Of a stretch of 64,000 bases of DNA, positions 1-64,000 are shown one piece after another. Both the position numbers and the translations under genes were made by a program. Every line of letters starts with the position of its first letter. Position 1 is the first letter of the stretch. The notes beneath the pieces were generated by a model. That model searched no databases. It saw nothing but the letters and a program-made list of their open reading frames with translations, and was not told the DNA's origin. Source of the DNA: Leptolyngbya sp. PCC 6406 (GTDB lineage: Bacteria; Cyanobacteriota; Cyanobacteriia; Phormidesmidales; Phormidesmidaceae); assembly GCF_000332095.2 (NCBI RefSeq), contig NZ_KI913949.1, positions 2,484,602-2,548,601 of the forward strand. Reading direction: 5' to 3'.

Positions 1-170
1 ATAATTGGATTGTCGCATACAGACGACAGCGCTGGCTGGGAGTTACGGGCATTGTGGGGAATGTTGCGTCCCACCGTTGCCGTCCCATTGGTTTGTCCCC
101 AGGTACTCTCCGTAAAGGTACTTATTTCCCCGCCCCACCCACTTATTCACCCCCCATCTCTTCAGATTTC
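1..170. repeat. Direct repeat DR1, copy 1
   Basis: The first ~170 bases recur at 1524-1693 with only scattered substitutions, so the offset is 1523 bp. In the second copy the repeat begins at the start codon of an antitoxin gene and covers its upstream region. Copy 1 begins at the first base of the window, so a second antitoxin copy may lie just outside it. The two copies bracket the nucleotidyltransferase pair. Confidence 0.85.
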
Positions 171-288
171 CACCGAGCCGCTGCCCTCGTCATTGGGGGC
201 AGCGGTAGAATGTACCCACCCATCCATTCCCAAAACACGAGACAGAAACCGCCACACCCAAAGATTTCCCGACCCTCAGGATATCGAC

Positions 289-834
289 ATGAGATCGCCT
301 GTAGACCCGCAAAAGATTGAGCAGCTTATGCAAGCTTTGGGCCAAGAAGCCAAAGGCTCCGGCTGCATTTACTTTACGGGAGGAGCAAGTGCCCTGCTGG
401 TGGGCTGGCGCAGTTCCACAGTGGATATTGATATTCGGCTTGATCCTGAACCTCCAGGGATCTTTCAGGCGATCGCAAAACTAAAGCAAACCCTGGGCAT
501 CAACATCGAACTAGCTTCCCCCCAAGACTTTTTACCCCCATTACCGGGCTGGCGAGATAGAAGCGTATTCATTGGAAAACGGGGTCAAATCTTGTTTTAT
601 CACTATGACTTCACTGCCCAAGCCCTAGCCAAGCTATCAAGGGGATTTGACAGGGATCTCAATGATGTTCGAGCTATGTATGCGCAGAAACTCTTTTCTT
701 TGCCAGATTTACAGGACGGCTTTCAGGCAATTGAGTCTGACTTGATTCGATTTCCAGCGGTTAATCCTGACGTGATCAAATCTCGCATTGAAGCCTTTAT
801 CCAAGGCGCTGAAGGTCAGGATAATACGCGATGA
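289..834 (+). CDS. Nucleotidyltransferase-fold protein (DUF6036/MNT-like)
   Basis: The 181-aa reading starts at the ATG at 289; the same frame is open to position 10, but that part lies in repeat DR1 and is low-complexity. Around residues 26-46 it shows a GGASALL segment and then DIDIRL. This is the G-G-x-S/A plus D-x-D pattern of nucleotidyltransferase-fold proteins, where the two Asp bind metal. The length fits stand-alone DUF6036-type proteins, which often act as one partner of a two-gene toxin-antitoxin or regulatory pair. The stop overlaps the next start in an ATGA tetranucleotide, implying translational coupling. The function as a toxin or antitoxin is inference; the substrate is unknown. 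Confidence 0.7.
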   Translation: MRSPVDPQKIEQLMQALGQEAKGSGCIYFTGGASALLVGWRSSTVDIDIRLDPEPPGIFQAIAKLKQTLGINIELASPQDFLPPLPGWRDRSVFIGKRGQILFYHYDFTAQALAKLSRGFDRDLNDVRAMYAQKLFSLPDLQDGFQAIESDLIRFPAVNPDVIKSRIEAFIQGAEGQDNTR

Positions 835-1205
835 ACTTAAACGAGTTGCCTGGTGCAGAACTCATCTTGCCAGGATTGGCAGATCTGCGCCATGGCCAGA
901 ATCATACTGTGGGGGCATTGTTGGTCGCGATCGCCTACACACGCCTGACCCAAGCCGGGTTAGTCATTCCTAAAGACCATTTGGCCCCAGAACCAGAGCT
1001 AAGATTATATGCCCATCTCCAGCAGGATTGGGAGGATGCCTATGGTACCTATAATGCCCTGATCAATCGTCTCAATAGTTTCTGTAACAGTCTTGAGTGC
1101 AGTCCAAAACTGGATTTCCAACCGTGGATGGATAGAGACTCTATGGCAGCCGTTAGTTTGCTTTCCCAAGCGGCCCGACCCGTTCAGGCAGATCAGCCCC
1201 CCTAA
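831..1205 (+). CDS. Hypothetical partner of the nucleotidyltransferase-fold gene
   Basis: The 124-aa protein has a start that overlaps the upstream stop by four bases (ATGA at 831-834), so the two are almost certainly one operon. I recognise no family. It looks soluble and probably mostly helical (segments around residues 20-40 and 60-85), with no signal peptide, membrane segment or Cys cluster. It stops 3 bp before the convergent antitoxin-like gene at 1208-1525. By position it could be the second component of an addiction or regulatory pair, but nothing in the sequence proves this. Confidence 0.6.
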   Translation: MNLNELPGAELILPGLADLRHGQNHTVGALLVAIAYTRLTQAGLVIPKDHLAPEPELRLYAHLQQDWEDAYGTYNALINRLNSFCNSLECSPKLDFQPWMDRDSMAAVSLLSQAARPVQADQPP

Positions 1206-1207
1206 AA

Positions 1208-1525
1208 CTAAGCCGCATCCGACTCAATGGGCTTAACCGTAAGGGTCAACCCCACCGACTTCAGGACAGCCATCAAATTAACCAGCGTCGGGTTCCCCTG
1301 ATCCGACAACATCTTGTAAAGACTCTGGCGATTGAGATGGGTAATCTCAGCCAGTACCCCAATGCCACCATGGGCCGCCGTCACATAGCGCAGTGCCGTC
1401 AAAAACTCCTCAACCGATCCCCCCGCGATCGCGGTCGAGAGATATTCCGCCGCCACCTCCACATCCTGTAATTCCTCAATTAACAGGTCGTCATAATTTT
1501 CAGTTTGCCTGGGCTTGCTTTCCAT
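1208..1525 (-). CDS. HigA/HI1420-type antitoxin, orphan
   Basis: The 105-aa protein is read from the ATG at 1525; the frame is open further upstream but only through repeat DR1. The N-terminal half (YLSTAIAGGSVEEFLTALRY) and the C-terminal helix-turn-helix (ITHLNRQSLYKMLSDQGNP) follow the small 'probable addiction module antidote' family. Its members bind DNA and repress their own operon, normally beside a RelE/HigB-like toxin. The toxin gene usually lies directly upstream. Here that place holds repeat DR1 and no toxin reading frame, so this antitoxin appears orphaned. It converges on the nucleotidyltransferase pair with only 2 bp between stop codons. Confidence 0.8.
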   Translation of the reverse strand: MESKPRQTENYDDLLIEELQDVEVAAEYLSTAIAGGSVEEFLTALRYVTAAHGGIGVLAEITHLNRQSLYKMLSDQGNPTLVNLMAVLKSVGLTLTVKPIESDAA

Positions 1526-1693
1526 AATTGGATTGTCGCATACAGACGACAGCGCTGGCTGGGAGTTACGGGCATTGTGGGGAATGTTGCGTCCCACCGT
1601 TGCCGTCCCATTGGTTTGCCCTCAGGTATTCTCCGTAAAGGTACCTATTTCCCCGCCCCGCGCACTTATTCACCCCCAGTCTCTTTAGATTTC
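1524..1693. repeat. Direct repeat DR1, copy 2
   Basis: This is the second copy of the ~170-bp repeat seen at 1-170. It starts inside the start codon of the antitoxin gene at 1208-1525 and runs away from it, so it includes the likely promoter of that gene. Confidence 0.85.
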
Positions 1694-1701
1694 CCGCCAG
1701 C

Positions 1702-1772
1702 CACCCCGGTTGCTGGGTCAAGGAACGCCGACCCAGCATCTTTCAAGGGCGACACCCCGGTTGCTGGGTCAA
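1702..1772. repeat. Pair of 20-bp direct repeats
   Basis: CACCCCGGTTGCTGGGTCAA occurs at 1702-1721 and again at 1753-1772, with an inverted GACCCAGCA between them. It lies just upstream of the DUF433 gene and could be a short repeat element or an operator; there is no further support for either. Confidence 0.6.
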
Positions 1773-1830
1773 CTACGGTACTGGCGACAAATCGCTATAA
1801 CTTGAACAGCCTCGCACTCCTCAAAGTCCT

Positions 1831-2157
1831 ATGGCGCTGCACGACATTGAACCTCAGCTTCTAGCCCTCAACCCAGCCGAAAAGGCCCAAGCGGTGCAGA
1901 TCCTGCTTCAGAGCCTCGGCACCGTCTGGGCTGGGATTGAAAAAACACCGGGTACTTGTGGTGGCGACGCGCGGGTCGCTAAGAATCGAATTCCGGTCTG
2001 GGTGCTGGTGCAGGCCCGTAACCTGGGCAGTAGTGATGCAGAAATCCTGCAAAATTACCCCACGCTTACCGCGATTGATTTGACCAACGCTTGGCTCTAC
2101 GCCGCAGCCCATCCTAGGGAAATTGAAGCCACAATTTTAGAAAATGAAGCTGCTTAA
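1831..2157 (+). CDS. DUF433 antitoxin (VapB-like)
   Basis: The 108-aa protein has the DUF433 pattern: an N-terminal helix rich in Ala/Glu (LLALNPAEKAQAVQ), a core with RIPVWVLVQARNLGSSDAEI, then YPTLTAIDLTNAWLYAAAHP near the C-terminus. DUF433 proteins are winged-helix antitoxins encoded upstream of DUF5615 PIN-like toxins, and that gene order is preserved here with a 92-bp gap. Because the toxin downstream is broken, this antitoxin probably has no working local partner. Confidence 0.85.
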   Translation: MALHDIEPQLLALNPAEKAQAVQILLQSLGTVWAGIEKTPGTCGGDARVAKNRIPVWVLVQARNLGSSDAEILQNYPTLTAIDLTNAWLYAAAHPREIEATILENEAA

Positions 2158-2249
2158 ACTGGGTGTACTACGGCATCTTGTTTGGGCTAGCCTAGACAGC
2201 CGATAGCGACTGACACAGCATAAAGCAGTCAGCTTCACTGAATTGAGTT

Positions 2250-2549
2250 ATGGCGCGTTTCTATGCCGACGAGCAATTTTCCCTAGCTGCCACGCGCCAT
2301 CTCCAAACACTGGGGCATGATGTTTTAACAGTGCAAGAAGCTGGGAGTGCAAACCAAGGGATTCCTGACGATCAGGTTTTAACTTTTGCCACTCAGCAAA
2401 ATCGAGCCGTGTTAACGCTGAATCGCCGCGACTTTATTCACCTGCATCAGCAGACGACGACCCATGCAGGCTTCGTCGTCTGCAAGATTGATCAAAGAAT
2501 ATTTCGGGTACCAACTCAAAGCGGGACAAATCTCTGGGGGAGGAGTTAG
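2250..2549 (+). pseudogene. DUF5615 PIN-like toxin, 3' end lost
   Basis: The first ~79 residues match DUF5615 PIN-like toxins: MARFYADEQFS at the start with its acidic DE pair, LGHDVLTVQEAG, then FATQQNRAVLTLNRRDF and HAGFVVCK. Family members continue for ~35 residues to an 'LIRVNRP'-like end. Here the match stops near 2487, where the DNA begins to encode a piece of a REP-associated transposase in another frame. A MITE inserted later at 2506 supplies the remaining codons and the stop at 2547-2549. The acidic active-site residues are present, but the shortened fold is probably inactive. Confidence 0.75.
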
Positions 2550-2739
2550 GAGTTAGGAGCCAGAATCTAGGAGAGTACTGGATTCTGACTCCTGACTCCT
2601 GAATTCCTCGGAACCAATATTGTCTCGGCTTACGTTGATACCCAATATTTCACCCGCCGCTGCAAGCTCGCTTATCAACAGCCTCGATCAGTATCGCGAT
2701 CGCGCAAGGGAGAGCGAGCAGTGTGGCAACGGCGATACT
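2485..2739 (+). pseudogene. REP-associated tyrosine transposase (RAYT) remnant, split by a MITE
   Basis: If the MITE (2506-2643) and one copy of its 8-bp target duplication are removed, one frame reads RLIKEYFTRRCK, then SRSRKGERAVWQRRY, then a stop at 2737-2739. The combination L-I-K-x-x-F-T-R-x-C followed by G-E-R-x-V/I-W-Q-R-R is characteristic of the middle of COG1943/RAYT transposases. The catalytic HUH and Tyr parts are missing on both sides. The fragment overlaps the end of the DUF5615 toxin match in another frame, so it marks the junction that truncated the toxin. Confidence 0.6.
2506..2643. mobile_element. MITE-C, copy 1, with 8-bp target duplication
   Basis: The 138-bp element has terminal inverted repeats GGGTACCAACTCAAAGCGGG (left) and GGGTATCAACGTAAGCCGAG (right end, reverse complement). 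It is flanked by a perfect 8-bp duplication AATATTTC (2498-2505 and 2644-2651). The interior holds short repeats of GGAGTTAGGAGCC / GACTCCTGACTCC type. Related copies lie at 8588-8718 and 21619-21714. No coding capacity, so it depends on a transposase elsewhere. Confidence 0.9.
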
Positions 2740-2757
2740 GACTTCTACCTTTCTGTA

Positions 2758-3564
2758 CTAGGGTAGGCTGGCTAGGACGGTGCCCCCAACAGAATAGGGA
2801 TGTTCGCGGCCATTGTATTCCAGAATAATCAGCGGCTCTTGGGCAGACATATCAATGCGCTTGATTAAAACTCGCCCATTGGCCAGGTAATCTCCGGCAA
2901 AGGTGTAGCGGCTGTTGGCGACTCCCGGCTCTCGCACGATCAAGGCGACACGATCGCCAACCTGAGCCACGCCAGTGAGTTCCAAGCCTTGCAAGGGGGG
3001 GGGGGTGCTTGGTAGTTCTACTGCCGAAGCTGAGGGGGTGGGTAGCACCGCCACAGGTGTCGTTGCTATCGGCAGAGAGGGGAGGGACGGGAGGGGAGGC
3101 AGAGTACCGGAGATAGGTAAAGGCACGACAGCGGTGGGGGTAGGGCGGGAGCCTCCGTTAGGGGTGGGGTTAGACCCATTCCCCTCAGTTTGCTGGACAG
3201 CGCCTGCTGTCGGAGCCAATAGGGGAGTCGTGGCTTGAATGATTGGTGCAAAGGGATCGGCCCGCCCTGCGACTAGAGTTTCGGCGCGAGTGTCTTTGCG
3301 GGTAGAACGGAGCAGGCTGCTGGGGGTTGCGTTCTGCAAACGCCCTGAGGCCGAAACCAGGGGCGCTGGAAAGGGCGCGGTGACTGTTTCTGGGCTTTGG
3401 TCCGTGCTTTGGGTTGTCGGTACGGGAGGAGCGGTAGCGGTGGAATTAGCCGTGGTCAGGCGCAATCCTGCCCCTACGAGGACAGCTAGACCCACGGCCC
3501 CGGCCAACCCCAGGGCCGGATGACGACGAATGGCGGTGGCGATTTTTTGCATTGTTGTGTCCAT
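2758..3564 (-). CDS. Proline-rich membrane-anchored protein with PilP-like C-terminal part
   Basis: The 268-aa product is read from the ATG at 3564, which has a GGGGAA-type ribosome site 6 nt upstream; the frame runs 2 codons further to a TTG. One membrane helix lies near residues 18-40 (LGLAGAVGLAVLVGAGL). A long Pro/Thr/Ser-rich linker follows, then a compact ~75-residue C-terminal domain beginning LELTGVAQVGDRVALIVREP, with YTFAGDYLANGRVLIKRI. That domain resembles the beta-rich C-terminal part of PilP-like pilus or secretion lipoproteins, a guess from pattern only. The linker contains an 11-bp homopolymer (2995-3005) encoding consecutive prolines, a possible slippage site. Confidence 0.7.
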   Translation of the reverse strand: MDTTMQKIATAIRRHPALGLAGAVGLAVLVGAGLRLTTANSTATAPPVPTTQSTDQSPETVTAPFPAPLVSASGRLQNATPSSLLRSTRKDTRAETLVAGRADPFAPIIQATTPLLAPTAGAVQQTEGNGSNPTPNGGSRPTPTAVVPLPISGTLPPLPSLPSLPIATTPVAVLPTPSASAVELPSTPPPLQGLELTGVAQVGDRVALIVREPGVANSRYTFAGDYLANGRVLIKRIDMSAQEPLIILEYNGREHPYSVGGTVLASLP

Positions 3565-3682
3565 GACCAATTCCCCAAGACGGAGCGAACCCCACTATTT
3601 TTCCCAGTTGGAATAGCTGTTCCAAAGGATAGCGAATGCTGCAAAGGATAGCGAATTTTCGCCCAAGTTGAGCATCCGAGCT

Positions 3683-6349
3683 TCACATCATGAGTTGGAA
3701 CAAGAAAATTGTAAATCCAACCATGAGCATGAGATGGGGCAGATTGCTAAGCACGGTGCGTTTGGTAATGCGTAACAGCGGATAGACACTGAAAACCAGA
3801 GCGGAGAGCACCGTCACTCCCTGGAGAAAAGTTGCCACATCGGTACTCCAGGTGAGGGTCGGCAAGCCTGTACCGCTAAAGCCCAGGGTTCGTGCTAAAA
3901 CTGGCAGAATTTGACCTGCTTCTGTCATGGCCGCTGGAATATAGTGGGCTAGGTTGGCGGCTAGGGCAAAGGGCAGGTAGGCGTAGATAACGGTTAGGTA
4001 GGGGGGCTGCCCAGGGTCTAGGCGGCGGGCGATCGCGTGGGTCAAATAGGTCGCCATAGCTGGAAGGCTGAGCAGGGCCAGTGCGATCGCGGTACTGCTC
4101 AGAAGATGGTCAGCATCAATGGGGATAGCAGGGTACCCCAATCCAGCTAAGATCCTTTGACTGTGATGCATCAACACCCCGCCTAAAAGCAGCCATAACA
4201 GCGCAGCTTCGGCCCAGAATCCCTGGTGGTTGTCCAGCAAATCTGAGGTAGGAAACCGTAAATTAAGCTGCACTGAACGATGGGGGCAGGCTTTCAGGCA
4301 GGTCATGCACAGGACACAGTCGCGGTTATCTTGCAACTTTGCCGGGTGCGAATAGAGCGGGCACCCCCCAGTCGCCTGCCCTTCGTTAGGCAGGGCATCG
4401 GCAAAGGTGACGGGGGTGGCGCTGCTGCCCTTGTAGCAGCCAAAGGTGCTGCACTGGCTGCCGCAGACCTGCTGGGTAGAGCGCAACTCCACCATGGCCA
4501 GCTTGGCAAACATGCCATTCATGCCGCCGATGGGGCAGAGGTAGCGGCACCACAGTCGCCGCTCATAGATCAGGCTACAGATTACCGCCCCCGCCGTAAT
4601 CGCCAGCAGTAGCCATGCCGAGAGATAGGCGTGGTGGGGCAAATCCCAGAGCTTTTCCCAGAGGTAAATCACCACAAAGCCGCCGAAGAGGATCCAGGCT
4701 CCCCAGCGGTTGAGCCACTGAGTCGGCCAGTGGAGCTGCTGGCGTGGAAACAGCCAGAGGGAGAACCGGCGCAGCCATTCCGCCGTGATCATAAAGGGGC
4801 AGACGGCACACCAGAGCCGACCAATAAAGACAAAGAGCAGCAGATATCCCGGCCACCACCAGGCCCAAAAAAAATTTAGTGTGATGCTGCTGTCTCGGGT
4901 TTGTGGCCCTAGGAACCCGGCTAAGGTGACGGGCACAAAAACCGCCATCATCACGATCCACAGTCCTTCGGGGTACCAGCGGCTGAGCAAAATCTGCCGC
5001 AGCCAGGGCAACTGGGTCAGCAAATCAACCCGAAAGGCATTTTTGGCCGATTGTACCGACCACAGGGTCTGCTCAGGAATCACCGTTTGCCCCGGTGGTG
5101 TCATGATCACTGCCCGGTGCAAAATTTCTGCTAGTTCGGTCATGTTGCCGGGATAGTCGTAGCTGATCAGGCGACGCAGATCCGACTGATCTAGGGTCAG
5201 CGGCGGGCGGTTTTGGGCTTGGGTAACTTGGGTGAGAAAGTGGTGGGCAAAGTCTGGAATGTCCGCCTTGCGCTGGGGCAGGCTAAATAGTTTGATGGCA
5301 ATGGGCTCTACCCCTGGTAGCACGAGCTTTTCAGGAGATGCCAATATTAAGCGCACCCAAGACTGAACTGGTTTGGGCGATTCGCTGGATGCGGCATTAG
5401 GCAGAAGGTTTCTGGTGTTGCAGTAGTGAGCTATGCGATCGCGGTCTTGCCCCTTCAACATCTGGAGATTGCTCAGTAGCAATGTCCCCCGCTCCAGCAG
5501 TTCAATCAGACCTAGTACACTGCCGAGTCGGCCAAATAGGCGGTCGGTGTCGAGGCCACCATCCGCTGTGCGCGGGAGCTGGGCACAATCCATCTCCACA
5601 AAAGGTTGGTCTGCTAGGCCAGAGCGGCTATGGATCAGACCGGCTAAAAAGGTCTTGCCAGTGCCCGACGGCCCTTGCAGGACTACGGGTTGGAGCGTCG
5701 CGGTAGCCTGATCAATGCTTTCCTTCAGCTTTTGGCTGAACTTGCTGCTGCCGAGGATAGTTTCTCCGGTGGGCACGGCATGGATGTAGTCTCGCAACCC
5801 CTGGATGCGGCGTTGCTCTTGGGCAATACGGATACTGAAGGCATTGAGGTCTTGGGCTAGCAGGGCATTAAATAGGTGCTCAAGCTCGGTGTACTGCTGC
5901 ATTAGCTGCCGAAACTGAGGCTGGGGCAAAAACCAGATTTCGCTGGCTGTCAGGGCGATTGCCTGGGTTTGGTGTCTGGCACTGTCGGGGTTGGCCAGCA
6001 GTGACACATAGCCAAAAAGTTCGCCAGCACTGCGCTGGCGAATCAGTGATTTACCAATAGGAGAAAGCCGATCAACCTCAACGGCTCCCCACTTCAGCAG
6101 ATATAGCCCTAAGGAGGGTTGCCCTTCTCGATAGATCAGTGTGCCGGGTTCTACCTTGAGCAGGTGGAGCGATCGCGCCAGATCTTGTTGGGCCGGTTCC
6201 GGTAGCTGCCCCCACAGACGATGAAACCGCAGCCAGTTAAAGCACGCCTCAATGAGGGCGAAATCCTTGGGGGGCAACCCCTCCAGGCCCATCCCCAGAG
6301 GGTGATGATCTAGGTCTACAGGGGGAGGTGAGGGAGGGAGAGAAACCAT
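3683..6349 (-). CDS. Cyclic-nucleotide-binding / sigma54-type AAA+ / NapH-NosR-like iron-sulfur membrane fusion protein
   Basis: The 888-aa protein has three parts. Residues ~40-165 are a CRP-like cyclic-nucleotide-binding domain. Residues ~195-430 are an AAA+ domain of the NtrC type with a clear Walker A (GPSGTGKT, 226-233). Residues ~460-888 are a polytopic membrane part with NapH/NosR-like cysteines: C514/C517, C601/C605, C629/C633/C638, C663, and C678-C681-C684-C688 as a ferredoxin CxxCxxCxxxCP. The AAA+ part is degenerate: where NtrC proteins have GAFTGA and a Walker B acidic pair, this one reads LFGRLGSVLGLIELLERG and LLLSNLQ. It therefore should not remodel sigma54 and no DNA-binding domain follows. 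A membrane redox sensor or electron-transfer protein under nucleotide control is the likeliest role (inference). Confidence 0.8.
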   Translation of the reverse strand: MVSLPPSPPPVDLDHHPLGMGLEGLPPKDFALIEACFNWLRFHRLWGQLPEPAQQDLARSLHLLKVEPGTLIYREGQPSLGLYLLKWGAVEVDRLSPIGKSLIRQRSAGELFGYVSLLANPDSARHQTQAIALTASEIWFLPQPQFRQLMQQYTELEHLFNALLAQDLNAFSIRIAQEQRRIQGLRDYIHAVPTGETILGSSKFSQKLKESIDQATATLQPVVLQGPSGTGKTFLAGLIHSRSGLADQPFVEMDCAQLPRTADGGLDTDRLFGRLGSVLGLIELLERGTLLLSNLQMLKGQDRDRIAHYCNTRNLLPNAASSESPKPVQSWVRLILASPEKLVLPGVEPIAIKLFSLPQRKADIPDFAHHFLTQVTQAQNRPPLTLDQSDLRRLISYDYPGNMTELAEILHRAVIMTPPGQTVIPEQTLWSVQSAKNAFRVDLLTQLPWLRQILLSRWYPEGLWIVMMAVFVPVTLAGFLGPQTRDSSITLNFFWAWWWPGYLLLFVFIGRLWCAVCPFMITAEWLRRFSLWLFPRQQLHWPTQWLNRWGAWILFGGFVVIYLWEKLWDLPHHAYLSAWLLLAITAGAVICSLIYERRLWCRYLCPIGGMNGMFAKLAMVELRSTQQVCGSQCSTFGCYKGSSATPVTFADALPNEGQATGGCPLYSHPAKLQDNRDCVLCMTCLKACPHRSVQLNLRFPTSDLLDNHQGFWAEAALLWLLLGGVLMHHSQRILAGLGYPAIPIDADHLLSSTAIALALLSLPAMATYLTHAIARRLDPGQPPYLTVIYAYLPFALAANLAHYIPAAMTEAGQILPVLARTLGFSGTGLPTLTWSTDVATFLQGVTVLSALVFSVYPLLRITKRTVLSNLPHLMLMVGFTIFLFQLMM

Positions 6350-6413
6350 GCTGTCAGTGTAGTGACCCTAGGGGTTAGCGGCTGAATTGAGTAAGGAAAC
6401 CGGATGCTTTTGG

Positions 6414-6457
6414 GGGCAATTCTTGCCGTGTGGGCAATTCTTGCGGGTCAGGCAAGA
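6414..6457. promoter_or_regulatory. Repeated operator-like motif upstream of the 888-aa fusion gene
   Basis: GGGCAATTCTTGC occurs twice 18 bp apart (6414-6426, 6432-6444). The second TCTTGC is followed 7 bp later by the inverted GCAAGA (6452-6457). This sits 65-108 bp upstream of the start codon at 6349 on the minus strand. The spacing suggests a regulator binding site; the regulator is unknown. Confidence 0.4.
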
Positions 6458-6732
6458 TACCCAACTGTGGACAGCCGGGACGGTTATCCCACGTTATTTG
6501 ATCCCTACCCCTAAGTATCCGTGATATCTTGCCCGCCTTTGCCTTCCTCGGGTTTGAGGCCCAGCAACTGTACTACAGTGCTATGGCCTTGGTGAAACTG
6601 CCCTTGCTGGATCCTTCCTGGATGTCCCGTTCCCGTTCTGGGGCCTGCTTAAACTCTAGTCCCTCCAGTTCCCGCCGCAGGGTGGTCAGATGCATCGGGT
6701 TGAATCAGGTTCAGTGTGAAGCCCACAGTCTC
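6458..6732. other. Intergenic stretch with one doubtful small ORF
   Basis: There is no convincing gene. On the minus strand 6573-6695 an ATG-initiated frame gives 40 residues (starting MHLTTLRRELEGLEFKQAPE, ending FTKAIAL) with gene-like amino-acid composition. It lacks a clear ribosome site and I recognise no family, so it may be a degraded gene end. Confidence 0.3.
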
Positions 6733-7173
6733 TTACCGGAGGGCCAGTAAGAGGCTGTGGATTGACAGTGCCATGGTCATGCCCACTCCCAGCAAATAGG
6801 CCAGAAATCGCCAGGGCTGTAGCCTCGCCAGGTAGAACAGGGTGTGGGATGTGCGCGCGATCGCAAATATGCCCATATATACCGCGCCCCAAACTGCTTC
6901 CCCACCCAACAACCCGTAGCCCAGCGCCAAAAGCAGAAATATGGGGATATTTTCTAAATCGTTACGCCAGCAGCGGGTCGCTCGTTTTACCAGGGGATTT
7001 TCCTGGGGGGCAGGGGGTAGCGCATGACCAATTACTTGACCCACAACATCGGCATCCTCAGGATTGACAAACTGCCGATAGCGTAGGCGCACGTACCCCT
7101 GAACGAGGGCATTGACCCACATTTTGGCCGCCAGAAAGACGGTGCAGAGGAGCCAGAGTTTGAGGGTGGGCAT
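6733..7173 (-). CDS. MAPEG-family membrane protein
   Basis: The 146-aa product has about four hydrophobic helices and MAPEG (membrane-associated eicosanoid/glutathione metabolism) features. These are a polar RLRYRQFVNPEDA segment after helix 1, the conserved loop with KRATRCWRNDLENIPIFLL, and ARTSHTLFYLARLQPWRF before helix 4. Bacterial MAPEG proteins resemble microsomal glutathione S-transferase 1 and act in the inner membrane; the substrate cannot be told. It lies downstream of a DUF2834 gene on the same strand but is separated from it by a strong hairpin, so it may have its own promoter. The weak ribosome site leaves the exact start uncertain. Confidence 0.85.
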   Translation of the reverse strand: MPTLKLWLLCTVFLAAKMWVNALVQGYVRLRYRQFVNPEDADVVGQVIGHALPPAPQENPLVKRATRCWRNDLENIPIFLLLALGYGLLGGEAVWGAVYMGIFAIARTSHTLFYLARLQPWRFLAYLLGVGMTMALSIHSLLLALR

Positions 7174-7243
7174 GGGTGGGGGTGTGAGGGTGTGAGGGTG
7201 TGGAGAATTGGCATTAGGAGAAAATTGGCATTGGAAATGATAG

Positions 7244-7278
7244 GGAGATGGGGCAGACCCAACGTCTGCCCCATCTCC
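7244..7278 (-). terminator. Strong hairpin after the DUF2834 gene
   Basis: A perfect 15-bp stem (GGAGATGGGGCAGAC / GTCTGCCCCATCTCC) with a 5-nt loop begins 3 bp beyond the stop codon of the DUF2834 gene at 7281. There is no clear T-run after it, so it could stabilise the mRNA end or terminate weakly. Short gggtgtga tandem repeats follow at ~7180-7200. Confidence 0.55.
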
Positions 7279-7280
7279 GT

Positions 7281-7646
7281 CTAGACGGTCAGGTGGCGCT
7301 GACGTAGCAGTAGAAATAGCGGTAAACCACAGGAAAGGCCAACGCTAAAGGTTGCGATCGCACACAGGCACCACCACCACCGCGACAAACCTAGGCGGGG
7401 CAGTTCCACCCAGACCCAGACCAAAAACACCAGCGCCGAGATCACCAGATCAACGGCCAGATCGATCGCCACCCGATTCGCTAACGCTTGCCGCAAAAAT
7501 TCGCCCAGATCAAACCCAAATTGTTGAAAAAAGGGTGCCAAAAACCACCAGGGCAAAACCGAACCAATCCCTAGCAGCCCCAGGTAAACCCACTGCAACC
7601 AGGGTTGAGCAGGCCGAGCTAGTTGGGACGCAGATAGATTAGACAT
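7281..7646 (-). CDS. DUF2834 membrane protein
   Basis: The 121-aa protein has three to four membrane helices. It follows DUF2834: a first helix ending GSVLPWWFLAPFF, then FGFDLGEFLRQALANR, a second hydrophobic stretch with LVISALVFLVWVWVEL, and a last helix ending GLPLFLLLRQRH. The start was chosen at the ATG at 7646 because a GGAGG sits 8 nt upstream; the ATG at 7652 is too close to it. It is divergent from the XRE regulator at 7728, and the gap holds an inverted repeat, so the regulator may control both. Biochemical role unknown. Confidence 0.85.
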   Translation of the reverse strand: MSNLSASQLARPAQPWLQWVYLGLLGIGSVLPWWFLAPFFQQFGFDLGEFLRQALANRVAIDLAVDLVISALVFLVWVWVELPRLGLSRWWWCLCAIATFSVGLSCGLPLFLLLRQRHLTV

Positions 7647-7684
7647 AAACATAGCCTCCGTGGCAGAACGCCCCTATTGTGGTC

Positions 7685-7706
7685 AATTGAGATAATTGAC
7701 TCAATT
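7685..7706. promoter_or_regulatory. Inverted repeat between divergent DUF2834 and XRE genes
   Basis: AATTGAG and CTCAATT arms are separated by 8 bp within a CAATTGAGATAATTGACTCA context. It lies 22-43 bp upstream of the regulator start and ~40 bp upstream of the DUF2834 start. It is a candidate operator for the XRE protein encoded next to it. Confidence 0.5.
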
Positions 7707-7727
7707 ACCTAGGAGGTTATAGAAACT

Positions 7728-8573
7728 ATGAGCATCCCATCTGGAGTCCAGGTTCAAGCCTTTGGCACTCTGCTCAAGCATTGGCGTGGTCAGCAGAGTT
7801 GGAGCCAGTTAGATCTGGCCTGCCAGAGCGAGGTCTCGCAGCGCCACATCAGCTTTTTGGAGTCTGGGCGATCGCAGCCCAGCCGCGACATGGTGCTGCA
7901 CTTGGCCACGGTGCTGGCCGTTCCCTTACGGCAGCAAAACGTAATGCTCACGGCGGCGGGCTTTGCGCCCCTGTATTCAGAGCACGATCTGTCTGCCCCA
8001 GAGCTGGCCCCCATTCAGCAAGCCATCGATTTTATGCTGCACCAGCAAGACCCCTATCCCGCCCTAGTCATTGATCGCTACTGGACGCTACTGCAAGCCA
8101 ACCAGGGTGCCCTGCGGCTAATGGGCTGGCTGCTGGGTGATCGCCTCAGCACCCTAGAACAGCCGCTCAATATGATGTGGCTGATGATCCATCCCCAGGG
8201 ACTACGGCCCTACGTAGAAGATTGGAACACCGTTGCCGTCCCTCTTGTCCAACGTCTTCAGCAAGAGGCCCAGAGCGAAGGGCCATCTGGCCCCACAGCC
8301 CGGTTGCTGCAAGATCTCAGGGGAGAATTGCAAGATATCTCCCTTGCTACCCCAATCGCCAGCGGCCCGTTGCCGGTGCTGCCGATCACCTTTGTCAAAC
8401 CTGATGGTAAAGCCCACCAGCGGCTCAGCTTTTTCACCATTATTTCTACTCTGGGCACGCCGCGAGATATCACCCTGCAAGAGCTGCGGATAGAAACCCT
8501 GTTCCCCACTGATGCCGCGACCGCTGCCATGATGCAGAGTCTTCGCTTCTCGTCTGCTGCTACGACGGCATGA
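7728..8573 (+). CDS. XRE-family regulator with MmyB-like ligand-binding domain
   Basis: The 281-aa protein is preceded by AGGAGG 11 nt before the ATG. Residues ~10-65 form an XRE helix-turn-helix (FGTLLKHWRGQQSWSQLDLA, then SQRHISFLESGRSQPS, a canonical recognition-helix motif). Residues ~100-265 resemble the MmyB-like domain of these regulators (PYPALVIDRYWTLLQANQGA, then FFTIISTLGTPRDITLQELR). That domain has a PAS-like fold and may bind a fatty-acid-like ligand (family knowledge). It is divergent from the DUF2834 gene, with an inverted repeat between them. Autoregulation and control of DUF2834 are likely; the ligand is unknown. Confidence 0.9.
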   Translation: MSIPSGVQVQAFGTLLKHWRGQQSWSQLDLACQSEVSQRHISFLESGRSQPSRDMVLHLATVLAVPLRQQNVMLTAAGFAPLYSEHDLSAPELAPIQQAIDFMLHQQDPYPALVIDRYWTLLQANQGALRLMGWLLGDRLSTLEQPLNMMWLMIHPQGLRPYVEDWNTVAVPLVQRLQQEAQSEGPSGPTARLLQDLRGELQDISLATPIASGPLPVLPITFVKPDGKAHQRLSFFTIISTLGTPRDITLQELRIETLFPTDAATAAMMQSLRFSSAATTA

Positions 8574-8587
8574 CCGTGCCGACCCAG

Positions 8588-8718
8588 GGGTATCAACTCA
8601 AAGCGGGACAAATCTCCTGGGGAGGAGTCAGGAGTTAGGAGCCAGAATCCAGGAGAGTACTGACTCCTGACTCCTGAGTTCCTCGGAACCAATATTGTCT
8701 CGGCTTACATTGATGCCC
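8588..8718. mobile_element. MITE-C, copy 2
   Basis: About 131 bp with ends GGGTATCAACTCAAAGCGGG and (reverse complement) GGGCATCAATGTAAGCCGAG, very similar inside to copy 1. An imperfect target duplication is possible (CGACCCAG before, CGAACCAG after, 7 of 8). It lies between the XRE gene and feoC. Confidence 0.85.
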
Positions 8719-8763
8719 CCGAACCAGCCCCTGACTGGGATTTCAAAGGCCACCGCAAACGCG

Positions 8764-9036
8764 CTATATCCCGACCATATAGTCTTTGCAGGCCGATCTC
8801 CTCAGAATATGGGTTGTCTTTACCCCCACCCACTCATAGCACTCTAAGCTCAACAAATCACAGCCGGTACAGTCGGCACACTTCTCGGGAAGGGGCAAAG
8901 GGCGAATACGTCCCTTGCGGCTGAGTTTGGTCAGCATCGGTCTGAGTGCCTGACTGTCGGTATGAAAGTGCAGAGACAGGTCGGTAATAGAAACAATGCC
9001 GTGGTTGGCGATGTAGGTTTGAACGTCAAAAAGCAT
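8764..9036 (-). CDS. feoC: FeoC-like transcriptional regulator
   Basis: The 90-aa winged-helix protein starts at the ATG at 9036, 38 bp after the feoB stop on the same strand. Residues ~1-50 form the helix-turn-helix (IVSITDLSLHFHTDSQALRP, then LTKLSRKGRIRPL). A Cys cluster follows: C53, C56, C59 and C66 (CADCTGCDLLSLEC), as in FeoC proteins that bind an iron-sulfur cluster. FeoC family members modulate FeoB or feo expression in response to iron or oxygen. The third position in a feoA-feoB-feoC operon supports the call. Confidence 0.9.
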   Translation of the reverse strand: MLFDVQTYIANHGIVSITDLSLHFHTDSQALRPMLTKLSRKGRIRPLPLPEKCADCTGCDLLSLECYEWVGVKTTHILRRSACKDYMVGI

Positions 9037-9074
9037 GGTGGGATGTTGGTATGGGGAGGACCGTTTCTCTGCCC

Positions 9075-11408
9075 TTATCGCCCGTCTAGCACTACCATCC
9101 GCCGTCGCTGGGCGGGTCGAGAGTAGCGCATGGCGACGATAGTGGTGATGGCAACGCCGATCAATCCCAGGATCCAGGCGGCTGAGCTGCCGGGGTGTTG
9201 AGAAAAGGTCATCACCTGGTAGTACATGACCGCACTCCAGTAGGCGATGCAGGTGGTCCAGAGGCCAACAAAGACGGTCCATCCGGTATTGGTTTCGCGG
9301 TAGACAGCCCCCATGGCGGCTACGCAGGGAAAGTACATCAGCACGAACAGCAGGTAGGCAAAGGCCCCAGTCCGCCCGTCAAAGCGCAGGGCCATTTGGC
9401 CAAAGGTGGTGTGGGCAACGGCTTGTTCGGCGGCGGCGGTTTCGATATCGCTAATGGAGCCGACCGAGAGGCCAAGGGGGTCGAGCACCGTACCGGAGAG
9501 GGTAGCTAGGTTGGTGGGGATGGTGGCAAAGGCGGCACCAATATTGCCGAAGAAATCAAAGGTCTCGTCGCCCTGGTCCACGCCCCCAGCAGCGGCCTCA
9601 TCTCTGGCCAGTTGGCCATAGAGAGCGTCCAGGGTTCCCACTACGGCTTCTTTGGCAAAGCCTCCCGTAAAGATGCCGACGGTGGCGGGCCAATTGTCCT
9701 GGGTGAGGCCCATGGGGACAAAGGCGGGGGTAATGCTCTGGCTAAGGGCGCTGAGCACAGAGTTTTCGCTGTCTTCATTGCCAATAGAACCATCGGTACC
9801 GATGGAATTCAGTAGGCTGAGTACCATCACCATCACCACGATCACCCGTCCCGCTCTGAGAATAAAGGCTTGCAGTCGTTCCCAGGTGCGGAGCAGTACG
9901 CCTTTGAGCGTGGGTCGATGGTAGGTGGGTAGCTCCATCACAAAGGGGGCGGCCTCCCCGCTGAGCAGGGTGTATTTCATAATCAGTCCAGTGACGATGG
10001 CGACCCCCATACCGATGAGATACAGCGCGAACACCACATTTTGTCCGGCCCTGGGAAAGAAGGCGGCGGCGAACAGGGCATAGACCGGCAGGCGGGCACC
10101 GCAGGACATGAACGGGTTCATCAAGATAGTGAGAATGCGATCGCGCCGACTCTCCAGGGTCCGGGTCGCCATAATGGCGGGCACGTTGCAGCCAAAACCC
10201 ACCAGCATCGGCACAAAGGATTTCCCCGGTAGCCCCACAAAACGCATAAAGCGATCCATCACAAAGGCAGCGCGAGCCATATAGCCGCTGTCTTCTAACA
10301 GGGCCATAAATAAAAACAGACAGGCAATCACGGGGATAAAGGTAGCCACGATCTGAATCCCGCCACCCATGCCGTTAGCAAGCACCACCTGGACAATGTC
10401 GGGTACTCCGATCGTCGCTAGCAGGTGGCCAAAGCCCTCGACAAAAACGGTGCTAAAGAGAATGTCGAAAAAGTCGATAAAGGCGCTGCCCACGTTAATG
10501 GCAAACATAAACAGCAGGTACATCACTCCCAAAAAGATGGGAATGCCTAGCCAGCGATTTAGCACGATCTGATCGATCTGGTCGGAGCGCGTCAGGCTGA
10601 CCTGGCGCGGACGGGTCGCCACGTCGCTCACCAGGCGGTGGGCGTAGCCATAGCGACTGTCGGCCACGGCGATGTCAATATCGTCTCCCAGCACCCGGTG
10701 AATGCGGTGGCGCTGTTCGGCTACCAGGGGCAGTAGGTCATTAGACGGGTGGGGACCATGGCTGTCGTCGTATTCCAGTAGCTTCAGCGCTCTCCAGCGA
10801 TCTCGGGGAGTAGGGTCGCCTGTGCCAGCGATCGCCGGGGTGAGTACTGCCAACGCCTCTTCAATCAGCGCGGGGTATACCACTCGGGCGGCGGGGCGAT
10901 AGGGGCTCACCAAAAATTCGTTCAGTACGGCCTTCAGTGCGTCCAAGCCCTGCCCCCGAGAGGCCACTATCGGCACCACCGGACAGCCCAACCGCGCCGA
11001 TAACAACTGCGGATTGACACGGATGCCGTGCTCCTGTGCCACATCGATCATATTGAGTACCACCACCAGGGGCAGCCCCATCTCTAGAATTTGGGTGGTG
11101 AGGTAGAGGTTGCGCTCTAGGTTCGAGGCATCGACGATATCCACCACCACCTGGGCAGTCTCAGAAAGCAGATAGTCACGGGCGATCGCTTCATCCACGC
11201 TGCCCTCGTCCTCTGAGTCAATGGCGTAGATACCAGGCAGGTCTACAACGGTGATAGTGCGATCGCAGTAGCGGTAGCTGCCTTCCTTGCGATCGACAGT
11301 GACCCCAGGCCAGTTGCCCACCCGCTGGTTAGCCCCTGTTAAGCCGTTAAAAAGCGTTGTTTTGCCACAGTTGGGGTTGCCAATCAGGGCGATTGTCCAG
11401 TCTGCCAT
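9075..11408 (-). CDS. feoB: Ferrous iron transporter FeoB
   Basis: The 777-aa protein is read from the ATG at 11408 (MADWTIALIG). The frame continues 15 codons upstream, but the G1 motif GNPNCGKT at residues 10-17 fits a normal FeoB N-terminus with this start. G3 appears as DLPG and G4 as NMID. The C-terminal half is a polytopic membrane domain with two Gate regions, including the SCGARLPVY motif whose Cys is conserved in FeoB. FeoB imports Fe(II) across the inner membrane, coupled to its N-terminal G domain. It lies between feoA (107 bp upstream) and feoC. Confidence 0.97.
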   Translation of the reverse strand: MADWTIALIGNPNCGKTTLFNGLTGANQRVGNWPGVTVDRKEGSYRYCDRTITVVDLPGIYAIDSEDEGSVDEAIARDYLLSETAQVVVDIVDASNLERNLYLTTQILEMGLPLVVVLNMIDVAQEHGIRVNPQLLSARLGCPVVPIVASRGQGLDALKAVLNEFLVSPYRPAARVVYPALIEEALAVLTPAIAGTGDPTPRDRWRALKLLEYDDSHGPHPSNDLLPLVAEQRHRIHRVLGDDIDIAVADSRYGYAHRLVSDVATRPRQVSLTRSDQIDQIVLNRWLGIPIFLGVMYLLFMFAINVGSAFIDFFDILFSTVFVEGFGHLLATIGVPDIVQVVLANGMGGGIQIVATFIPVIACLFLFMALLEDSGYMARAAFVMDRFMRFVGLPGKSFVPMLVGFGCNVPAIMATRTLESRRDRILTILMNPFMSCGARLPVYALFAAAFFPRAGQNVVFALYLIGMGVAIVTGLIMKYTLLSGEAAPFVMELPTYHRPTLKGVLLRTWERLQAFILRAGRVIVVMVMVLSLLNSIGTDGSIGNEDSENSVLSALSQSITPAFVPMGLTQDNWPATVGIFTGGFAKEAVVGTLDALYGQLARDEAAAGGVDQGDETFDFFGNIGAAFATIPTNLATLSGTVLDPLGLSVGSISDIETAAAEQAVAHTTFGQMALRFDGRTGAFAYLLFVLMYFPCVAAMGAVYRETNTGWTVFVGLWTTCIAYWSAVMYYQVMTFSQHPGSSAAWILGLIGVAITTIVAMRYSRPAQRRRMVVLDGR

Positions 11409-11515
11409 AGGGATCCTCCGGGAAAAGGAATGGGTTGCAGGTGTCAGGTTCAAGGGTGCAAGCGGCGCTGGGTGGGCAGGTGAGGTGAGGCGCAGGGCCA
11501 GCTTTGAGCCCTGCT

Positions 11516-12184
11516 CTAATCGGTCGTCACCTTGACTTTCAGGGCAGATGCCTCACCTTTGCGCAGGCTGAGTTTAAAGCCCCGGACTTCAATTTCAATT
11601 GGGTCGCCCATAGGGGCCTGACGGGTGACGGTGAACTGGGTGCCGGGGGTGAGCCCCATCGACAACAGCTTTTCCCGATAGGGGCGTGGCCCTTTTTCGT
11701 AGCCCAGAATGTGGCCCGATTGACCCACGGCCAAGGCACCCAAGTGCAGGGGAGCGGTCATAACGGCGGCACCCGTTGCAGCCTGTGAAGGGGCAAAGGT
11801 GGGATCAATCGCCAGATGAGCAGTGGTTACGATGACCCGGTGGGCCATGCCGGCCCCCAGGCCCAAGCGGCAGCCTTGCAGCCCGACAACCACCGCACCG
11901 CTCGCCGTGCGGCTCACCAGGGTAATCTCGGCCCCCTGAACAATACCTAGATCTGTGAGACGGCGCACCATACGGTGACCGCCCTGAATTTGCCAGACCC
12001 AAAGGCGATCGCCCATCGATGCCATGGCCAAGGGCAAACGGCCACCAGCGGCTTTGGCAGACTCACCGTCTACCGATAGAAGCGGCACATCAGGTAGGTC
12101 AGCCGTGCTGCCCGCAAAAGTCATTGGCCCCAGCGGGGCTTTTCCAGTAGCGTCAGTTGCGGCCTCAGCAGAAAACGAATCCAT
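11516..12184 (-). CDS. feoA: FeoA protein with two tandem FeoA domains
   Basis: The product has 222 aa from the ATG at 12184, which is preceded by GGAG; upstream in-frame codons lack an ATG. Typical FeoA is a single ~75-aa SH3-like domain. Here residues ~55-120 (GHRMVRRLTDLGIVQGAEIT) and ~150-222 (GPRPYREKLLSMGLTPGTQF) each carry the L-x-x-M/L-G-L/I-x-x-G FeoA signature, so the protein is a tandem duplication. A ~50-residue low-complexity N-terminal extension precedes them. FeoA assists FeoB in Fe(II) uptake. It is the first gene of the feo operon, behind a Fur-box-like palindrome. Confidence 0.93.
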   Translation of the reverse strand: MDSFSAEAATDATGKAPLGPMTFAGSTADLPDVPLLSVDGESAKAAGGRLPLAMASMGDRLWVWQIQGGHRMVRRLTDLGIVQGAEITLVSRTASGAVVVGLQGCRLGLGAGMAHRVIVTTAHLAIDPTFAPSQAATGAAVMTAPLHLGALAVGQSGHILGYEKGPRPYREKLLSMGLTPGTQFTVTRQAPMGDPIEIEVRGFKLSLRKGEASALKVKVTTD

Positions 12185-12214
12185 GGGTAGCTCCAATGCT
12201 AAATCGAGCAAAAT

Positions 12215-12265
12215 TGATAGGAAAACTTATCATTTAATTCAAGGACTGATGACAATAGATCATCA
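12215..12265 (-). promoter_or_regulatory. Candidate Fur box(es) upstream of feoA
   Basis: A 19-bp palindrome at 12247-12265 has 6-bp arms TGATGA/TCATCA and a 7-bp spacer. A second, weaker one at 12215-12232 has arms TGATA/TATCA. The 19-bp size and AT-rich GATxA character resemble Fur boxes, and the position is right for the feo operon. Assignment to Fur is inference. Confidence 0.5.
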
Positions 12266-12501
12266 AACAAAGCTGATCAACTCTTAGGACAGAAAGGATT
12301 TATGGAGGGATCAGGGAGTTGCCTTGATAAGTCTGACGCCGATGTTACCGTTGCCTAGCGCCATCCCAAATAAGATTCACTCTCAATAAATACCAGATTT
12401 TTTCCTGAGTATTTTTACCTTGGAACAAACCGTTGCCAAGCTTGATGAAGCGCCGCACCAACTTTACTGACTGTAATCATCCAGCTACCGGCGGGCTCCC
12501 T

Positions 12502-12871
12502 CTAGTCCTCTGCGGCGTAAATACCCTAACCGTTCTATCGTGGTACACTTATCGCCGTTCGGCTGAGCGTTCGACTGATCTCACGCCGATCACGCCGAAG
12601 CCCTAGCCCTCTCCCAAGGGAAGCTACCGTGTACACATAAGTCACTGTTTGATGTGCATCCCGGCCTGACCCCCTCTAACTCCCCTTTGGAAAGGGGGAG
12701 GACAAGAGCAATTTCGGTCTCCCCCCTTTCCAAGGGGGGACTAAGGGGGGTTTCCAAAGAGCAGAAGTACCCATCAGAAATGTGTGTACACCGTAGCCCA
12801 AGGGAAGAGGGGACCGGAAAAGGTTAAGCTGGCGCGACAATAGTAGGCTGATTTACGCCCTGCGGTACTAG
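12502..12871. mobile_element. MITE-A, copy 1, interrupted by MITE-B
   Basis: The outer ends are CTAGTCCTCTGCGGCGTAAA (left) and CTAGTACCGCAGGGCGTAAA (right, reverse complement). Without the nested element (12623-12797) and its duplicated target the element is ~186 bp. The two ends differ beyond the first ~20 bp; other copies at 14971, 17550 and 60013 show the same two end types in either orientation. Confidence 0.85.
12623..12797. mobile_element. MITE-B nested in MITE-A, 9-bp target duplication
   Basis: The 175-bp element has inverted ends GCTACCGTGTACACATAAGT and GCTACGGTGTACACACATTT. It is flanked by a perfect 9-bp duplication CCAAGGGAA (12614-12622 and 12798-12806). Its interior contains the palindromic motif CCCCTTTCCAAGGGGGGACT, which recurs at ~17020 and ~24095. 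Confidence 0.9.
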
Positions 12872-13160
12872 TCTGGAGACGACTCCAACGGAGTAACGGA
12901 GCGAAGCGAAGTCGAGACATCTCGGTTGGTGGTGGAGTCCGAGATTCCTACTTGCGTCGGAATGACAGCATTTACAGCATTTAATTATGTCCACCTACTT
13001 ACCACTCTAGGATCACCGCTCGACATTGCAAGCAGGTTAACTGCTGGAGTCCTGCTGGAGTAATTGGTGAGTGCCAGTTGAATTGGCGAGATAGGCGGCG
13101 GTGGCCAAAGCTGGCGGGGTAGCTGGATCGAGCTGAGCGATAAGTCCGTAGAGCCTTTGG
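12872..13160. other. Intergenic region with a degenerate repeat
   Basis: No gene is visible. Bases 12883-12970 (GACTCCAACGGAGTAACGGA and following) resemble 33497-33605 and look like an old repeat element with inverted TCGGAAT-type ends. Confidence 0.4.
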
Positions 13161-14147
13161 TTAGGGTTGATGACTTAGGGCCGCAGGCGGTGTGGCTAGC
13201 GAATGATCAGGTGGCACCCCCTGCCACAGGGCTGTGCTGAGGTAGCGCTCCCCCGCGCTGGGTTGGATGATCACAATGCGCTGGTTGCGGTAGCGATCGT
13301 GTTGGCCGATCTGTAACCCGGCATAGACCGCCGCCCCGGTTGAAATACCGCCCATAATGCCTTCTTGTTGGGCCAATTGTCGTCCAGTTTCGTAGGCTTG
13401 GGCCTCGGTGACCGTAACAATTTCATCGATCAAATCTGCTCGTAAGACATCGGGAATAAATCCGGCCCCAATGCCTTGGAGATCATGCGCCCCTGCCGGT
13501 TGACCGCTCAGTACGGCACTGTGGGCCGGTTCAACTGCCACAATCTGAAGGTTAGGATTTTGCTGCTTGAGGTACTGTCCAGCCCCTGTGAGGGTGCCTC
13601 CTGTTCCCACACCCACCACTAAAACCGCCAGATCCCCATCGGTATCCTGCCAGATTTCAGGGCCGGTGGTTTCATAGTGAATTTTAGGATTGGCGGGATT
13701 GCTGAATTGGTGGGGTGAGAAGGCATTCGGCAGCGTGGTGAGGAGGTAATTGGCGTGGGCGATCGCCCCTGGCATATCGTCTGCGGCGGGAGTCAAGATC
13801 ACCTCCGCTCCATAGGCTTGCACGATTTGCTGTCGTTCCTGACTCATATTGTCGGGCATGGTTAGAATCAGGCGATAGCCCTTGGCAGCACACACCATGG
13901 CTAACCCAATACCTGTATTGCCGGAGGTTGCCTCCACGATCGTCGAGGTTCCCGGTTGAACCAAGCCTGCCTGTTCGGCTTCGAGCATCATACTGACGGC
14001 GATTCGATCTTTCACAGACTTAGCCGGATTCATGCCTTCTAGCTTCAGCACAATTTCGGCGATACAGCCACACTGCTGGGGCAAGCGTTGCAGCTTGACT
14101 AGCGGGGTGTGACCTATAACTTCAGTAATGTCACTATGGATGGGCAT
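13161..14147 (-). CDS. cysK: Cysteine synthase (O-acetylserine sulfhydrylase)
   Basis: The 328-aa, fold-type-II PLP enzyme makes cysteine from O-acetylserine and sulfide. The PLP lysine is in NPAKSVKDR (K46), the substrate loop is TSGNTG (~residues 74-79), and the phosphate-binding loop is GVGTGGTLTG (~residues 182-191). PSAGERYLST near the C-terminus is also typical of CysK. Length and motif order fit CysK/CysM rather than cystathionine beta-synthase, as there is no CBS domain. The gene stands alone between MITE-rich gaps. Confidence 0.95.
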   Translation of the reverse strand: MPIHSDITEVIGHTPLVKLQRLPQQCGCIAEIVLKLEGMNPAKSVKDRIAVSMMLEAEQAGLVQPGTSTIVEATSGNTGIGLAMVCAAKGYRLILTMPDNMSQERQQIVQAYGAEVILTPAADDMPGAIAHANYLLTTLPNAFSPHQFSNPANPKIHYETTGPEIWQDTDGDLAVLVVGVGTGGTLTGAGQYLKQQNPNLQIVAVEPAHSAVLSGQPAGAHDLQGIGAGFIPDVLRADLIDEIVTVTEAQAYETGRQLAQQEGIMGGISTGAAVYAGLQIGQHDRYRNQRIVIIQPSAGERYLSTALWQGVPPDHSLATPPAALSHQP

Positions 14148-14536
14148 AAGGTTCAGCCTTTTACTTGGCAGTTTCTTATCATCTCAGGTGCGTTAAATCA
14201 GAGTTTGAAAATCTCAAGGCTTTCGTAGAGATCGGCAATTTTAAGATGCCAGTGCGCCACTCCAGTTTTGGCTATGGCGATCACTATTGTCCTATGCGCG
14301 CTGGCCACAGCTATGGATCGGCCTAATGACCCTCGGCTCAATGACCCTTGGCCCAATGTTAAAGTGAAGCCACATCAACGGGTTCAGGAGCTGGTCCCAT
14401 GACCCATCAACCCGGTACCCTGATTCACTACTCTGAGTCCGATAGCGCCTTGTCAGCGATCTAGCTTCCTAAATCCCCCATTCTGGGGGACTCGGGCTAT
14501 GGTTATTAACCCAGGATTAGATTTGGGGACAATCCT
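14148..14536. other. Intergenic region between divergent cysK and ycf20-like genes
   Basis: About 390 bp must hold both promoters. Short imperfect repeats of CAATGACCCTTGG type are visible at ~14320-14360. I see no gene, RNA or clear operator. Confidence 0.4.
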
Positions 14537-14875
14537 ATGCAGCGGACTCGTCTGGCTACCCTCGTGGACACCCTAGCCAACCAATTTGGGCGGTGGGTGT
14601 TTAATCCCTGGCGGCGGCTGTCGTTGGTGATTATTGGTCTGCTGTTTGGCAACTTTTTTGGCATTGCGATCGCATCTATTGCGGGCCAAACAGCAGACCT
14701 AGACGTAGTCGTATCAGCCTTTTTACTAGCGGCAGTGGAAATCACAAGCTGGATCGTCTATCGCCGCCCTCGACCTAAGGAAGGCCAATCGAGTTTGCTT
14801 CTGGAGGTTTTGAATGCCTTCAAGATTGGCATCACCTACGCCCTGTTTGTAGAAGCCTTCAAACTGGGTAGTTAG
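14537..14875 (+). CDS. Ycf20-like DUF565 membrane protein
   Basis: The 112-aa protein has the DUF565/Ycf20 layout. A basic N-terminus with NQFGRWVFNPWRRLSLVIIG leads into helix 1 (LLFGNFFGIAIASIAGQTAD). Helix 2 is around residues 57-74, followed by the polar loop YRRPRPKEGQSSL, and helix 3 lies near the end (FKIGITYALFVEAFKLGS). The family is confined to cyanobacteria and plastids; in algae it is linked to non-photochemical quenching. Monocistronic here. Confidence 0.9.
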   Translation: MQRTRLATLVDTLANQFGRWVFNPWRRLSLVIIGLLFGNFFGIAIASIAGQTADLDVVVSAFLLAAVEITSWIVYRRPRPKEGQSSLLLEVLNAFKIGITYALFVEAFKLGS

Positions 14876-14970
14876 GTGAGTTGGAAGCAGAAAGCCGTAG
14901 GATGTTTGCCCAGTGGGCTGGGGTTGAATTTTGAGGGTCTTCGACCCGTCAAAATTTTCCTGCCGGAACA

Positions 14971-15141
14971 CTAGTACCGCAGGGCGTAAATCAGCCCACT
15001 ATCGTGGCACCAGCCCAACCTTTTCCGAAGCCCTAGCCCCCTGGGAGAGGGCTAGGGCTTCGGCGTGAGCTCAGCCGAACGGTGAGGGGCCGAGGTGTAC
15101 CACGATGAAACAGTCAGAGTATTTGCGCCGCCCGATACTAG
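14971..15141. mobile_element. MITE-A, copy 2
   Basis: The 171-bp element starts CTAGTACCGCAGGGCGTAAA and ends in the inverted CTAGTATCGGGCGGCGCAAA. Its interior has a strong stem around AAGCCCTAGCCCCCTGGGAG. It lies between the ycf20-like gene and the 3' end of leuA, where its hairpin could also help terminate leuA transcription. Confidence 0.85.
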
Positions 15142-15176
15142 TGGCCAGTTACTCCCAGTCCCTAGGCTCCCTGACG

Positions 15177-16799
15177 CTATAGGGTGGCGGTGGCCAACTC
15201 ATCTCGCTGGGGGTGGAGGGCTTGACCCGATTGCAGGGTCGTGTAGAGGCGGTTCAGCGCATTCAAGTACGCCTGGGTAGAGGCCACGACGATGTCAGTA
15301 TTGGCGGCATGGCCGGAGAAGACCTGATTTTCGTGGCGCACCCGAATGGTCACCTCGCCCATGGCATCAATGCCTGCGGTGACGGACTGTACCGAAAACT
15401 CGATCAGCTCATTGGGAATATTCACCACCCGGTTCACTGCCTTATACACCGCATCCACGGGACCAGTCCCGGTGGCGGCGTCGGTCAACTCCTGGCCCTC
15501 GGGGGTACGGAGGGTGACCGTGGCCGTCGGGCAGGAATGATCACCACAGGAAACCTGGACCAGCTCTAGATGGAAATGCTCGGGAGCCTGTTGGGTTTCA
15601 TCGTTGACAAGGGCCAAAATGTCCCAGTCAGTGACAGTCTTTTTCTTATCCGCCAAATCTTTGAACCGGACAAAGGCGCGATTGAGATCCTGGTCCCCCA
15701 GGTCATGACCCAATTCCTTCAGGCGGCTGCGGAAGGCATTGCGGCCCGAGTGTTTGCCCAGCACAATCTGGTTTTTATTGAGGCCAATGGACTCGGCATC
15801 CATGATCTCGTAGGTGAGTTTGTTCTTCAGCACCCCGTCTTGGTGAATGCCGGACTCGTGGGCAAAGGCGTTGGCTCCGACGATGGCCTTGTTGGGCTGG
15901 ACAAACATCCCGGTCAGGTTGGACACCAGGCGGGAGGTTTGGTAGATCTCCTGGGTATTGATGTGGGTCAAGGGGGCGTCTGATTCTACGGGACGCCCGA
16001 GGAAGGGGTTGTAGTAGCTGCGGCGCACATGCATGGCCATGACCAACTCTTCTAGGGCGGCATTTCCGGCCCGTTCGCCGATGCCGTTGATGGTGCATTC
16101 CAACTGTCGGGCACCGTTTTTCACCGCCTCTAGGAAGTTGGCGACGGCTAAACCCAGATCATTGTGGCCGTGGACGGAGATGATGGCTTGGTCAATGTTG
16201 GGCACGTTGTCGCGAATGCCGCGAATCATGGTGCCAAATTCGCTGGGGGTGAGGTAGCCGACGGTGTCGGGGATGTTGACGGTGGTGGCTCCTGCCGCGA
16301 TCGCGGCCTCTAGCACCTGATGCATAAAGGCAGGATCGGATCGGCCCGCATCCTCAGGGGAGAATTCCACATCGTCGGTGAAGGTCTTGGCATAGGCCAC
16401 CATTTCCTTCGTAATGGCCAACACCTCTTCCCGATTCTTGCGCAGTTTGTACTGCATGTGAATGTCAGAGGTGGCGATGAAGGTATGGATGCGGCCCTTG
16501 GCAGCCGGTGCGATCGCATTTCCAGCGGCTTCAATATCCTGCTTGGTGGCGCGGGCAAGACCACAGATTACTGGGCCATCTTCAGTCCCCACCTGGTCGG
16601 CGATTTTCTGCACCGCCTCGAAGTCACCAGGGCTCGCGAAGGGAAAACCCGCTTCAATGATGTCTACCCCAAGTCGAGCCAGTTGCCGTGCGATCGTGAG
16701 CTTTTCATCCACATTTAGGGTGGCACCGGGGGACTGTTCCCCATCACGCAATGTGGTGTCAAAGATTAGGATGCGGTCTGGCTGCGACAGGTTACTCAT
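15177..16799 (-). CDS. leuA: 2-isopropylmalate synthase
   Basis: The 540-aa protein is the first committed enzyme of leucine synthesis, condensing 2-oxoisovalerate with acetyl-CoA. The N-terminal TIM barrel starts with [13 protein letters not shown] (metal-binding Asp and Arg) and contains [14 protein letters not shown] with the metal-binding Hx[19 protein letters not shown] is also canonical. The C-terminal third (~390-520) is the LeuA dimerisation/allosteric domain expected to bind leucine ([13 protein letters not shown]). Full length; MSNLSQ start. Monocistronic. Confidence 0.97.
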
Positions 16800-17549
16800 C
16801 GGAATTCACATGGAATAAAGAACTGAGGAAGACAAAATTGTATCGACAGCAACCATTCTAGTTGCCTAACCCGGTGTTGGTACGGATTAGGGCACCAGAT
16901 ACTTGAGGGTTTGGTGACCTAAGGTTAGAAAATCCCCTTCAGAAACGCCCCAGCCTGAGAAACAGGCCCACCTGAGGGCAATTCAGGCAGTGTCGCCCAG
17001 GAGAAGAGCAATTCCGATCTCCCCCCTTGGCAAGGGGAGACTAAGGGGGTGATGCCGGGTGTAATCAGCACTCCCCACTCGGATCCAGACTGTATCTGGA
17101 TCCAAGCCCGATAAAAATCCTACGGATTCTGGGATGAGATCACTGAAGAAAGAAAAATATCTTTGACCTGCCCTTAACGTGGGGAACGCCCAGCCTTAAA
17201 GGTTATGTGTCTCCCAAACTGTACAGACTGAACACCAAGACCGGGTCAACCCTTTTAGGATTCATGGTTAACACTAGAGAATCGCAAGATTTATTCCCCA
17301 GACCCCAGGAATTCTCTGGCATTTGGGCAGGGCCATCTACCCCGGCCATCCCCATTGAGCAACGAACTGTGCAGCGACGCTTTTGGACTGAAATACCCCC
17401 GCTGGTCTGTCTTGTATCTACCCCCATTAGCCCCGGCTTGAGGGTAGCCCAGGGCGTGAGAGTTCGGCGTGAGAGTTCGGCGTGAGCTCAGTCGAACCCT
17501 CAACCGAACGGTGAGGGCCAACAGGGTGCGTTATTTCTGCCAGCAAGTA
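16800..17549. other. Long intergenic region upstream of leuA
   Basis: There is no convincing gene; reading frames here are short and on both strands. Bases 17006-17060 carry the CCCCCCTTGGCAAGGGG palindromic motif shared with MITE-B and the 24.1-kb gap. Bases ~17455-17490 hold tandem GAGAGTTCGGCGT repeats. Confidence 0.5.
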
Positions 17550-17695
17550 CTAGTACAGTAGGGCGTAAATCGGCTCACTATTGTCGCGTCAGCCCAACAT
17601 TTTCTGGTCCCCTCTCCCATTGGGAGAGGGCTAGGGTGAGGGGCCGAGGTGTACCACGATAGAACGGTTAGGATATTGACGCCGCAGAGTACTAG
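17550..17695. mobile_element. MITE-A, copy 3
   Basis: The 146-bp element has ends CTAGTACAGTAGGGCGTAAA and (reverse complement) CTAGTACTCTGCGGCGTCAA, with a central CCCTCTCCCATTGGGAGAGG stem. It lies 296 bp upstream of the Amt-kinase gene. This and copy 4 are the same size and in opposite orientation. Confidence 0.9.
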
Positions 17696-17991
17696 TTGAT
17701 TTTGGGCTGAGTCAGGTTTTTCGCGATTTTTTCGCGATCGCAGCGCTTGTCATTGTCACTAGGGGGCGGGATCTGATGCCAGTTTAGGCAGAGTTCTGTA
17801 ACTGCGGTGGCAGGCTTCAGGGGAAAATCTTCCCCTGATCTGCGGTGAGGGGTCAGAAGATGCACCGTGCTCCCTGGGCAGTATCGATCCTAAATGTCTC
17901 GGGCGACCTCAGTTTTGCGGGTTAGTTTTGCGGGTTAATTGTCGTGTTTTTGGGGAGGACTGGGGGCCTGTAGAGCGCCACCGCTATCGGC

Positions 17992-20670
17992 ATGGATAAA
18001 TCGTCAGTAGATATTCTATGGGTCATTGTTTGCGCCAGCCTAGTGTTCCTGATGCAAGCTGGGTTTCTGTGCCTAGAGGCAGGCTCCACCCGCAGTAAAA
18101 ACACCATTAACGTCGTCATCAAAAATATCTCCGATGCCGGAGTGTCAGTTCTCTTCTTCTGGCTCTTTGGCTATGGCCTCATGTTTGGCGCTACCCACCT
18201 GGGCTGGTGGGGCACCACCAGAATGGCTCCAGAAGTGGGGCAGGGGGAGGTCTGGCCCGTGGCCTTTTTCCTATTCCAGGCCATGTTTTGCAGCACCGCC
18301 GTCACCATCGTGTCGGGAGCCGTCGCAGAGCGGATGCGGTTCAACATGTATCTCGCGATCGCGCTTTTGGTATCGGGCCTAATCTATCCCATCTTTGGCC
18401 ATTGGGCCTGGAACGGTCTCGACAGCAGCCATAGTTTCGGCTGGTTAGGGGCCATAGGCTTCGTGGACTTTGCCGGATCCACCGTAGTCCACAGCGTGGG
18501 GGGCTGGGTGTCCCTAGCCGCCGTGATCATCGTCGGTCCCCGCATTGGCCGCTTTTCCCCCAAACGGCGACGGCCCCTCATGGTGGGCTACGACCTCCCC
18601 TTAGCTCTACTGGGAGCCCTACTGCTATGGGTGGGCTGGTTCGGTTTCAACGGTGGCAGCGTCCTCGCCCTCAATGACCAAGTACCAGGAATCATCGTCA
18701 ACACCCTCCTCGCAGGGTCAGCGGGGTTGGTGACACCAATTGTGCTGAACCTTGGACGGCATCGACTGGTGCCCGTCACCGCCGTCATGAACGGTTCACT
18801 AGCAGGGTTAGTGGCCATCACCGCCAACTGCCATGTCGTGACAGCAGGAGCATCCATCCTGATTGGAGCCATTGGCAGCCTGTGGATGTTGGCCGCAGAA
18901 CGGCTACTAGAACGCCTCCACATTGACGATGCCGTGGGAGCCATTCCCGTCCACCTCAGCGCCGGCATCTGGGGCACCTTGGCAGTGGCCATCTTTGGCG
19001 ATCTCGACCTGATCGGCACTGGGCTCAGCCGTCCTGCCCAACTCGGGACACAGATTCTAGGCATCGGTATGTGTGGAGTCTGGGCCTTTGGCTTCACCTA
19101 CCTGGTGCTATGGCAGGTCAACCGGCGCTGGCCCCTGCGAGTCCGTCGCAAACATGAGCACATCGGCCTGAACATAGCGGAGCACGGAGCTGTTAGTGAC
19201 CTAGTGGATCTGTTCAATACCATGCGTCGCCAAGAGCGCACGGGGGATCTGAGCCTGCGAGTACCCGTGGAATTGTTTACCCCGGTAGGCCAGATTGCGG
19301 CCCGCTACAACCGCGTCATTGCCGCCCTAGAGCAGGCCCTAGCCCGTACCGACGTGATCGTGGAAAAGGCGATTGAGGCCATCGTCACCGTCTCCCAGCA
19401 AGATCTACGGATTCGTTCCGCTAACCCCGCCGTCGCCAAGATCTTTGGCCAGTCGGATCAACAGGTGCAAAACCAGCCCTTAATCACCCTAATCGGCCTA
19501 GAATTCGCCGATGGAGAGGAGGAGGAGGCATCGATGCTGCGCGATTTCCTGATCCAGGCCAGTACCGACGGTAGTCCCTATGAAATTTTGGGACGTCGCC
19601 GCAGCGGCAGCACCTTTCCTATTGAAGTCACAGTGGCCCGCCTACGCACGGGGCGGGAAAACTGCTACACCCTGATTCTGCGGGACATTACCCTACGGAA
19701 ACAGGCAGAGGAAGCCCTGCAAGAGGCAGAGGCCAAGGATCTCAAAACCCGCCAGTTAGAAAAGACTCTGAAGGAACTGCAACAAACCCAAATTCAGCTC
19801 ATCCACAGCGAAAAGATGTCCAGCCTGGGGCAGTTGGTAGCGGGGGTTGCCCACGAGATCAATAACCCCATCAACTTTATCTATGGCAACCTCAGCTATG
19901 TAGAGGACTACTTCAAGGACTTGATAGATCTGGTCAATGGCTACCGCGCCGAACTGGTGAACGTCCCCCCCCGGTTGCAATCCAAAACCAAGGCAGTGGA
20001 TGTGGAATATCTATTGCAGGACTTGCCGAAAATCCTGACATCGATGCGGGGTGGGGCTGAGCGGATTACCGAAATTGTCAAATCCCTACGGGACTTCTCC
20101 CACGTGGGGGGCGCAGATCTCAAACAGGTCGATATCCATCAAGGATTAGACAGCACCCTCACCATCCTTGGGGGGCGGCTCAAGGCCAAGGGCAAACAGG
20201 TGGAGATTCAAGTGCTGCGAGACTATGGTGATTTGCCCAAGGTGGACTGTTATGTGGGACAACTCAACCAAGTGTTTATGAACCTACTGACCAATGCCAT
20301 CGACGCCCTAGAGGAAAAGATGGAGTCTTACCCCAGCCGCCCCGATGGGGAACTGGTGGATGAAGCGGGCAAGGTCTTTGTTCCCCAAATTATTCTGCGG
20401 ACGGAAACGCTGGAGGAGGAGCGAGTCCGCATTCATGTGACGGATAATGGTGTTGGTATTCCCGATCATGTGCAGCGGCGAATGCTAGACCCTTTCTTTA
20501 CCACCAAGCCAGTGGGCAAGGGCACGGGCTTGGGGATGGCCATCAGCTACCAAATCGTTGTCGATCGCCATCAAGGTCACCTCCAGTGCCTCTCTACGCC
20601 GGGGCAGGGCACCCGGTTTGTCATCGAGATTCCGGTGGAACAGCCGGTCACGGCCCCGGCCATGGCTTAA
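17992..20670 (+). CDS. Ammonium transporter-PAS-histidine kinase fusion
   Basis: The 892-aa protein has an Amt channel at residues ~1-385 with 11 or so helices. It keeps both pore histidines (in FAGSTVVHSVGGW and GAIPVHLSAGIWG) and a QAGFLCLEAG N-terminal signature. A linker of the type seen in cyanobacterial Amt/cyclase hybrids (HIGLNIAEHGAVSDLVDL) leads to a PAS domain (~430-570). A coiled coil follows (~575-610), then a dimerisation/phosphoacceptor region with H621 in GVAHEINNP and an HATPase domain (DNGVGIPD, KGTGLGMAIS). It probably senses or transports ammonium and signals to an unlinked response regulator. It is followed by the NIL-ferredoxin gene 85 bp on. Confidence 0.93.
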   Translation: MDKSSVDILWVIVCASLVFLMQAGFLCLEAGSTRSKNTINVVIKNISDAGVSVLFFWLFGYGLMFGATHLGWWGTTRMAPEVGQGEVWPVAFFLFQAMFCSTAVTIVSGAVAERMRFNMYLAIALLVSGLIYPIFGHWAWNGLDSSHSFGWLGAIGFVDFAGSTVVHSVGGWVSLAAVIIVGPRIGRFSPKRRRPLMVGYDLPLALLGALLLWVGWFGFNGGSVLALNDQVPGIIVNTLLAGSAGLVTPIVLNLGRHRLVPVTAVMNGSLAGLVAITANCHVVTAGASILIGAIGSLWMLAAERLLERLHIDDAVGAIPVHLSAGIWGTLAVAIFGDLDLIGTGLSRPAQLGTQILGIGMCGVWAFGFTYLVLWQVNRRWPLRVRRKHEHIGLNIAEHGAVSDLVDLFNTMRRQERTGDLSLRVPVELFTPVGQIAARYNRVIAALEQALARTDVIVEKAIEAIVTVSQQDLRIRSANPAVAKIFGQSDQQVQNQPLITLIGLEFADGEEEEASMLRDFLIQASTDGSPYEILGRRRSGSTFPIEVTVARLRTGRENCYTLILRDITLRKQAEEALQEAEAKDLKTRQLEKTLKELQQTQIQLIHSEKMSSLGQLVAGVAHEINNPINFIYGNLSYVEDYFKDLIDLVNGYRAELVNVPPRLQSKTKAVDVEYLLQDLPKILTSMRGGAERITEIVKSLRDFSHVGGADLKQVDIHQGLDSTLTILGGRLKAKGKQVEIQVLRDYGDLPKVDCYVGQLNQVFMNLLTNAIDALEEKMESYPSRPDGELVDEAGKVFVPQIILRTETLEEERVRIHVTDNGVGIPDHVQRRMLDPFFTTKPVGKGTGLGMAISYQIVVDRHQGHLQCLSTPGQGTRFVIEIPVEQPVTAPAMA

Positions 20671-20755
20671 AAGGAGATAGAGAGCAGATCTGCGCAGAGC
20701 ATTTACGTCGGCCTAGGGGCTAGGCTAGATGCGCCCGGTCTTCCCCCCTTTCCCC

Positions 20756-21160
20756 ATGAAGAAACGTGTCACCCTTACTTTCCCTAAACGCTCCATTCAC
20801 CAACCCATCACCTATCGGCTGGCCAAGGATTTTAATGTAGCGGCCAATATTATCCGCGCCCAGGTAGCCCCCAATCAGATCGGTAAGCTGGTGGTGGAAC
20901 TGTCGGGGGATATTGACCAGTTAGGGGAGGCGATAGAGTGGTTACAAGACCAAGACATCAATGTCTCCCAAGCCAGTCGAGAAATTTTGATCGATGAGGA
21001 GGTCTGTGTGCACTGCGGTCTCTGCACCGGAGTCTGCCCCTCGCAGGCCCTGAGTCTAGACCCAGAGAGCTTTCGCCTTACCTTTGCGCGATCGCGCTGC
21101 ATTGTCTGTGAGCAGTGCATTCCCACCTGCCCCGTACAGGCCATTTCCACCAACCTTTGA
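20756..21160 (+). CDS. NIL-domain ferredoxin (2x[4Fe-4S])
   Basis: The 134-aa protein starts at MKKRVTLTF (20756); the frame also has an upstream ATG at 20729 behind an AGGGG, so the start is not settled. Residues ~1-75 form a NIL domain, an ACT-like fold of methionine-importer ATPases and some ferredoxins. Residues ~80-134 form a bacterial-type ferredoxin with EVCVHCGLCTGVCP and SRCIVCEQCIPTCP, enough for two [4Fe-4S] clusters. In cyanobacteria such proteins are widespread and linked to sulfur or redox metabolism; the partner is unknown. The next gene follows after 19 bp, so the two are co-transcribed. Confidence 0.9.
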   Translation: MKKRVTLTFPKRSIHQPITYRLAKDFNVAANIIRAQVAPNQIGKLVVELSGDIDQLGEAIEWLQDQDINVSQASREILIDEEVCVHCGLCTGVCPSQALSLDPESFRLTFARSRCIVCEQCIPTCPVQAISTNL

Positions 21161-21179
21161 AGGAACGCGGGAGACTTCC

Positions 21180-21632
21180 ATGCAACGGGTAAATCGGGAC
21201 AAAATCCGATCCTTTTGGCTGTCTTGGAGTTTGCTGATCCTGGCCTATGGCACCTATGGCCAGCTTCTGCACGGGGTTGGGGCCGAGCAACTTGTGTGGG
21301 TCGTGAGTCTGATCTTTGTCGTGGTGAAGGCGGGCATCTTTACCCTCCTCTGGCATCCCACTCGTCGGTTTGTTCTACTGGGCTTTCAGTCCGACATCGG
21401 TTATTTGGTCATGGCCCTAATGCTGGCATCCCTGGTGGTGCTGGCGGTGGTGCAGTTTCGAGCCTTTATCTATGTTGTGGTGCTGGTGGCTACCACAATC
21501 CTGGTGCGGATCGACTGTCTAACCAAGCAATTGGGGGACCGCCTCACCTTTCTGGCCCTATTGGGTCTTCCCCTGGTGGGGATGGGGCTAAGTTGGCTTT
21601 TAAACCAACTGATTATTGAGGTCTCAACGTAA
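21180..21632 (+). CDS. Small integral membrane protein, unknown family
   Basis: The 150-aa product is read from the ATG at 21180, 7 nt after a GGGAGA. Hydrophobic helices lie near residues 12-32, 38-58, 75-105 (possibly two) and 125-145, with a basic, cytoplasm-like N-terminus (MQRVNRDKIRS). I do not recognise a family. It follows the NIL-ferredoxin gene closely. The last codons and the TAA stop are inside the terminal repeat of a MITE-C copy (21619-21714), so the native C-terminus may have been altered by that insertion. Confidence 0.75.
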   Translation: MQRVNRDKIRSFWLSWSLLILAYGTYGQLLHGVGAEQLVWVVSLIFVVVKAGIFTLLWHPTRRFVLLGFQSDIGYLVMALMLASLVVLAVVQFRAFIYVVVLVATTILVRIDCLTKQLGDRLTFLALLGLPLVGMGLSWLLNQLIIEVST

Positions 21633-21714
21633 GCCGAGACAATATTGGTTCCGAGGAAATTGGTTCCGAGGAATTCAGGAGCCAGGAGCTTTGTCCCGCT
21701 TTGAGTTGAGACCT
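21619..21714. mobile_element. MITE-C, copy 3 (short form)
   Basis: The 96-bp element has ends AGGTCTCAACGTAAGCCGAG and (reverse complement) AGGTCTCAACTCAAAGCGGG, in reverse orientation to copies 1 and 2. The interior is shorter and carries a duplicated TTGGTTCCGAGGAA. It overlaps the end of the upstream gene and supplies its stop codon. No target duplication is evident. Confidence 0.8.
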
Positions 21715-21767
21715 ACCTTAAGCACCGTTCTGCCCCGTGGATGCCTGAAGTATCAGCCATCCACGGG

Positions 21768-22586
21768 CTATGAAGCCATCTCTGTAGGAACAGCAGTGGC
21801 TTCCATGAGGGCAATGACTTGGTCATTGGGCTTGGGGCGATAGCCACCCCGATGGTACTGGTCAAGGTGCCGAAAGAGGGCCACCGGAGCCACAACCCGG
21901 CAGCTAAAGAACTCCACCAGAACCGATTCATCCTCTAATACTTTGACCTTGGGGGATAAATCCTGGGGAACTTTACTACGCCACTGCCAAGTTTGCCGAC
22001 TGGGGACACGATCGATCAGGCGGTGCTGACTCCAGCGACGTAGGTTCCCAGTACGGCCCAGTTCTTTGAACTCTCGGATGAGCAGTGAGGTGGCAATGTA
22101 AGAGGCAGGGCTACCGTTGCCCACGATACCGTCCATCACGTGACCCAGGGCTCCCTTGGGGTGGGGCGGGGTGCTGCTGCCAATATCCTCTAGGGCCGCT
22201 TCTAGGTGGGCGGTGGTGCTGAGCAGTTCCGGGAGCGCCCAGGTTACGCCCAGCCCCCCCTCGGGGCGGCGCTGGAGGTAGGTCACCAAGCGGATTCCCG
22301 GCTTGATACTGAGTCCCGGCAGTTTATACAGAACGGCAGCGGGATCCATGGTGCTGATAAACCACCGCCCTTCGCTGTTGGGGGCTGGAATGGTTTCTTC
22401 GGCAAAACTACCGGCGCGAAAGAGATCCCCTAGGGTATCTAGAGAGTCGGGCTCCGGTGGTTCCCCCGCAATCGCACCATTGTTGTCTGCTGCGGGCTGC
22501 TGTTCCGATAGGGGCAGCACTAATTTCTTGCGAATATGCTGACTAACCTTTTGAACCGCATCTAGGGAGAACGTTTGCAGAGCCAT
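21768..22586 (-). CDS. Conserved hypothetical protein
   Basis: The 272-aa protein has no membrane segment or signal peptide. The N-terminus looks helical (SLDAVQKVSQHIRKKLVLPL), then comes a variable Pro/Glu linker (~30-50), then a folded core from GRWFISTMDPAAVLYKLPGL to FFSCRVVAPVALFRHLDQY. Trp- and Arg-rich strands (RRWSQHRLIDRVP, TWQWRSKVP) are notable. I recognise no family or catalytic motif. It shares a strand with the oxidoreductase gene upstream (99-bp gap), so co-transcription is possible. Confidence 0.75.
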   Translation of the reverse strand: MALQTFSLDAVQKVSQHIRKKLVLPLSEQQPAADNNGAIAGEPPEPDSLDTLGDLFRAGSFAEETIPAPNSEGRWFISTMDPAAVLYKLPGLSIKPGIRLVTYLQRRPEGGLGVTWALPELLSTTAHLEAALEDIGSSTPPHPKGALGHVMDGIVGNGSPASYIATSLLIREFKELGRTGNLRRWSQHRLIDRVPSRQTWQWRSKVPQDLSPKVKVLEDESVLVEFFSCRVVAPVALFRHLDQYHRGGYRPKPNDQVIALMEATAVPTEMAS

Positions 22587-22685
22587 GGGATAGGGGCAAC
22601 GGTGAGGGCGGATCTATTTCTTAGTAATCCCCCGGTTGTGGATTGGATAGCATTTGTTTTCGTTCCGTAAAGTAAGGAACCGGGT

Positions 22686-23774
22686 CTAAAGAATACCGTT
22701 TACCCAGCCTCCCTGCTGATGGGATTGGTGGGCAAGGTCCATGAGTCCTTGGGAATAGACTCCTTCCCTAATACTGGGGGCAGTGGCCTTACCCCGGTCA
22801 ATATCACTGAGCCAGTGATCAACGACTCGAATGAAGGGGGCCAAGCGACCATCCTCGTAGGTTTTGGGAAAGGCAAGGTCGGCGGGGATCTCCAAGACAC
22901 TAAGGTCTTTCCCCGCTTCAGTGCCATAGAGCTGAAAGCCATGGACGTAGTCCTTGAGGTTATCGCTACCTAGGACCAGTGTGCCGCGATCGCCATAGAC
23001 TTCCACCCAATGCCCTCGACCACCATAGGCAACAGAACTAATGGTGATCTGGCAGGGGGTCCCGTCCAGCAGTTCCAGCATCAGGGTACAGGTGTCATCC
23101 GCATCCACGGGCTTGAGTCCCCCAGTCTCTGGGTCGGGCCGCTGGGGAATGGCGGTGGTGAGCTGGGCACAGAGGCGCTTTACGGGGCCAAACAACCAGG
23201 CGATGTAGTCGAAGGTATGGGAGGCAAAGGCTCCTAAAGCTCCCCCCCCTTGGGCCTTCACGGAATACCAACTCCAGGGCCGCTGGGGATCGGCTCGACC
23301 CGGCACCATCCAATCCACTTTAATCAGACGCTTTTGGCCCACATAACCTTGGTCCAGTAGGGCGGCAAGGTGCTGCCAGGGGGGGACAAAGCGAAATTCA
23401 AAGTCTAGGGTGACGATGCGCTGCTGCTGCGTGGCCAGGGTTTGAATCTGCTGGGCCTCTGTTAGGGAAAGGGCGGTGGGCTTTTCTAGCAGCAGGTGTT
23501 TATCGGCCTGGAGGATGGCGGTAGCCATCGTCTGGTGGGTGAAGGGGGGGGTGGCCAGAGTAACGGCATCTACCTCTGGTAGAGCCAAGAGTGCTTCCAG
23601 ACTATCGCAGGCATGGGGAATCTGGTGGGCAGATGCGATCGCACGGGCTTTCTCTAAATGGCGATGGTAGACCGCCACCACGTCAGTACGGTGGTGGGCT
23701 TGCAACCCTGGAATATGTATCTTTTGCCCAAACCCCGTACCCACGACGGCGACGCCCAGCGATGAAGCTGCCAT
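22686..23774 (-). CDS. Gfo/Idh/MocA-family oxidoreductase
   Basis: The 362-aa protein starts at an ATG with GGAGG 7 nt upstream. Residues 1-120 form an NAD(P)-binding Rossmann fold (VAVVGTGFGQKIHIPG) ending with the family signature LLLEKPTALSL. The C-terminal alpha/beta domain (125-340) carries GGGALGAFASHTFDYIAWLF, where the conserved His is the likely proton donor. Members oxidise or reduce sugars and related polyols; the substrate cannot be predicted. Confidence 0.92.
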   Translation of the reverse strand: MAASSLGVAVVGTGFGQKIHIPGLQAHHRTDVVAVYHRHLEKARAIASAHQIPHACDSLEALLALPEVDAVTLATPPFTHQTMATAILQADKHLLLEKPTALSLTEAQQIQTLATQQQRIVTLDFEFRFVPPWQHLAALLDQGYVGQKRLIKVDWMVPGRADPQRPWSWYSVKAQGGGALGAFASHTFDYIAWLFGPVKRLCAQLTTAIPQRPDPETGGLKPVDADDTCTLMLELLDGTPCQITISSVAYGGRGHWVEVYGDRGTLVLGSDNLKDYVHGFQLYGTEAGKDLSVLEIPADLAFPKTYEDGRLAPFIRVVDHWLSDIDRGKATAPSIREGVYSQGLMDLAHQSHQQGGWVNGIL

Positions 23775-24205
23775 GGCCGATCCTCCTTTGCTATGCCCAT
23801 GCCCTCCCAGGGTAATGGGTTAAGAGAACCGCCCACAACTACCCAAGGGACTACCATGTATCTACCTTGTATACATAAGTCCTGAAACCCTTGCGGACAG
23901 GGCTTGCCTCACCCTTTCCTGCGGAGTGCTTCGTGAACGGGACGCGCAGTAGACGCGAAGCGGCTTCTCGAAGAGTAGCTTTACATCCCCCTTTCTTGAA
24001 TGCCGTTAGGCTATCCCCGTCTCCCGTTGGCTTCGACTCCGCTCAGCCAACGGGAGATGGGGCCGGAAAGAAAAGGGCGTGCCGATCTCTCCCCTTGGCA
24101 AGGGGGGATTAAGGGGGATCATGCAGGTATTGGGGTGTACGGCTAGCACAGCGGTGGTCTGACCGGGTTACAGCCGCAGACTGGAAAAATGAGGGAGAAA
24201 CGGGC
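23775..24205. other. Intergenic region rich in repeats, upstream of addB
   Basis: No gene is visible. Bases 23913-24000 repeat in inverted orientation at 32173-32251. Bases 24086-24125 carry the CCCCTTGGCAAGGGGGGAT palindromic motif seen in MITE-B. The ends near 23861 (TCTACCTTGTATACATAAGT) and 24147 (GCTAGCCGTACACCCC reversed) resemble MITE-B termini, so a diverged MITE-B may span the gap. Confidence 0.45.
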
Positions 24206-26941
24206 ATGGCAAGATTTGTTCTAACCCATAGCAATGGCTATGCCACCGCCCTGGACTGGTCAAAGCGCTTTGGCCATCACATCGTTACCCCATCCCAGAT
24301 GGCGGCTAGGGCACTGCATGCGCCCCACCAGGCGCTTCATCGGTTGGCGATCAAGGCCGTAGAATCTGGGGGGCAGAAAATCGCCTCTGACCGCACCGTT
24401 CAACGGCTGTTTCGTCAGGTGGTGCAAGAGATTATGCAGCCGGTGGATGGGCTGGGTACGGCGAGGGTTTGGCTGTCGGGGGTGCGATCGCACCTGCAAA
24501 GCAGCCCCAATCTCTCTGGGGTGACTGGGGGATCTCCCCGCACTGCCCAGCTTCTCGACGTAGCCAGAGCCTATCAAAATGCCTTGCTTGAGGAAGGGTT
24601 CATCGATGGGGCAGAGCTCTACTGGCGAGCTGCCGATAGGGACGTTACGCCCCAGCCGGTGTTCATTTACGGCTACTTTCAGCCCCGACCCGATGAACTG
24701 GCCTGGATCAATGCCCTAGCCGCTGACGAGAGTGCCCTGGTCTTGCCCGTAGCGAATTTGCCGCTGTTTGGGGATAGTCAAGCCTCGGTGGAATGGCTGG
24801 TAAAGCAGGGTTGGCAAGTCATGGATGAAGCCGATCAGAGCCAGAGTCTAGGGGAATCCCTGAGTCAGGTTTTCTGCGCCATCAGAACCCCAGCTTCCAG
24901 AGACCGGGTTTCTAAGCTAATGTCTGCCGAACCCGACGACACCCACCGCCAGCAACCCGGTCTCTCTGTGGCCCCGATCGCCCATGCCTACAGCACCCAG
25001 GAAGCAGAGGCGCGGGGAACCCTGGCCCAAGTTAAAGCACTGCTCAACAGCGGCACCCCGGCCCGCGACATCGCCATCGTCGCCAGGGACGAAGTTGCCT
25101 ATGGCCCCAAGCTGATTGATATTGCTTGGGAATACGGCCTACCCCTGCGGGCGCTTTACCAGACTCCGCTACTGAGCACCCGCTTGGGAGTCTGGCTGAG
25201 CTTGCTGATGGAGGTGCTAGACACCAAGTTTCCCTTTGAGGCAACAGCCCGGTTACTCAGCCATCCCTTAGCCAGCAACCCCGATCGCGACTTTTGGGCC
25301 ACGGTGCGGCGACAGCATCCCCAGGGCTTCGCCCCCTGGAAAACCCTGGCCCAAGACCACCTTGATCTGGATCTCGACCTCCTGGCCCAGATTAACCAAG
25401 TCCGCCGCCGCGACACCTGGGTAGAGCTGTGGCAGCGCATTCTGGGACGGTTTGACCTGCGCCGCCGCTGCGCCCGCTGGGCCAGAGAGATTGTCGCCTT
25501 TAACACCCTCGGCAATGCCTTGGCGGAACTGGCTAAACCCGAAGCAGAGATCCTTCCCTGGGACGACTTTCGCCAGGAGTTGCGGGATTTGCTAGACCGT
25601 TTGACCGTACCCGCCCAGCCTGGTCGCGGCGGTGTTGAGCTGCACAGTCCCGCTGCGGTCGCGGGAGCCCGGTACAGCCACGTTTTTGTCATTGGTATGG
25701 CCGAGGGGGTGCTGCCCGCCCCCATTGACAACCACCCCCTGCTGGATTTCTTTGAGCGCCAGCAGCTCCGCAGCCAGGGCATGGTTCTGCCTAGCGCTGC
25801 GGAGCTGGCGCGGCGAGAATCCCTGGGGTTCTACTTTTTGCTGCAAACGGTGACGGTGGCGGTGGTGTTTTCCTATGGGCAGCTCAAAGATCGTCAGGAG
25901 CGCCTGCCTAGCCCTTACCTGGATCAACTGGGTCTGGAGCTGAGTGAACCGCCTGGGGCCGCGATCGCGAGTCCCGAAGAACTGCGCCGGGTCAGCCTGC
26001 GCCACCCCGCCTCGCCCGAAGATGCGGTATTGCCCCATGCCGCCCATGCCCTCAGGGTTGAGCAAGATCGAGAAGGCTCTGGCCTTGCCAATGAGTACGA
26101 CGGCGTGGTGGGCATTCCCTTTGACTATGCTGACTGGCCTTTTAGCGTGTCGCAGTTGCGGAACCTGGGCCAATGCCCCTTTAAGTGGTTTGCCGATAAG
26201 CTGCTGAAGCTGGGGCCACCGGAAGAAATTGAGGAAGATCTCAGCCCCAGCCAGATTGGACAGCTTTATCACCGTGTGTTGGAGCTGGTTTTGACCCAGC
26301 TTCAGGAGAATCCAGCCCTGGAGCTAGCTGATCCGGTGGTGTTGCAGGAAGCCTTTGCGATCGCAGAATCCGAAATCATCCCCCCTAACCTGCCCGCCTG
26401 GGAGCTACGCCGCGACGAGCACCTGCGGATCCTCGCCCTGACGCTGCAAGACCCCAGCTTTTTACCCACTGGGGCAGCCCCCGTTTTGCTGGAGGGCGAT
26501 TTTGCCGGGGAGTGGTACGACCTGAAGGTGCGGGGTCGCATCGACCGGATTGACCGCACCGAGGCGGGGCTGGTGCTGATTGACTACAAAACCGGAAAAA
26601 GTCGCCCCACCGGGATCAAAGACCACACCGGCAAAGCCTGTATCGACCTCCAGCTACCGCTTTACCAGGAAGCCGCTGGGCCAGCCCTATTTCCTGGTGA
26701 GTCTGTATCGACGGCCTACTACTATTCCATTCGCGGCAGGCAAAAGATTGCCCTTTCCTCCAAGGCCCCCCAGCACCAGCTACCCGATGCCATCGATCGC
26801 TGCAAGTCCCATTTAGAGACGGGGCACTATCCGGTACAGCCTGACACCGACCAATCGGCCTGTGTCTACTGCGATTTTGATGCTCTGTGTCGCCAGGGCG
26901 ATCGGCTGAGTCGTAAGGAGATTACCCATGGGACTGACTGA
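24206..26941 (+). CDS. addB: AddB-type subunit of the recombination helicase-nuclease
   Basis: The 911-aa protein starts at the ATG at 24206 with GAGGGAG upstream. The N-terminal two thirds look like the inactivated-helicase and recognition part of AddB/RexB. The C-terminal third is a PD-(D/E)XK nuclease of the RecB type (RIDRIDRTEAGLVLIDYKTGK, with D793 and K795). Four Cys typical of the AddB iron-sulfur clasp are present: C657 (QCPF), C886, C889 and C895 (CVYCDFDALC). With AddA it resects DNA double-strand breaks for RecA. It overlaps addA by 14 bp. Confidence in the nuclease is high; AddB rather than another RecB-like name is inferred from the pairing. Confidence 0.85.
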   Translation: MARFVLTHSNGYATALDWSKRFGHHIVTPSQMAARALHAPHQALHRLAIKAVESGGQKIASDRTVQRLFRQVVQEIMQPVDGLGTARVWLSGVRSHLQSSPNLSGVTGGSPRTAQLLDVARAYQNALLEEGFIDGAELYWRAADRDVTPQPVFIYGYFQPRPDELAWINALAADESALVLPVANLPLFGDSQASVEWLVKQGWQVMDEADQSQSLGESLSQVFCAIRTPASRDRVSKLMSAEPDDTHRQQPGLSVAPIAHAYSTQEAEARGTLAQVKALLNSGTPARDIAIVARDEVAYGPKLIDIAWEYGLPLRALYQTPLLSTRLGVWLSLLMEVLDTKFPFEATARLLSHPLASNPDRDFWATVRRQHPQGFAPWKTLAQDHLDLDLDLLAQINQVRRRDTWVELWQRILGRFDLRRRCARWAREIVAFNTLGNALAELAKPEAEILPWDDFRQELRDLLDRLTVPAQPGRGGVELHSPAAVAGARYSHVFVIGMAEGVLPAPIDNHPLLDFFERQQLRSQGMVLPSAAELARRESLGFYFLLQTVTVAVVFSYGQLKDRQERLPSPYLDQLGLELSEPPGAAIASPEELRRVSLRHPASPEDAVLPHAAHALRVEQDREGSGLANEYDGVVGIPFDYADWPFSVSQLRNLGQCPFKWFADKLLKLGPPEEIEEDLSPSQIGQLYHRVLELVLTQLQENPALELADPVVLQEAFAIAESEIIPPNLPAWELRRDEHLRILALTLQDPSFLPTGAAPVLLEGDFAGEWYDLKVRGRIDRIDRTEAGLVLIDYKTGKSRPTGIKDHTGKACIDLQLPLYQEAAGPALFPGESVSTAYYYSIRGRQKIALSSKAPQHQLPDAIDRCKSHLETGHYPVQPDTDQSACVYCDFDALCRQGDRLSRKEITHGTD

Positions 26942-29900
26942 ACAGCAAGAACGCGCCGCCCACAGTCCTGGCAGTGTTGCTGTCACCGCCGGAGCGGGCA
27001 CCGGCAAAACCCACATGCTCTCCGAGCGCTATCGGTACTTTTTGCAGCAGGGCTTTTCGCCCCTACAAATTGTGGCGGTCACCTTTACCGAAAAAGCGGC
27101 AGCGGAACTGCGATCGCGCATCCGCGCCACCATCGCTGCCGACCTGGGCCATAGCCCCGACCTGCTGGCCGAGCTGGAAGCCGCCCAAATCAGCACCTTC
27201 CACGCCCTGGCCGCCCGTATCTGCCGCGAACACTACGACACAGCCCATGTGCCCCCCGACTTTGCCGTGCAGGATGAGCTAGAAAGTCCTCTCTGGCAGG
27301 CCGATGTCTTTGCCGATGCCCTAGCCCAACTGCCCAGCCCCTTCTACTTGGGCATTCCCTACTCTCTGATGCGAGAGGTGCTGGGGAGTTTGCTGAAGGA
27401 TCCCCTCAGCGCAGCCCAGGCCCTAGAGAAAGGCCGCGACGATTGGCTGCCTTGGGTAGACCGGATTCGTCTACAAGCCCTAGAGACCTTTCTGTCTGAC
27501 CCCATCTGGCTCAGCAGCAAACAGATCCTGCAAGCCTATGCCGCCCCCGGCGACAAGCTGGAGGAGCATCGGTTGGCGGCATTGGGCGCGATCTCATCCC
27601 TAGAGCAAGGTCACGACCTCGCCCCGGCGCTAGCTGCCCTCACTGGTCTCAAAATCAACGTCGGCAGTCAGAAAAACTGGGGCGGCAAAGAAGCCCTCGC
27701 CGAGGTAAAAAGGGCGCTCTCAACCCTGCGCGACCTAGCGCGGGAGGCCATAAAAACGGGCCTGATCGCCCTGGAGCCCAACGACTTTGACGACCAGACC
27801 GATGCCCTGCTCCCCAACCTGCGCGGAGCCTTTGCCTGGGTGCGAGACTTTCTCCAAGAGGCCAAATACCAGCAGCGGGTTTTGGATTTCAACGATCTAG
27901 AAATCCACGCCCTGCAAGCTCTGGCAGACCCAGCGGTGCAGCACTACTACGCCCAGCGCTGGCAGGTGTTTCTGATTGACGAGTTTCAAGACACCAACCC
28001 CACCCAGGGGCAGCTCTTAGCACAGCTCACCGCCAACGCCACCCTCACCATCGTCGGCGATGTCAAACAGTCGATCTACGGCTTCCGGCGGGCGGATGTG
28101 CGGGTTTTCCAAGACTGGCAGGCCCGCATTCACACCAGCGATGCCCCCATCGAACTCAGCACCAGCTTTCGCACCCATCAAGCCCTGATCAATCAAATCA
28201 ACCAGGTGTTTGCCCCCGTTCTCGCTGACCTCCACCAGCCCCTGGATGCCCATCGCCAGGAAACCCTAGCGCCCACTCCAGAAATTCAGCTCTACACCGT
28301 AACGGTGGATGATGGCTACAAAGATGATAAAAGCATCGACACCACTGCTGAACCCTGCCGCCGTGTAGAGGCCCAGAAAATTGCCGACCTGGTTAAGTCG
28401 ATGCTGGATGACAAAATTTTGGTGCAGGACAAACCCAGTAACAGTCTGCGACCGATCCGCTACGGTGACATCGCGGTTCTGTCGCGTACCTGGGGGCCAC
28501 TGGAGCTGTATGGAACTGCGATCGCAGCCCGAGACATTCCTATTTTGCAGGCTGGGGGGGGCAACCTGCTCGACACCCGCGAAGCCAAAGATGCCTGGGC
28601 GATGCTGCGGTTTTTGGCCGACCCCACCGATAGCTTGGCCCTAGCGGCGGTGCTGCGCAGCCCCTTCTTTGCGGTTAGCGACACCATCCTCTACGCCTTG
28701 GCCCAGTCCTTGCCTGAGAAAATCACCTGGTGGAAATACCTGGGCACCAGTACCGATCCTGCTCTGATCCGTCCTCGGGACATTTTGGCTGAGCTGCTGC
28801 TGGCCCGCCGCACCGAAGCGCCGACCCGGTTGCTGCAACTGTGCGATCGCAGTACGGGCTATACCGCCGTCATCGCCAACCTGCCCGGTGCCGATCGCCG
28901 ACTGGCGGACTGGCAGGGCTTTGGGGAACTGGTGCGATCGCTGGAAGCAGGCAGCTTCGACGTGCTGGCCGTCATCCGTCGCCTCCAGCGCCTTCAGGCG
29001 GCGGAAGTCAGCATTCCTCGCCCTGCCTTGGCCGGGGGCGATGCCGTCAGCCTAATGACGATCCACGGTGCCAAGGGGCTGGAGTGGCCGGTGGTAATCG
29101 TGCCCGACCTGGCCCGCCAGTCTCCCCCAGACTCGCCCCTGGTGCGCTTTGATCCAGCCCTGGGGGTGGCCCTCAAGCTAGAAGATGAAGACGGCGAGCG
29201 GCAAAAGTCGGCCCTCTACACCCTGCTAGAGCAACGCCAAAAGGTCGATGAGCGAGAAGAGAGCAAACGGGTGCTCTATGTGGCCCTGACTCGGGCACGC
29301 GATCGCCTCATCCTCACCGCCGCCAAACCCGCTGGGGGTGGCCTCGACATTTTGCAACCTGGGCTAGAGGGGCTGATTACCCCATCCCCCATCCCCTTTG
29401 CGCCAGAACTGGCCCAGCCCGTTGCCCCGGTAGATCCAGCCATTCCCGATCTACCCGACCAGATCATGCTCTACCCCGCCAGGGCAGGTTTTGCCGAACT
29501 CCCCGTTACCGCTCTCAGCGACTACGCCATCTGTCCCCTGCGGTTTAAGTTTCGCTATGTGGATGGCCACCCCGGCTACACCAGCGGCGATGGTATTCCC
29601 AATCTGGCCATGGAAATCGGTCAGCTCACCCACAAAGCCCTGGAACTGGCCATTGACCAGGCCGAAACCCTGGCCCCCTACGCCCCCTACCTACCGCCAA
29701 CTGCGATCGCAGAAGCGCTGTCCCTTGCCCAAGCCTTTCGCCACTCCCCGGTCTATGCCGCCCATCGGGCCGGGGCGACCCATTGGGAACACCCGGTTTC
29801 ACTCACCCTAGGCGACCTCACCCTCAACGGCGTGGTGGATTTGGTGGGCGACGACTTTGTGCTGGATTTCAAAACTGACCAGGTGATGCATCCCGAACAC

Positions 29901-30146
29901 CACCAGTTTCAGCTCTGGGCCTACAGCCGCGCCACGGGAAAACCTCAGGCCCATATCGCCTACCTGCGTCACGACTATCTGCATTCCCTGAGTTCCAGTA
30001 CCCTACAGACCATTGACCAAGAAGCAAACGCCCTAGTGGAACGCCTAATGAGCGGCGACTTTACCCCCCAAGCTACCCAGCACAACTGCGGGATTTGCCC
30101 TTACAGAGAGGTGTGCAACGAGGCATTTGAGAGGGCAACCCCCTGA
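26928..30146 (+). CDS. addA: AddA-type UvrD-family helicase-nuclease
   Basis: The 1072-aa protein begins with the Q motif and Walker A typical of SF1A helicases (LTEQQERAAHSPGS, AGAGTGKT at residues 21-28). It has VAVTFTEKAAAELRSRI (motif Ia), FLIDEFQDTNPTQ (motif II, ~residue 350), VGDVKQSIYGFRRAD (motif III), TIHGAKGLEWPVVIV (motif V) and RVLYVALTRARDRLIL (motif VI). A C-terminal PD-(D/E)XK nuclease domain ends with FVLDFKTDQ (~980) and CGICPYREVC. It forms AddAB with the overlapping upstream gene. Confidence 0.93.
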   Translation: MGLTEQQERAAHSPGSVAVTAGAGTGKTHMLSERYRYFLQQGFSPLQIVAVTFTEKAAAELRSRIRATIAADLGHSPDLLAELEAAQISTFHALAARICREHYDTAHVPPDFAVQDELESPLWQADVFADALAQLPSPFYLGIPYSLMREVLGSLLKDPLSAAQALEKGRDDWLPWVDRIRLQALETFLSDPIWLSSKQILQAYAAPGDKLEEHRLAALGAISSLEQGHDLAPALAALTGLKINVGSQKNWGGKEALAEVKRALSTLRDLAREAIKTGLIALEPNDFDDQTDALLPNLRGAFAWVRDFLQEAKYQQRVLDFNDLEIHALQALADPAVQHYYAQRWQVFLIDEFQDTNPTQGQLLAQLTANATLTIVGDVKQSIYGFRRADVRVFQDWQARIHTSDAPIELSTSFRTHQALINQINQVFAPVLADLHQPLDAHRQETLAPTPEIQLYTVTVDDGYKDDKSIDTTAEPCRRVEAQKIADLVKSMLDDKILVQDKPSNSLRPIRYGDIAVLSRTWGPLELYGTAIAARDIPILQAGGGNLLDTREAKDAWAMLRFLADPTDSLALAAVLRSPFFAVSDTILYALAQSLPEKITWWKYLGTSTDPALIRPRDILAELLLARRTEAPTRLLQLCDRSTGYTAVIANLPGADRRLADWQGFGELVRSLEAGSFDVLAVIRRLQRLQAAEVSIPRPALAGGDAVSLMTIHGAKGLEWPVVIVPDLARQSPPDSPLVRFDPALGVALKLEDEDGERQKSALYTLLEQRQKVDEREESKRVLYVALTRARDRLILTAAKPAGGGLDILQPGLEGLITPSPIPFAPELAQPVAPVDPAIPDLPDQIMLYPARAGFAELPVTALSDYAICPLRFKFRYVDGHPGYTSGDGIPNLAMEIGQLTHKALELAIDQAETLAPYAPYLPPTAIAEALSLAQAFRHSPVYAAHRAGATHWEHPVSLTLGDLTLNGVVDLVGDDFVLDFKTDQVMHPEHHQFQLWAYSRATGKPQAHIAYLRHDYLHSLSSSTLQTIDQEANALVERLMSGDFTPQATQHNCGICPYREVCNEAFERATP

Positions 30147-30308
30147 TTGTGACAGTGCCGTTTTCAGCAACCACAGCCTCAAATTTGCAAGCATTCATCA
30201 ATTAATTGATTGATTAATGTCCTCTCCTACAGAGGCAGCGGAATCTGTCATGGGGTTTCTATCAAATTAGAATTAGCTCGCCCGAATTAAGCAATCTTAT
30301 CTAGCTCA

Positions 30309-31793
30309 TTGGAGTTTAGACTAAGGCAAATTTTCTCCCTGAGGATAGGGAGAGAAGAAATAGCGATTTGAGGGCGATCGGAGAGCTAAGCGACCGTTTG
30401 CGACGTTTTTTTGGGTCGACTAGGGCGTTTTCTGACCGTGGGATAGCGAGGTTTGCGGTTACGGTTTTGACCTTTGGGCCACCCAGGGGACTTTCCACGG
30501 GGTTTGGGAGCCTGGGCGGGAGAGCCCAACCGGGCTAAAAGTGAGGCAATGGAATCAGCGACCCGTCCGGGGGTAAGGATAGGCAGCTTTTTCTGCCAGG
30601 GCAGAGGGGCATCCTGCACAAGGTCTCGGGCGAGCCAGAGTTGCCAGGTGGCCAAGGGCATCAGATCGCTCCAGCGCTCGGCGGCTTTGGGTTCACCGAG
30701 TTTGGGCACCATCCAGTGAAGGCGCTGCTTCAAGAATCGGTACCAGTGCTCTAGGGCAAAGCGTCGCAGGTAGCGTTGCCAGAGGTGCTCAAGGTCGGGC
30801 ATCGTGTCGCCGACCCAGACTAACCACAAGGGGCGAATCGAGCGGGGCTGGCCGTCCTCACCAAGACGTTGAACCTGAATCAGGGTCATGGGATGCGGGG
30901 CGGCTTGGCGAAAATGCATCTGGTGCCAAGCGCGCACCCGCACAGCACCCAATTTCGGATCCACAACCGTCAGGTCTTGGTTAGGCTCTGGCCAGGTTGC
31001 GGGGTCATTAGGCTTGAAACAGTCGCCATGAACTCGGGGCCGTCCCCGACCTGAATAGGGGGGCGGGGCACCCCAGAGATTGCGGTTAGAGCGCAGACGC
31101 ATCAGCTTGTCGGCCTTAATGTCCGCTGTTTTCAGCACAAAGCTGGCACAGCCATATTCGCTATCCCATAGGCTCAGCGGACGATGGGGTAAGGACTGGC
31201 ACACTTGTCTGAGTTGAAAGGCGGCTAAGCTAATCGGGCTCTCCCAACTGGTGATCCGCTCATGGCGTAGGGGCAGCGCCCAACTGCCTTCGGCTTCAGG
31301 AACCCACGCTAAGGTGCTATACCCTTGACCTAGACTCACCGGACCTAAACTCCCGCCCCCATTGGCCTGATGCTCATGGGTGCGCTCCCGTAACCGTTTC
31401 GCCTCTGGCCGTGGCCATCCGGTATGGTCTCCCGCTAGCACAATCGGGCCATCGCTCGGGAGCTGCTCCAGATAGAGGCGCATCAGCCGTTGCCGTTGCG
31501 GGCGACTATCTTGCAGGGCCTCATAAGCACTCGGCCACTTTCGTCGAAATAGCGGGGACTGCGAGAGTTCCACAAAGCTAGAGAGATGACGGCTGGTCAG
31601 CACCGCATCAACGAGTTCAAAGGTTGCGTCGCGTGCCCGGCCCAGATACTTATGGGCGCGGTGCCGGAATCCATACAAGCTATCGTAAGTCATAGGCCGG
31701 TGCCGAGATGGGTTGTACTTTCTCAGCTTCGGCTAAAAAGCGGCCCGAGCCTTGCTCTGCCGCTTTTTTCTATGGCTTTAGTCTAAACTCCAG
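30309..31793. mobile_element. Complete IS element (1485 bp) with 7-bp target duplication
   Basis: The terminal inverted repeats are TTGGAGTTTAGACTAAGGC (left) and CTGGAGTTTAGACTAAAGCC (right, reverse complement). TAGCTCA is duplicated at 30302-30308 and 31794-31800. The element carries one transposase gene. It split a gene remnant whose frame closes up when the IS is removed. Confidence 0.9.
30386..31693 (-). CDS. DDE transposase of the 1485-bp IS
   Basis: The 435-aa transposase shows the three acidic positions as LAGDHTGWPRP (Asp), LSLWDSEYGC (Asp) and FALEHWYRFLKQRL (Glu with the downstream K/R helix). The C-terminal ~50 residues are very basic (PKPRGKSPGWPKGQNRNRKP). The E-H-W-x-R-F-x-K pattern and length resemble IS4/IS701-like enzymes; the exact family is not certain. 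It appears intact and the IS has both ends, so it may be active. Confidence 0.88.
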   Translation of the reverse strand: MTYDSLYGFRHRAHKYLGRARDATFELVDAVLTSRHLSSFVELSQSPLFRRKWPSAYEALQDSRPQRQRLMRLYLEQLPSDGPIVLAGDHTGWPRPEAKRLRERTHEHQANGGGSLGPVSLGQGYSTLAWVPEAEGSWALPLRHERITSWESPISLAAFQLRQVCQSLPHRPLSLWDSEYGCASFVLKTADIKADKLMRLRSNRNLWGAPPPYSGRGRPRVHGDCFKPNDPATWPEPNQDLTVVDPKLGAVRVRAWHQMHFRQAAPHPMTLIQVQRLGEDGQPRSIRPLWLVWVGDTMPDLEHLWQRYLRRFALEHWYRFLKQRLHWMVPKLGEPKAAERWSDLMPLATWQLWLARDLVQDAPLPWQKKLPILTPGRVADSIASLLARLGSPAQAPKPRGKSPGWPKGQNRNRKPRYPTVRKRPSRPKKTSQTVA

Positions 31794-31800
31794 TAGCTCA

Positions 31801-32000
31801 GGAATATGCAGGGAATTGCCATCTAGAACCTTGATACTGTCAGAAACGTCGTTAATCTGAAGTTCTCTAATAAATCGCTTGATAAAGTAGCCAATGGCTT
31901 CTGCCATTAGCGTTTTCAGGGCTTTGGCATTGAGTCGGCGGTATCTCCAGCTTGGAAGGGCAAGCCCATGATTAGGACGATACAGAGCTGGGGCTACTAG
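31801..32000 (-). pseudogene. Gene remnant split by the 1485-bp IS
   Basis: On the minus strand a frame reads VAPALYRPNHGLALPSWRYR ... YFIKRFIRELQIND ... VLDGNSLHIPE up to the IS target site. It then continues beyond the IS at 30287-30308 as LDKIA and a TAA stop. About 66 plausible codons remain; a stop lies just upstream (32001-32003) and no start is present. I do not recognise the family. The IS hit the last codons of what was already, or has since become, a truncated gene. Confidence 0.5.
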
Positions 32001-32520
32001 CTACGGTGTACCCAGTGGCCAGGTTGTCTCCCTCCGGGAGCAAGCCCGATCAGCGGAGCGGGTACGTTATTTTCCTGTGAGTCCCTGGGCGGGTAATGGC
32101 AGCCCGATCGCCAGAAAATATCCCCCTGCATTCGGCTGCGGCCCCCTTCTCCCAGAAAAGGAGAAGGGGCTGGGGGATGTAGAGCTACTCTTCGAGAAGC
32201 CGCTTCACGTCTAGTACGCTTCCCGTTCGCGAAGCGCTCCGCAGGAAAAGGTGGGAGCAGGACTACAACGTAGTCAGGCCAGAACTTTGCGCTTAAGTTG
32301 GCACTAGTGACGGCTGTGCGCCCTCAGGGATGTCTGCACCCTTTGCAACCAGCCTCTAAAATCACTTTTCTCTTCACACTTCCTTTAAAATTTGGACTTA
32401 ATACTGAGGAAGTCTTCATGACCCAGAATCCCATAATTCATAACCTGTGATTGCGAAGGATCTGCGATCTTCTGGCAACTTTGGGAATACTCTAAAATAT
32501 GAATGATAGTATGAATCTTA
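32001..32520. other. Decayed intergenic region
   Basis: No intact gene. Its start (GCTACGGTGTACCC, from ~31999) resembles a MITE-B end. Bases 32173-32251 are the inverted copy of the repeat at 23913-24000 (GAAGCGGCTTCTCGAAGAGT core). The last ~150 bp before the IS5 element are AT-rich, without coding potential. Confidence 0.45.
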
Positions 32521-33431
32521 GAGGGTGTCTGAAAAGCTGGAATGTAGGTATGAATTAGCACGTTAGTCGCCTTAACATGACTCGAATATTGGCCACATAA
32601 ATCCATGCCTCAGCGGTCTCTGGTAGGCGCTCATAGTCTTTACTCAAGCGGCGGCAAAAAGTAAACCAGCCAAATGTGCGCTCCACCACCCACCGCTTGG
32701 GTAACAGCACAAATCCCTGCGCACAGTCGGGGCGCTTGATCACCTCAATCACCCATCGAAAGCGGTCCATGATCTCTTTCATGAAATCGTTACCGCTATA
32801 TCCCCCATCAACCCAAATGACACACAGGCGAGTGAACCACTGACTAACCTGATGCATTTTTTCTAGCACCTTTCGTGCGCCATCCCGCTCAGGGAGACTC
32901 GCTGCGGTAACCACAACCATCAGCACTAAACCCATTGTGTCGACCACCACGTTTCGCTTCCGACCTTTGACCTTTTTGTTTGCATCGAAGCCGACCGACT
33001 CCGAAATGTAGACATCGCTGTTCACCGACTGACTATCCATCACCGCTGCACTGGGAGACGCTTCGCGCCCCTCCGTTAACCGCACCAACTCCCGCAATCG
33101 GTGATTGATGTGTTCCCACACCCCATCATTGCGCCATTGGCGAAAATAATGGTAGACCGTTTTGGCCTTCGGGAAATCATGGGGTAAGCACCGCCACTTG
33201 GTGCTATTGTCCAGAACGTACAGAATCGCATTGACCACTTCTCGCATATCCGTGCTCCGAGGTCGTCCACCAGGCTTCGCCGGAGGAATCAAGAGAGAGA
33301 GAATATCCCATTGTTCATCAGTCAAATCGGTGGGGTAGGATAATCGCATTGCCCTCAAAAACCCTATCAAGTGTACTTACTGACTGATAGAGTAGCGTTT
33401 TTGAGGGCCTTTCTACTTCTCAGACACCCTC
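32521..33431. mobile_element. Complete IS5-family element with TTA duplication
   Basis: The 911-bp element has inverted ends GAGGGTGTCTGAAAAG and GAGGGTGTCTGAGAAG. It is flanked by TTA at 32518-32520 and 33432-33434, a 3-bp target duplication as expected for several IS5 subgroups. Confidence 0.9.
32555..33349 (-). CDS. IS5-family transposase
   Basis: The 264-aa product is read from the ATG at 33349 (GAGGG 5 nt upstream); upstream in-frame codons start with TTG. The N-terminal part is the DUF4096-like region (YPTDLTDEQWDILSLLIPPA). The DDE triad appears as AVMDSQSVNSD, WVDGGYSGND and WVVERTFGWFTFCRRLSKDYE. Full length with no frameshift, so potentially functional. Confidence 0.93.
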   Translation of the reverse strand: MRLSYPTDLTDEQWDILSLLIPPAKPGGRPRSTDMREVVNAILYVLDNSTKWRCLPHDFPKAKTVYHYFRQWRNDGVWEHINHRLRELVRLTEGREASPSAAVMDSQSVNSDVYISESVGFDANKKVKGRKRNVVVDTMGLVLMVVVTAASLPERDGARKVLEKMHQVSQWFTRLCVIWVDGGYSGNDFMKEIMDRFRWVIEVIKRPDCAQGFVLLPKRWVVERTFGWFTFCRRLSKDYERLPETAEAWIYVANIRVMLRRLTC

Positions 33432-33928
33432 TTAATCAGATCAGGTGGACACTGCTTAGTAAGAGGCTGTTTGAGAAGCATCCAATTCCATGCTGTTCGC
33501 GAAGCGACTCCGAAGGAGTAATGGAGCGATAGCGTAGTGAAGCATCTCGACGTGGAGGCTCAAAGCCTAGATTCTACGTTCCGCTTCGCCATCTTCGGAA
33601 TAACCAATGTGACTTTTAAGGCATCCTCTAAAGCAACGTCAATTCCGTCGATACTGATCCCTTTTAATGTTGCAAGGATCCCACCCATAAAAACCTCAAT
33701 AAAAAGCCTTGTCTAACGTCAATACTTACCTGCTTGAATGGCATTAATTTGGCGTTAATCATCGTTTTGGCCACTCAGACCGAGCAAGCGTAGCCCCAGG
33801 AAACCGTAGCCCTTGTGTAACAAGGTTTTAGAGTTCAATAGTTCAGACAAACTATCCATGGTGGGTCGTAGATGGCAGAAACAATGACAGGGGTCATTAA
33901 TTTCAACTCCAGAAAAACAGCAAAATCC
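33432..33928. other. Decayed region between IS5 and a kinase gene
   Basis: Bases 33497-33605 resemble the repeat at 12883-12970. On the minus strand at 33560-33690 a frame begins MGGILATLKGISIDGIDVAL and runs ~30 plausible residues before losing coding character in the repeat, suggesting a gene start left behind by a rearrangement. No family recognised. Confidence 0.35.
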
Positions 33929-36396
33929 ATGAAGAAGCAATTAAATCAGAGCCTACAGAGCACGTCACCAACTCACCCATTCTCTCCCAGAATGCTGACA
34001 CGCTTGATTGTCGTAGGAAGCACTTTAGTTGTGGGAATTGCCGCTTACTTTAGCTATCAAGTAGGGCGAAACGCCATGCTCGAAAACCTAGAGCAAACCG
34101 CTTTCTTAAAGGTAAATCGCGGCGCTGATGAGATCGACAAATGGATTGCGATAAGAAAATCTGAAACAGAATCAATTGCACGATTGCCGATTAATCAAAC
34201 GATGGATTGGCAAGCTATAGCGCCTTATTTTGAGGAGGAGAATCGTCGCCTGGATGGCTTTGAACCGTTACTTGGAATTATCGACGAAGAGGGGGAGTTC
34301 TTCAACCTGCTGAGAGGTCAGACAGATATTAACTTAAGGGATCGCCTGCACTTTAAGCGAGGCATGTCTGGTAAATCCACGGTCATGGATCCAATGCTTT
34401 CACGGGTTAACGGCAGGCATATTATTGTGTTCGCTGCACCGATTTGGTCGAAGCCGGGAGAGGATGGATTGCAAAAACCGATTGGTGTGATTAATGCTCC
34501 AATTGGGATTGAAAAGATTACGCAGATTGTGCAGAGACTTGAGTACGGTCGCGGCAGTTATGCATTTGCACTGAATTCCAAAGGCGAAGCGATCGCACAT
34601 CCTAATTCAACCCTCATGTCTACAATCGAAAAGCCTGCGCCTAGCCTGGTAGAGTCTGAGGATTCAGGACTAGCGCTCATTGCCCAATCCATGGTGGAGA
34701 AGAAACAAGGAATTCAAAAGATCAAGATTGAAGGCATTAGCAAATACGTTGCTTTTCTGCCATTAAAAGAAGCTGATTGGTCGGTTGCATTGGTTATTCC
34801 ACGTGAAAACATTGAATCCCAATTGCGGCTTCTGGATGGAGTTGCCATTGTTGCTCTTGTCCTTGCAGGAGCCCTGATCGGCGTGATGGTCTATGTCCAA
34901 TCCTCAGAACAAGCGCAACTCAAACGCTCAAAGCTAGCTGCCGATGCCGCCAACCAGGCAAAGAGCGAATTCCTCGCCAACATGAGCCACGAACTGCGGA
35001 CGCCCCTCAACGGTATTTTGGGCTACGCCCAAACTCTGGCACGCTCCAAATCCCTTAACAGTCAAGAGCGGCGTGGAGTAGACATTATCTACCAGTGTGG
35101 GCAACATCTGTTGACGCTGATCAATGATGTCCTCGACATCTCCAAAATTGAGGCGGGCCGTATGGAAATCCTGCCTGTAGATATCCACTTCCCCTCTTTC
35201 CTTCAGGGTATTGTGGAAATTTGCAGCATTCGCGCCGAAGAAAAAGGCAAGGCATTGACTTTCTCTATCAGCCTTCCGAAACCCTACCCCAAGGGGTGCT
35301 GGTAGATGAAAAGCGACTGCGCCAGATACTCATCAATCTGTTAGGCAATGCAGTCAAGTTCACGAAAACGGGCAGCGTCACCTTCTCCGTCGATATCACG
35401 GAGACGATTGCAATGGATGCCACGCCTCGCCATCGCATCCGGTTCCACGTCCAAGACACAGGGGTTGGGATTCAGCCCGACCAACTGGAGCAAATCTTCC
35501 AACCCTTTGAGCAGGTGGGTTCTGTGACCCAGCGCAAAGGGGGAACGGGGCTGGGGCTAGCCATCAGCCAAAAAATCGTCGAAAAGATGGGCGGCAAGAT
35601 CCAGGTGCAAAGCCAACTGGGGATGGGCAGTGTCTTTTGGTTTGATCTGGAGGTGCCGGAGGCTAAGGAATGGGGCGCGATCGCCAAACGCACCGAATAT
35701 GGCCTAATCACGGGCTATCAGGGAGAGCCCAAAACCATCCTCATCGCAGACGACAAATGGGAAAATCGCTCGGTCATTGCCAGCCTGCTCACGCCCTTGG
35801 GCTTCCAGGTGATTGAAGCCACCGATGGCAAAGCCGCCTTCGACAAGATTCTCTCAACGTCGGTCAATCTGTTGATTACTGACTTAGACATGCCAGAAAT
35901 GGACGGCTATGAGCTGGTACAGCGGGTTCGTCAACAGCCGGAACTGAAATCGCTGGCGGTGATGGTGTCCTCAGCTAGCGTGTTTGATGCCGACCAGCAG
36001 CAAAGTCTGGAATCGGGAGCCGATGCCTTTATCCCGAAACCGGTGGAGGCGGAGGCATTATTTGACCAGTTGCAACGCCTCTTAGGGTTAACTTGGGCCT
36101 ATGAAGATACCCCAGAGTCTTTACCCGGTGGAGCCGCAAGCGTATCCACAGCCAATGCAGCAAAGGCCAACGATCCCGAAAACTGGGCACTTCCCTCCGA
36201 GGAAATAGTGGCTATGCTCTATGACTTGGCCCTGCAGGGCAACTTAAAAGGAATCATGCAGCAAGCAGAGGCTCTCGCTTCTCAAGAGGCCGACCTAAAA
36301 CCCTTTGCCCACCACCTGCAAACCCTGGCGCGCAGTTTCCAGGAAAAACAAATCCTCGTGTTCCTTCAGCAGTCTCAAGCCCGTAACGCCCTATGA
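33929..36396 (+). pseudogene. Cache-type hybrid histidine kinase, frameshifted by a 5-bp tandem duplication
   Basis: The first frame (to 35305) gives a membrane segment, an extracytoplasmic Cache-like sensor region, a second membrane segment (~residues 310-330) and HisKA with the phosphoacceptor His in [15 protein letters not shown]. The second frame (to 36396) continues with the HATPase domain, a receiver domain (LLITDLDMPEMDGYEL) and a ~90-aa C-terminal tail. The break lies at 35244-35253, where AAGGC is present twice in tandem. Removing one copy restores [11 protein letters not shown], matching [11 protein letters not shown] of the paralogue at 43108-45738. The start at 33929 is chosen by analogy with the paralogue (MKKQLNQSL / MKRWLNQSL); the frame is open back to 33872. 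Confidence 0.85.
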
Positions 36397-37829
36397 TCCT
36401 TGCTACTCAGCCCCCTGTTTCCTATCAGAACACCCCCTTCCAAAGCGCCATTCTGATCGTCGATGACAACCCCGCTAACCTTAGTGTGCTGTTCGACTGC
36501 CTCGACCAGGCTGGGTTTGAAGTGCTGGTGGCTCAGGATGGAGAAAGCGCCTTGCAAAAGGCGACCTATCGGGTACCCAATCTGGTGTTGTTGGATGTCA
36601 TGATGCCAGGGATCGATGGGTTTGAAACCTGCCGTCGGCTCAAGGCCAATGCTTTGACCCAAGATATTCCCGTCATTTTTATGACGGCCCTGTCGGACAC
36701 GAGCGATAAGGTGAAGGGGCTGTCGGTGGGGGCAGTGGACTACGTGACCAAACCCTTTCAACAGGAGGAGGTGCTTGCCCGTATTGCTGTTCACCTGCGA
36801 ATTCAACACCTGACGCAAACCCTCGCCCAGCAAAATGAGCAGTTGCAGCAGGAGGTACGCGATCGCGAGGCGGCCCAACAGGCGCTCTACGTGGCCAACC
36901 AAGCGTTAGAACAAACGGTGGCAGAGCGCACCCGCGAACTGCAAGACACCATCGCTCAATTGCGTGACACCCTTCAAACCCTGAAGAATACGCAGATGCA
37001 GATGATTCAAGCGGAAAAGATGGCAGGTCTGGGTCAGTTGGTTGCGGGAATTGCCCACGAAATCAATAATCCGGTTAACTTCATTCACGGCAACTTGGCC
37101 CCTGCGAAGGAGTACCTCGATCGCTTGGTAGAACTCATCACGCTCTACCAACGTCATTACCCCCAGCCCAGTCCAGAAATCATCGCTTGGGCAGAGGAGA
37201 ACGACCTGGAATTTGTTGCGGAGGATTTACCACGACTTCTGCGTTCCATGCAGGTTGGAGCGGAGCGCATTCGGGCGATTGTGGTGGCGCTGCGCAATTT
37301 CTCTCGTATGGATGAGGCAGAGCAGAAGGCCGTTGATATTCATGACGGCATCGACAGCACCCTGATGATTTTGCAGAATCGCATTAAGGGTCGTGGTGAT
37401 CGCCCCAAAGTCGAAATCGTGAAGGACTATGGCCTCCTGCCCCCGGTGGAATGTTGCCCTGGCCCGCTAAACCAGGTGTTTATGAATTTACTGAGCAACG
37501 CGATCGATGCAGTAGAAGAGGCATACCCGAGCCTCCAAACCCAGCCGCGCATTACTATTCGCACAATGACGTCGGCAGACACGGTGCACATCACCATTAC
37601 CGATAATGGACGAGGGGTTCCTCCCCATCTGCAAGTGCGTATCTTCGATCCCTTTTTCACAACAAAACCCATTGGCAAAGGAACGGGCATGGGCCTCTCG
37701 ATCAGTCACCAAATTGTAACGGAGAACCATTGCGGCACTCTCCGGTGTGAGTCGGTCGAGGGAGAGGGGACAACGTTTCTCTTGACGCTGCCCATTCGAC
37801 GGGGTGGGACATTTGCTGTACAGCCCTAA
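36393..37829 (+). CDS. Response-regulator/histidine-kinase hybrid (REC-coiled coil-HK)
   Basis: The 478-aa protein's start overlaps the stop of the frameshifted kinase (ATGA), so they form one operon. Residues ~17-135 are a receiver domain with DD near the N-terminus and phosphoacceptor Asp in LLDVMMPGIDG. A coiled coil spans ~145-210. The kinase core has His in GIAHEINNPVNF, a long connector, and an HATPase domain with DNGRGVPP and GKGTGMGLSIS. There is no membrane segment. It likely receives phosphate from, or is controlled by, the upstream Cache kinase; a paralogous pair lies at 41826-45738. Confidence 0.92.
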   Translation: MILATQPPVSYQNTPFQSAILIVDDNPANLSVLFDCLDQAGFEVLVAQDGESALQKATYRVPNLVLLDVMMPGIDGFETCRRLKANALTQDIPVIFMTALSDTSDKVKGLSVGAVDYVTKPFQQEEVLARIAVHLRIQHLTQTLAQQNEQLQQEVRDREAAQQALYVANQALEQTVAERTRELQDTIAQLRDTLQTLKNTQMQMIQAEKMAGLGQLVAGIAHEINNPVNFIHGNLAPAKEYLDRLVELITLYQRHYPQPSPEIIAWAEENDLEFVAEDLPRLLRSMQVGAERIRAIVVALRNFSRMDEAEQKAVDIHDGIDSTLMILQNRIKGRGDRPKVEIVKDYGLLPPVECCPGPLNQVFMNLLSNAIDAVEEAYPSLQTQPRITIRTMTSADTVHITITDNGRGVPPHLQVRIFDPFFTTKPIGKGTGMGLSISHQIVTENHCGTLRCESVEGEGTTFLLTLPIRRGGTFAVQP

Positions 37830-38098
37830 GGCGCGTGGATGATTAACCAGGAAACCTTTGCGAGCTAGGCATGACCATGCCCGCCCTACTGACTCAAGCT
37901 AGGGGCTGTAACCGCCCCATATAGAAGAGTCAAAAATGCGATCGCAACGCACATTTCAAAAACTAAAGATACATAAAGAATACAACCCAAAAATATTGTT
38001 TATCAATATCAGATTTCATCACCTAAGTATAATTATTTTGTAAGGAATATGAATTGGTAGCGCAGGCTCTTTATTCTCAGCACTGTAAGGGGTTTGCG

Positions 38099-38129
38099 TT
38101 TGTGACTCTATCAAGAATAGAGTCACAAA
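38099..38129 (+). promoter_or_regulatory. 13-bp stem hairpin just upstream of the C39/chitosanase gene
   Basis: TTTGTGACTCTAT and ATAGAGTCACAAA form a perfect stem with a 5-nt loop, ending 36 nt before the ATG at 38166 and close to the AAGGAG site. It may be an operator dyad, an attenuator or the end of a transcript from upstream. The surrounding ~330 bp (37830-38165) are AT-rich and hold no gene. Confidence 0.55.
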
Positions 38130-38165
38130 TTCTGCAATTTTCCACATCGCTTCAAGGAGAATCTC

Positions 38166-40499
38166 ATGGTTGCTACTATTACAGGCGTTTCTTTTTTGAT
38201 CACGGTCCTTTATGACTGCAAAGAAACGATTGGAAAAATCAATCGTACTTGTGCAGAAAAGGGGTTGCCGCCAGCTTTTTATGTACTGCAAGACTCAAAA
38301 TTGATTTCTGGAAATACAGATTACTGTTTCCAAGGATTTGGCATAAACATTGACTCGGTGCTGCCGCCAAAATTGAGTCTAACATTTTGGGTTCATTATC
38401 TGATTGATTCTGCTGCCCATGTTAGCCTTGGTAAGTTCGCTTGTCCGCTCAAAGTGTTAGACACCAGTGCTTTTGAGATGCTTAGGAGTCTAGAACGTGT
38501 TCCCTTTGCCGATCTTCAATTTAATGAAGCCAGCGATGATTTAGGTGATCTTCCATTTTTGGGACAACCTTCTGAAAGTGCCGAACAGTCCACAGACGTA
38601 GATCTAGAGGTGGAATCAGACCTAGACCAACCAGGGTATTTCGAGGAAAGTTTTGTTGAGGCAGAAAGAATTCCCGATCCGGAGAACTTTACCTTACGAG
38701 CGCTTCAAAATACAGTCTTAAAGATTTCTTCCATCCCCTCACCAGAGCTATCTGATGATGAAAAGGTCAATTTTAGTGCGCAGTCAACAGTTCCATTAGT
38801 CTCATTTGAAGACTCGAAAGATCATCTCAAGGTGACCTTAGCAAACACAACATTAGGTGGCCGTAAAACTTGGGTTGCCTATCGGGAACACGTTGAGATT
38901 CTAAAACCTGACGGTACCAGACTTGTTGGACAGTATAGAGTTGGTGATGCCCTTCCTAAGCAGGTGAATCTCTCGGTCCCTTGGTATAGTCAGCGAGATA
39001 ACAAGTATCACCCCTCAAGTACCTGCAACGTCACTTGTGTAGCTATGATTTTGGCCTATTTTGGTGTTCGACCAAAATCTGATGTGCAACTTGAAGACCA
39101 GCTTTACTTAGAAGTTACAGAGGGTGGGCGTAACCATGGTGACAGACTGTTACACGAACAATTGAGTCAATTGATGAAAGACTATGGCCTGAGTACCAAG
39201 TTCTCAACCCAGACTTCCTGGCAGGAGATTAAGACTCATCTTGCCAATGGCAATCCCGTCATTATGAGTGGATACTTCACCAGCAGTGGCCATATTATCG
39301 TCCTACGAGGGTATGACGAGACTGGTTTTTGGGTTAACGATCCATGGGGCGAGTGGTTTACTAACGGCTATCAAAATAAATCAGGGGAGAACTTGCATTA
39401 CTCCTACGCATTGTGTCGTCGCTGTAGCCGCAGTAATGATGTCACCTGGGCACACTTACCTGCCGATCCTAAGCGCACCTACCAGCTCCCAGTGTTGACC
39501 CAAGCCAATACTGTCCCCACTGAAGTGCCTGTTGCCTCTAGCTTGACGCCAGCAGAGCTTTCAAAGCGGGCATCCCAGGCAATTGTCAATGTTTTTGAGA
39601 CAGGTAATGCCCTTGGAGACTATAGCTCTGTTGTATGTCATCGGCATGATCTAGGTGGGTTAACCTATGGGCGGTCGCAAACAACAATCAACAGTGGCAA
39701 TCTGTACCTCTTAGTCAAGGCATATTGTGAGGCGGATGGGGCTGCGTTTGCAGATGAGCTACTTCCATATCTTGAGAAGCTAGCCAAAAAATCAGCAACA
39801 CTGAAATGTGATTCTGGCAGCAGTGATCTCAGAGAAATCACGGTAATTCTCAGAAAAGCAGGGACTGATCCTGTAATGCGATCAACCCAGGATAACTTCT
39901 TTGATCGCGCCTATTGGACACCAGCGGTTAATGCTGCCAGAAATATCGGCATCCAAACAGCCTTGGGCAAAGCAGTGGTTTACGATAGCTTTATCCATGG
40001 CTCCTGGGGGGCAATGCGCGATCGGACCAATCAAAGCCATGGCACTGTCAGCCAAATTGGAGAAAAGGCTTGGGTTCAAGCCTATATCAAGACCCGTCGC
40101 CATTGGTTGGGGAACCACAGCAATCCACTGCTCAGAAATACGGTATATCGCATGGATGCTTTTAACCAACTCATCCAAGTCAGCAACTGGGATCTAGTAT
40201 TGCCCTTCTCAGTGCGTGGATGTCGGATTGATCAGGCGGTGATGGAGAAAGGTGGTCATGGCCGAGCTGAACCCAGTAGTTTCCGAATACTGAGGCTAGT
40301 CGCACCGCATATGTCTGGAGAAGATGTACGACGAGTACAGCAGGCATTGAAAGATAAGGGCTACTTCTCACCAGAGGAAACGATTGATGGTATCTTCGGG
40401 CCTAACACTGAACGTAAGGTGAAAGCCTTTCAACAGAATCACCAGTTGAGAGTAGATGGCATTATCGGGCTACAAACTTGGAATGCATTGGGACTGTAG
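38166..40499 (+). CDS. C39-like cysteine peptidase / chitosanase-like / peptidoglycan-binding protein
   Basis: The 777-aa protein has AAGGAG 8 nt before the ATG. Residues 1-~250 match nothing I recognise. Residues ~265-415 are a Peptidase_C39-like domain with C287 in SSTCNVTCVAMI, H376 in SSGHIIVLRGYD and D392 in VNDPWG. Residues ~460-690 look like a chitosanase/lysozyme-type glycosidase (AIVNVFETGNALGDYSSV with E478 and D485, then LTYGRSQTTINSGNL). Residues ~700-777 are a peptidoglycan-binding domain (VRRVQQALKDKGYFSPEETI, DGIFGPNTERKVKAFQQNHQ). No signal peptide is visible, so export would need a non-Sec route or lysis. The gene stands alone with its own terminator. A cell-wall-degrading effector or lysin is the best guess. 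Confidence 0.8.
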   Translation: MVATITGVSFLITVLYDCKETIGKINRTCAEKGLPPAFYVLQDSKLISGNTDYCFQGFGINIDSVLPPKLSLTFWVHYLIDSAAHVSLGKFACPLKVLDTSAFEMLRSLERVPFADLQFNEASDDLGDLPFLGQPSESAEQSTDVDLEVESDLDQPGYFEESFVEAERIPDPENFTLRALQNTVLKISSIPSPELSDDEKVNFSAQSTVPLVSFEDSKDHLKVTLANTTLGGRKTWVAYREHVEILKPDGTRLVGQYRVGDALPKQVNLSVPWYSQRDNKYHPSSTCNVTCVAMILAYFGVRPKSDVQLEDQLYLEVTEGGRNHGDRLLHEQLSQLMKDYGLSTKFSTQTSWQEIKTHLANGNPVIMSGYFTSSGHIIVLRGYDETGFWVNDPWGEWFTNGYQNKSGENLHYSYALCRRCSRSNDVTWAHLPADPKRTYQLPVLTQANTVPTEVPVASSLTPAELSKRASQAIVNVFETGNALGDYSSVVCHRHDLGGLTYGRSQTTINSGNLYLLVKAYCEADGAAFADELLPYLEKLAKKSATLKCDSGSSDLREITVILRKAGTDPVMRSTQDNFFDRAYWTPAVNAARNIGIQTALGKAVVYDSFIHGSWGAMRDRTNQSHGTVSQIGEKAWVQAYIKTRRHWLGNHSNPLLRNTVYRMDAFNQLIQVSNWDLVLPFSVRGCRIDQAVMEKGGHGRAEPSSFRILRLVAPHMSGEDVRRVQQALKDKGYFSPEETIDGIFGPNTERKVKAFQQNHQLRVDGIIGLQTWNALGL

Positions 40500-40557
40500 G
40501 GACTGTCGAAACTCTGAGTCAATGGGGCGAACCGATAGCCCGATTTAAATAAAGATC

Positions 40558-40600
40558 ATCACGTGGGTATCTTGAATTGAGAATGCCCACGTGATTTTTT
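40558..40600 (+). terminator. Rho-independent terminator
   Basis: The perfect 10-bp stem ATCACGTGGG / CCCACGTGAT (40558-40567, 40586-40595) is followed by six T. It lies 59 bp after the stop of the C39/chitosanase gene. Confidence 0.85.
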
Positions 40601-40605
40601 ATCAT

Positions 40606-40795
40606 TTAAGTAAGGTAAGTTAATGTCAGCGCGATAATGTTTGCTATGACAATGTGATCGTCGTCCACCATGGAAAAAATCTCCTTGGGTAATACATTCA
40701 TCTGTCCGCTGTCCGCTCTCGTTTACGGTGACCAGCCAGCAGAGTACACTTCGTTCTGCCATATCTTTAACGTCTGAATTTAATAGGGTTCTCAC
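40606..40795 (-). pseudogene. Pyridoxamine-phosphate-oxidase-like protein, frameshifted N-terminal fragment
   Basis: Read on the minus strand from a GTG at 40795, the first frame gives VKDMAERSVLCWLVTVNESG. After a frame change near 40715 a second frame gives NVLPKEIFSMVDDDHIVIAN and stops at 40606-40608. Joined, these match the N-terminal half of small flavin-binding PNPOx-like proteins (A-E-x-x-V-L-C-W-L-A-T-V ... N-V-S-P-K-E). The rest of the domain is missing. The remnant lies between the terminator and the KptA gene. Confidence 0.65.
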
Positions 40796-40894
40796 GGGTT
40801 CTGCTCCTGTATGCTCAATGATCAGGTTTACCGGGCACGCACGACGGCATTGAACGCAACGTAACGTCTCAGGTGGCGTGCTCCGGTGCAACCG

Positions 40895-41464
40895 CTAGTT
40901 CGGCTGTCCGTGGGTACCTGGGTCTGGCTCGAGAAGGTACTCGTATGGAACTGCCTCTGTCAGCCACACTCCGTTTGCAGAGATATAGAATGAGAAGCCT
41001 GCACGCACCATTTCACCAGCCCGCACTTCCAAGACAATAACCTTGCCGTGCCGTTGTCCGACGCTTCGCGCAGTTCCACGGTCGTCAGACAGGTGCACAT
41101 GATGTCGCTCGCCTTTCACCAGCCCGTGCAGTCTAATTCCCGGCAGGTGCCGTTCAGCCGTGCCATGGTAGAGCAGCTCGGGCGGCATTCGGGACTCATA
41201 CCCGAGAGCAACGTCGATCGAGTGACCTTGGCTTGCCCGGATACGCAACCCATCGTCGCTAATGGCGAAGCGTTGCTTGTCGTTGTGTTCGACGACGTAG
41301 TCGAGCTCTGTCCTTGTAAATTCGGTGCCATGAGCCGCGCTCGCGGCGCGAAGCCAGTCGATGGCGACCCAGCCAGCGCTATCTAAATTGATGCCAATCT
41401 CGTCAGGCCGATGACGCAGCACGTAGCTCAGGAACTTGCTGATTTTCGTGTGTCGCTTGTCCAA
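40895..41464 (-). CDS. kptA: RNA 2'-phosphotransferase (KptA/Tpt1 family)
   Basis: The 189-aa protein has the Tpt1 signature. The N-terminal lobe reads KFLSYVLRHRPDEIGI with the R-H-x-P core, followed by AISDDGLRIRASQGHS, LLYHGTAERHLPGI and GERHHVHLSDD. The family Arg-His-Arg-Arg residues are in these motifs. Tpt1 transfers a 2'-phosphate from spliced RNA to NAD+, giving ADP-ribose 1'',2''-cyclic phosphate. Bacteria lack the yeast-type splicing that makes the substrate, so the role may be RNA repair or removal of ADP-ribose-type caps. Base composition is richer in GC than the preceding gene, which fits transfer. Confidence 0.93.
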   Translation of the reverse strand: MDKRHTKISKFLSYVLRHRPDEIGINLDSAGWVAIDWLRAASAAHGTEFTRTELDYVVEHNDKQRFAISDDGLRIRASQGHSIDVALGYESRMPPELLYHGTAERHLPGIRLHGLVKGERHHVHLSDDRGTARSVGQRHGKVIVLEVRAGEMVRAGFSFYISANGVWLTEAVPYEYLLEPDPGTHGQPN

Positions 41465-41586
41465 TCTGTGCTCGCCTCGTTAGCGCAAGGTAGTTGGGTA
41501 AGTTTGCAAACCGAGGCTTGCACCTATGCCGAAAGTGGGATGTGCCCTAGCCCCTAGTAAGATAAATATTCAGATGTTAGTCCATG

Positions 41587-41692
41587 ATATAGCGATCCTG
41601 CATGAGCCTTGAGTAAGCCTCTTGCTCCGTGGGTTACGCTTCGCTTCACCCACGCTACGAAGGTCTTCAGAAATCAAATAGGATTGCTATAT
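41587..41692. mobile_element. MITE-like element with ATATAGCRATCC ends
   Basis: The 106-bp element has ends ATATAGCGATCCTGCATGAG and (reverse complement) ATATAGCAATCCTATTTGAT. The inside contains a GTGGGTTACGC / CACCCACGCTACG-type repeat. It fills much of the 360-bp gap upstream of kptA, where no other feature is visible. Confidence 0.65.
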
Positions 41693-41825
41693 AGCCAAGC
41701 TCTTTGGCGATGCTAAGGAAGGGGCGATGTTGGCAATATCCCAGATGTTACCCATACCCCAATGGTTACAGACCGCAACGGTCTGATGTTCTCCATCTGC
41801 AACCTTACTATAAAGACTTGGCTGC

Positions 41826-43118
41826 TCAATCTACGATGGGAAGCCGAATGCAGAACTCAGTACCTTGTCCTACCTCTGAATGGACTTCCAATGCTCCACC
41901 GTGTTTGTCCACCACAATTTGATGGGCGATAGCCAGTCCTAATCCAGTGCCTTTGCCTGCATCTTTTGTGGTAAAGAGGTGGTCGAAGATACGGCACTTG
42001 ATCTCAGGTGTCATCCCAGAGCCGTTGTCACGAATCCAAATTTCTATTCGGTTGGAATTTGGCACTACTGCGGTACTGATCTCAATTTTTTGAGGCTTAG
42101 CGCTTGACCCGGTAAAGGGGGAATGTTGAGCCGCCTCATCGAACACATCAATAGCATTCGCTAGGATGTTCATAAAGACCTGATTGAGCTGTCCCGGAAA
42201 ACATTCAATCGGGGGTAACTCACCATAGTCTTTCAGAATCTGAATGGCTGGACGACGACTATTAGCCTTGATGCGATACTTAAGGATCAGCAGTGCACTT
42301 TCAATTCCTTCGTGTAGATCAGCCTGTACTTTATATTCCTTGTCAGCGCGAGAAAATGTCCTTAGACCGTTGCTGATAGAGCGAATTCGAGCTGTAGCAC
42401 CGTGCATCGAAGCCAATATTTTTGGTAAGTCCTCACAGAGAAAGTCTAAATCAATCTCGTCGGCATGTTCTTGAATGAGCGGTGCCATTTGGGAATCACA
42501 CTGTTGGTATAAGTGCAAATGTCCCAGTAGGTCTTCGACATAGTCTTTGACATTTTTGATGCTGCCACTCAAAAAGCCAATTGGATTATTAATCTCGTGG
42601 GCAACTCCGGCGACCAGATTTCCCAGAGAGACCATTTTTTCACTTTGGATAAGCTGTAGCTGAGATTGTGAGAGCTGGTCTAGGGCAGCTTGCAACTCGG
42701 CAGTTCGTTCTTGGATCCTATCTTCGAGTTGTTGGGTTAATAAGCTGAGTTGCAGATGGGTATTCACCCGTGCTAAAAGCTCTGCTTCTTGAAATGGTTT
42801 GGTGATGTAATCGACGGCACCAATCGAAAAACCTTTAACCTTGCTGGCTGTATCCGCCATGGCCGTCATGAAAATAACAGGGATATAGGCGGTTGCCGGA
42901 TCGGCCTTCAATCGCTGGCAGGTTTCAAATCCATCGATTCCCGGCATTTGTACATCCAGCAAAATTAAGTCTGGAATGTAGGTTTGTAGACGCTTCAAAG
43001 CGCGATCGCCACTGATTGCTGTAGAGATGAGATACCCTGCATCAGCCAGTGTTTCTGTGACGATCTCTAAATTAGCGGGGGTATCATCCACCACTAAAAT
43101 TTTGGCACTATCCGGCAT
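41826..43118 (-). CDS. Response-regulator/histidine-kinase hybrid (REC-coiled coil-HK)
   Basis: The 430-aa product is read from the ATG at 43118, chosen because GGAGG lies 8 nt upstream; an earlier ATG at 43139 has no such site. Residues ~5-125 are a receiver domain (phosphoacceptor in LLDVQMPGIDG). A short coiled coil is followed by the kinase core with His in GVAHEINNPIGF and an HATPase domain ([20 protein letters not shown]). Soluble. It is the last gene of an SBP / Cache-kinase / REC-kinase operon and overlaps the 3' end of the hybrid kinase by 11 bp. Its closest relative in the window is 36393-37829. Confidence 0.92.
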   Translation of the reverse strand: MPDSAKILVVDDTPANLEIVTETLADAGYLISTAISGDRALKRLQTYIPDLILLDVQMPGIDGFETCQRLKADPATAYIPVIFMTAMADTASKVKGFSIGAVDYITKPFQEAELLARVNTHLQLSLLTQQLEDRIQERTAELQAALDQLSQSQLQLIQSEKMVSLGNLVAGVAHEINNPIGFLSGSIKNVKDYVEDLLGHLHLYQQCDSQMAPLIQEHADEIDLDFLCEDLPKILASMHGATARIRSISNGLRTFSRADKEYKVQADLHEGIESALLILKYRIKANSRRPAIQILKDYGELPPIECFPGQLNQVFMNILANAIDVFDEAAQHSPFTGSSAKPQKIEISTAVVPNSNRIEIWIRDNGSGMTPEIKCRIFDHLFTTKDAGKGTGLGLAIAHQIVVDKHGGALEVHSEVGQGTEFCIRLPIVD

Positions 43119-45738
43119 GGGTCGTGCCTCCGTTTGCATTATCTAGTTTGTCCAAATTTTGTTGCAGCAAGTCCTCAATTTCTTCTGCCTGAAAGCGTTT
43201 GGCAAGCTGGAGGAGGGGTTCGGCAAAGGGGGTATACATTTGATCGGCTTGGACTAAATTCTCCAACTGCTCGCGTAGAGTTTTGAGATTGGCTTGTTGG
43301 GCAAGTTTCAACAATGTGGCTAGCGTTTCACGAGGAGGATCAACCCACGCCTGGGATGGGGAGATCACCAGTTCTGATGCCTTGCTCTGGGGTTCATAAA
43401 TCCACTCTATGCTTAAGTGCTTAGACAACAACTGAAACAACTCCTGAACATCGACAGGCTTGGCCAAGAAGTCGTCACCCCCACTATTAATCGCCATTTG
43501 TTGATCGAGCTGGGCAACTGACGCAGAGGAGACAATGACCTTAGTCTGCTTCAAGGTCTCGCTGCCTCGAACTTGGTTTAAGAATTCAAATCCATCCATC
43601 ACGGGCATGGATAGATCGGTCACGACCAGATCGGGATGCTCGGATTGGAGACAGTCTAATCCTTCTTGGCCTTGTTGCGCTTCGATCACTCTAAAGCCAA
43701 GAGGTTCTAAGAGGTTCTGCAAGACCGCCCGATTCTCCCAGCGATCATCTACGACTAAAATTGTCCGTTGGGCTCCGGTGTAGCCGATAATGCGATCGCA
43801 CCCTTCCAATCCCCTTTGTTCCTCTGCCCAATCCACGACTAGCGGTAGATTGATCGTAAAGAAAAACTCACTGCCAACCCCCAACTGGCTCTTGACCTGA
43901 ATCTGCCCCCCCATGAGCTGAACAATCCGCTGGCTAATGGCAAGGCCAAGGCCCGTACCCTCAGATTGCTTTTGGCGATCGCCTACCTGTTCAAAGGCTT
44001 GAAATAGCTTGGCGCAATCGGTCTCATCAATACCGACCCCTGTATCAATCACCTGAAAAATCAAAGAAGCCTGGGTATCCGAGCAGTCCAGCACATCAAC
44101 CCGTAAAGTCACTGCACCGTGATCAGTAAACTTAATGGCGTTGCCCAATAAATTAATGAGCACTTGGCGCAACCGTTTTTCATCGCTTTTAACACCATCA
44201 GGCAAACGGGAGCTGGGCTGGTAGATGAACTCAATCCCTTTTTGCTCAGCCCGAATCTTGCACATTTCCACCACACTTTGAAGCAAAGATGGCAGGTGAA
44301 GTGAAGTTGGATCTAGATCCAGTTTACGAGCTTCAATTTTAGACAGATCCAAAATGTCATTAATGAGCGTCAGTAGATGAGAACCACATTGGTGGATAAT
44401 ATTGGCCCCATGACGCTCTTTATCAGGGATTACTTTAGAACGTCCTAGAATTTGAGCATAGCCCAAAATTCCATTCAGTGGGGTGCGCAATTCGTGGCTC
44501 ATATTGGCCAAAAAATCACTTTTTGCCTGGTTTGCCGCATCAGCTTGCTCCTTAGCTGTAGCTAGTTCAGCCGTGCGCTCTGCTACACGGTGCTCCAAGG
44601 TCGCAAACGACGAATTGAGTTGACTTGCCATTTGATTAAAGGTTTGCGCTAACTTGCCTACCTCATCTTCTGTTAGCACGGGTACGGTTTGGGTTAAATC
44701 CCCTGCGGCCAGACGGGTCGCGGCAGTTCCAATGGCCAAAATCGGACGAGTAATACGCCGAGATAGTACATAAACTGCAACCAAAAGCAACCCGGAAGAT
44801 AGAAACCCAATCAGTAGAATATTGCCAGCCAGTTTTTGTGCGGGCAAGAAGGCTTGAGCTTGACTAATTTCAGCCATCAAGGCCAAGTTTTGTTCGGGTA
44901 GCCAGCGATAAACGCCCACTACAGGAACCCCTTGATAATTGGTATAGCGACCAAATCCACTTTGTTGGTTAATAGCGCGCTCGATGCCATCACTATCGAT
45001 GTTCTCGATGGCTACGGTTTCCTCTGTCTCTGGTGCTGTTTGCTTTGAGACAAAGACTGTTTTGCCTCTCGCACGACTCACCAGATAGGTTTCTGCGGTT
45101 TCACCTAAACCCGTATTATCTCGAATCAGGGCATCTACTTCTTCGAGATCTAAATCAACCACAAGAGCCGCCATGCGCTCACCTTGGCTGTCCAGAATCG
45201 GCGTAGCCACAGTCACGGCTGCTTTTTGGGTCTTGGAAGAGATATAGAAATTGGGAACCACCACATTCAGGCGGTCACGGGTAAAGTAGGTGGCAGGATC
45301 ACCCAGGGGGCGGTAACGACCTTCGAGGCTTGGATCATCGGAGGCAAAGACCACAAACCCACTGTTACGGGTAATCCGAATACTGCGCAGGTTGGGTTTG
45401 ATTTCCGTTAACTCAGCTACATATTGGGTGAGCACCGTGTAAGCTTCTTGATAGGCTGGCTGCTCGGGCTCGGTCGTGAGCAACGTATTAATTGCTGTTT
45501 GAACTTTTTGTTCTCGGCCAACCCATACAATATCGCGCAATTGATTGTCGACCCATTTATCGAGTTCATAACCTTTGAGCTGCGCAGCCACTGTCAGTCG
45601 GTTAATCACTTCCGTTTCTAAGGATGCGCGAGCCTGAAAGTAGGAGCCTACTGCAACAGTGCTAACTGTAACGATTGAAAGCAACGAGAAGTAGCTAACT
45701 AATTGGGTTAATAAACTTTGATTTAACCAACGTTTCAT
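43108..45738 (-). CDS. Cache-type hybrid histidine kinase (Cache-HAMP-HisKA-HATPase-REC)
   Basis: The 876-aa product is read from the ATG at 45738, which overlaps the upstream stop (ATGA). TM1 is at ~10-32. An extracytoplasmic double-Cache-like region spans ~35-280 ([34 protein letters not shown]). TM2 (~285-310), HAMP and a linker coil follow. HisKA has its phosphoacceptor in [15 protein letters not shown], then an HATPase domain ([21 protein letters not shown]) and a receiver ([16 protein letters not shown]). A ~90-aa helical tail is shared with the frameshifted paralogue at 33929. The order with an upstream solute-binding lipoprotein suggests that this protein relays a ligand signal to the kinase. 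Membrane-located. Confidence 0.94.
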
Positions 45739-47159
45739 GCTGATTTCTCCCATTCTGTCCAAATACTTTTGATTTGATTGATGCCCCAATCACTGGCTTC
45801 GGTGGCGGATGCTTTTTCCTGCAAGACTTTGAGAACAGTTTTGGCCCAAAGTTGTTGGCCTTGCACCTCACTAAAGGCAGAGTGGGTAACTTCGTAAGGG
45901 ATCAAACTGGGGCGATTATAAATTTTGAGGGCAGTTTCAAGGTGTGGATCCGAGGTATCACTCCAAAGGGAGTTTTCAAATATCTGTGGCATCACAGGCA
46001 TAACTCGTCCTTTGAAGACTGTAATTAACTGATTGATGGTTGCGGGCTCAGTTAAATAGGCCAGGAAATCTTTGGCGGCCTCTGGGTGTGGGCAACTTTT
46101 GGGGACAATGGCTTGTTTAATCCCTTTTCTGGTCAAAAGGTCGGTGCCATCAGGTTTTTGAGGTCGCCCAATAGTGACCATTTGCTGATATCGTTCGTTG
46201 GCATCCTGATTATATTGATTGGCCGATAATTTCTGCGTTAGCGGAATCGATAGGGTCAGATTCAGCGTCATCAAAATGCTGCCATCGATGAAGCTATCGT
46301 TGTTACCGCCTCCGGTCCATTCCAGTGCGGCAGGGGGGACATAGCCTTCTTGGAAAAATCGGGTGAATTCGTCTAGGGCCGCAATCATGCGCTGGCGATT
46401 TTCAGGAACGTCAAGCAAAAATTCGCCATCGGGGCTAACGACCTCGACATTGTAGGCGTCGAGGAACATCATCAACGAAGTATAGGTGTCAAACCCAATG
46501 GAGGACATGCATAATCCCACACCATAAATGTCGGGATATCCCTGCGATCGCAATTGGGTTTGTGCGGTCTGCCAAAACTTCCAGAAGGGATCCCAGGCCA
46601 TCGGCACATCAGCTCGACTAAAGCCAATGGATTCAACCAAATTACCCCAGTAATGAATGTAGTCTTCTGCTTGCCACAGGGGCATTGCGTAATAACCTCG
46701 CTCTCCCCGTAGCTGATTCCGATAGTTCACCTGGGAAAGGGCGACAGGTGTATAACGGTCTTTGATCGGCAGAATCACCTCTGATAGATCAAGTAGTTGA
46801 TCTTGCCAAGCCAGCTTAGGGGCAAGGTTGGCATCCACTCCAACGGAATAAATGACATCTGGGATTTGGGGGTTACCCGGCTCTGTCAATAACTGGGTCA
46901 GTTGTTGATCGATGATGGGAATGGGTAAAAACTTCAAATTGACGGTCAAGCCAGACAATTTTTCCCAATCCCGAACAACCTGAGCTACGCCCTCGTTTTC
47001 TTCAGGTAAAAACCCCTGTTCCCACCAAATTGTTAAGTCAGCGTCGGATTGAGAAGTAATTGAGTTGACGGGGGAGTTGTGGGTGGGAGCAGTACAATTC
47101 GCTAGCCCTAACCCAACTCCGAATAGAGAAAGTCGAGTGAAATCGCGCCGAGTGATCAT
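45735..47159 (-). CDS. Solute-binding lipoprotein (ABC sugar-type, family 1) without transporter genes
   Basis: The 474-aa product is read from the ATG at 47159. The N-terminus has an RR pair (MITRRDFTRL) followed by a hydrophobic stretch and LANC, a lipobox with the lipidated Cys, suggesting a Tat-exported lipoprotein. The mature part is a periplasmic binding protein of the type that takes sugars: ADLTIWWEQGFLPEENEGV, AMPLWQAEDYIHYW, DGSILMTLNLTLSIP, and a conserved C-terminal KAASATEASDWGINQI-like end. No permease or ATPase lies nearby. The gene overlaps the Cache kinase by 4 bp, so it probably presents a ligand to that kinase. Ligand unknown. Confidence 0.88.
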   Translation of the reverse strand: MITRRDFTRLSLFGVGLGLANCTAPTHNSPVNSITSQSDADLTIWWEQGFLPEENEGVAQVVRDWEKLSGLTVNLKFLPIPIIDQQLTQLLTEPGNPQIPDVIYSVGVDANLAPKLAWQDQLLDLSEVILPIKDRYTPVALSQVNYRNQLRGERGYYAMPLWQAEDYIHYWGNLVESIGFSRADVPMAWDPFWKFWQTAQTQLRSQGYPDIYGVGLCMSSIGFDTYTSLMMFLDAYNVEVVSPDGEFLLDVPENRQRMIAALDEFTRFFQEGYVPPAALEWTGGGNNDSFIDGSILMTLNLTLSIPLTQKLSANQYNQDANERYQQMVTIGRPQKPDGTDLLTRKGIKQAIVPKSCPHPEAAKDFLAYLTEPATINQLITVFKGRVMPVMPQIFENSLWSDTSDPHLETALKIYNRPSLIPYEVTHSAFSEVQGQQLWAKTVLKVLQEKASATEASDWGINQIKSIWTEWEKSA

Positions 47160-47632
47160 GGCATAAAATCGTAAAGGGGATGATGTCAAAAGCTGAGTAT
47201 CTATAGTGTTCCCAGCCCATCACAGAAAACTATAAAGATCCTCCGTGAATTAGGGAAAATCGTAGTGCAGGTTCTCACCTGCACGGACGGGAAAGATGGC
47301 CACCCTATTTTCAATAACTAATTCTTATTTTTATATGGACTAATCGCTAGACCTCTAATAGCTTGGTAGTAAGATGCCTTAGGAGCAAGACACCTATAGC
47401 CAACCATAAAAAAAGAATGTGACAAACTTGTGGCAGGGCTGATTGACGGACAAACCCTTGATGTTAGGGCGCGGTGAGAGCCCTGAGACCTCTCCTCTAT
47501 GGGCAGCCCATCCGAAACCTGGAGCGAACCCCAAGCGAGTACTGGGCGGCCTGAAAAGCCTGCTAAGTCGTTGTTTCTATGCAGACACCCAGTTTCCTGG
47601 GCAGATTCGTTGGCTTTGCCGCCCCAAAGGGA

Positions 47633-47782
47633 CTAGGGAACGGCAGAAGCCCAGTGAGCCTGTGTAGGTTGGGTGGAACGAAGGGTCACCCAACAGTAGC
47701 GGGCCATGTTGGGTTTCGCTAACGCTGCACCCAACCTACAAATTTAGAATTGACAGACCACTAGGGAACGGCAGAAGCCCAG
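47633..47782. repeat. 22-bp direct repeat flanking a ~106-bp insert
   Basis: CTAGGGAACGGCAGAAGCCC(AG) is present at 47633-47654 and 47761-47782. The DNA between contains an inverted repeat (GTAGGTTGGGTG ... CACCCAACCTAC) and ends TTGACAGACCACTAG, the same end as the MITE at 59359-59501. The rest of the 47160-48017 gap has no convincing gene; an ORF at 47443-47667 looks like chance. Confidence 0.7.
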
Positions 47783-47916
47783 CCTTAGCGTAGCCTGCCT
47801 GAAAGACTTACGATTTCCTTCAGCCAGCGGTCAAGGGGCTCGGTGCTCTGTAACCGTCTAAGTTATGTGTACTAGCGTTGGAGAAACCGAGTGCGTGTTT
47901 TCCCATGGCTCTCCTA

Positions 47917-47966
47917 AGCCCCTCACTGCCGTACCAGGATGCATCCTGGTACGGCAGTGAGGGGCT
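47917..47966. repeat. Perfect 50-bp palindrome
   Basis: The 25-bp arms (AGCCCCTCACTGCCGTACCA and on to GGATG) are exactly inverted with no spacer, centred on GGATGCATCC. It lies 52 bp beyond the stop codon of the LysR gene on its 3' side. There is no T-run, so a simple terminator is not obvious. Confidence 0.95.
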
Positions 47967-48017
47967 GGGTTGATTGGGCGGCGGCGGGATGACCCACGGA
48001 AGTTGGATTTCGTTATC

Positions 48018-48944
48018 TTAAGCTGTTGGAATCTTCTGGCAAGTTTGCCGAATCATCTGTCTCAACCAGAGATTGGCAGAGTCGCGATCGCTGATTTGAC
48101 TCCACACCATGGACACTGACCAAGGGGATAGATTGAGAGGAATTTCAAAAGGTTGTAGGGGATAGTGCCTGCTCAGGTGCATCTCCAAACAAGCGGGAAT
48201 TGCCACGAGTAGATCAGACGCTGCGATCGCATTTGGTAAAGCAAGCCAATAGGGAACGGTAAGGGCAATGCGGCGTTTCAATCCCTGTTGCGCTAGGGCC
48301 TGGTCAATTGCACCGATGGCATCTCGCCGTAAGGTAAACAGGGCATGGGGGAAGGCGACAAAATTTTCTAGGCTGATTGCACCCTTTTCCAAGGCCGGAT
48401 GCCCTGCTCGACTGATGCCGATAAATCGCTCCAAGAGTAAGTTTTCCTGCAAAATATAGGGTGGCAAATCAGTGAATATTCCCAAGGCTACATCAACTAG
48501 ACCATCCTCCAATAAATCTACAATGGATGATTTATCTACGGGAAGCAGACGTAGATCGACCTGGGAAGCCTGATCACGCAAAATCACCAGTAGCTCAGGC
48601 AAAACCAAGCTGGCAAAATAATCCGACGTGGCGATGGTGAACGCTTTTTGTGATTGGGCAGGATCAAAGGCTTGTAGATCTGCCAGAGTGGCTCGAATCG
48701 TATTTAGGGCTATAGCGACCTGAGGAGCAATTGCCACAGCCTTTGCGGTCGGCTTCATCTCTCGCTTGACCCGCACAAACAGATCATCAGCAAACAGCGA
48801 TCGCAATCGCCCCAAAGCCGCACTCATAGCAGGCTGCCCCACATGAACACGTTGGGCCGCCCCCGTGACGCTGCGTTCAGCATAGAGCGCTTCAAAGGCC
48901 ACCAAGAGATTGAGATCGATCCCACTCAGGTCGATTGATTTCAT
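48018..48944 (-). CDS. LysR-family transcriptional regulator
   Basis: The 308-aa regulator has an N-terminal helix-turn-helix (LNLLVAFEALYAERSVTGAA, then QPAMSAALGRLRSLFADDLFVR). The effector-binding domain (~95-300) starts FTIATSDYFASLVLPELL. The NodD/NahR-like subgroup is suggested by 'LDLNLLVAFEAL' and 'DDLFVR'. It is divergent from the SMP-30/ABM/SDR operon at 49202 with a 257-bp gap, the classical arrangement for LysR control of a neighbouring operon. The inducer is unknown. Confidence 0.94.
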   Translation of the reverse strand: MKSIDLSGIDLNLLVAFEALYAERSVTGAAQRVHVGQPAMSAALGRLRSLFADDLFVRVKREMKPTAKAVAIAPQVAIALNTIRATLADLQAFDPAQSQKAFTIATSDYFASLVLPELLVILRDQASQVDLRLLPVDKSSIVDLLEDGLVDVALGIFTDLPPYILQENLLLERFIGISRAGHPALEKGAISLENFVAFPHALFTLRRDAIGAIDQALAQQGLKRRIALTVPYWLALPNAIAASDLLVAIPACLEMHLSRHYPLQPFEIPLNLSPWSVSMVWSQISDRDSANLWLRQMIRQTCQKIPTA

Positions 48945-49042
48945 TGATAACTTGAATCTCTACAATCAATTTGATTTATCACGATTGTGCCACTATCTTA
49001 ATTTGTAGGCAAAAAATTTAGATTGGTAACGAGGAAACCACT

Positions 49043-49162
49043 ATGACTGACGCAGGCAATCAAAAGGTGAAAACCGCCCATGGCTGAATGGAAGCATTGT
49101 TCGACAAGGGTCATCCCCACCTGGCAAAAGAGGTATTGAGCGAAAACCTACCAAACGATTAG
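49043..49162 (+). pseudogene. Short gene remnant with an in-frame stop (SnoaL/NTF2-like?)
   Basis: After GAGGAAAC a frame reads MTDAGNQKVKTAHG, a TGA, then in the same frame MEALFDKGHPHLAKEVLSEN and a TAG at 49160. The second part resembles the first helix of SnoaL-like (NTF2-fold) proteins. The rest is missing. It sits in the leader of the SMP-30 operon, so it may be the broken first gene of that operon. Confidence 0.4.
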
Positions 49163-49201
49163 GGCCTTAAACCCAATGGTCATCCAATCTAGAGTAACCC
49201 C

Positions 49202-50098
49202 ATGACCTTACCTCCCATCTATGCCAACACCCCCACCGCCCTAGTTGCAGCACAATCCATTGCCACGTTTCCAGTCAATACGTTTCTAGAAAATTTAGCG
49301 ATTGCTCCATCCGGCGACATTTATATCACCAATCACGAAATTGGTGAGGTCATTAAACTCGCCCCAGATGGCAACCTGACTCTGTATGCCCAACTCAGCG
49401 GTAAGGTCAGCGGCATTGCCTGGGTTTCCCCGAATCGATTATTGATCAACGGCTGGAATGGGGCAGGAATCCCTTTTGTGGCGATATTGTCAGACGGCGA
49501 GGTGGAATTTTTGACCCCCCTACCCGATGCCATCTTTCTCAATGGCATCACACCGTTATCTGCTCATTGCTATCTCATCGCTGATTCCTATCGGGGGGCG
49601 ATCTGGTCGTTCGATATTGTGACAAAAGCCGTCGAACTATGGCTAGAACATCCTCTCCTGGCTCGGAGTGATGAGACGAGTACATTTCCGGCAGTGAATG
49701 GTTTAAAACGATTGGGTCACACCCTCTATGCATCTAACACCCAACAGATGTTGCTCTTACAGATTCCTCTGGATGCAGCGCTAAATCCCCAAGAACCGGA
49801 AGTCTTGATAACGGACACCAACATTGATGACTTTGCCTTTGATCGCGATGGCAATCTGTACGGAGCCACCCATGTTTACAACAGCGTAATTCGCATTGAT
49901 CGCGACGGTAATACCACCATCGTGGCCCAGGCTGAACAAGGGGTAACGGGCTGCACCGCCGTGGCCTTCCATGGCACAGACTTATATGTCGTCAACAACG
50001 GTGGCATGTTCTTGCCCCCAGCAACGGGAGTAGAGTCGGCCCAGGTGGTGCGGTTAGCCGTTGGTGTCAGCGGTACACCGCTGTTAAGTGAGGGCTAG
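49202..50098 (+). CDS. SMP-30/gluconolactonase-like beta-propeller protein
   Basis: The 298-aa protein has repeating propeller strands: [56 protein letters not shown] and [17 protein letters not shown]. The E..., N and D metal ligands of SMP-30-type lactonases can be suggested at E/N/D in these motifs, but the exact site was not fixed. There is no signal peptide, so it is likely cytoplasmic. It is the first intact gene of a three-gene operon: the next start is 4 bp past the stop. A lactone hydrolase role is inferred. Confidence 0.8.
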
Positions 50099-50102
50099 CA
50101 TC

Positions 50103-50654
50103 ATGCAGCCTGATCCTCCCGTGACGGTGGATGTGGTACAGCGGGTGAGACCGGGCAAAGATCGGGAGTTTGAGGTCTTGCTAGAGCGCATTATCAGCAC
50201 TGCCAGCACCTTCGAGGGCTATTTGGGCGCATCGGTGTTCCGTCCCAGTGAAGCAGGAGATGGAGAGTACCGCATTGTCTTCAAGTTTGATCGGCTAGAG
50301 CATCTGAAGCGGTGGGAGCATTCAGCGATGCGTCAGCGGTTTTTGACCCAGGCACAGGAACTGACGGTAGATGCCGGACACTTCTCGATTATCACTGGGT
50401 TGGAAACTTGGTTTACCCTGCCTGCCAAGCCAGGGATACCGCCGCCGCCCCGCTACAAAATGGTGCTGGTCTCTGGGATTGCGATTTTTTCCATTAACCA
50501 GCTACTTGCCCTGTTGCCCTTGGCTGGGCTAGCGGTGTTGCCCCCTTTACTGCGACTGCTGATTTTAGTGTTTATCACCACCACCTTAATGACCTATGTG
50601 GTGATGCCCAGGCTGACCAAGCTATTGGCGGGATGGTTGTATCCCAGACGTTGA
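50103..50654 (+). CDS. ABM-type (antibiotic biosynthesis monooxygenase-like) protein with membrane tail
   Basis: The 183-aa product starts at the ATG at 50103. Residues ~5-100 resemble the dimeric alpha-beta-barrel ABM fold (VDVVQRVRPGKDREFEVLLE, FEGYLGASVFRP, YRIVFKFDRLEHLKRWE). Residues ~115-175 carry two hydrophobic helices. Such 'ABM plus two helices' proteins are known as membrane-bound members of the family. Substrate unknown. It follows the SMP-30 gene after 4 bp; the SDR start is 36 bp on. Confidence 0.85.
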   Translation: MQPDPPVTVDVVQRVRPGKDREFEVLLERIISTASTFEGYLGASVFRPSEAGDGEYRIVFKFDRLEHLKRWEHSAMRQRFLTQAQELTVDAGHFSIITGLETWFTLPAKPGIPPPPRYKMVLVSGIAIFSINQLLALLPLAGLAVLPPLLRLLILVFITTTLMTYVVMPRLTKLLAGWLYPRR

Positions 50655-50689
50655 TGACTCAATTCATAACTCAATACGGAGAGAATATC

Positions 50690-51340
50690 ATGGCTAAATG
50701 GTGCGTTATTGTCGGTATGGGCGAAGGCAATGGCATGGCAATCGCTCGACGGTTTGCCCAAGAAGGGTTTGCCATTATCATGGTGGCCCGCAATGAGCAA
50801 AAGCTTCAGAGTTACCAATCAACACTGCAAACGGAAGGGATAACGTCCCACTATTTCCTGGCGGATGCCGGAGATGAGGCGGAGCTAACCGCCGCATTTA
50901 CCCAGATTCAAGACCAGTGGGGAACCCCCGAAGTGCTTGTTTATAATGCCGCTGTTCCACGGATGGAAAATGTGTTGCAGACCCGTTATGAAACACTGGT
51001 GAATGATTTTCGGGCTAATGTGGCCGGGGCAATGGCCTGCATCCAAGCGGTGTTACCGGCCATGCAAAGCCAGCAACAAGGCACCATTCTGTTTACGGGG
51101 GGTGGCTTTGCCCTGTACCCCCAGCCCGATTTTGTGTCGCTGTCTATCGGCAAAGCTGGACTTCGCGTCCTGGTCAATACTCTCCATGCAGCCCTCAAAG
51201 GTTCTCCCATCAAAGTGGGAACGGTCACCATCTGCGGCACTGTTAATGGAGATGACCCAAAGTACAGTAGCGATCGCATTGCAGAGCAGTATTGGCAACG
51301 CCATATCGGTGATGATTTGGACTATGAAACCCTTTACTAA
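50690..51340 (+). CDS. SDR-family oxidoreductase with altered active site
   Basis: The 216-aa product is read from the ATG at 50690 (GGAGAG 8 nt upstream); in-frame upstream codons are in the preceding gene. The Rossmann motif is VGMGEGNGMAIARRFA and the NAG-like motif is YNAAVPR. Where classical SDRs have Ser-...-Tyr-x-x-x-Lys this protein reads FTGGGFALYPQPDF and LSIGKAGLRVL. The Lys is kept, but the position of the catalytic Tyr is occupied by Ser/Leu. It may use another residue or act as a binding protein. Last gene of the LysR-adjacent operon. Confidence 0.88.
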   Translation: MAKWCVIVGMGEGNGMAIARRFAQEGFAIIMVARNEQKLQSYQSTLQTEGITSHYFLADAGDEAELTAAFTQIQDQWGTPEVLVYNAAVPRMENVLQTRYETLVNDFRANVAGAMACIQAVLPAMQSQQQGTILFTGGGFALYPQPDFVSLSIGKAGLRVLVNTLHAALKGSPIKVGTVTICGTVNGDDPKYSSDRIAEQYWQRHIGDDLDYETLY

Positions 51341-51393
51341 TCCAATGAGTTTGCCACTCGCTAAAACCATCGATTTGTAAGGGATTCAGGCTT

Positions 51394-51503
51394 CTTATAG
51401 CGGTTCTCACTCGGGTTAAGTACAGGCAAGGGGCTTAAGCCCCTTGTTCGCCAAAGTGTCATTAAGTTGAGGTGTACCTCATACATTAGGGAACCGCTAT
51501 AAG
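51394..51503. mobile_element. MITE-E with CTTATAGCGGTTC ends
   Basis: The 110-bp element has ends CTTATAGCGGTTCTCACTCG and (reverse complement) CTTATAGCGGTTCCCTAATG. It contains the palindrome AAGGGGCTTAAGCCCCTT. No duplication of the target is clear. It lies just after the SDR gene and could act as its transcription end. Confidence 0.75.
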
Positions 51504-51662
51504 TCAAATCAGCTCTCAAGCAAACACCTCTTCGTGCCCCTCGGGGGTAAAGCAGGGAGTGAATGTAGCTGGGGTTGAGGGCACACCCGAAGGCTCGATG
51601 GATGACCTGTGCACGACCCCCTCAATCGCCTCGGCGACGGGCTGAAACTGCTTGGGGTCAAA

Positions 51663-51726
51663 TTAGCGCTATGCACCCTACCAGTGCTCAACGGTTCCGG
51701 TACTTTATTTAGACGCACGTCCCTTA
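51663..51726. repeat. 64-bp repeat, identical to 59286-59349
   Basis: TTAGCGCTATGCACCCTACC through ACGCACGTCCCTTA is base-for-base identical at both loci, in the same orientation. The DNA between it and the tRNA gene (51727-51893) encodes, on the minus strand, a fragment with FLENDRVAWLPSAEVEVIVG, perhaps a gene remnant; no family recognised. Confidence 0.8.
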
Positions 51727-51893
51727 CTGGTAAAAGGTCTCGCTGGCCGAATAAAGTAAGCAGTTCCACCGCCGACAATCACCTCCACCTCAGCTGAGGG
51801 CAGCCACGCCACACGGTCATTTTCCAAAAAGGAATCAACACCTTGATGGCTGAAGCCCTTTCTGGCAGAGCATTTGAGGCTGAAACACTTAGA

Positions 51894-51965
51894 AGCGGGT
51901 GATCGGACTCGAACCGACGACATTCAGCTTGGGAAGCTGACGTTCTACCACTGAACTACACCCGC
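51894..51965 (-). tRNA. tRNA-Gly (anticodon CCC)
   Basis: The 72-nt cloverleaf can be drawn by eye: acceptor stem GCGGGTG/CACCCGC, D arm around AGTTCAGTGG, anticodon stem TCAGC-TTCCCAA-GCTGA with anticodon CCC, and T arm GTCGGTTCGAGTCCGAT. CCA is not encoded. Confidence 0.97.
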
Positions 51966-52018
51966 ATTGAGTTCACATTATACGGTCTTCGAGGTGCACT
52001 CAGGGGGGGATCGGTCGG

Positions 52019-55000
52019 CTATTTGAGGCTTGGGGTTTGGGAAGAGGCAGGATCTGCCGCCAGCGGGTCGGGGGAATCGTCCCTAAAGCGCCGAAACAGC
52101 CTGCCGATAGCGCTTTGGAATTGATCAACATAGGTAAAGAACACCGGCACGACGACCAGGGTCAGCAGTGTGGAGGTGGTAAAGCCGCCAATTACCGCGA
52201 TCGCCATAGGGCTGCGGGTCTCTCCCCCCGCCCCCAGTTCCAGGGCAATGGGGACCATCCCCGCCATGGTGGAGATAGAGGTCATGAGAATCGGGCGCAG
52301 CCGGGTAATACCTGCCTCCATCACCGCCTGCCGTCGAGACTTGCCCTCTGCCTTAGCAATCAGAGCATAGTCCACCAGCAAAATCGCATTCTTGGTCACC
52401 AGCCCCATCAGCAGCACAATCCCAATCAGGGCAAAGAGGCCCAGGGGCTTCTGGGTGATGAGCAGCCCCATCAAAGCACCGCCGATGGACAGGGGCAATG
52501 CCGCCATGATGGTCAGGGGGTAGAGAAAACTGTTGTAAAGCAACACCAGAACCGCATAGATCATCAACACGGCGGTGCCCAAGGCCAGTAAAAAACGGCT
52601 GAAGATATCCCGCATGATTTCCGCATCACCAGCGGGTTCCTGGGTGACGCCAGCAGGTAGGTTTTGGAAGGCAGGAAGGGTGTCCACCTCCGCCAGTCCC
52701 TGGCCTAAGGTAATGCCCTGGAGATTTGCACCGACAGAAACCTGACGCGCCCGATCAAAGCGATCAATTTGGGCCGGACCACTGCCAAAGTTGATATCCG
52801 CCACCGCCACCAGGGGCACCAAGCGCCCATCCTGGCTGGGAACTTTCAGTTGCTCTAGGGTATCAATCTGGTTGCGGTACACCGGGTCCAGTTGGACTCG
52901 GATGGGAATTTGGCGGTCGCCCAGGGTGAATTCCGCCAGATTGGCATCATTGTCTCCCAGGGTGGCGAGGAAGGCAGTGCGGGCAATGGCTTGCACCGAC
53001 ACCCCCAGATCCGAGGCCCGCAGCGGGTCGGGGCGAATCAAGAGTTCCGGCTGCACCAAACTGGCGCTGGAAGAGACCTCCACCAACCCCGGTACCTCCT
53101 GCATCTGGCGGGTGAGATCATTAGCTGCCCCCAACAGTGCCGTGGGATTCTCACTTTTCAAAATGATGGTCACATCTTTGCCAGAGCCCGATGCCCCTTG
53201 ACTCTGAAAACTAATGCGAGCCCCTGGAATGTCCTGAAAGATCTGGCGGGCCTGCTGCTCAAAGTCTCGCTGGGAGATGTCCCGTTCCGCCACGGGCTTC
53301 AGCAGAATGTAAACCGTGGCTCCATTGACACTGCCGTCGTCTCCGTCCGTGGAGAGAATATTCTGCACCGCTGGATTGGACTGCAAATTGGTGGCAAGGC
53401 GTTGCGTGACTCGGCGGGTGTCCGCCAGGGTGGAGCCGGGGGGAAGCTCCACCGTCACCGTGGACAACCCCGTGTCCCCTGACTCAAAGAGGCTGGTGGG
53501 TAGGTAAGGCACCAGCATCAGGCTACCGACAAAGAAGACCAAGGCGAGGGCAACCGTCGTGAGACGGTGACGGAGCCCCGCATTCAGCAGGGTTTGATAG
53601 GGTCGCCAGGATCGTCGAGGGCGGGTAGAGGTGTACCCCTGACCGTTATGCCCCTGACTCTGGTGACCATTGCCATTGCTGTAGTCAGGATCATAGCCAT
53701 CGAAGTCAGGTTGGAGGGCGGGCTTGGACTTGAGCAGATAGGCGGACATCATCGGCGTCATCAAGCGGGCCACTACCGTGGAGAAGACCGTCGCCGTGGC
53801 CACCGTCACCCCAAAGGGTTGAAAAAACTGACCGGGAATCCCTCCCATAAAGGCGACGGGGATAAACACCGCCACAATGGTTGCCGTGGTGGTCACCACC
53901 GCCAGCCCCACTTCTGCCGTCGAGTCTAGGGCCGCCTGGAAGGGGCGCTTGCCCATGCGGATGTGGCGTTCCACATTTTCAATTTCTACGATCGCATCAT
54001 CCACCAAGTTTCCCACCGCCAGGGTCAGGGCCAGCAGCGTCATGCTGTTGAGGGTGTAGCCGAGGCGATCAAGGACCAAAAAGGTGGGGATGATGGACAG
54101 GGGCAGGGCGGTCGCCGTGATCAAGGTGGCGCGCCAGTCCCGGAGAAATACCCCGACCACCACCACTGCTAGCACACAGCCTAGAATCAGCGCATCGATG
54201 GAAGACTGGTAGGAGTCTCGGATCTCGGTGGCGCGGGTGAAAATGAGCTGAAATTCAATGTCCTCCGGCAGGGACTCTGCCAATTTCGCCACCTCTGCCG
54301 TCACCCCCTCCTCTACGGATACGAGGACACTGCCGGTACTGCGCCGCACCGAAAAGGCCACTACGGGCTGATTGTTGAAGTAGGCGGCTTGGCGGATCTC
54401 GCGGAAACTGCCGTCTACGGTGCCCAGGGTGTTCAGCGGGACCGTAGCGCCACTGGCAAGCTGAATCGGATAGCTGGCGAGGGCTTCTACGGTGGGGGCA
54501 CTGCCCAGGGTCCGCACTCCTTGCTCCTGTTGGCCCACGGTGGCACGGCCACTGGGCAGGTTGATATTAAAGGCGCGGATCTGGTCATTGACTTGGGTGG
54601 CGGTAATGCCTAGGGCGTCAAGCTGGCGGGGATCGAGATCCACCCGCACCTCTGGATCTACGCCGCCGATGCGATCGACTTGGGCTACGCCGGGGACGGC
54701 CAGGATGGCGCGGCTGATGGTGCGATCGACTAAGTCGCTGAGCTCTTCGACTGATCGCTGATTGGAGGTGACGGCGTAGGTGAGGATGGGGCCACCACCG
54801 AAGTCGAGGCGACGCACTACTGGATCCTGAGCCCCAGCGGGTAGGTCGGACCGGATACGCGCGATCGCATCTCGCACATCATTCATAGCCCGGTCGGTAT
54901 CCGTACCCAGGGTGAAGTTAATCACCGTTGTCGAGGAGCCGTCGGTGATAGTGGAGCGCAATTCATCAATGTTTCCCAATCCCGCCACCGCATCTTCCAC

Positions 55001-55204
55001 TGGTTTGGTAACCTGGGTTTCCAACTCCTGCGGCCCCGCACCACTCTGGTTTACCGTCACAATCACCGCCGGGATGTCGATATTGGGATTTTGATCCACC
55101 CCCAACTGGCCAAAGGACACCAATCCCGCCAGGGTCAGGACCAGGAATAGCACCAGGGTGGGAATCGGACGACGGATGGACCAGCCGGAGATGTTCAAGG
55201 ACAT
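52019..55204 (-). CDS. RND efflux transporter (AcrB-type), orphan
   Basis: The 1061-aa product is read from the ATG at 55204 (MSLNISGWSIRRP); the frame upstream of it is non-conserved sequence. It has the RND layout: TM1 (~17-36), a large periplasmic loop (~37-330) with SGAGPQELETQVTKPVEDAV, TM2-6 with the proton-relay segment GNLVDDAIVEIENVERHI, a second large loop, and TM7-12 ending GLVTKNAILLVDYALIAK and a short tail. It exports hydrophobic or cationic compounds by proton antiport. No membrane-fusion or outer-membrane-factor gene is adjacent, so these must be encoded elsewhere. Confidence 0.95.
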   Translation of the reverse strand: MSLNISGWSIRRPIPTLVLFLVLTLAGLVSFGQLGVDQNPNIDIPAVIVTVNQSGAGPQELETQVTKPVEDAVAGLGNIDELRSTITDGSSTTVINFTLGTDTDRAMNDVRDAIARIRSDLPAGAQDPVVRRLDFGGGPILTYAVTSNQRSVEELSDLVDRTISRAILAVPGVAQVDRIGGVDPEVRVDLDPRQLDALGITATQVNDQIRAFNINLPSGRATVGQQEQGVRTLGSAPTVEALASYPIQLASGATVPLNTLGTVDGSFREIRQAAYFNNQPVVAFSVRRSTGSVLVSVEEGVTAEVAKLAESLPEDIEFQLIFTRATEIRDSYQSSIDALILGCVLAVVVVGVFLRDWRATLITATALPLSIIPTFLVLDRLGYTLNSMTLLALTLAVGNLVDDAIVEIENVERHIRMGKRPFQAALDSTAEVGLAVVTTTATIVAVFIPVAFMGGIPGQFFQPFGVTVATATVFSTVVARLMTPMMSAYLLKSKPALQPDFDGYDPDYSNGNGHQSQGHNGQGYTSTRPRRSWRPYQTLLNAGLRHRLTTVALALVFFVGSLMLVPYLPTSLFESGDTGLSTVTVELPPGSTLADTRRVTQRLATNLQSNPAVQNILSTDGDDGSVNGATVYILLKPVAERDISQRDFEQQARQIFQDIPGARISFQSQGASGSGKDVTIILKSENPTALLGAANDLTRQMQEVPGLVEVSSSASLVQPELLIRPDPLRASDLGVSVQAIARTAFLATLGDNDANLAEFTLGDRQIPIRVQLDPVYRNQIDTLEQLKVPSQDGRLVPLVAVADINFGSGPAQIDRFDRARQVSVGANLQGITLGQGLAEVDTLPAFQNLPAGVTQEPAGDAEIMRDIFSRFLLALGTAVLMIYAVLVLLYNSFLYPLTIMAALPLSIGGALMGLLITQKPLGLFALIGIVLLMGLVTKNAILLVDYALIAKAEGKSRRQAVMEAGITRLRPILMTSISTMAGMVPIALELGAGGETRSPMAIAVIGGFTTSTLLTLVVVPVFFTYVDQFQSAIGRLFRRFRDDSPDPLAADPASSQTPSLK

Positions 55205-55422
55205 GAGGGGTGGGGGATGGGTGGGTGGGGGATGGTGACAGAAAGTTTTGAGTTTTGAATTACATGTCTTGTAGGGGCGCGGTTTCCGCACCCAAGGCAG
55301 GGGGTGACAGGTGACAGGGAAGGACCGTAGGGGTGGGTTTTGCCAGCCCATTCCTGAATCACTCACCCAATCCCGGCTAAACCCGCCCTAACGGTAGTGG
55401 GATGGTATTTAATTGCCCGTCC

Positions 55423-56889
55423 TTAACGTCCTAAAAGATTCTCAGCAAGCTGCTTTTTGCTCAAATGGCCCAGGATTTGCATGGCCTGATCCACCTTCTC
55501 TGAACAGACTACAGCTGTATTCAGGCGGAAGCAGTTGCTATAACATTGCCCTGATGCCGAGAACATTACCCCAGGGGCAATAGCAATGTAGTGTTCAAGG
55601 GCTTTGTGATATAGCCGGAGGGCATCAAACCCCTGGGGCAGCTCCAACCACAGTACATGCCCTCCTGTGGGGCGAGTGACACAGGTTTCGGCGGGAAAAT
55701 AATCGTAAATGGCCTGGAGCATTTGGGCAGTTTGGTCTTGGTAGGCACGTCGTAATTGACGCAGGTGGCGATCGTAGCCGCCATTGGCGAGAAAGGCTGC
55801 CACCGTCAGTTGGGGAACCATGGCATTGCTGCCATTCAAAATCGATTTCATCCGCGACACTTCGGCATGGTAGCGCCCCCCAATGCACCAGCCAACCCGT
55901 AATCCCGGTGACAGGGTTTTACTGACCGAAGCGCAGTACAGAACTCGGTTTTCTGTGTCAAAGGCTTTGATGGCCTTAGGGCGAGGGCCAGCAAAGTATA
56001 GATCACCGTACACATCGTCCTCAATCAGGGGAATATCGTACTGATTGAGCAGGGCGACCAAACGCTTTTTCTGGGTATCGTCCATGCAACTGCCGAGGGG
56101 ATTACTAAAGTTGGACACCAGAAAACACAGTTTGACTTCTCCCGTTTGTAGCGCTTCTGCTAGATGGGACAAACTGATTCCGTCGCGGGGGTGGGTGGGC
56201 AGGGTCAGGGCTTTGAGTCCTAAGGATTTCAGGGCTTCTAGAACTGCAAAGTAGGTGGGGGATTCGATCACGACGGTATCCCCTGGTTGGGTCAAGGCTT
56301 TGAGGCAGAGGTAAATCGCCTCGGTGGCCCCATTGGTGATCACCATCTGGTCGGGGGGCACTGAGCAGCCCGCATCTAACATACGTTTGGCAAACTCTGT
56401 CCGCAGTTCTGGGCAACCCAGGGGCATTCCGTAGGAGTGGGCTACGGTGGAATGCTCCCGCATTATCTTGCCCATGAGTCGATTCAACTGGGCCAGGGGC
56501 AACAGTTCCAGGGCGGGCAAGGCAGCCCCTAGTTGAACTAAGGTGCGATCGCGCATGGCGCTGATCACCTGAAAGGCTAAAGAAATGTCGATATCACAAG
56601 CTTGACGGGGCGGGGCGGTGGCGGCGGGTTCCTGGGGCAAACTCAAGGCCGTTGCCTTGACGTAATACCCCGACTGGGGCCGTGCGGAAATTAACCCCCG
56701 GTCTTCCAAGAGCCGATAGGCTTCCATCACGGTGGAGGTACTAACGGATAATTGCGATCGCAGTTTCCGCACCGAAGGTAGCCGATCTCCTGGTTTCAGC
56801 GTGCCATCTAGAATCAACCGTTGCAGACGCTCAGCTACTTGTTCGTAGAGGACTTGATTGGGAGCCAAAGTAATGGGGAGGAGGGCCAT
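55423..56889 (-). CDS. MocR-type regulator (GntR helix-turn-helix fused to aminotransferase)
   Basis: The 488-aa protein has an N-terminal GntR wing-helix (residues ~10-75: VLYEQVAERLQRLILDGTLK, RLPSVRKLRSQLSVSTSTVM). A linker leads to a fold-type-I aminotransferase domain (~110-480) with the PLP Lys in CASVSKTLSPGLRVGW and VSNFSNPLG. MocR proteins use PLP as effector or cofactor for gene control (for example of vitamin B6, GABA or taurine genes). Same strand as the RND gene but with a 218-bp gap. Confidence 0.94.
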   Translation of the reverse strand: MALLPITLAPNQVLYEQVAERLQRLILDGTLKPGDRLPSVRKLRSQLSVSTSTVMEAYRLLEDRGLISARPQSGYYVKATALSLPQEPAATAPPRQACDIDISLAFQVISAMRDRTLVQLGAALPALELLPLAQLNRLMGKIMREHSTVAHSYGMPLGCPELRTEFAKRMLDAGCSVPPDQMVITNGATEAIYLCLKALTQPGDTVVIESPTYFAVLEALKSLGLKALTLPTHPRDGISLSHLAEALQTGEVKLCFLVSNFSNPLGSCMDDTQKKRLVALLNQYDIPLIEDDVYGDLYFAGPRPKAIKAFDTENRVLYCASVSKTLSPGLRVGWCIGGRYHAEVSRMKSILNGSNAMVPQLTVAAFLANGGYDRHLRQLRRAYQDQTAQMLQAIYDYFPAETCVTRPTGGHVLWLELPQGFDALRLYHKALEHYIAIAPGVMFSASGQCYSNCFRLNTAVVCSEKVDQAMQILGHLSKKQLAENLLGR

Positions 56890-57415
56890 GGGGGAGTGGG
56901 GTGATGGGGTGATGGGGTGATGGGGTGATGGGGTGATGGGGTGGGGGGAATTTTGAGTTTTGAGTTTTGAATGGATGGAATGTCTCGTAGGGGCGGGTTT
57001 AGCCGGGATTGGGTGGGTGGTTCAGGAATGGGCTGGCAAAACCCGCCCTGCCCCGTACCGGGTAATCCAGTCGTTTCGTTTCGTTTTGAATTGAATTGAT
57101 CCCGTAGGGGCGCGGTTTCCGCGCCCAATGCAGGATGTCGCCGTAGGGGCGCGGAAACCGCGCCCAATGCAGGGGGTGACAGGTGACAGGGAAGAGCCGC
57201 AGGGGCGAATTTGGCGCGTAATCGGTGAACTGTCCCCTAAAACTGCTTCCTTAGGAGAACAGTTAAGCGGGCCTAAGACCAGAACAGTTGATTAAATCCC
57301 AACTGTTACCAACACAATTTACCCTAACTGCCTCTGTTCGGGTAGGGAATTATTGGAGAGAATTGCCATAGGCCGAATCGATTCGTGCCGTCCTTATCTT
57401 TCAGAGGATGGCTCC
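56890..57415. repeat. Intergenic region with tandem 8-mer and 39-bp repeats
   Basis: Five tandem TGATGGGG units fill 56902-56941. Around 57104-57172 are two 39-bp units with inverted GGGGCGCGGTTTCCGCGCCC cores. Related single units lie at ~55270 and 56985. They match the 39-bp units at 62103-62214. No gene is seen. Confidence 0.8.
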
Positions 57416-57718
57416 ATGAAACCCAACGCTCTCTACGCTCAACTCGAACTCATCCCGGCGGATTATGACCAACCGGATCACAGTAACGATCGCTCTGTCA
57501 ATCCGGTGTGGGATGCTGCCAAGCAACGGCTGGGCCAAGCAGGCCGATCCCTGCTGACCTCTCTATGTGGCTCTAGAGAACCGCGCATTTCTGTGGGGCG
57601 CGATCGCCAGGGACAGCCCCTATTCATTGCCTACGATCCTGTGGATCAGGTCCGGCACACCTTTCACACCGAGCAAGATCTACGGATCTGGCTTGACCAG
57701 CGCTATTACCAATCCTAG
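57416..57718 (+). CDS. Small conserved cyanobacterial protein
   Basis: The 100-aa product starts at the ATG at 57416, 9 nt after an AGAGG; the frame continues upstream to 57353, but the ribosome site and the onset of regular coding favour the later start. It is rich in charged and aromatic residues, with no membrane part. The C-terminal part (ISVGRDRQGQPLFIAYDPVD, EQDLRIWLDQRY) looks like a small beta-alpha domain. I recognise no named family. It ends 36 bp before the LysE-like gene on the same strand. Confidence 0.7.
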   Translation: MKPNALYAQLELIPADYDQPDHSNDRSVNPVWDAAKQRLGQAGRSLLTSLCGSREPRISVGRDRQGQPLFIAYDPVDQVRHTFHTEQDLRIWLDQRYYQS

Positions 57719-57754
57719 CGCCGGCCCCAGTCGTTGCACATCCATAGGCTCTTG

Positions 57755-58507
57755 ATGCAAAGTACGATCACCCTCGGCAGTACCCTGGCACTCTTCAGTG
57801 CCATGGCTGTCCTGGCCGCTATCCCCAGCGTCAGCGTCTTGATGGTGACCACTCGATCCGCCACGTTGGGGCTAAGCCATGGGGTCTGCACTGCCCTGGG
57901 CATTGTCGCAGGGGATCTGGTGTTTATTGGGATTGCCCTGGGGGGCTTATCGCTTGTGGCCCATAGCCTGGGCGATTTGGCTATCCCGATCCAATTTCTG
58001 ATCCGATATGGGGGAGGGTTCTATCTAATCGTTCTGGGGGTTGGCCTGATTCGATCAGGGGCTAACCCGATTGGCCTAAAGACCCATCAAAAATCCAGCT
58101 CTCAAAGATCCGGTGATCTGAGATCTGGCTCTCGGGGATCTGATCCTCAACTGTCCAATGCTCTGGGCTCCGGGGATCGAGGATCTGGCACTCAGGATTC
58201 TAATGCCCAGGACTCTGCCCTTTTGTCCAGCTTTTTGGCAGGTCTATCTATTACCTTGGCGGATCAAAAGGCCACATTGTTTTATCTGGGCTTTCTCCCT
58301 ACTTTTGTTGATGGGGACACCGTATCTCGACTGGATGGGGCCATTATCATGACCACGGCCATTGGGGCAGTGGGGGGAGTGAAGCTGATCTATGCGGTGA
58401 TGGCCCATCGCGTCAGTGGTTGGATTAATCTAAAACTGCGGCGGAGAATGACTGCGATTGTAGGTACCGGACTCATCCTCATCGGCCTCTGGCGCTGTCT
58501 ATTTTGA
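57755..58507 (+). CDS. LysE-family amino-acid exporter with a Ser/Gly-rich inserted loop
   Basis: The 250-aa product is read from the ATG at 57755; a TTG exists 7 codons earlier. It has five to six membrane helices: LALFSAMAVLAAIPSVSV (TM1), TALGIVAGDLVFIGIAL (TM2), YGGGFYLIVLGVGLI (TM3), then TM4-6 after the loop, ending IVGTGLILIGLWRCLF. This is the LysE/RhtB pattern of amino-acid or threonine export. Between TM3 and TM4 lies a ~45-residue loop (GDLRSGSRGSDP-type) encoded by degenerate GGATCTG repeats, absent from typical family members. Confidence 0.85.
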   Translation: MQSTITLGSTLALFSAMAVLAAIPSVSVLMVTTRSATLGLSHGVCTALGIVAGDLVFIGIALGGLSLVAHSLGDLAIPIQFLIRYGGGFYLIVLGVGLIRSGANPIGLKTHQKSSSQRSGDLRSGSRGSDPQLSNALGSGDRGSGTQDSNAQDSALLSSFLAGLSITLADQKATLFYLGFLPTFVDGDTVSRLDGAIIMTTAIGAVGGVKLIYAVMAHRVSGWINLKLRRRMTAIVGTGLILIGLWRCLF

Positions 58508-58510
58508 CAA

Positions 58511-58636
58511 TACCTTCGCCATTGGTCTGGAACGCTTGCATAGAGGGGCTTTCAAGTTGACATGACCTAAAAGCCTTGCGAATTAAGAGATTGAATCCTT
58601 TTACGAAGCCCTGATTCCCCAATTTTGGCGAAGGTA
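58511..58636. mobile_element. Probable MITE with TACCTTCGCCA ends
   Basis: The 126-bp element lies between inverted repeats TACCTTCGCCA (58511-58521) and TGGCGAAGGTA (58626-58636). It sits directly after the LysE gene stop and before the OsmC leader. No duplicated target seen. Confidence 0.5.
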
Positions 58637-58669
58637 CTGTTTTGAGGCAGCAGGTTTGAAGCGGCAGGC

Positions 58670-58717
58670 ATGACCCAGAACCATCACTATCCCGTACAGA
58701 GGCGGCGGCAGGTATGA
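58670..58717 (+). CDS. 15-codon leader ORF created by a 44-bp duplication upstream of osmC
   Basis: The first copy of a 44-bp tandem duplication carries the same start region as the OsmC gene (ATGACCCAGAACCATCACTA). Because 44 is not a multiple of three it runs out of frame as MTQNHHYPVQRRRQV. It then stops at TGA 58715-58717, overlapping the OsmC start as ATGA. It could couple translation of osmC to that of the leader. Confidence 0.5.
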   Translation: MTQNHHYPVQRRRQV

Positions 58718-59193
58718 CCCAGAACCATCACTATCCTGTGCAAATCCTGTGGACAGGCAACCGGGGGCAAGGGACTTCCCACTATCGCGACTATGATCGC
58801 AGCCATGAAATTCTGATCGAAGGTAAGCCCACCATTTTGGGCTCCTCTGATCCTACTTTTCGAGGGGATGCCCACCGCCACAACCCAGAGGAAATGCTGG
58901 TGGCCTCCTTGTCCGCCTGCCACATGCTCTGGTACCTCCATCTCTGTGCCACCTCTTCGGTGGTAGTCACCCATTATCTCGACCGGGCTATCGGCACCAT
59001 GGTAGAAACCCCAGAGGGCGGCGGACACTTTAGCAAAGTTGTGCTTCAGCCCGTAGTCACTATTACCGCTACCAGTGATCCCATCAAGGCCAAAGCCTTG
59101 CATAGTCAAGCCCATCACCTTTGCTTCATTGCCAATTCGGTCAATTTTCCTGTGGACTGCGAGCCTCTGATCCAGGCTGATCATCCAGATTAG
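58714..59193 (+). CDS. OsmC-family peroxide-resistance-like protein
   Basis: The 159-aa protein follows the OsmC/Ohr fold: a beta-rich N-terminus, then HNPEEMLVASLSACHMLWYL with the first conserved Cys, and a C-terminal part ending VNFPVDCEPLIQ with the second. The two Cys form the redox pair that reduces organic hydroperoxides in Ohr/OsmC proteins. Cytoplasmic. The start is the second of two tandem copies of the same initiation region; it was chosen because only this copy is in frame. Confidence 0.9.
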   Translation: MTQNHHYPVQILWTGNRGQGTSHYRDYDRSHEILIEGKPTILGSSDPTFRGDAHRHNPEEMLVASLSACHMLWYLHLCATSSVVVTHYLDRAIGTMVETPEGGGHFSKVVLQPVVTITATSDPIKAKALHSQAHHLCFIANSVNFPVDCEPLIQADHPD

Positions 59194-59285
59194 GGACTCG
59201 CAAGAAAATAAGGTACTAATTGCCACCTTGCCTATTGGTGCATTGCTTCGTGTTTCGCAAGCGACATAAAAGGCGAAGCCGCGCC

Positions 59286-59349
59286 TTAGCGCTATGCACC
59301 CTACCAGTGCTCAACGGTTCCGGTACTTTATTTAGACGCACGTCCCTTA
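59286..59349. repeat. 64-bp repeat, identical to 51663-51726
   Basis: Same sequence and orientation as the repeat near the tRNA gene. It is preceded by GGCGAAGCCGCGCC and a TTGGTGCATTGCTTCG-type inverted motif at 59234-59250, which recurs at 59410-59450. Confidence 0.8.
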
Positions 59350-59358
59350 AGCCCCCTC

Positions 59359-59501
59359 CTAGTGCTCTGTCAGCCCTGATTTTGTGGGTATGACTGTTCT
59401 TGGCATGACACCTTACGGTGCATTGCTTCGCGTGGGCGAAGCCACGCCTTAGCGTTATGCACCCTACGGCACTCACAAAGGTAAAGTTGACAGACCACTA
59501 G
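59359..59501. mobile_element. MITE-G with CTAGTG-TCTGTCA ends
   Basis: The 143-bp element has ends CTAGTGCTCTGTCAG and (reverse complement) CTAGTGGTCTGTCAA. It contains an inner inverted repeat GCTTCGCGTGGGCGAAGC. One end recurs at 47750-47764. Confidence 0.7.
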
Positions 59502-59561
59502 ACTGCTATGGAACTAACAGAGGTAATTCCCTGGGGCCGTACCTTAGCCGAATATTAGTGG

Positions 59562-59980
59562 ATGTTTGATCTCTCTGAGGCTGACTTGGAGGCTGAAATT
59601 CTGGGCTGTGGCGATGGCCCCGCCAGCTTCAATGCTGAAATGACGGCCCTGGGGCGATCAGTGATTTCAGTAGATCCGATCTATCAATTTTCCACCCAGC
59701 AAATTCGGCAGCGGATTGAGGCCGTCTACCATCCCGTTATTTCCCAGGTGAAGCACAACGCCCATCGCTACGTCTGGAAAACCTTTCGGGATGCCGATGC
59801 CCTAGGACAGGCCCGCCTCCAGGCCATGGAGCAGTTTCTAGGGGACTACGACCAGGGTAAGGTGGCAGGGCGTTATCGACCCGAGGCATTATTGCCCAGA
59901 TCCAAACCGTTCCCTATGAGTTTCAAAAAGGGGGCAACCAAATGCTATGCCTGACCCGCTGTAGTAGCACTGTGGCATGA
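59562..59980 (+). pseudogene. SAM-dependent methyltransferase with internal deletion
   Basis: The frame from 59562 reads MFDLSEADLEAEILGCGDGP (SAM-binding GCGDGPASFN) up to AGRYRPE. A second frame then carries the expected far C-terminus AQIQTVPYEFQKGGNQMLCL and stops at 59978-59980. The methyltransferase middle part (about 60-100 residues) is missing at a junction near 59885-59895, which also shifts the frame. The SAM-binding N-terminus remains, but the product cannot be complete. Confidence 0.7.
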
Positions 59981-60012
59981 ATTACCAGATACGGCTCATA
60001 CTCAGGACGAAA

Positions 60013-60158
60013 CTAGTACTGTGCGGCGTAAATACTCTGACCGTTTCATCGTGGCACACCTCGGCCCCTCACCCTAGTCCTCTCTCAAGGGGAGAGGGGA
60101 CCGGAAAATGTTGAGCTGGCGCGGCAATAGTGGACTGATTTACGTCCTGCGGTACTAG
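60013..60158. mobile_element. MITE-A, copy 4
   Basis: The 146-bp element has ends CTAGTACTGTGCGGCGTAAA and (reverse complement) CTAGTACCGCAGGACGTAAA. It is in the reverse orientation to copies 2 and 3. The rest of the gap to 60362 shows no gene. Confidence 0.9.
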
Positions 60159-60362
60159 GCATTACCTCACCGCAATCAACCGCATCCGGCGACCGTTCTT
60201 GGGTTTGTATGTTGCAGTTACGATCGCGTTTGCAACCTAACTACTGGGTCTATCGGGAATGGGCTCAGATGAAATTGAGGATCCAGAGGCCCATAGATTA
60301 TGGCCTATTTCATCATGAATTCTCTGGTGGCGTTCTTCGTATCTGCTTCAAACCCGAACTCG

Positions 60363-61442
60363 ATGCGGCGGAGATGGCACTGGGGACGCTGGATCATTGC
60401 GGGGATCCTAGGGGTGGGACTTTTGGGCTTGCCCACGGTAACCCTGGCCAATGCCCCGCCACCCCAACCCCTCACCTGGTTTACCTTTGATCCCGTACCA
60501 GCACCCCTGACGGCGGTGCAGATTATTGGCTGTGAAGGCGATGCCTGTGAGGCTCCTGAAGTCTTAGCCCAGTATGGAGACTGCACGGCTAGAGAATGTT
60601 TGGCTCCCGTTCCACCCCAACGGAATGAGTTCACCAATACCTACACGAATGAATTAACCTGTCGCGGCAACACCTGTCTCTGGTCAAATCATCTTGTGGT
60701 CCAAACCCCAGAAGATCCCCAGGGATTGCGGCTCTTGGTACAGTCGGGCGATCGCCATTGGGTTAGCAATGTCGCCCCAGTACTGACTTCCCCAGAAGTC
60801 CGATGGAATGATCACTATTGGCAGGTCACCCTGACCGATAATGCCCTGCGGCTGGATTGGGATGAAGAACCGGGCTATCGTCGCAAGCATCCCCTCGGCG
60901 ACCGTTTGTTTTTCCAACGGTTGCTCCTGACCCTGGTGGCAGAGGGCTTGGTGCTGGGGATGGGGTTATGGCGACTCAAGGGGGATCGCCCTCTCTGGAT
61001 CCGCACCTGGGTCTGTTTTGGCCTCATGCACTGTGTCACCTATCCCCTGGTCTGGACGCTCCCCTGGAGCCTGATGCCATTCCAACTTCTGGTGGCGCGA
61101 CTGCTGGGGATCAGTTGGGTTGCGATCGCAGTTATTTATGCCGCCTGCCTTTATCCCCTTCGACGCAGAGCAACCTGGCAACTGCTGGCGGTGACAGCAG
61201 GGATACCGATCCTCTTCTTTCTGGGGCTCATCATCTCGTTTCTTTTCAGCTATGGCCAACGGGTACCGATCTCAGCGGGGTTACCCTATGGTCTAACGCT
61301 GGGGATTACGGAGATCTTGATCACCGGGTACGAGGCAGGATTTCTAGCCCTGCTGAGCCGAGGGCGGTTGTCCCTCAAGGTGGCGGGTGGGCTGAGTGTG
61401 GCGATGAACAGCTTTAGTTTGGTGCTGGGTCTGGTGTGGTAG
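60363..61442 (+). CDS. Membrane protein with Cys-rich extracytoplasmic domain
   Basis: The 359-aa product is read from the ATG at 60363, chosen because it gives a clean signal peptide (MRRRWHWGRWIIAGILGVGL, cleavage after TLANA); the frame is open back to 60300. Residues ~32-175 are an extracytoplasmic domain with four Cys in the CEGDAC/CTAREC region and two in TCRGNTC, likely paired in disulfides. About five membrane helices follow (~185-355). I recognise no family. The 3' end overlaps the convergent DUF2854 gene by 29 bp. Confidence 0.75.
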   Translation: MRRRWHWGRWIIAGILGVGLLGLPTVTLANAPPPQPLTWFTFDPVPAPLTAVQIIGCEGDACEAPEVLAQYGDCTARECLAPVPPQRNEFTNTYTNELTCRGNTCLWSNHLVVQTPEDPQGLRLLVQSGDRHWVSNVAPVLTSPEVRWNDHYWQVTLTDNALRLDWDEEPGYRRKHPLGDRLFFQRLLLTLVAEGLVLGMGLWRLKGDRPLWIRTWVCFGLMHCVTYPLVWTLPWSLMPFQLLVARLLGISWVAIAVIYAACLYPLRRRATWQLLAVTAGIPILFFLGLIISFLFSYGQRVPISAGLPYGLTLGITEILITGYEAGFLALLSRGRLSLKVAGGLSVAMNSFSLVLGLVW

Positions 61443-62001
61443 CAGGCTGGGGAGATTCTGGCACCGCCATGAGGGTGAGTTCTATTTGGTGTTCGCTGGG
61501 TTCCGCGATCGCGGCTTCCACATGGGGACCAAAAAACCGCTCAATTTTGGGCTGTTTTTCCTGCCAGTCTGATAGGGAAATTAGGGGCGAGTCAAAAACC
61601 AGCACTAAGGCATAGCGACCCTCCACTTCAATTTCCCGCACACTCACCAGTTCCGGGCGTTCCCCATCACTGGGGGATAAACCCAAGCGCTCTAGGGCAT
61701 CCTCCAGGTGAGCTTCTTGGCCATAGCGGTAGCGGGTTACATCGCTACGGATCTGATTTTGGGTCGAAGTGGCCTGCTGCTCCCGCAGTTTTACCACCGC
61801 TGGCGGCGTCTCGCAGCCATAGGGGACGGGCTCCAACTCCGCCGCCTTCAGGGCCAAGCCCCCCAGCAGCACCGGAATGCCGTAGAAAAACCCCGCCAAG
61901 TTGAGCGTGGCGTTGTCTTGAAAATAGGCCACAAACCCAACCACCGTCAGCACCCCGCCTACACCGAGGAGGAAGATGCTCAGGGACGTTTTCCGAAACA
62001 T
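61414..62001 (-). CDS. DUF2854 membrane protein
   Basis: The 195-aa product starts with two close membrane helices (LSIFLLGVGGVLTVVGFVAY and LAGFFYGIPVLLGGLALKA). A cytoplasm-facing part follows with YGCETPPAVVKLREQQATST, the signature of DUF2854. The C-terminal half (LVSVREIEVEGRYALVLVFD) is a small alpha-beta domain. The family is found in cyanobacteria and plastids (thylakoid-associated in plants). The 3' end overlaps the convergent gene. Confidence 0.88.
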   Translation of the reverse strand: MFRKTSLSIFLLGVGGVLTVVGFVAYFQDNATLNLAGFFYGIPVLLGGLALKAAELEPVPYGCETPPAVVKLREQQATSTQNQIRSDVTRYRYGQEAHLEDALERLGLSPSDGERPELVSVREIEVEGRYALVLVFDSPLISLSDWQEKQPKIERFFGPHVEAAIAEPSEHQIELTLMAVPESPQPATTPDPAPN

Positions 62002-62102
62002 ACCGTTTTACCCGTACTCACCTTCGGCATTGTATAGCAGGGCCGTGGAGCCGTGGGCAGGCCCTTGCGACTCCGTCACCTGTCACCTATCCTCTGTCAC
62101 CC

Positions 62103-62214
62103 CCTGCATTGGGCGCAGAAACTGCGCCCCTACCGCAACATCCTGCATTGGGCGCAGAAACTGCGCCCCTACGGGGACATCCTGCATTGGGCGCGGAAAC
62201 TGCGCCCCTACGGG
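62103..62214. repeat. Three tandem 39-bp units with inverted GGGCGC cores
   Basis: Units start at 62103, 62142 and 62181. Each begins CCTGCATTGGGCGC and contains the dyad GGGCGCAGAAACTGCGCCC. Units of the same size and sequence type lie in reverse orientation at 57104-57172. Upstream at 62080 the flanking text CTGTCACCTATCCTCTGTCA is also shared. Confidence 0.85.
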
Positions 62215-62227
62215 ATCAATTCAAAAT

Positions 62228-63257
62228 TAGACCTGTTGTGAAATAGGGGATAATAGCCTCTAGAGCTAGTTAACCCGGTTGTGCCGTGCTGAACCTCCAA
62301 CGCGCCCTCAAGAGTGACCGCCTGCTGCGGGCTTTGACCGGTTTGAACCGGAAAGCCTTTGAGGAACTGGAATCCACCTTCGCTCAGGTGTTGGCCCATG
62401 CAGAGGTTCCCCGTCGGAGTCCCTTACCCCGTCAACGGGCCACCGGAGCCGGACGAAAACCCAATTTAGCAACGGTCGAGACCAAACTGTTCTTCATCTT
62501 GTTCTACTTCAAGGTGTATCCGACCTTTGATTTGGCCGGTGTCCTGTTTGACCTGGATCGCGCTCAGGCGAATCGTTGGATGCATCGCCTCCAACCACTG
62601 CTGGAGGAAGCCCTGGGTGAAAAAATGGCGTTGCCGAAACGCAAATTGACCAGTCTTGAAGAATTTGTCGAAGCCTTTCCCGAGGTGGAACGGGTGATTC
62701 TTGACGGGACTGAACGCCCCATTCAGCGGGCCAAAGACCGGGACCAACAGAAGGAAGATTACTCAGGCAAAAAGAAGCGCCATACCCGCACCCACCTGGC
62801 TGGTGTCGCCCCAGACCGCCAGATTCTCGTATTCAGCACCGCCTATCCCGGTAAGGCGCACGACAAAGGCATTCTCAATAGCGAGGGATGGGCCGAGTGG
62901 ATTCCTGATGACGTCAAAATCCAGGGTGATTCAGGCTTTCAGGGGCTGCAAAACGAGTATGTCAACGTAGAGATTCCACACAAGAAACCTAAGGGCGGAC
63001 AACTCACCGATGAGCAGAAAGCTGAGAATCAAGCCCTCGCCCGAGAACGGGTCGTCGGGGAGCATGCCTTTGCTGGCCTAAAACGCTATGGGATTGCCGC
63101 CCAGGTCTATCGCAATCGCAAAGCGAACTTTGATGACCGCTCCATCTTCACAGCGGCAGGACTCTGGAACTTTTATCTGATGGCCGCTTAACCGAGGGAG
63201 AGAGGAAGGAAGTCGCCCTTGAAGGTTTTGACTGAGCACTATTTCACAACAAGTCTA
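62228..63257. mobile_element. IS element (~1030 bp), IS5/HARBI1-like
   Basis: The inverted ends are TAGACCTGTTGTGAAATAG (left) and TAGACTTGTTGTGAAATAG (right, reverse complement), 18 of 19 matching. They bracket a single intact transposase. The flanks share TTCAAAA-type sequence but no exact target duplication can be fixed; a TA or TNA target is possible. Confidence 0.8.
62286..63191 (+). CDS. IS5-type (DDE_Tnp_4) transposase
   Basis: The 301-aa protein is read from a GTG at 62286. The N-terminal helix-turn-helix-like part contains LTGLNRKAFEELESTFAQVL. The DDE residues appear as VILDGTERPIQR (D), GDSGFQG (D) and VVGEHAFAGLKRYGI (E). The GTERP motif and the SGKKKRHTRTHLAG segment are typical of the HARBI1-like DDE_Tnp_4 group of IS5. 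Intact frame; inverted ends on both sides, so it could be active. Confidence 0.9.
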   Translation: MLNLQRALKSDRLLRALTGLNRKAFEELESTFAQVLAHAEVPRRSPLPRQRATGAGRKPNLATVETKLFFILFYFKVYPTFDLAGVLFDLDRAQANRWMHRLQPLLEEALGEKMALPKRKLTSLEEFVEAFPEVERVILDGTERPIQRAKDRDQQKEDYSGKKKRHTRTHLAGVAPDRQILVFSTAYPGKAHDKGILNSEGWAEWIPDDVKIQGDSGFQGLQNEYVNVEIPHKKPKGGQLTDEQKAENQALARERVVGEHAFAGLKRYGIAAQVYRNRKANFDDRSIFTAAGLWNFYLMAA

Positions 63258-63285
63258 TTCAAAACTCAAAATTCAAAATTCCCTA

Positions 63286-64000
63286 TCACCTATCCCCTGC
63301 CTTTAAAGGTAGCCATACCGTGACGGTGGTTCCCTGACCAGGAGGACTCTCTAGGCGGATAGTGCCCCGGTGATTGTCGAGAATCACCTTAGCAATCGCT
63401 AAGCCTAGCCCTGACCCGGCAGCACGGGAGGATCGAGGTCGCGCTGGATCGGCCCGGTAAAAGCGATCAAACACATGGGGCAATGCCTCGGGGGGAATAC
63501 CAGAGCCCGTGTCTTGAATCTGCACCTCTAGGCCAGGGTGGCTTTGCCAATAGCTCTGACTCCAAGTCACGGTGATAGTGCCACCAGCAGGGGTGTATTG
63601 CAGGCCGTTGCTGATGAGGTTGGTAAACAGTCGGGTAATCTGGTCCTGATCTCCAGAGATTAGCACCCACTGGTCGAGGGGCGATTGAGCCGGGAGATAG
63701 ACCAAGGCAATCTCCGCCTCCTGTGCGATCGCACGTTGCTCCTCAATGACCTCCTCCAGCACCGCCGCCACATCCACCGGCTGAAGTTGGAGCGCCACCA
63801 AGCCACTTTCCTGGCGCGTCAGAAACAGGAGATCGTCCACCAGCCGACCCAGCCGCCGGGTGAGACGCTCAATCACCTGAAATTGCTGCTGTTGAGTATC
63901 CGCATCGGCATCGGGATCTGCCAAAGCCACTTGCACATTGGTTTGGATCACCGCAATGGGATTCCGCAATTCGTGGGAGGCATCGGCGGTGAACTGTTTC
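63286..64000 (-). CDS. Sensor histidine kinase, C-terminal part (gene runs off the window)
   Basis: The frame continues past the right edge, so the start is not in the window. From the edge it reads KQFTADASHELRNPIAV, the HisKA phosphoacceptor region; an Asn-Pro here replaces the usual T-P after R. DHp helices follow (IERLTRRLGRLVDDLLFLTR), then the HATPase domain with N box LFTNLISNGLQYTP, G1 DTGSGIPPE, F box FDRFYRADPARP and G2 GSGLGLAIAKVIL. The C-terminus is complete. The sensor part and the cognate regulator should lie to the right. Confidence 0.92.
   Translation of the reverse strand, partial: KQFTADASHELRNPIAVIQTNVQVALADPDADADTQQQQFQVIERLTRRLGRLVDDLLFLTRQESGLVALQLQPVDVAAVLEEVIEEQRAIAQEAEIALVYLPAQSPLDQWVLISGDQDQITRLFTNLISNGLQYTPAGGTITVTWSQSYWQSHPGLEVQIQDTGSGIPPEALPHVFDRFYRADPARPRSSRAAGSGLGLAIAKVILDNHRGTIRLESPPGQGTTVTVWLPLKAGDR

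Follow-up and report, generated by a model that had tools for sequence, protein, structure and literature searches.

A fusion of a cyclic-nucleotide-binding fold, a degenerate NtrC-type AAA+ core and a putative membrane polyferredoxin in cyanobacteria

INTRODUCTION

What does an AAA+ domain of the sigma54-activator type do in a cyanobacterium? The question is raised by a gene of Leptolyngbya sp. PCC 6406 that lies in a window of 64,000 nucleotides, the whole stretch of DNA analyzed here, and positions in the window are counted from its first letter. A sequence-only reading of this stretch had described the gene product as a triple fusion of a cyclic-nucleotide domain, an NtrC-type AAA+ domain with a degenerate activator core, and a NapH/NosR-like membrane part. 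It had pictured the protein as a possible nucleotide-gated device for electron transfer or redox sensing, with nitrate, NO, or redox stress as the conditions of interest.

RESULTS

The triple fusion is real and conserved in cyanobacteria

Positions 3683 to 6349 of the window hold exactly one open reading frame on the minus strand (the strand had not been given before), a complete frame of 888 codons with an ATG start and no internal stop; the same start and length are found in the homologues at loci L008 and L010. In a Pfam scan, all parts of the proposed fusion fell within this one 888-residue chain in the order cNMP_binding (residues 65 to 153, E = 7e-17), Sigma54_activat (residues 198 to 317, E = 1e-11), AAA_lid_14 (residues 359 to 428, E = 2e-13), and two copies of Fer4_5 in the membrane part (E = 1e-6), and every match passed its cut-off. 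The AlphaFold model of the protein has a mean pLDDT of 85.6.

An unusual architecture, and nothing else, would suggest that unrelated genes had been joined by a sequencing or assembly error, and we regard the chance of this as negligible because the architecture is repeated in dozens of independent genomes and in circular plasmids. It is ruled out by full-length homologues of the same architecture besides the window gene, 45 of the window type (clade A) and 48 of a second type (clade B), and by a clade B paralogue in the host genome itself (C1:3886627-3889053), 42% identical to the window protein. The host assembly comprises 5.78 Mb and is 99.96% complete. The fusion is thus conserved across the cyanobacterial phylum, and it combines known parts into a new architecture. 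In the collection of papers searched, we found no description of this architecture or of its sulfide partners (see below).

Relatives with E < 1e-20 were present in 73 of 292 cyanobacterial genomes. Clade A, the window type, is 55 to 90% identical, clade B is ∼40% identical, and a third type from small genomes, clade C, has no CNB domain and starts at the AAA+ core. A quick tree built from the membrane part separated clade A, and likewise clade C, from all other sequences by a branch with full support. When the search for the same architecture that the sequence-only reading had proposed was run, the AAA+ domain, its lid, and Fer4_5 were matched in all 52 members scanned and the CNB domain in 47, the five without it being clade C sequences. 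Of 161 genome loci, the top 80 were all cyanobacterial, and among these loci and the plasmids searched, the full architecture was not seen outside Cyanobacteria, the plasmids there yielding just membrane-only or AAA-only matches.

Several family members depart from the full-length form. The clade C loci L125 to L129, all from small-genome cyanobacteria, encode the CNB-less AAA+ and membrane module with a Walker A that reads GEPGLEKD and with all 12 Cys of the cluster module. A 252-residue frame at L130:1527-2285 (minus strand) runs from a clade B start straight into the C-terminal helices, lacks the AAA+ core and the cluster region, and looks like a collapsed remnant. The clade A genes in L037, L043, L045, L049, L052, and L054 are broken into at least two frames and may be pseudogenes or assembly errors. 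We also note a PNPOx (PdxH-type) gene that adjoins the clade C gene in L127 (2054-2755, identified by eye) and another near the clade B gene in L154 (10595-11287, identified by Pfam).

The AAA+ core has lost its catalytic and sigma54-contact motifs

The NtrC-type core (window 5399-5758, minus strand) and its lid (5066-5275) were compared with solved structures of sigma54 activators. The AAA+ model matched FlrC and NtrC1 with a Z score of 23 and an rmsd of 2.1 to 2.4 over 224 to 228 residues, so the AAA+ fold is genuine. Walker A is intact in the window protein, as the sequence-only reading had stated, with GPSGTGKT at residues 226 to 233 (5651-5674). All 46 clade A sequences keep the GxGK of this motif, and 45 of them also keep the Thr that comes next. 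In clade B this Thr is replaced by Asp in 48 of 48 sequences, which typically read GEPGLEKD, and the same replacement occurs in five clade C sequences.

The remaining motifs bear out the description of a degenerate activator core. Walker B reads TLLLSNLQ at residues 289 to 296 (5462-5485) and has no acidic residue, with S-N in place of D-E; Asn replaces the catalytic Glu in 44 of the 46 sequences from clade A and in 45 of the 48 from clade B. The arginine-finger segment just before the lid, which is FREDLYYRL in NifA, is shortened, contains no Arg, and aligns to a gap followed by VLPGV. GAFTGA is absent from all 93 homologues checked, and no helix-turn-helix family was matched by Pfam in any of the 52 members scanned. 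Judged by its motifs, the core is a pseudo-ATPase from which the Walker B Glu and both arginine fingers are gone. Since Walker A is kept and the catalytic Glu and Arg fingers are lost, the clade A head plausibly binds nucleotide without hydrolyzing it. Clades B and C have probably lost the usual mode of nucleotide binding as well, and the loss of Walker A in them means that nucleotide gating, possible in clade A, is not the mechanism of the whole family.

No sigma54 gene was found in the host genome, and none of 292 cyanobacterial genomes had a match above the rpoN family cut-off, in agreement with the earlier statement that cyanobacteria do not use this factor. In one cyanobacterial genome (G125, C1:411956-412339), a lone fragment matched the sigma54 C-terminal region in part, with E = 8.5e-17, below the cut-off. 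With no sigma54 in the host, the AAA+ domain must serve something other than sigma54 activation, as had been argued. What favors a functional activator of the sigma54 type, or another transcription factor, is that the core is truly of the NtrC1/FlrC fold; with the helix-turn-helix, GAFTGA, the Arg fingers, the Walker B Glu, and rpoN itself all missing, we consider the sigma54 activator refuted and any role of this sort highly improbable. Neither a DNA-binding domain (52 members) nor GAFTGA (93 homologues) was found in the family.

The CNB domain probably does not read a cyclic nucleotide

The N-terminal domain (5891-6157, minus strand) has a genuine CNB fold, its model matching both the PKA regulatory subunit (1cx4) and a Crp/Fnr-type protein (2gau) with Z scores of ∼18.6. 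The Glu of the FGE motif of CNB domains holds the cyclic nucleotide. In the window protein this motif reads FGY, and throughout clade A the Glu position is occupied by Tyr (40 of 46 sequences) or else by His or Cys, and never by Glu. The designation as a CNB domain therefore stands, but a cyclic nucleotide as its ligand is doubtful. By analogy with FNR- and DNR-like proteins, it is more likely that the domain binds something besides cAMP or cGMP, or no ligand at all.

The membrane module carries 12 invariant Cys

Residues 444 to 888 (3686-5020, minus strand) form the membrane module, with about nine transmembrane helices. The sequence-only reading had noted at least ten cluster-type Cys; the count is 12. 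They are arranged as two membrane-edge pairs, C514-x2-C517-P (4799-4810) and C601-x3-C605-P (4535-4549), and eight residues in a ferredoxin-like segment, C629-x3-C633-x4-C638, C663-P, and C678-x2-C681-x2-C684-x3-C688-P (4286-4465). All 12 are conserved in 94 of 94 full-length homologues of clades A and B. In the nine-helix model the Cys-bearing loops all lie on the side of the AAA+ domain, and the pattern of Lys and Arg favors the same side; this predicted topology would place the 12 Cys in the cytoplasm. By number, they would suffice for three [4Fe-4S] clusters. The chain closes with a bundle of five helices (residues 712 to 887, 3689-4216) in which Y789, P793, E810, G812, and Q843 are invariant.

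We compared this module with known families. It is related to NapH (TIGR02163, E = 1e-7), but at 31.6 bits against a cut-off of 213 and, with PRK09477, at 21.6 bits against a cut-off of 234, and the likeness to NosR amounts to just 19 bits against a cut-off of 1,000. The description as NapH/NosR-like thus applies to a relationship with NapH and hardly to NosR. Foldseek found no solved structure matching the module at E < 2, and the best other match, TSPO with a Z score of 6.2 over 127 residues, is at the noise level for helical bundles.

The module also exists without a head. A stand-alone form in Deinococcus ficus aligned over the full length of residues 444 to 888 (28% identity over 460 columns, E = 3e-49) and has all 12 Cys; haloarchaea also have stand-alone forms. 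The genes next to a rhizobial form (hhalign, 98.6%) encode an FTR1 permease, a cupredoxin, and a periplasmic iron protein.

Clade A genes are linked to a dedicated cysteine synthase and to sulfide and low-oxygen genes

A gene for cysteine synthase (CysK) lies at 13161-14147 of the window, on the same strand as the fusion gene. Its product is 67 to 88% identical to the CysK copies linked to other clade A genes and 57% identical to the other CysK of the host. Of 54 clade A loci, 36 encode CysK downstream of the fusion gene and on its strand, compared to 0 of 26 clade B loci (Fisher p = 1e-9, a value that overstates independence and is indicative, because the loci are kin by descent and many are incomplete). 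In 22 of the 36 linked loci the gap between the two genes is at most 50 bp, and the linkage resembles that of an operon. This CysK type (at least 67% identity) occurs in 5 of 292 genomes, all of them among the nine with clade A, and adjoins the clade A gene in four; the window genome is the exception. Here the two genes are ∼7 kb apart, with genes for FeoA, FeoB, a FeoC-like product, MAPEG, DUF2834, and a helix-turn-helix protein between them.

Two further sets of genes recur around clade A. Members of a sulfur set (SQR, ArsR, a persulfide dioxygenase-like metallo-hydrolase, rhodanese, TauE, an extra Rieske protein, and DUF302) were found in 22 of 54 clade A loci compared to 0 of 26 clade B loci, and members of a low-oxygen set (cytochrome bd, HemN, heme oxygenase, PsbA, and a Tll0287-like protein) in 20 of 54 compared to 0 of 26. 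The fullest island, in Waterburya, surrounds the clade A gene with two SQR, two ArsR, the dioxygenase, TauE, DUF302, and CysK genes. Related neighborhoods with copies of CysK, Rieske, and PsbA genes were present on two cyanobacterial plasmids, one of which adds DsrE and rhodanese. Six of 42 long clade A loci had none of the CysK, sulfur, or low-oxygen neighbors. A recurrent neighbor that by eye had seemed to be a heme oxygenase (cluster 24) proved by Pfam to be an aldehyde decarbonylase. No nap, nos, or nir genes were present among the recurrent neighbor clusters identified, and no exact palindromic dyad upstream of clade A genes was common to more than 3 of 45, nor was a conserved promoter motif found there.

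The window genome itself has no close SQR (the best match is 29% identical). A persulfide dioxygenase-like gene, 71% identical, is located elsewhere in it, with the rest of the island missing. Given the distant SQR and the ∼7-kb gap that holds FeoAB, an active sulfide island is not established in this host.

It has been reported that sqr, arsR, and low-oxygen psbA cluster together in cyanobacteria (PMC5061849); a term search of that paper returned neither a protein of the window type nor a cysteine synthase. Clade A travels with a private CysK and with sulfide and low-oxygen genes, which suggests that it serves in electron handling or redox sensing when the cell meets sulfide. The nitrate or NO direction taken in the sequence-only reading is not followed by the neighbors, which instead indicate sulfide, cysteine, and low oxygen.

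Elsewhere in the window, translations inspected by eye pointed to an ammonium transporter fused to sensor and histidine kinase domains (17992-20670, plus strand), a large protein with C39-type peptidase, chitosanase-like, and peptidoglycan-binding repeat parts (38166-40499, plus strand), and transposase-like frames at 30386-31693 and 32555-33370 (minus strand) and at 62286-63191 (plus strand).

The family has been given names of nitrogen and sigma54 regulators

A clade A copy in Aulosira is annotated as nitrogen assimilation regulatory protein, the label also given to Synechocystis slr1529, "ntrX". In L154 (6624-14429) a clade B gene lies upstream of the ScpA and Ffh genes on one strand, and Slr1531 is Ffh (PMC12475003). 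From this gene order, by synteny rather than sequence comparison, slr1529 is probably the clade B orthologue. Its transcript level drops when cells are deprived of iron (PMC3516471) and following exposure to high copper (PMC4182526). A nitrogen-regulator name is unsupported by our findings, and "ntrX" for slr1529 looks wrong; "sigma 54-interacting transcriptional regulator" is likewise a misleading name that can now be corrected.

DISCUSSION

Our best explanation, to which we assign a probability of roughly 45%, is that the window protein is a membrane polyferredoxin, gated by a nucleotide or a ligand, that belongs to the sulfide and low-oxygen response, is paired in clade A with a dedicated CysK, and is not a transcription activator. 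A polyferredoxin related to NapH and FtrD, with some nine helices and 12 Cys predicted to form clusters at the cytoplasmic face, would be controlled by a head made of a CNB sensor and a dead AAA+ domain. In clade A the head would most likely hold ATP or ADP unhydrolyzed, as a switch of conformation or oligomerization. The clusters would most likely shuttle electrons between the quinone pool and a soluble partner of low potential such as ferredoxin, both the direction and the partners being inferred, or else report the redox state to the head. Clade A would be the copy recruited to the sulfide and low-oxygen set, with its partner CysK fixing sulfide into cysteine.

The same head and neighborhood can be read in another way, as those of a membrane-bound sensor of redox state or sulfide that carries out no net electron transfer and whose head recruits or releases a cytosolic partner, possibly CysK or a regulator of the ArsR/MerR type. 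CNB and AAA+ domains are signaling modules, a noncatalytic AAA+ domain fits a switch or scaffold, and CysK and regulator genes adjoin the clade A gene. What argues against a pure sensor is that conservation is highest in the membrane cluster module and not in the head, of which the CNB domain is dispensable in clade C, and that the chain has no recognizable output domain. CysE docks on CysK through a C-terminal Ile. The window protein instead ends in LMM, on what is predicted to be the outside, so docking of the CysE type is unsupported and was rejected as a candidate. On balance we hold a sensor of this kind, the strongest of the alternatives, to be possible but somewhat unlikely.

Iron offers a different direction. 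FeoA, FeoB, and FeoC-like genes lie at 8764-12211 of the window (minus strand), and FeoAB adjoins the clade A gene in L007 as well, by chance or through a link to iron. A maturation or iron-handling factor would feed electrons into iron uptake or Fe-S assembly in the presence of sulfide and Fe(II), with CysK supplying cysteine; the response of the slr1529 transcript to iron deprivation and the homology of the module to the 4Fe-4S protein encoded beside FTR1 and cupredoxin in Rhizobium (FtrABCD-type) would fit such a role. However, at most three clade A loci have a linked FeoB gene compared to 36 with CysK, and the homology to FtrD is at the superfamily level, which makes the iron-handling role improbable in our estimate.

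Returning to the gated polyferredoxin, a bolder version would make it a new class of membrane electron carrier under signal control, in which a dead AAA+ domain of the enhancer-binding type, put to new use in organisms that have no sigma54, gates a polyferredoxin joining the photosynthetic quinone pool to ferredoxin, with one clade devoted to sulfide-driven (anoxygenic or sulfide-tolerant) photosynthesis and equipped with its own cysteine synthase. We think this extension rather unlikely. The link to CysK and sulfide makes the function of clade A testable, and the gene is a knockout target for the cyanobacterial switch between oxygenic and sulfidic conditions. The clade A protein and its private CysK add two linked, undescribed components to a sulfide and low-oxygen set of which sqr, arsR, and low-oxygen psbA were already known. 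An NtrC-type AAA+ domain has persisted in a phylum free of sigma54, where it has lost its catalytic and sigma54-contact parts and is now the head of a putative membrane iron-sulfur protein.

The comparison with known systems places each part of the chain. The window protein shares fold and lid with the sigma54 enhancer-binding AAA+ proteins NtrC, NifA, and FlrC, but has no GAFTGA, Walker B Glu, Arg fingers, or helix-turn-helix, in a host that has no sigma54. It has the fold of cNMP-binding proteins in common with them, whereas their phosphate-binding cassette, FGE...R, has lost its Glu in clade A. Clade B, to which Slr1529 probably belongs, differs from clade A in having neither a functional Walker A nor a CysK/sulfide neighborhood. 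NosR is likewise a membrane polyferredoxin, with weak local similarity, but has an N-terminal FMN-binding domain, which Pfam scans did not detect in proteins of the window type. The FtrD-type and stand-alone 4Fe-4S proteins of Deinococcus and haloarchaea share the membrane module and differ in lacking the CNB and AAA+ domains and in their operon partners; the operon of FTR1, cupredoxin, and periplasmic iron protein is absent from the clade A neighbor clusters and from the window. With the ferredoxin subunits of NapH/MauN quinol dehydrogenases (TIGR02163), the window protein, whose family had no nap genes among the neighbors identified, has in common a four-helix part with CxxCP/CxxxCP at the membrane edge and CxxCxxCxxxCP, to which it adds five C-terminal helices and the CNB-AAA+ head.
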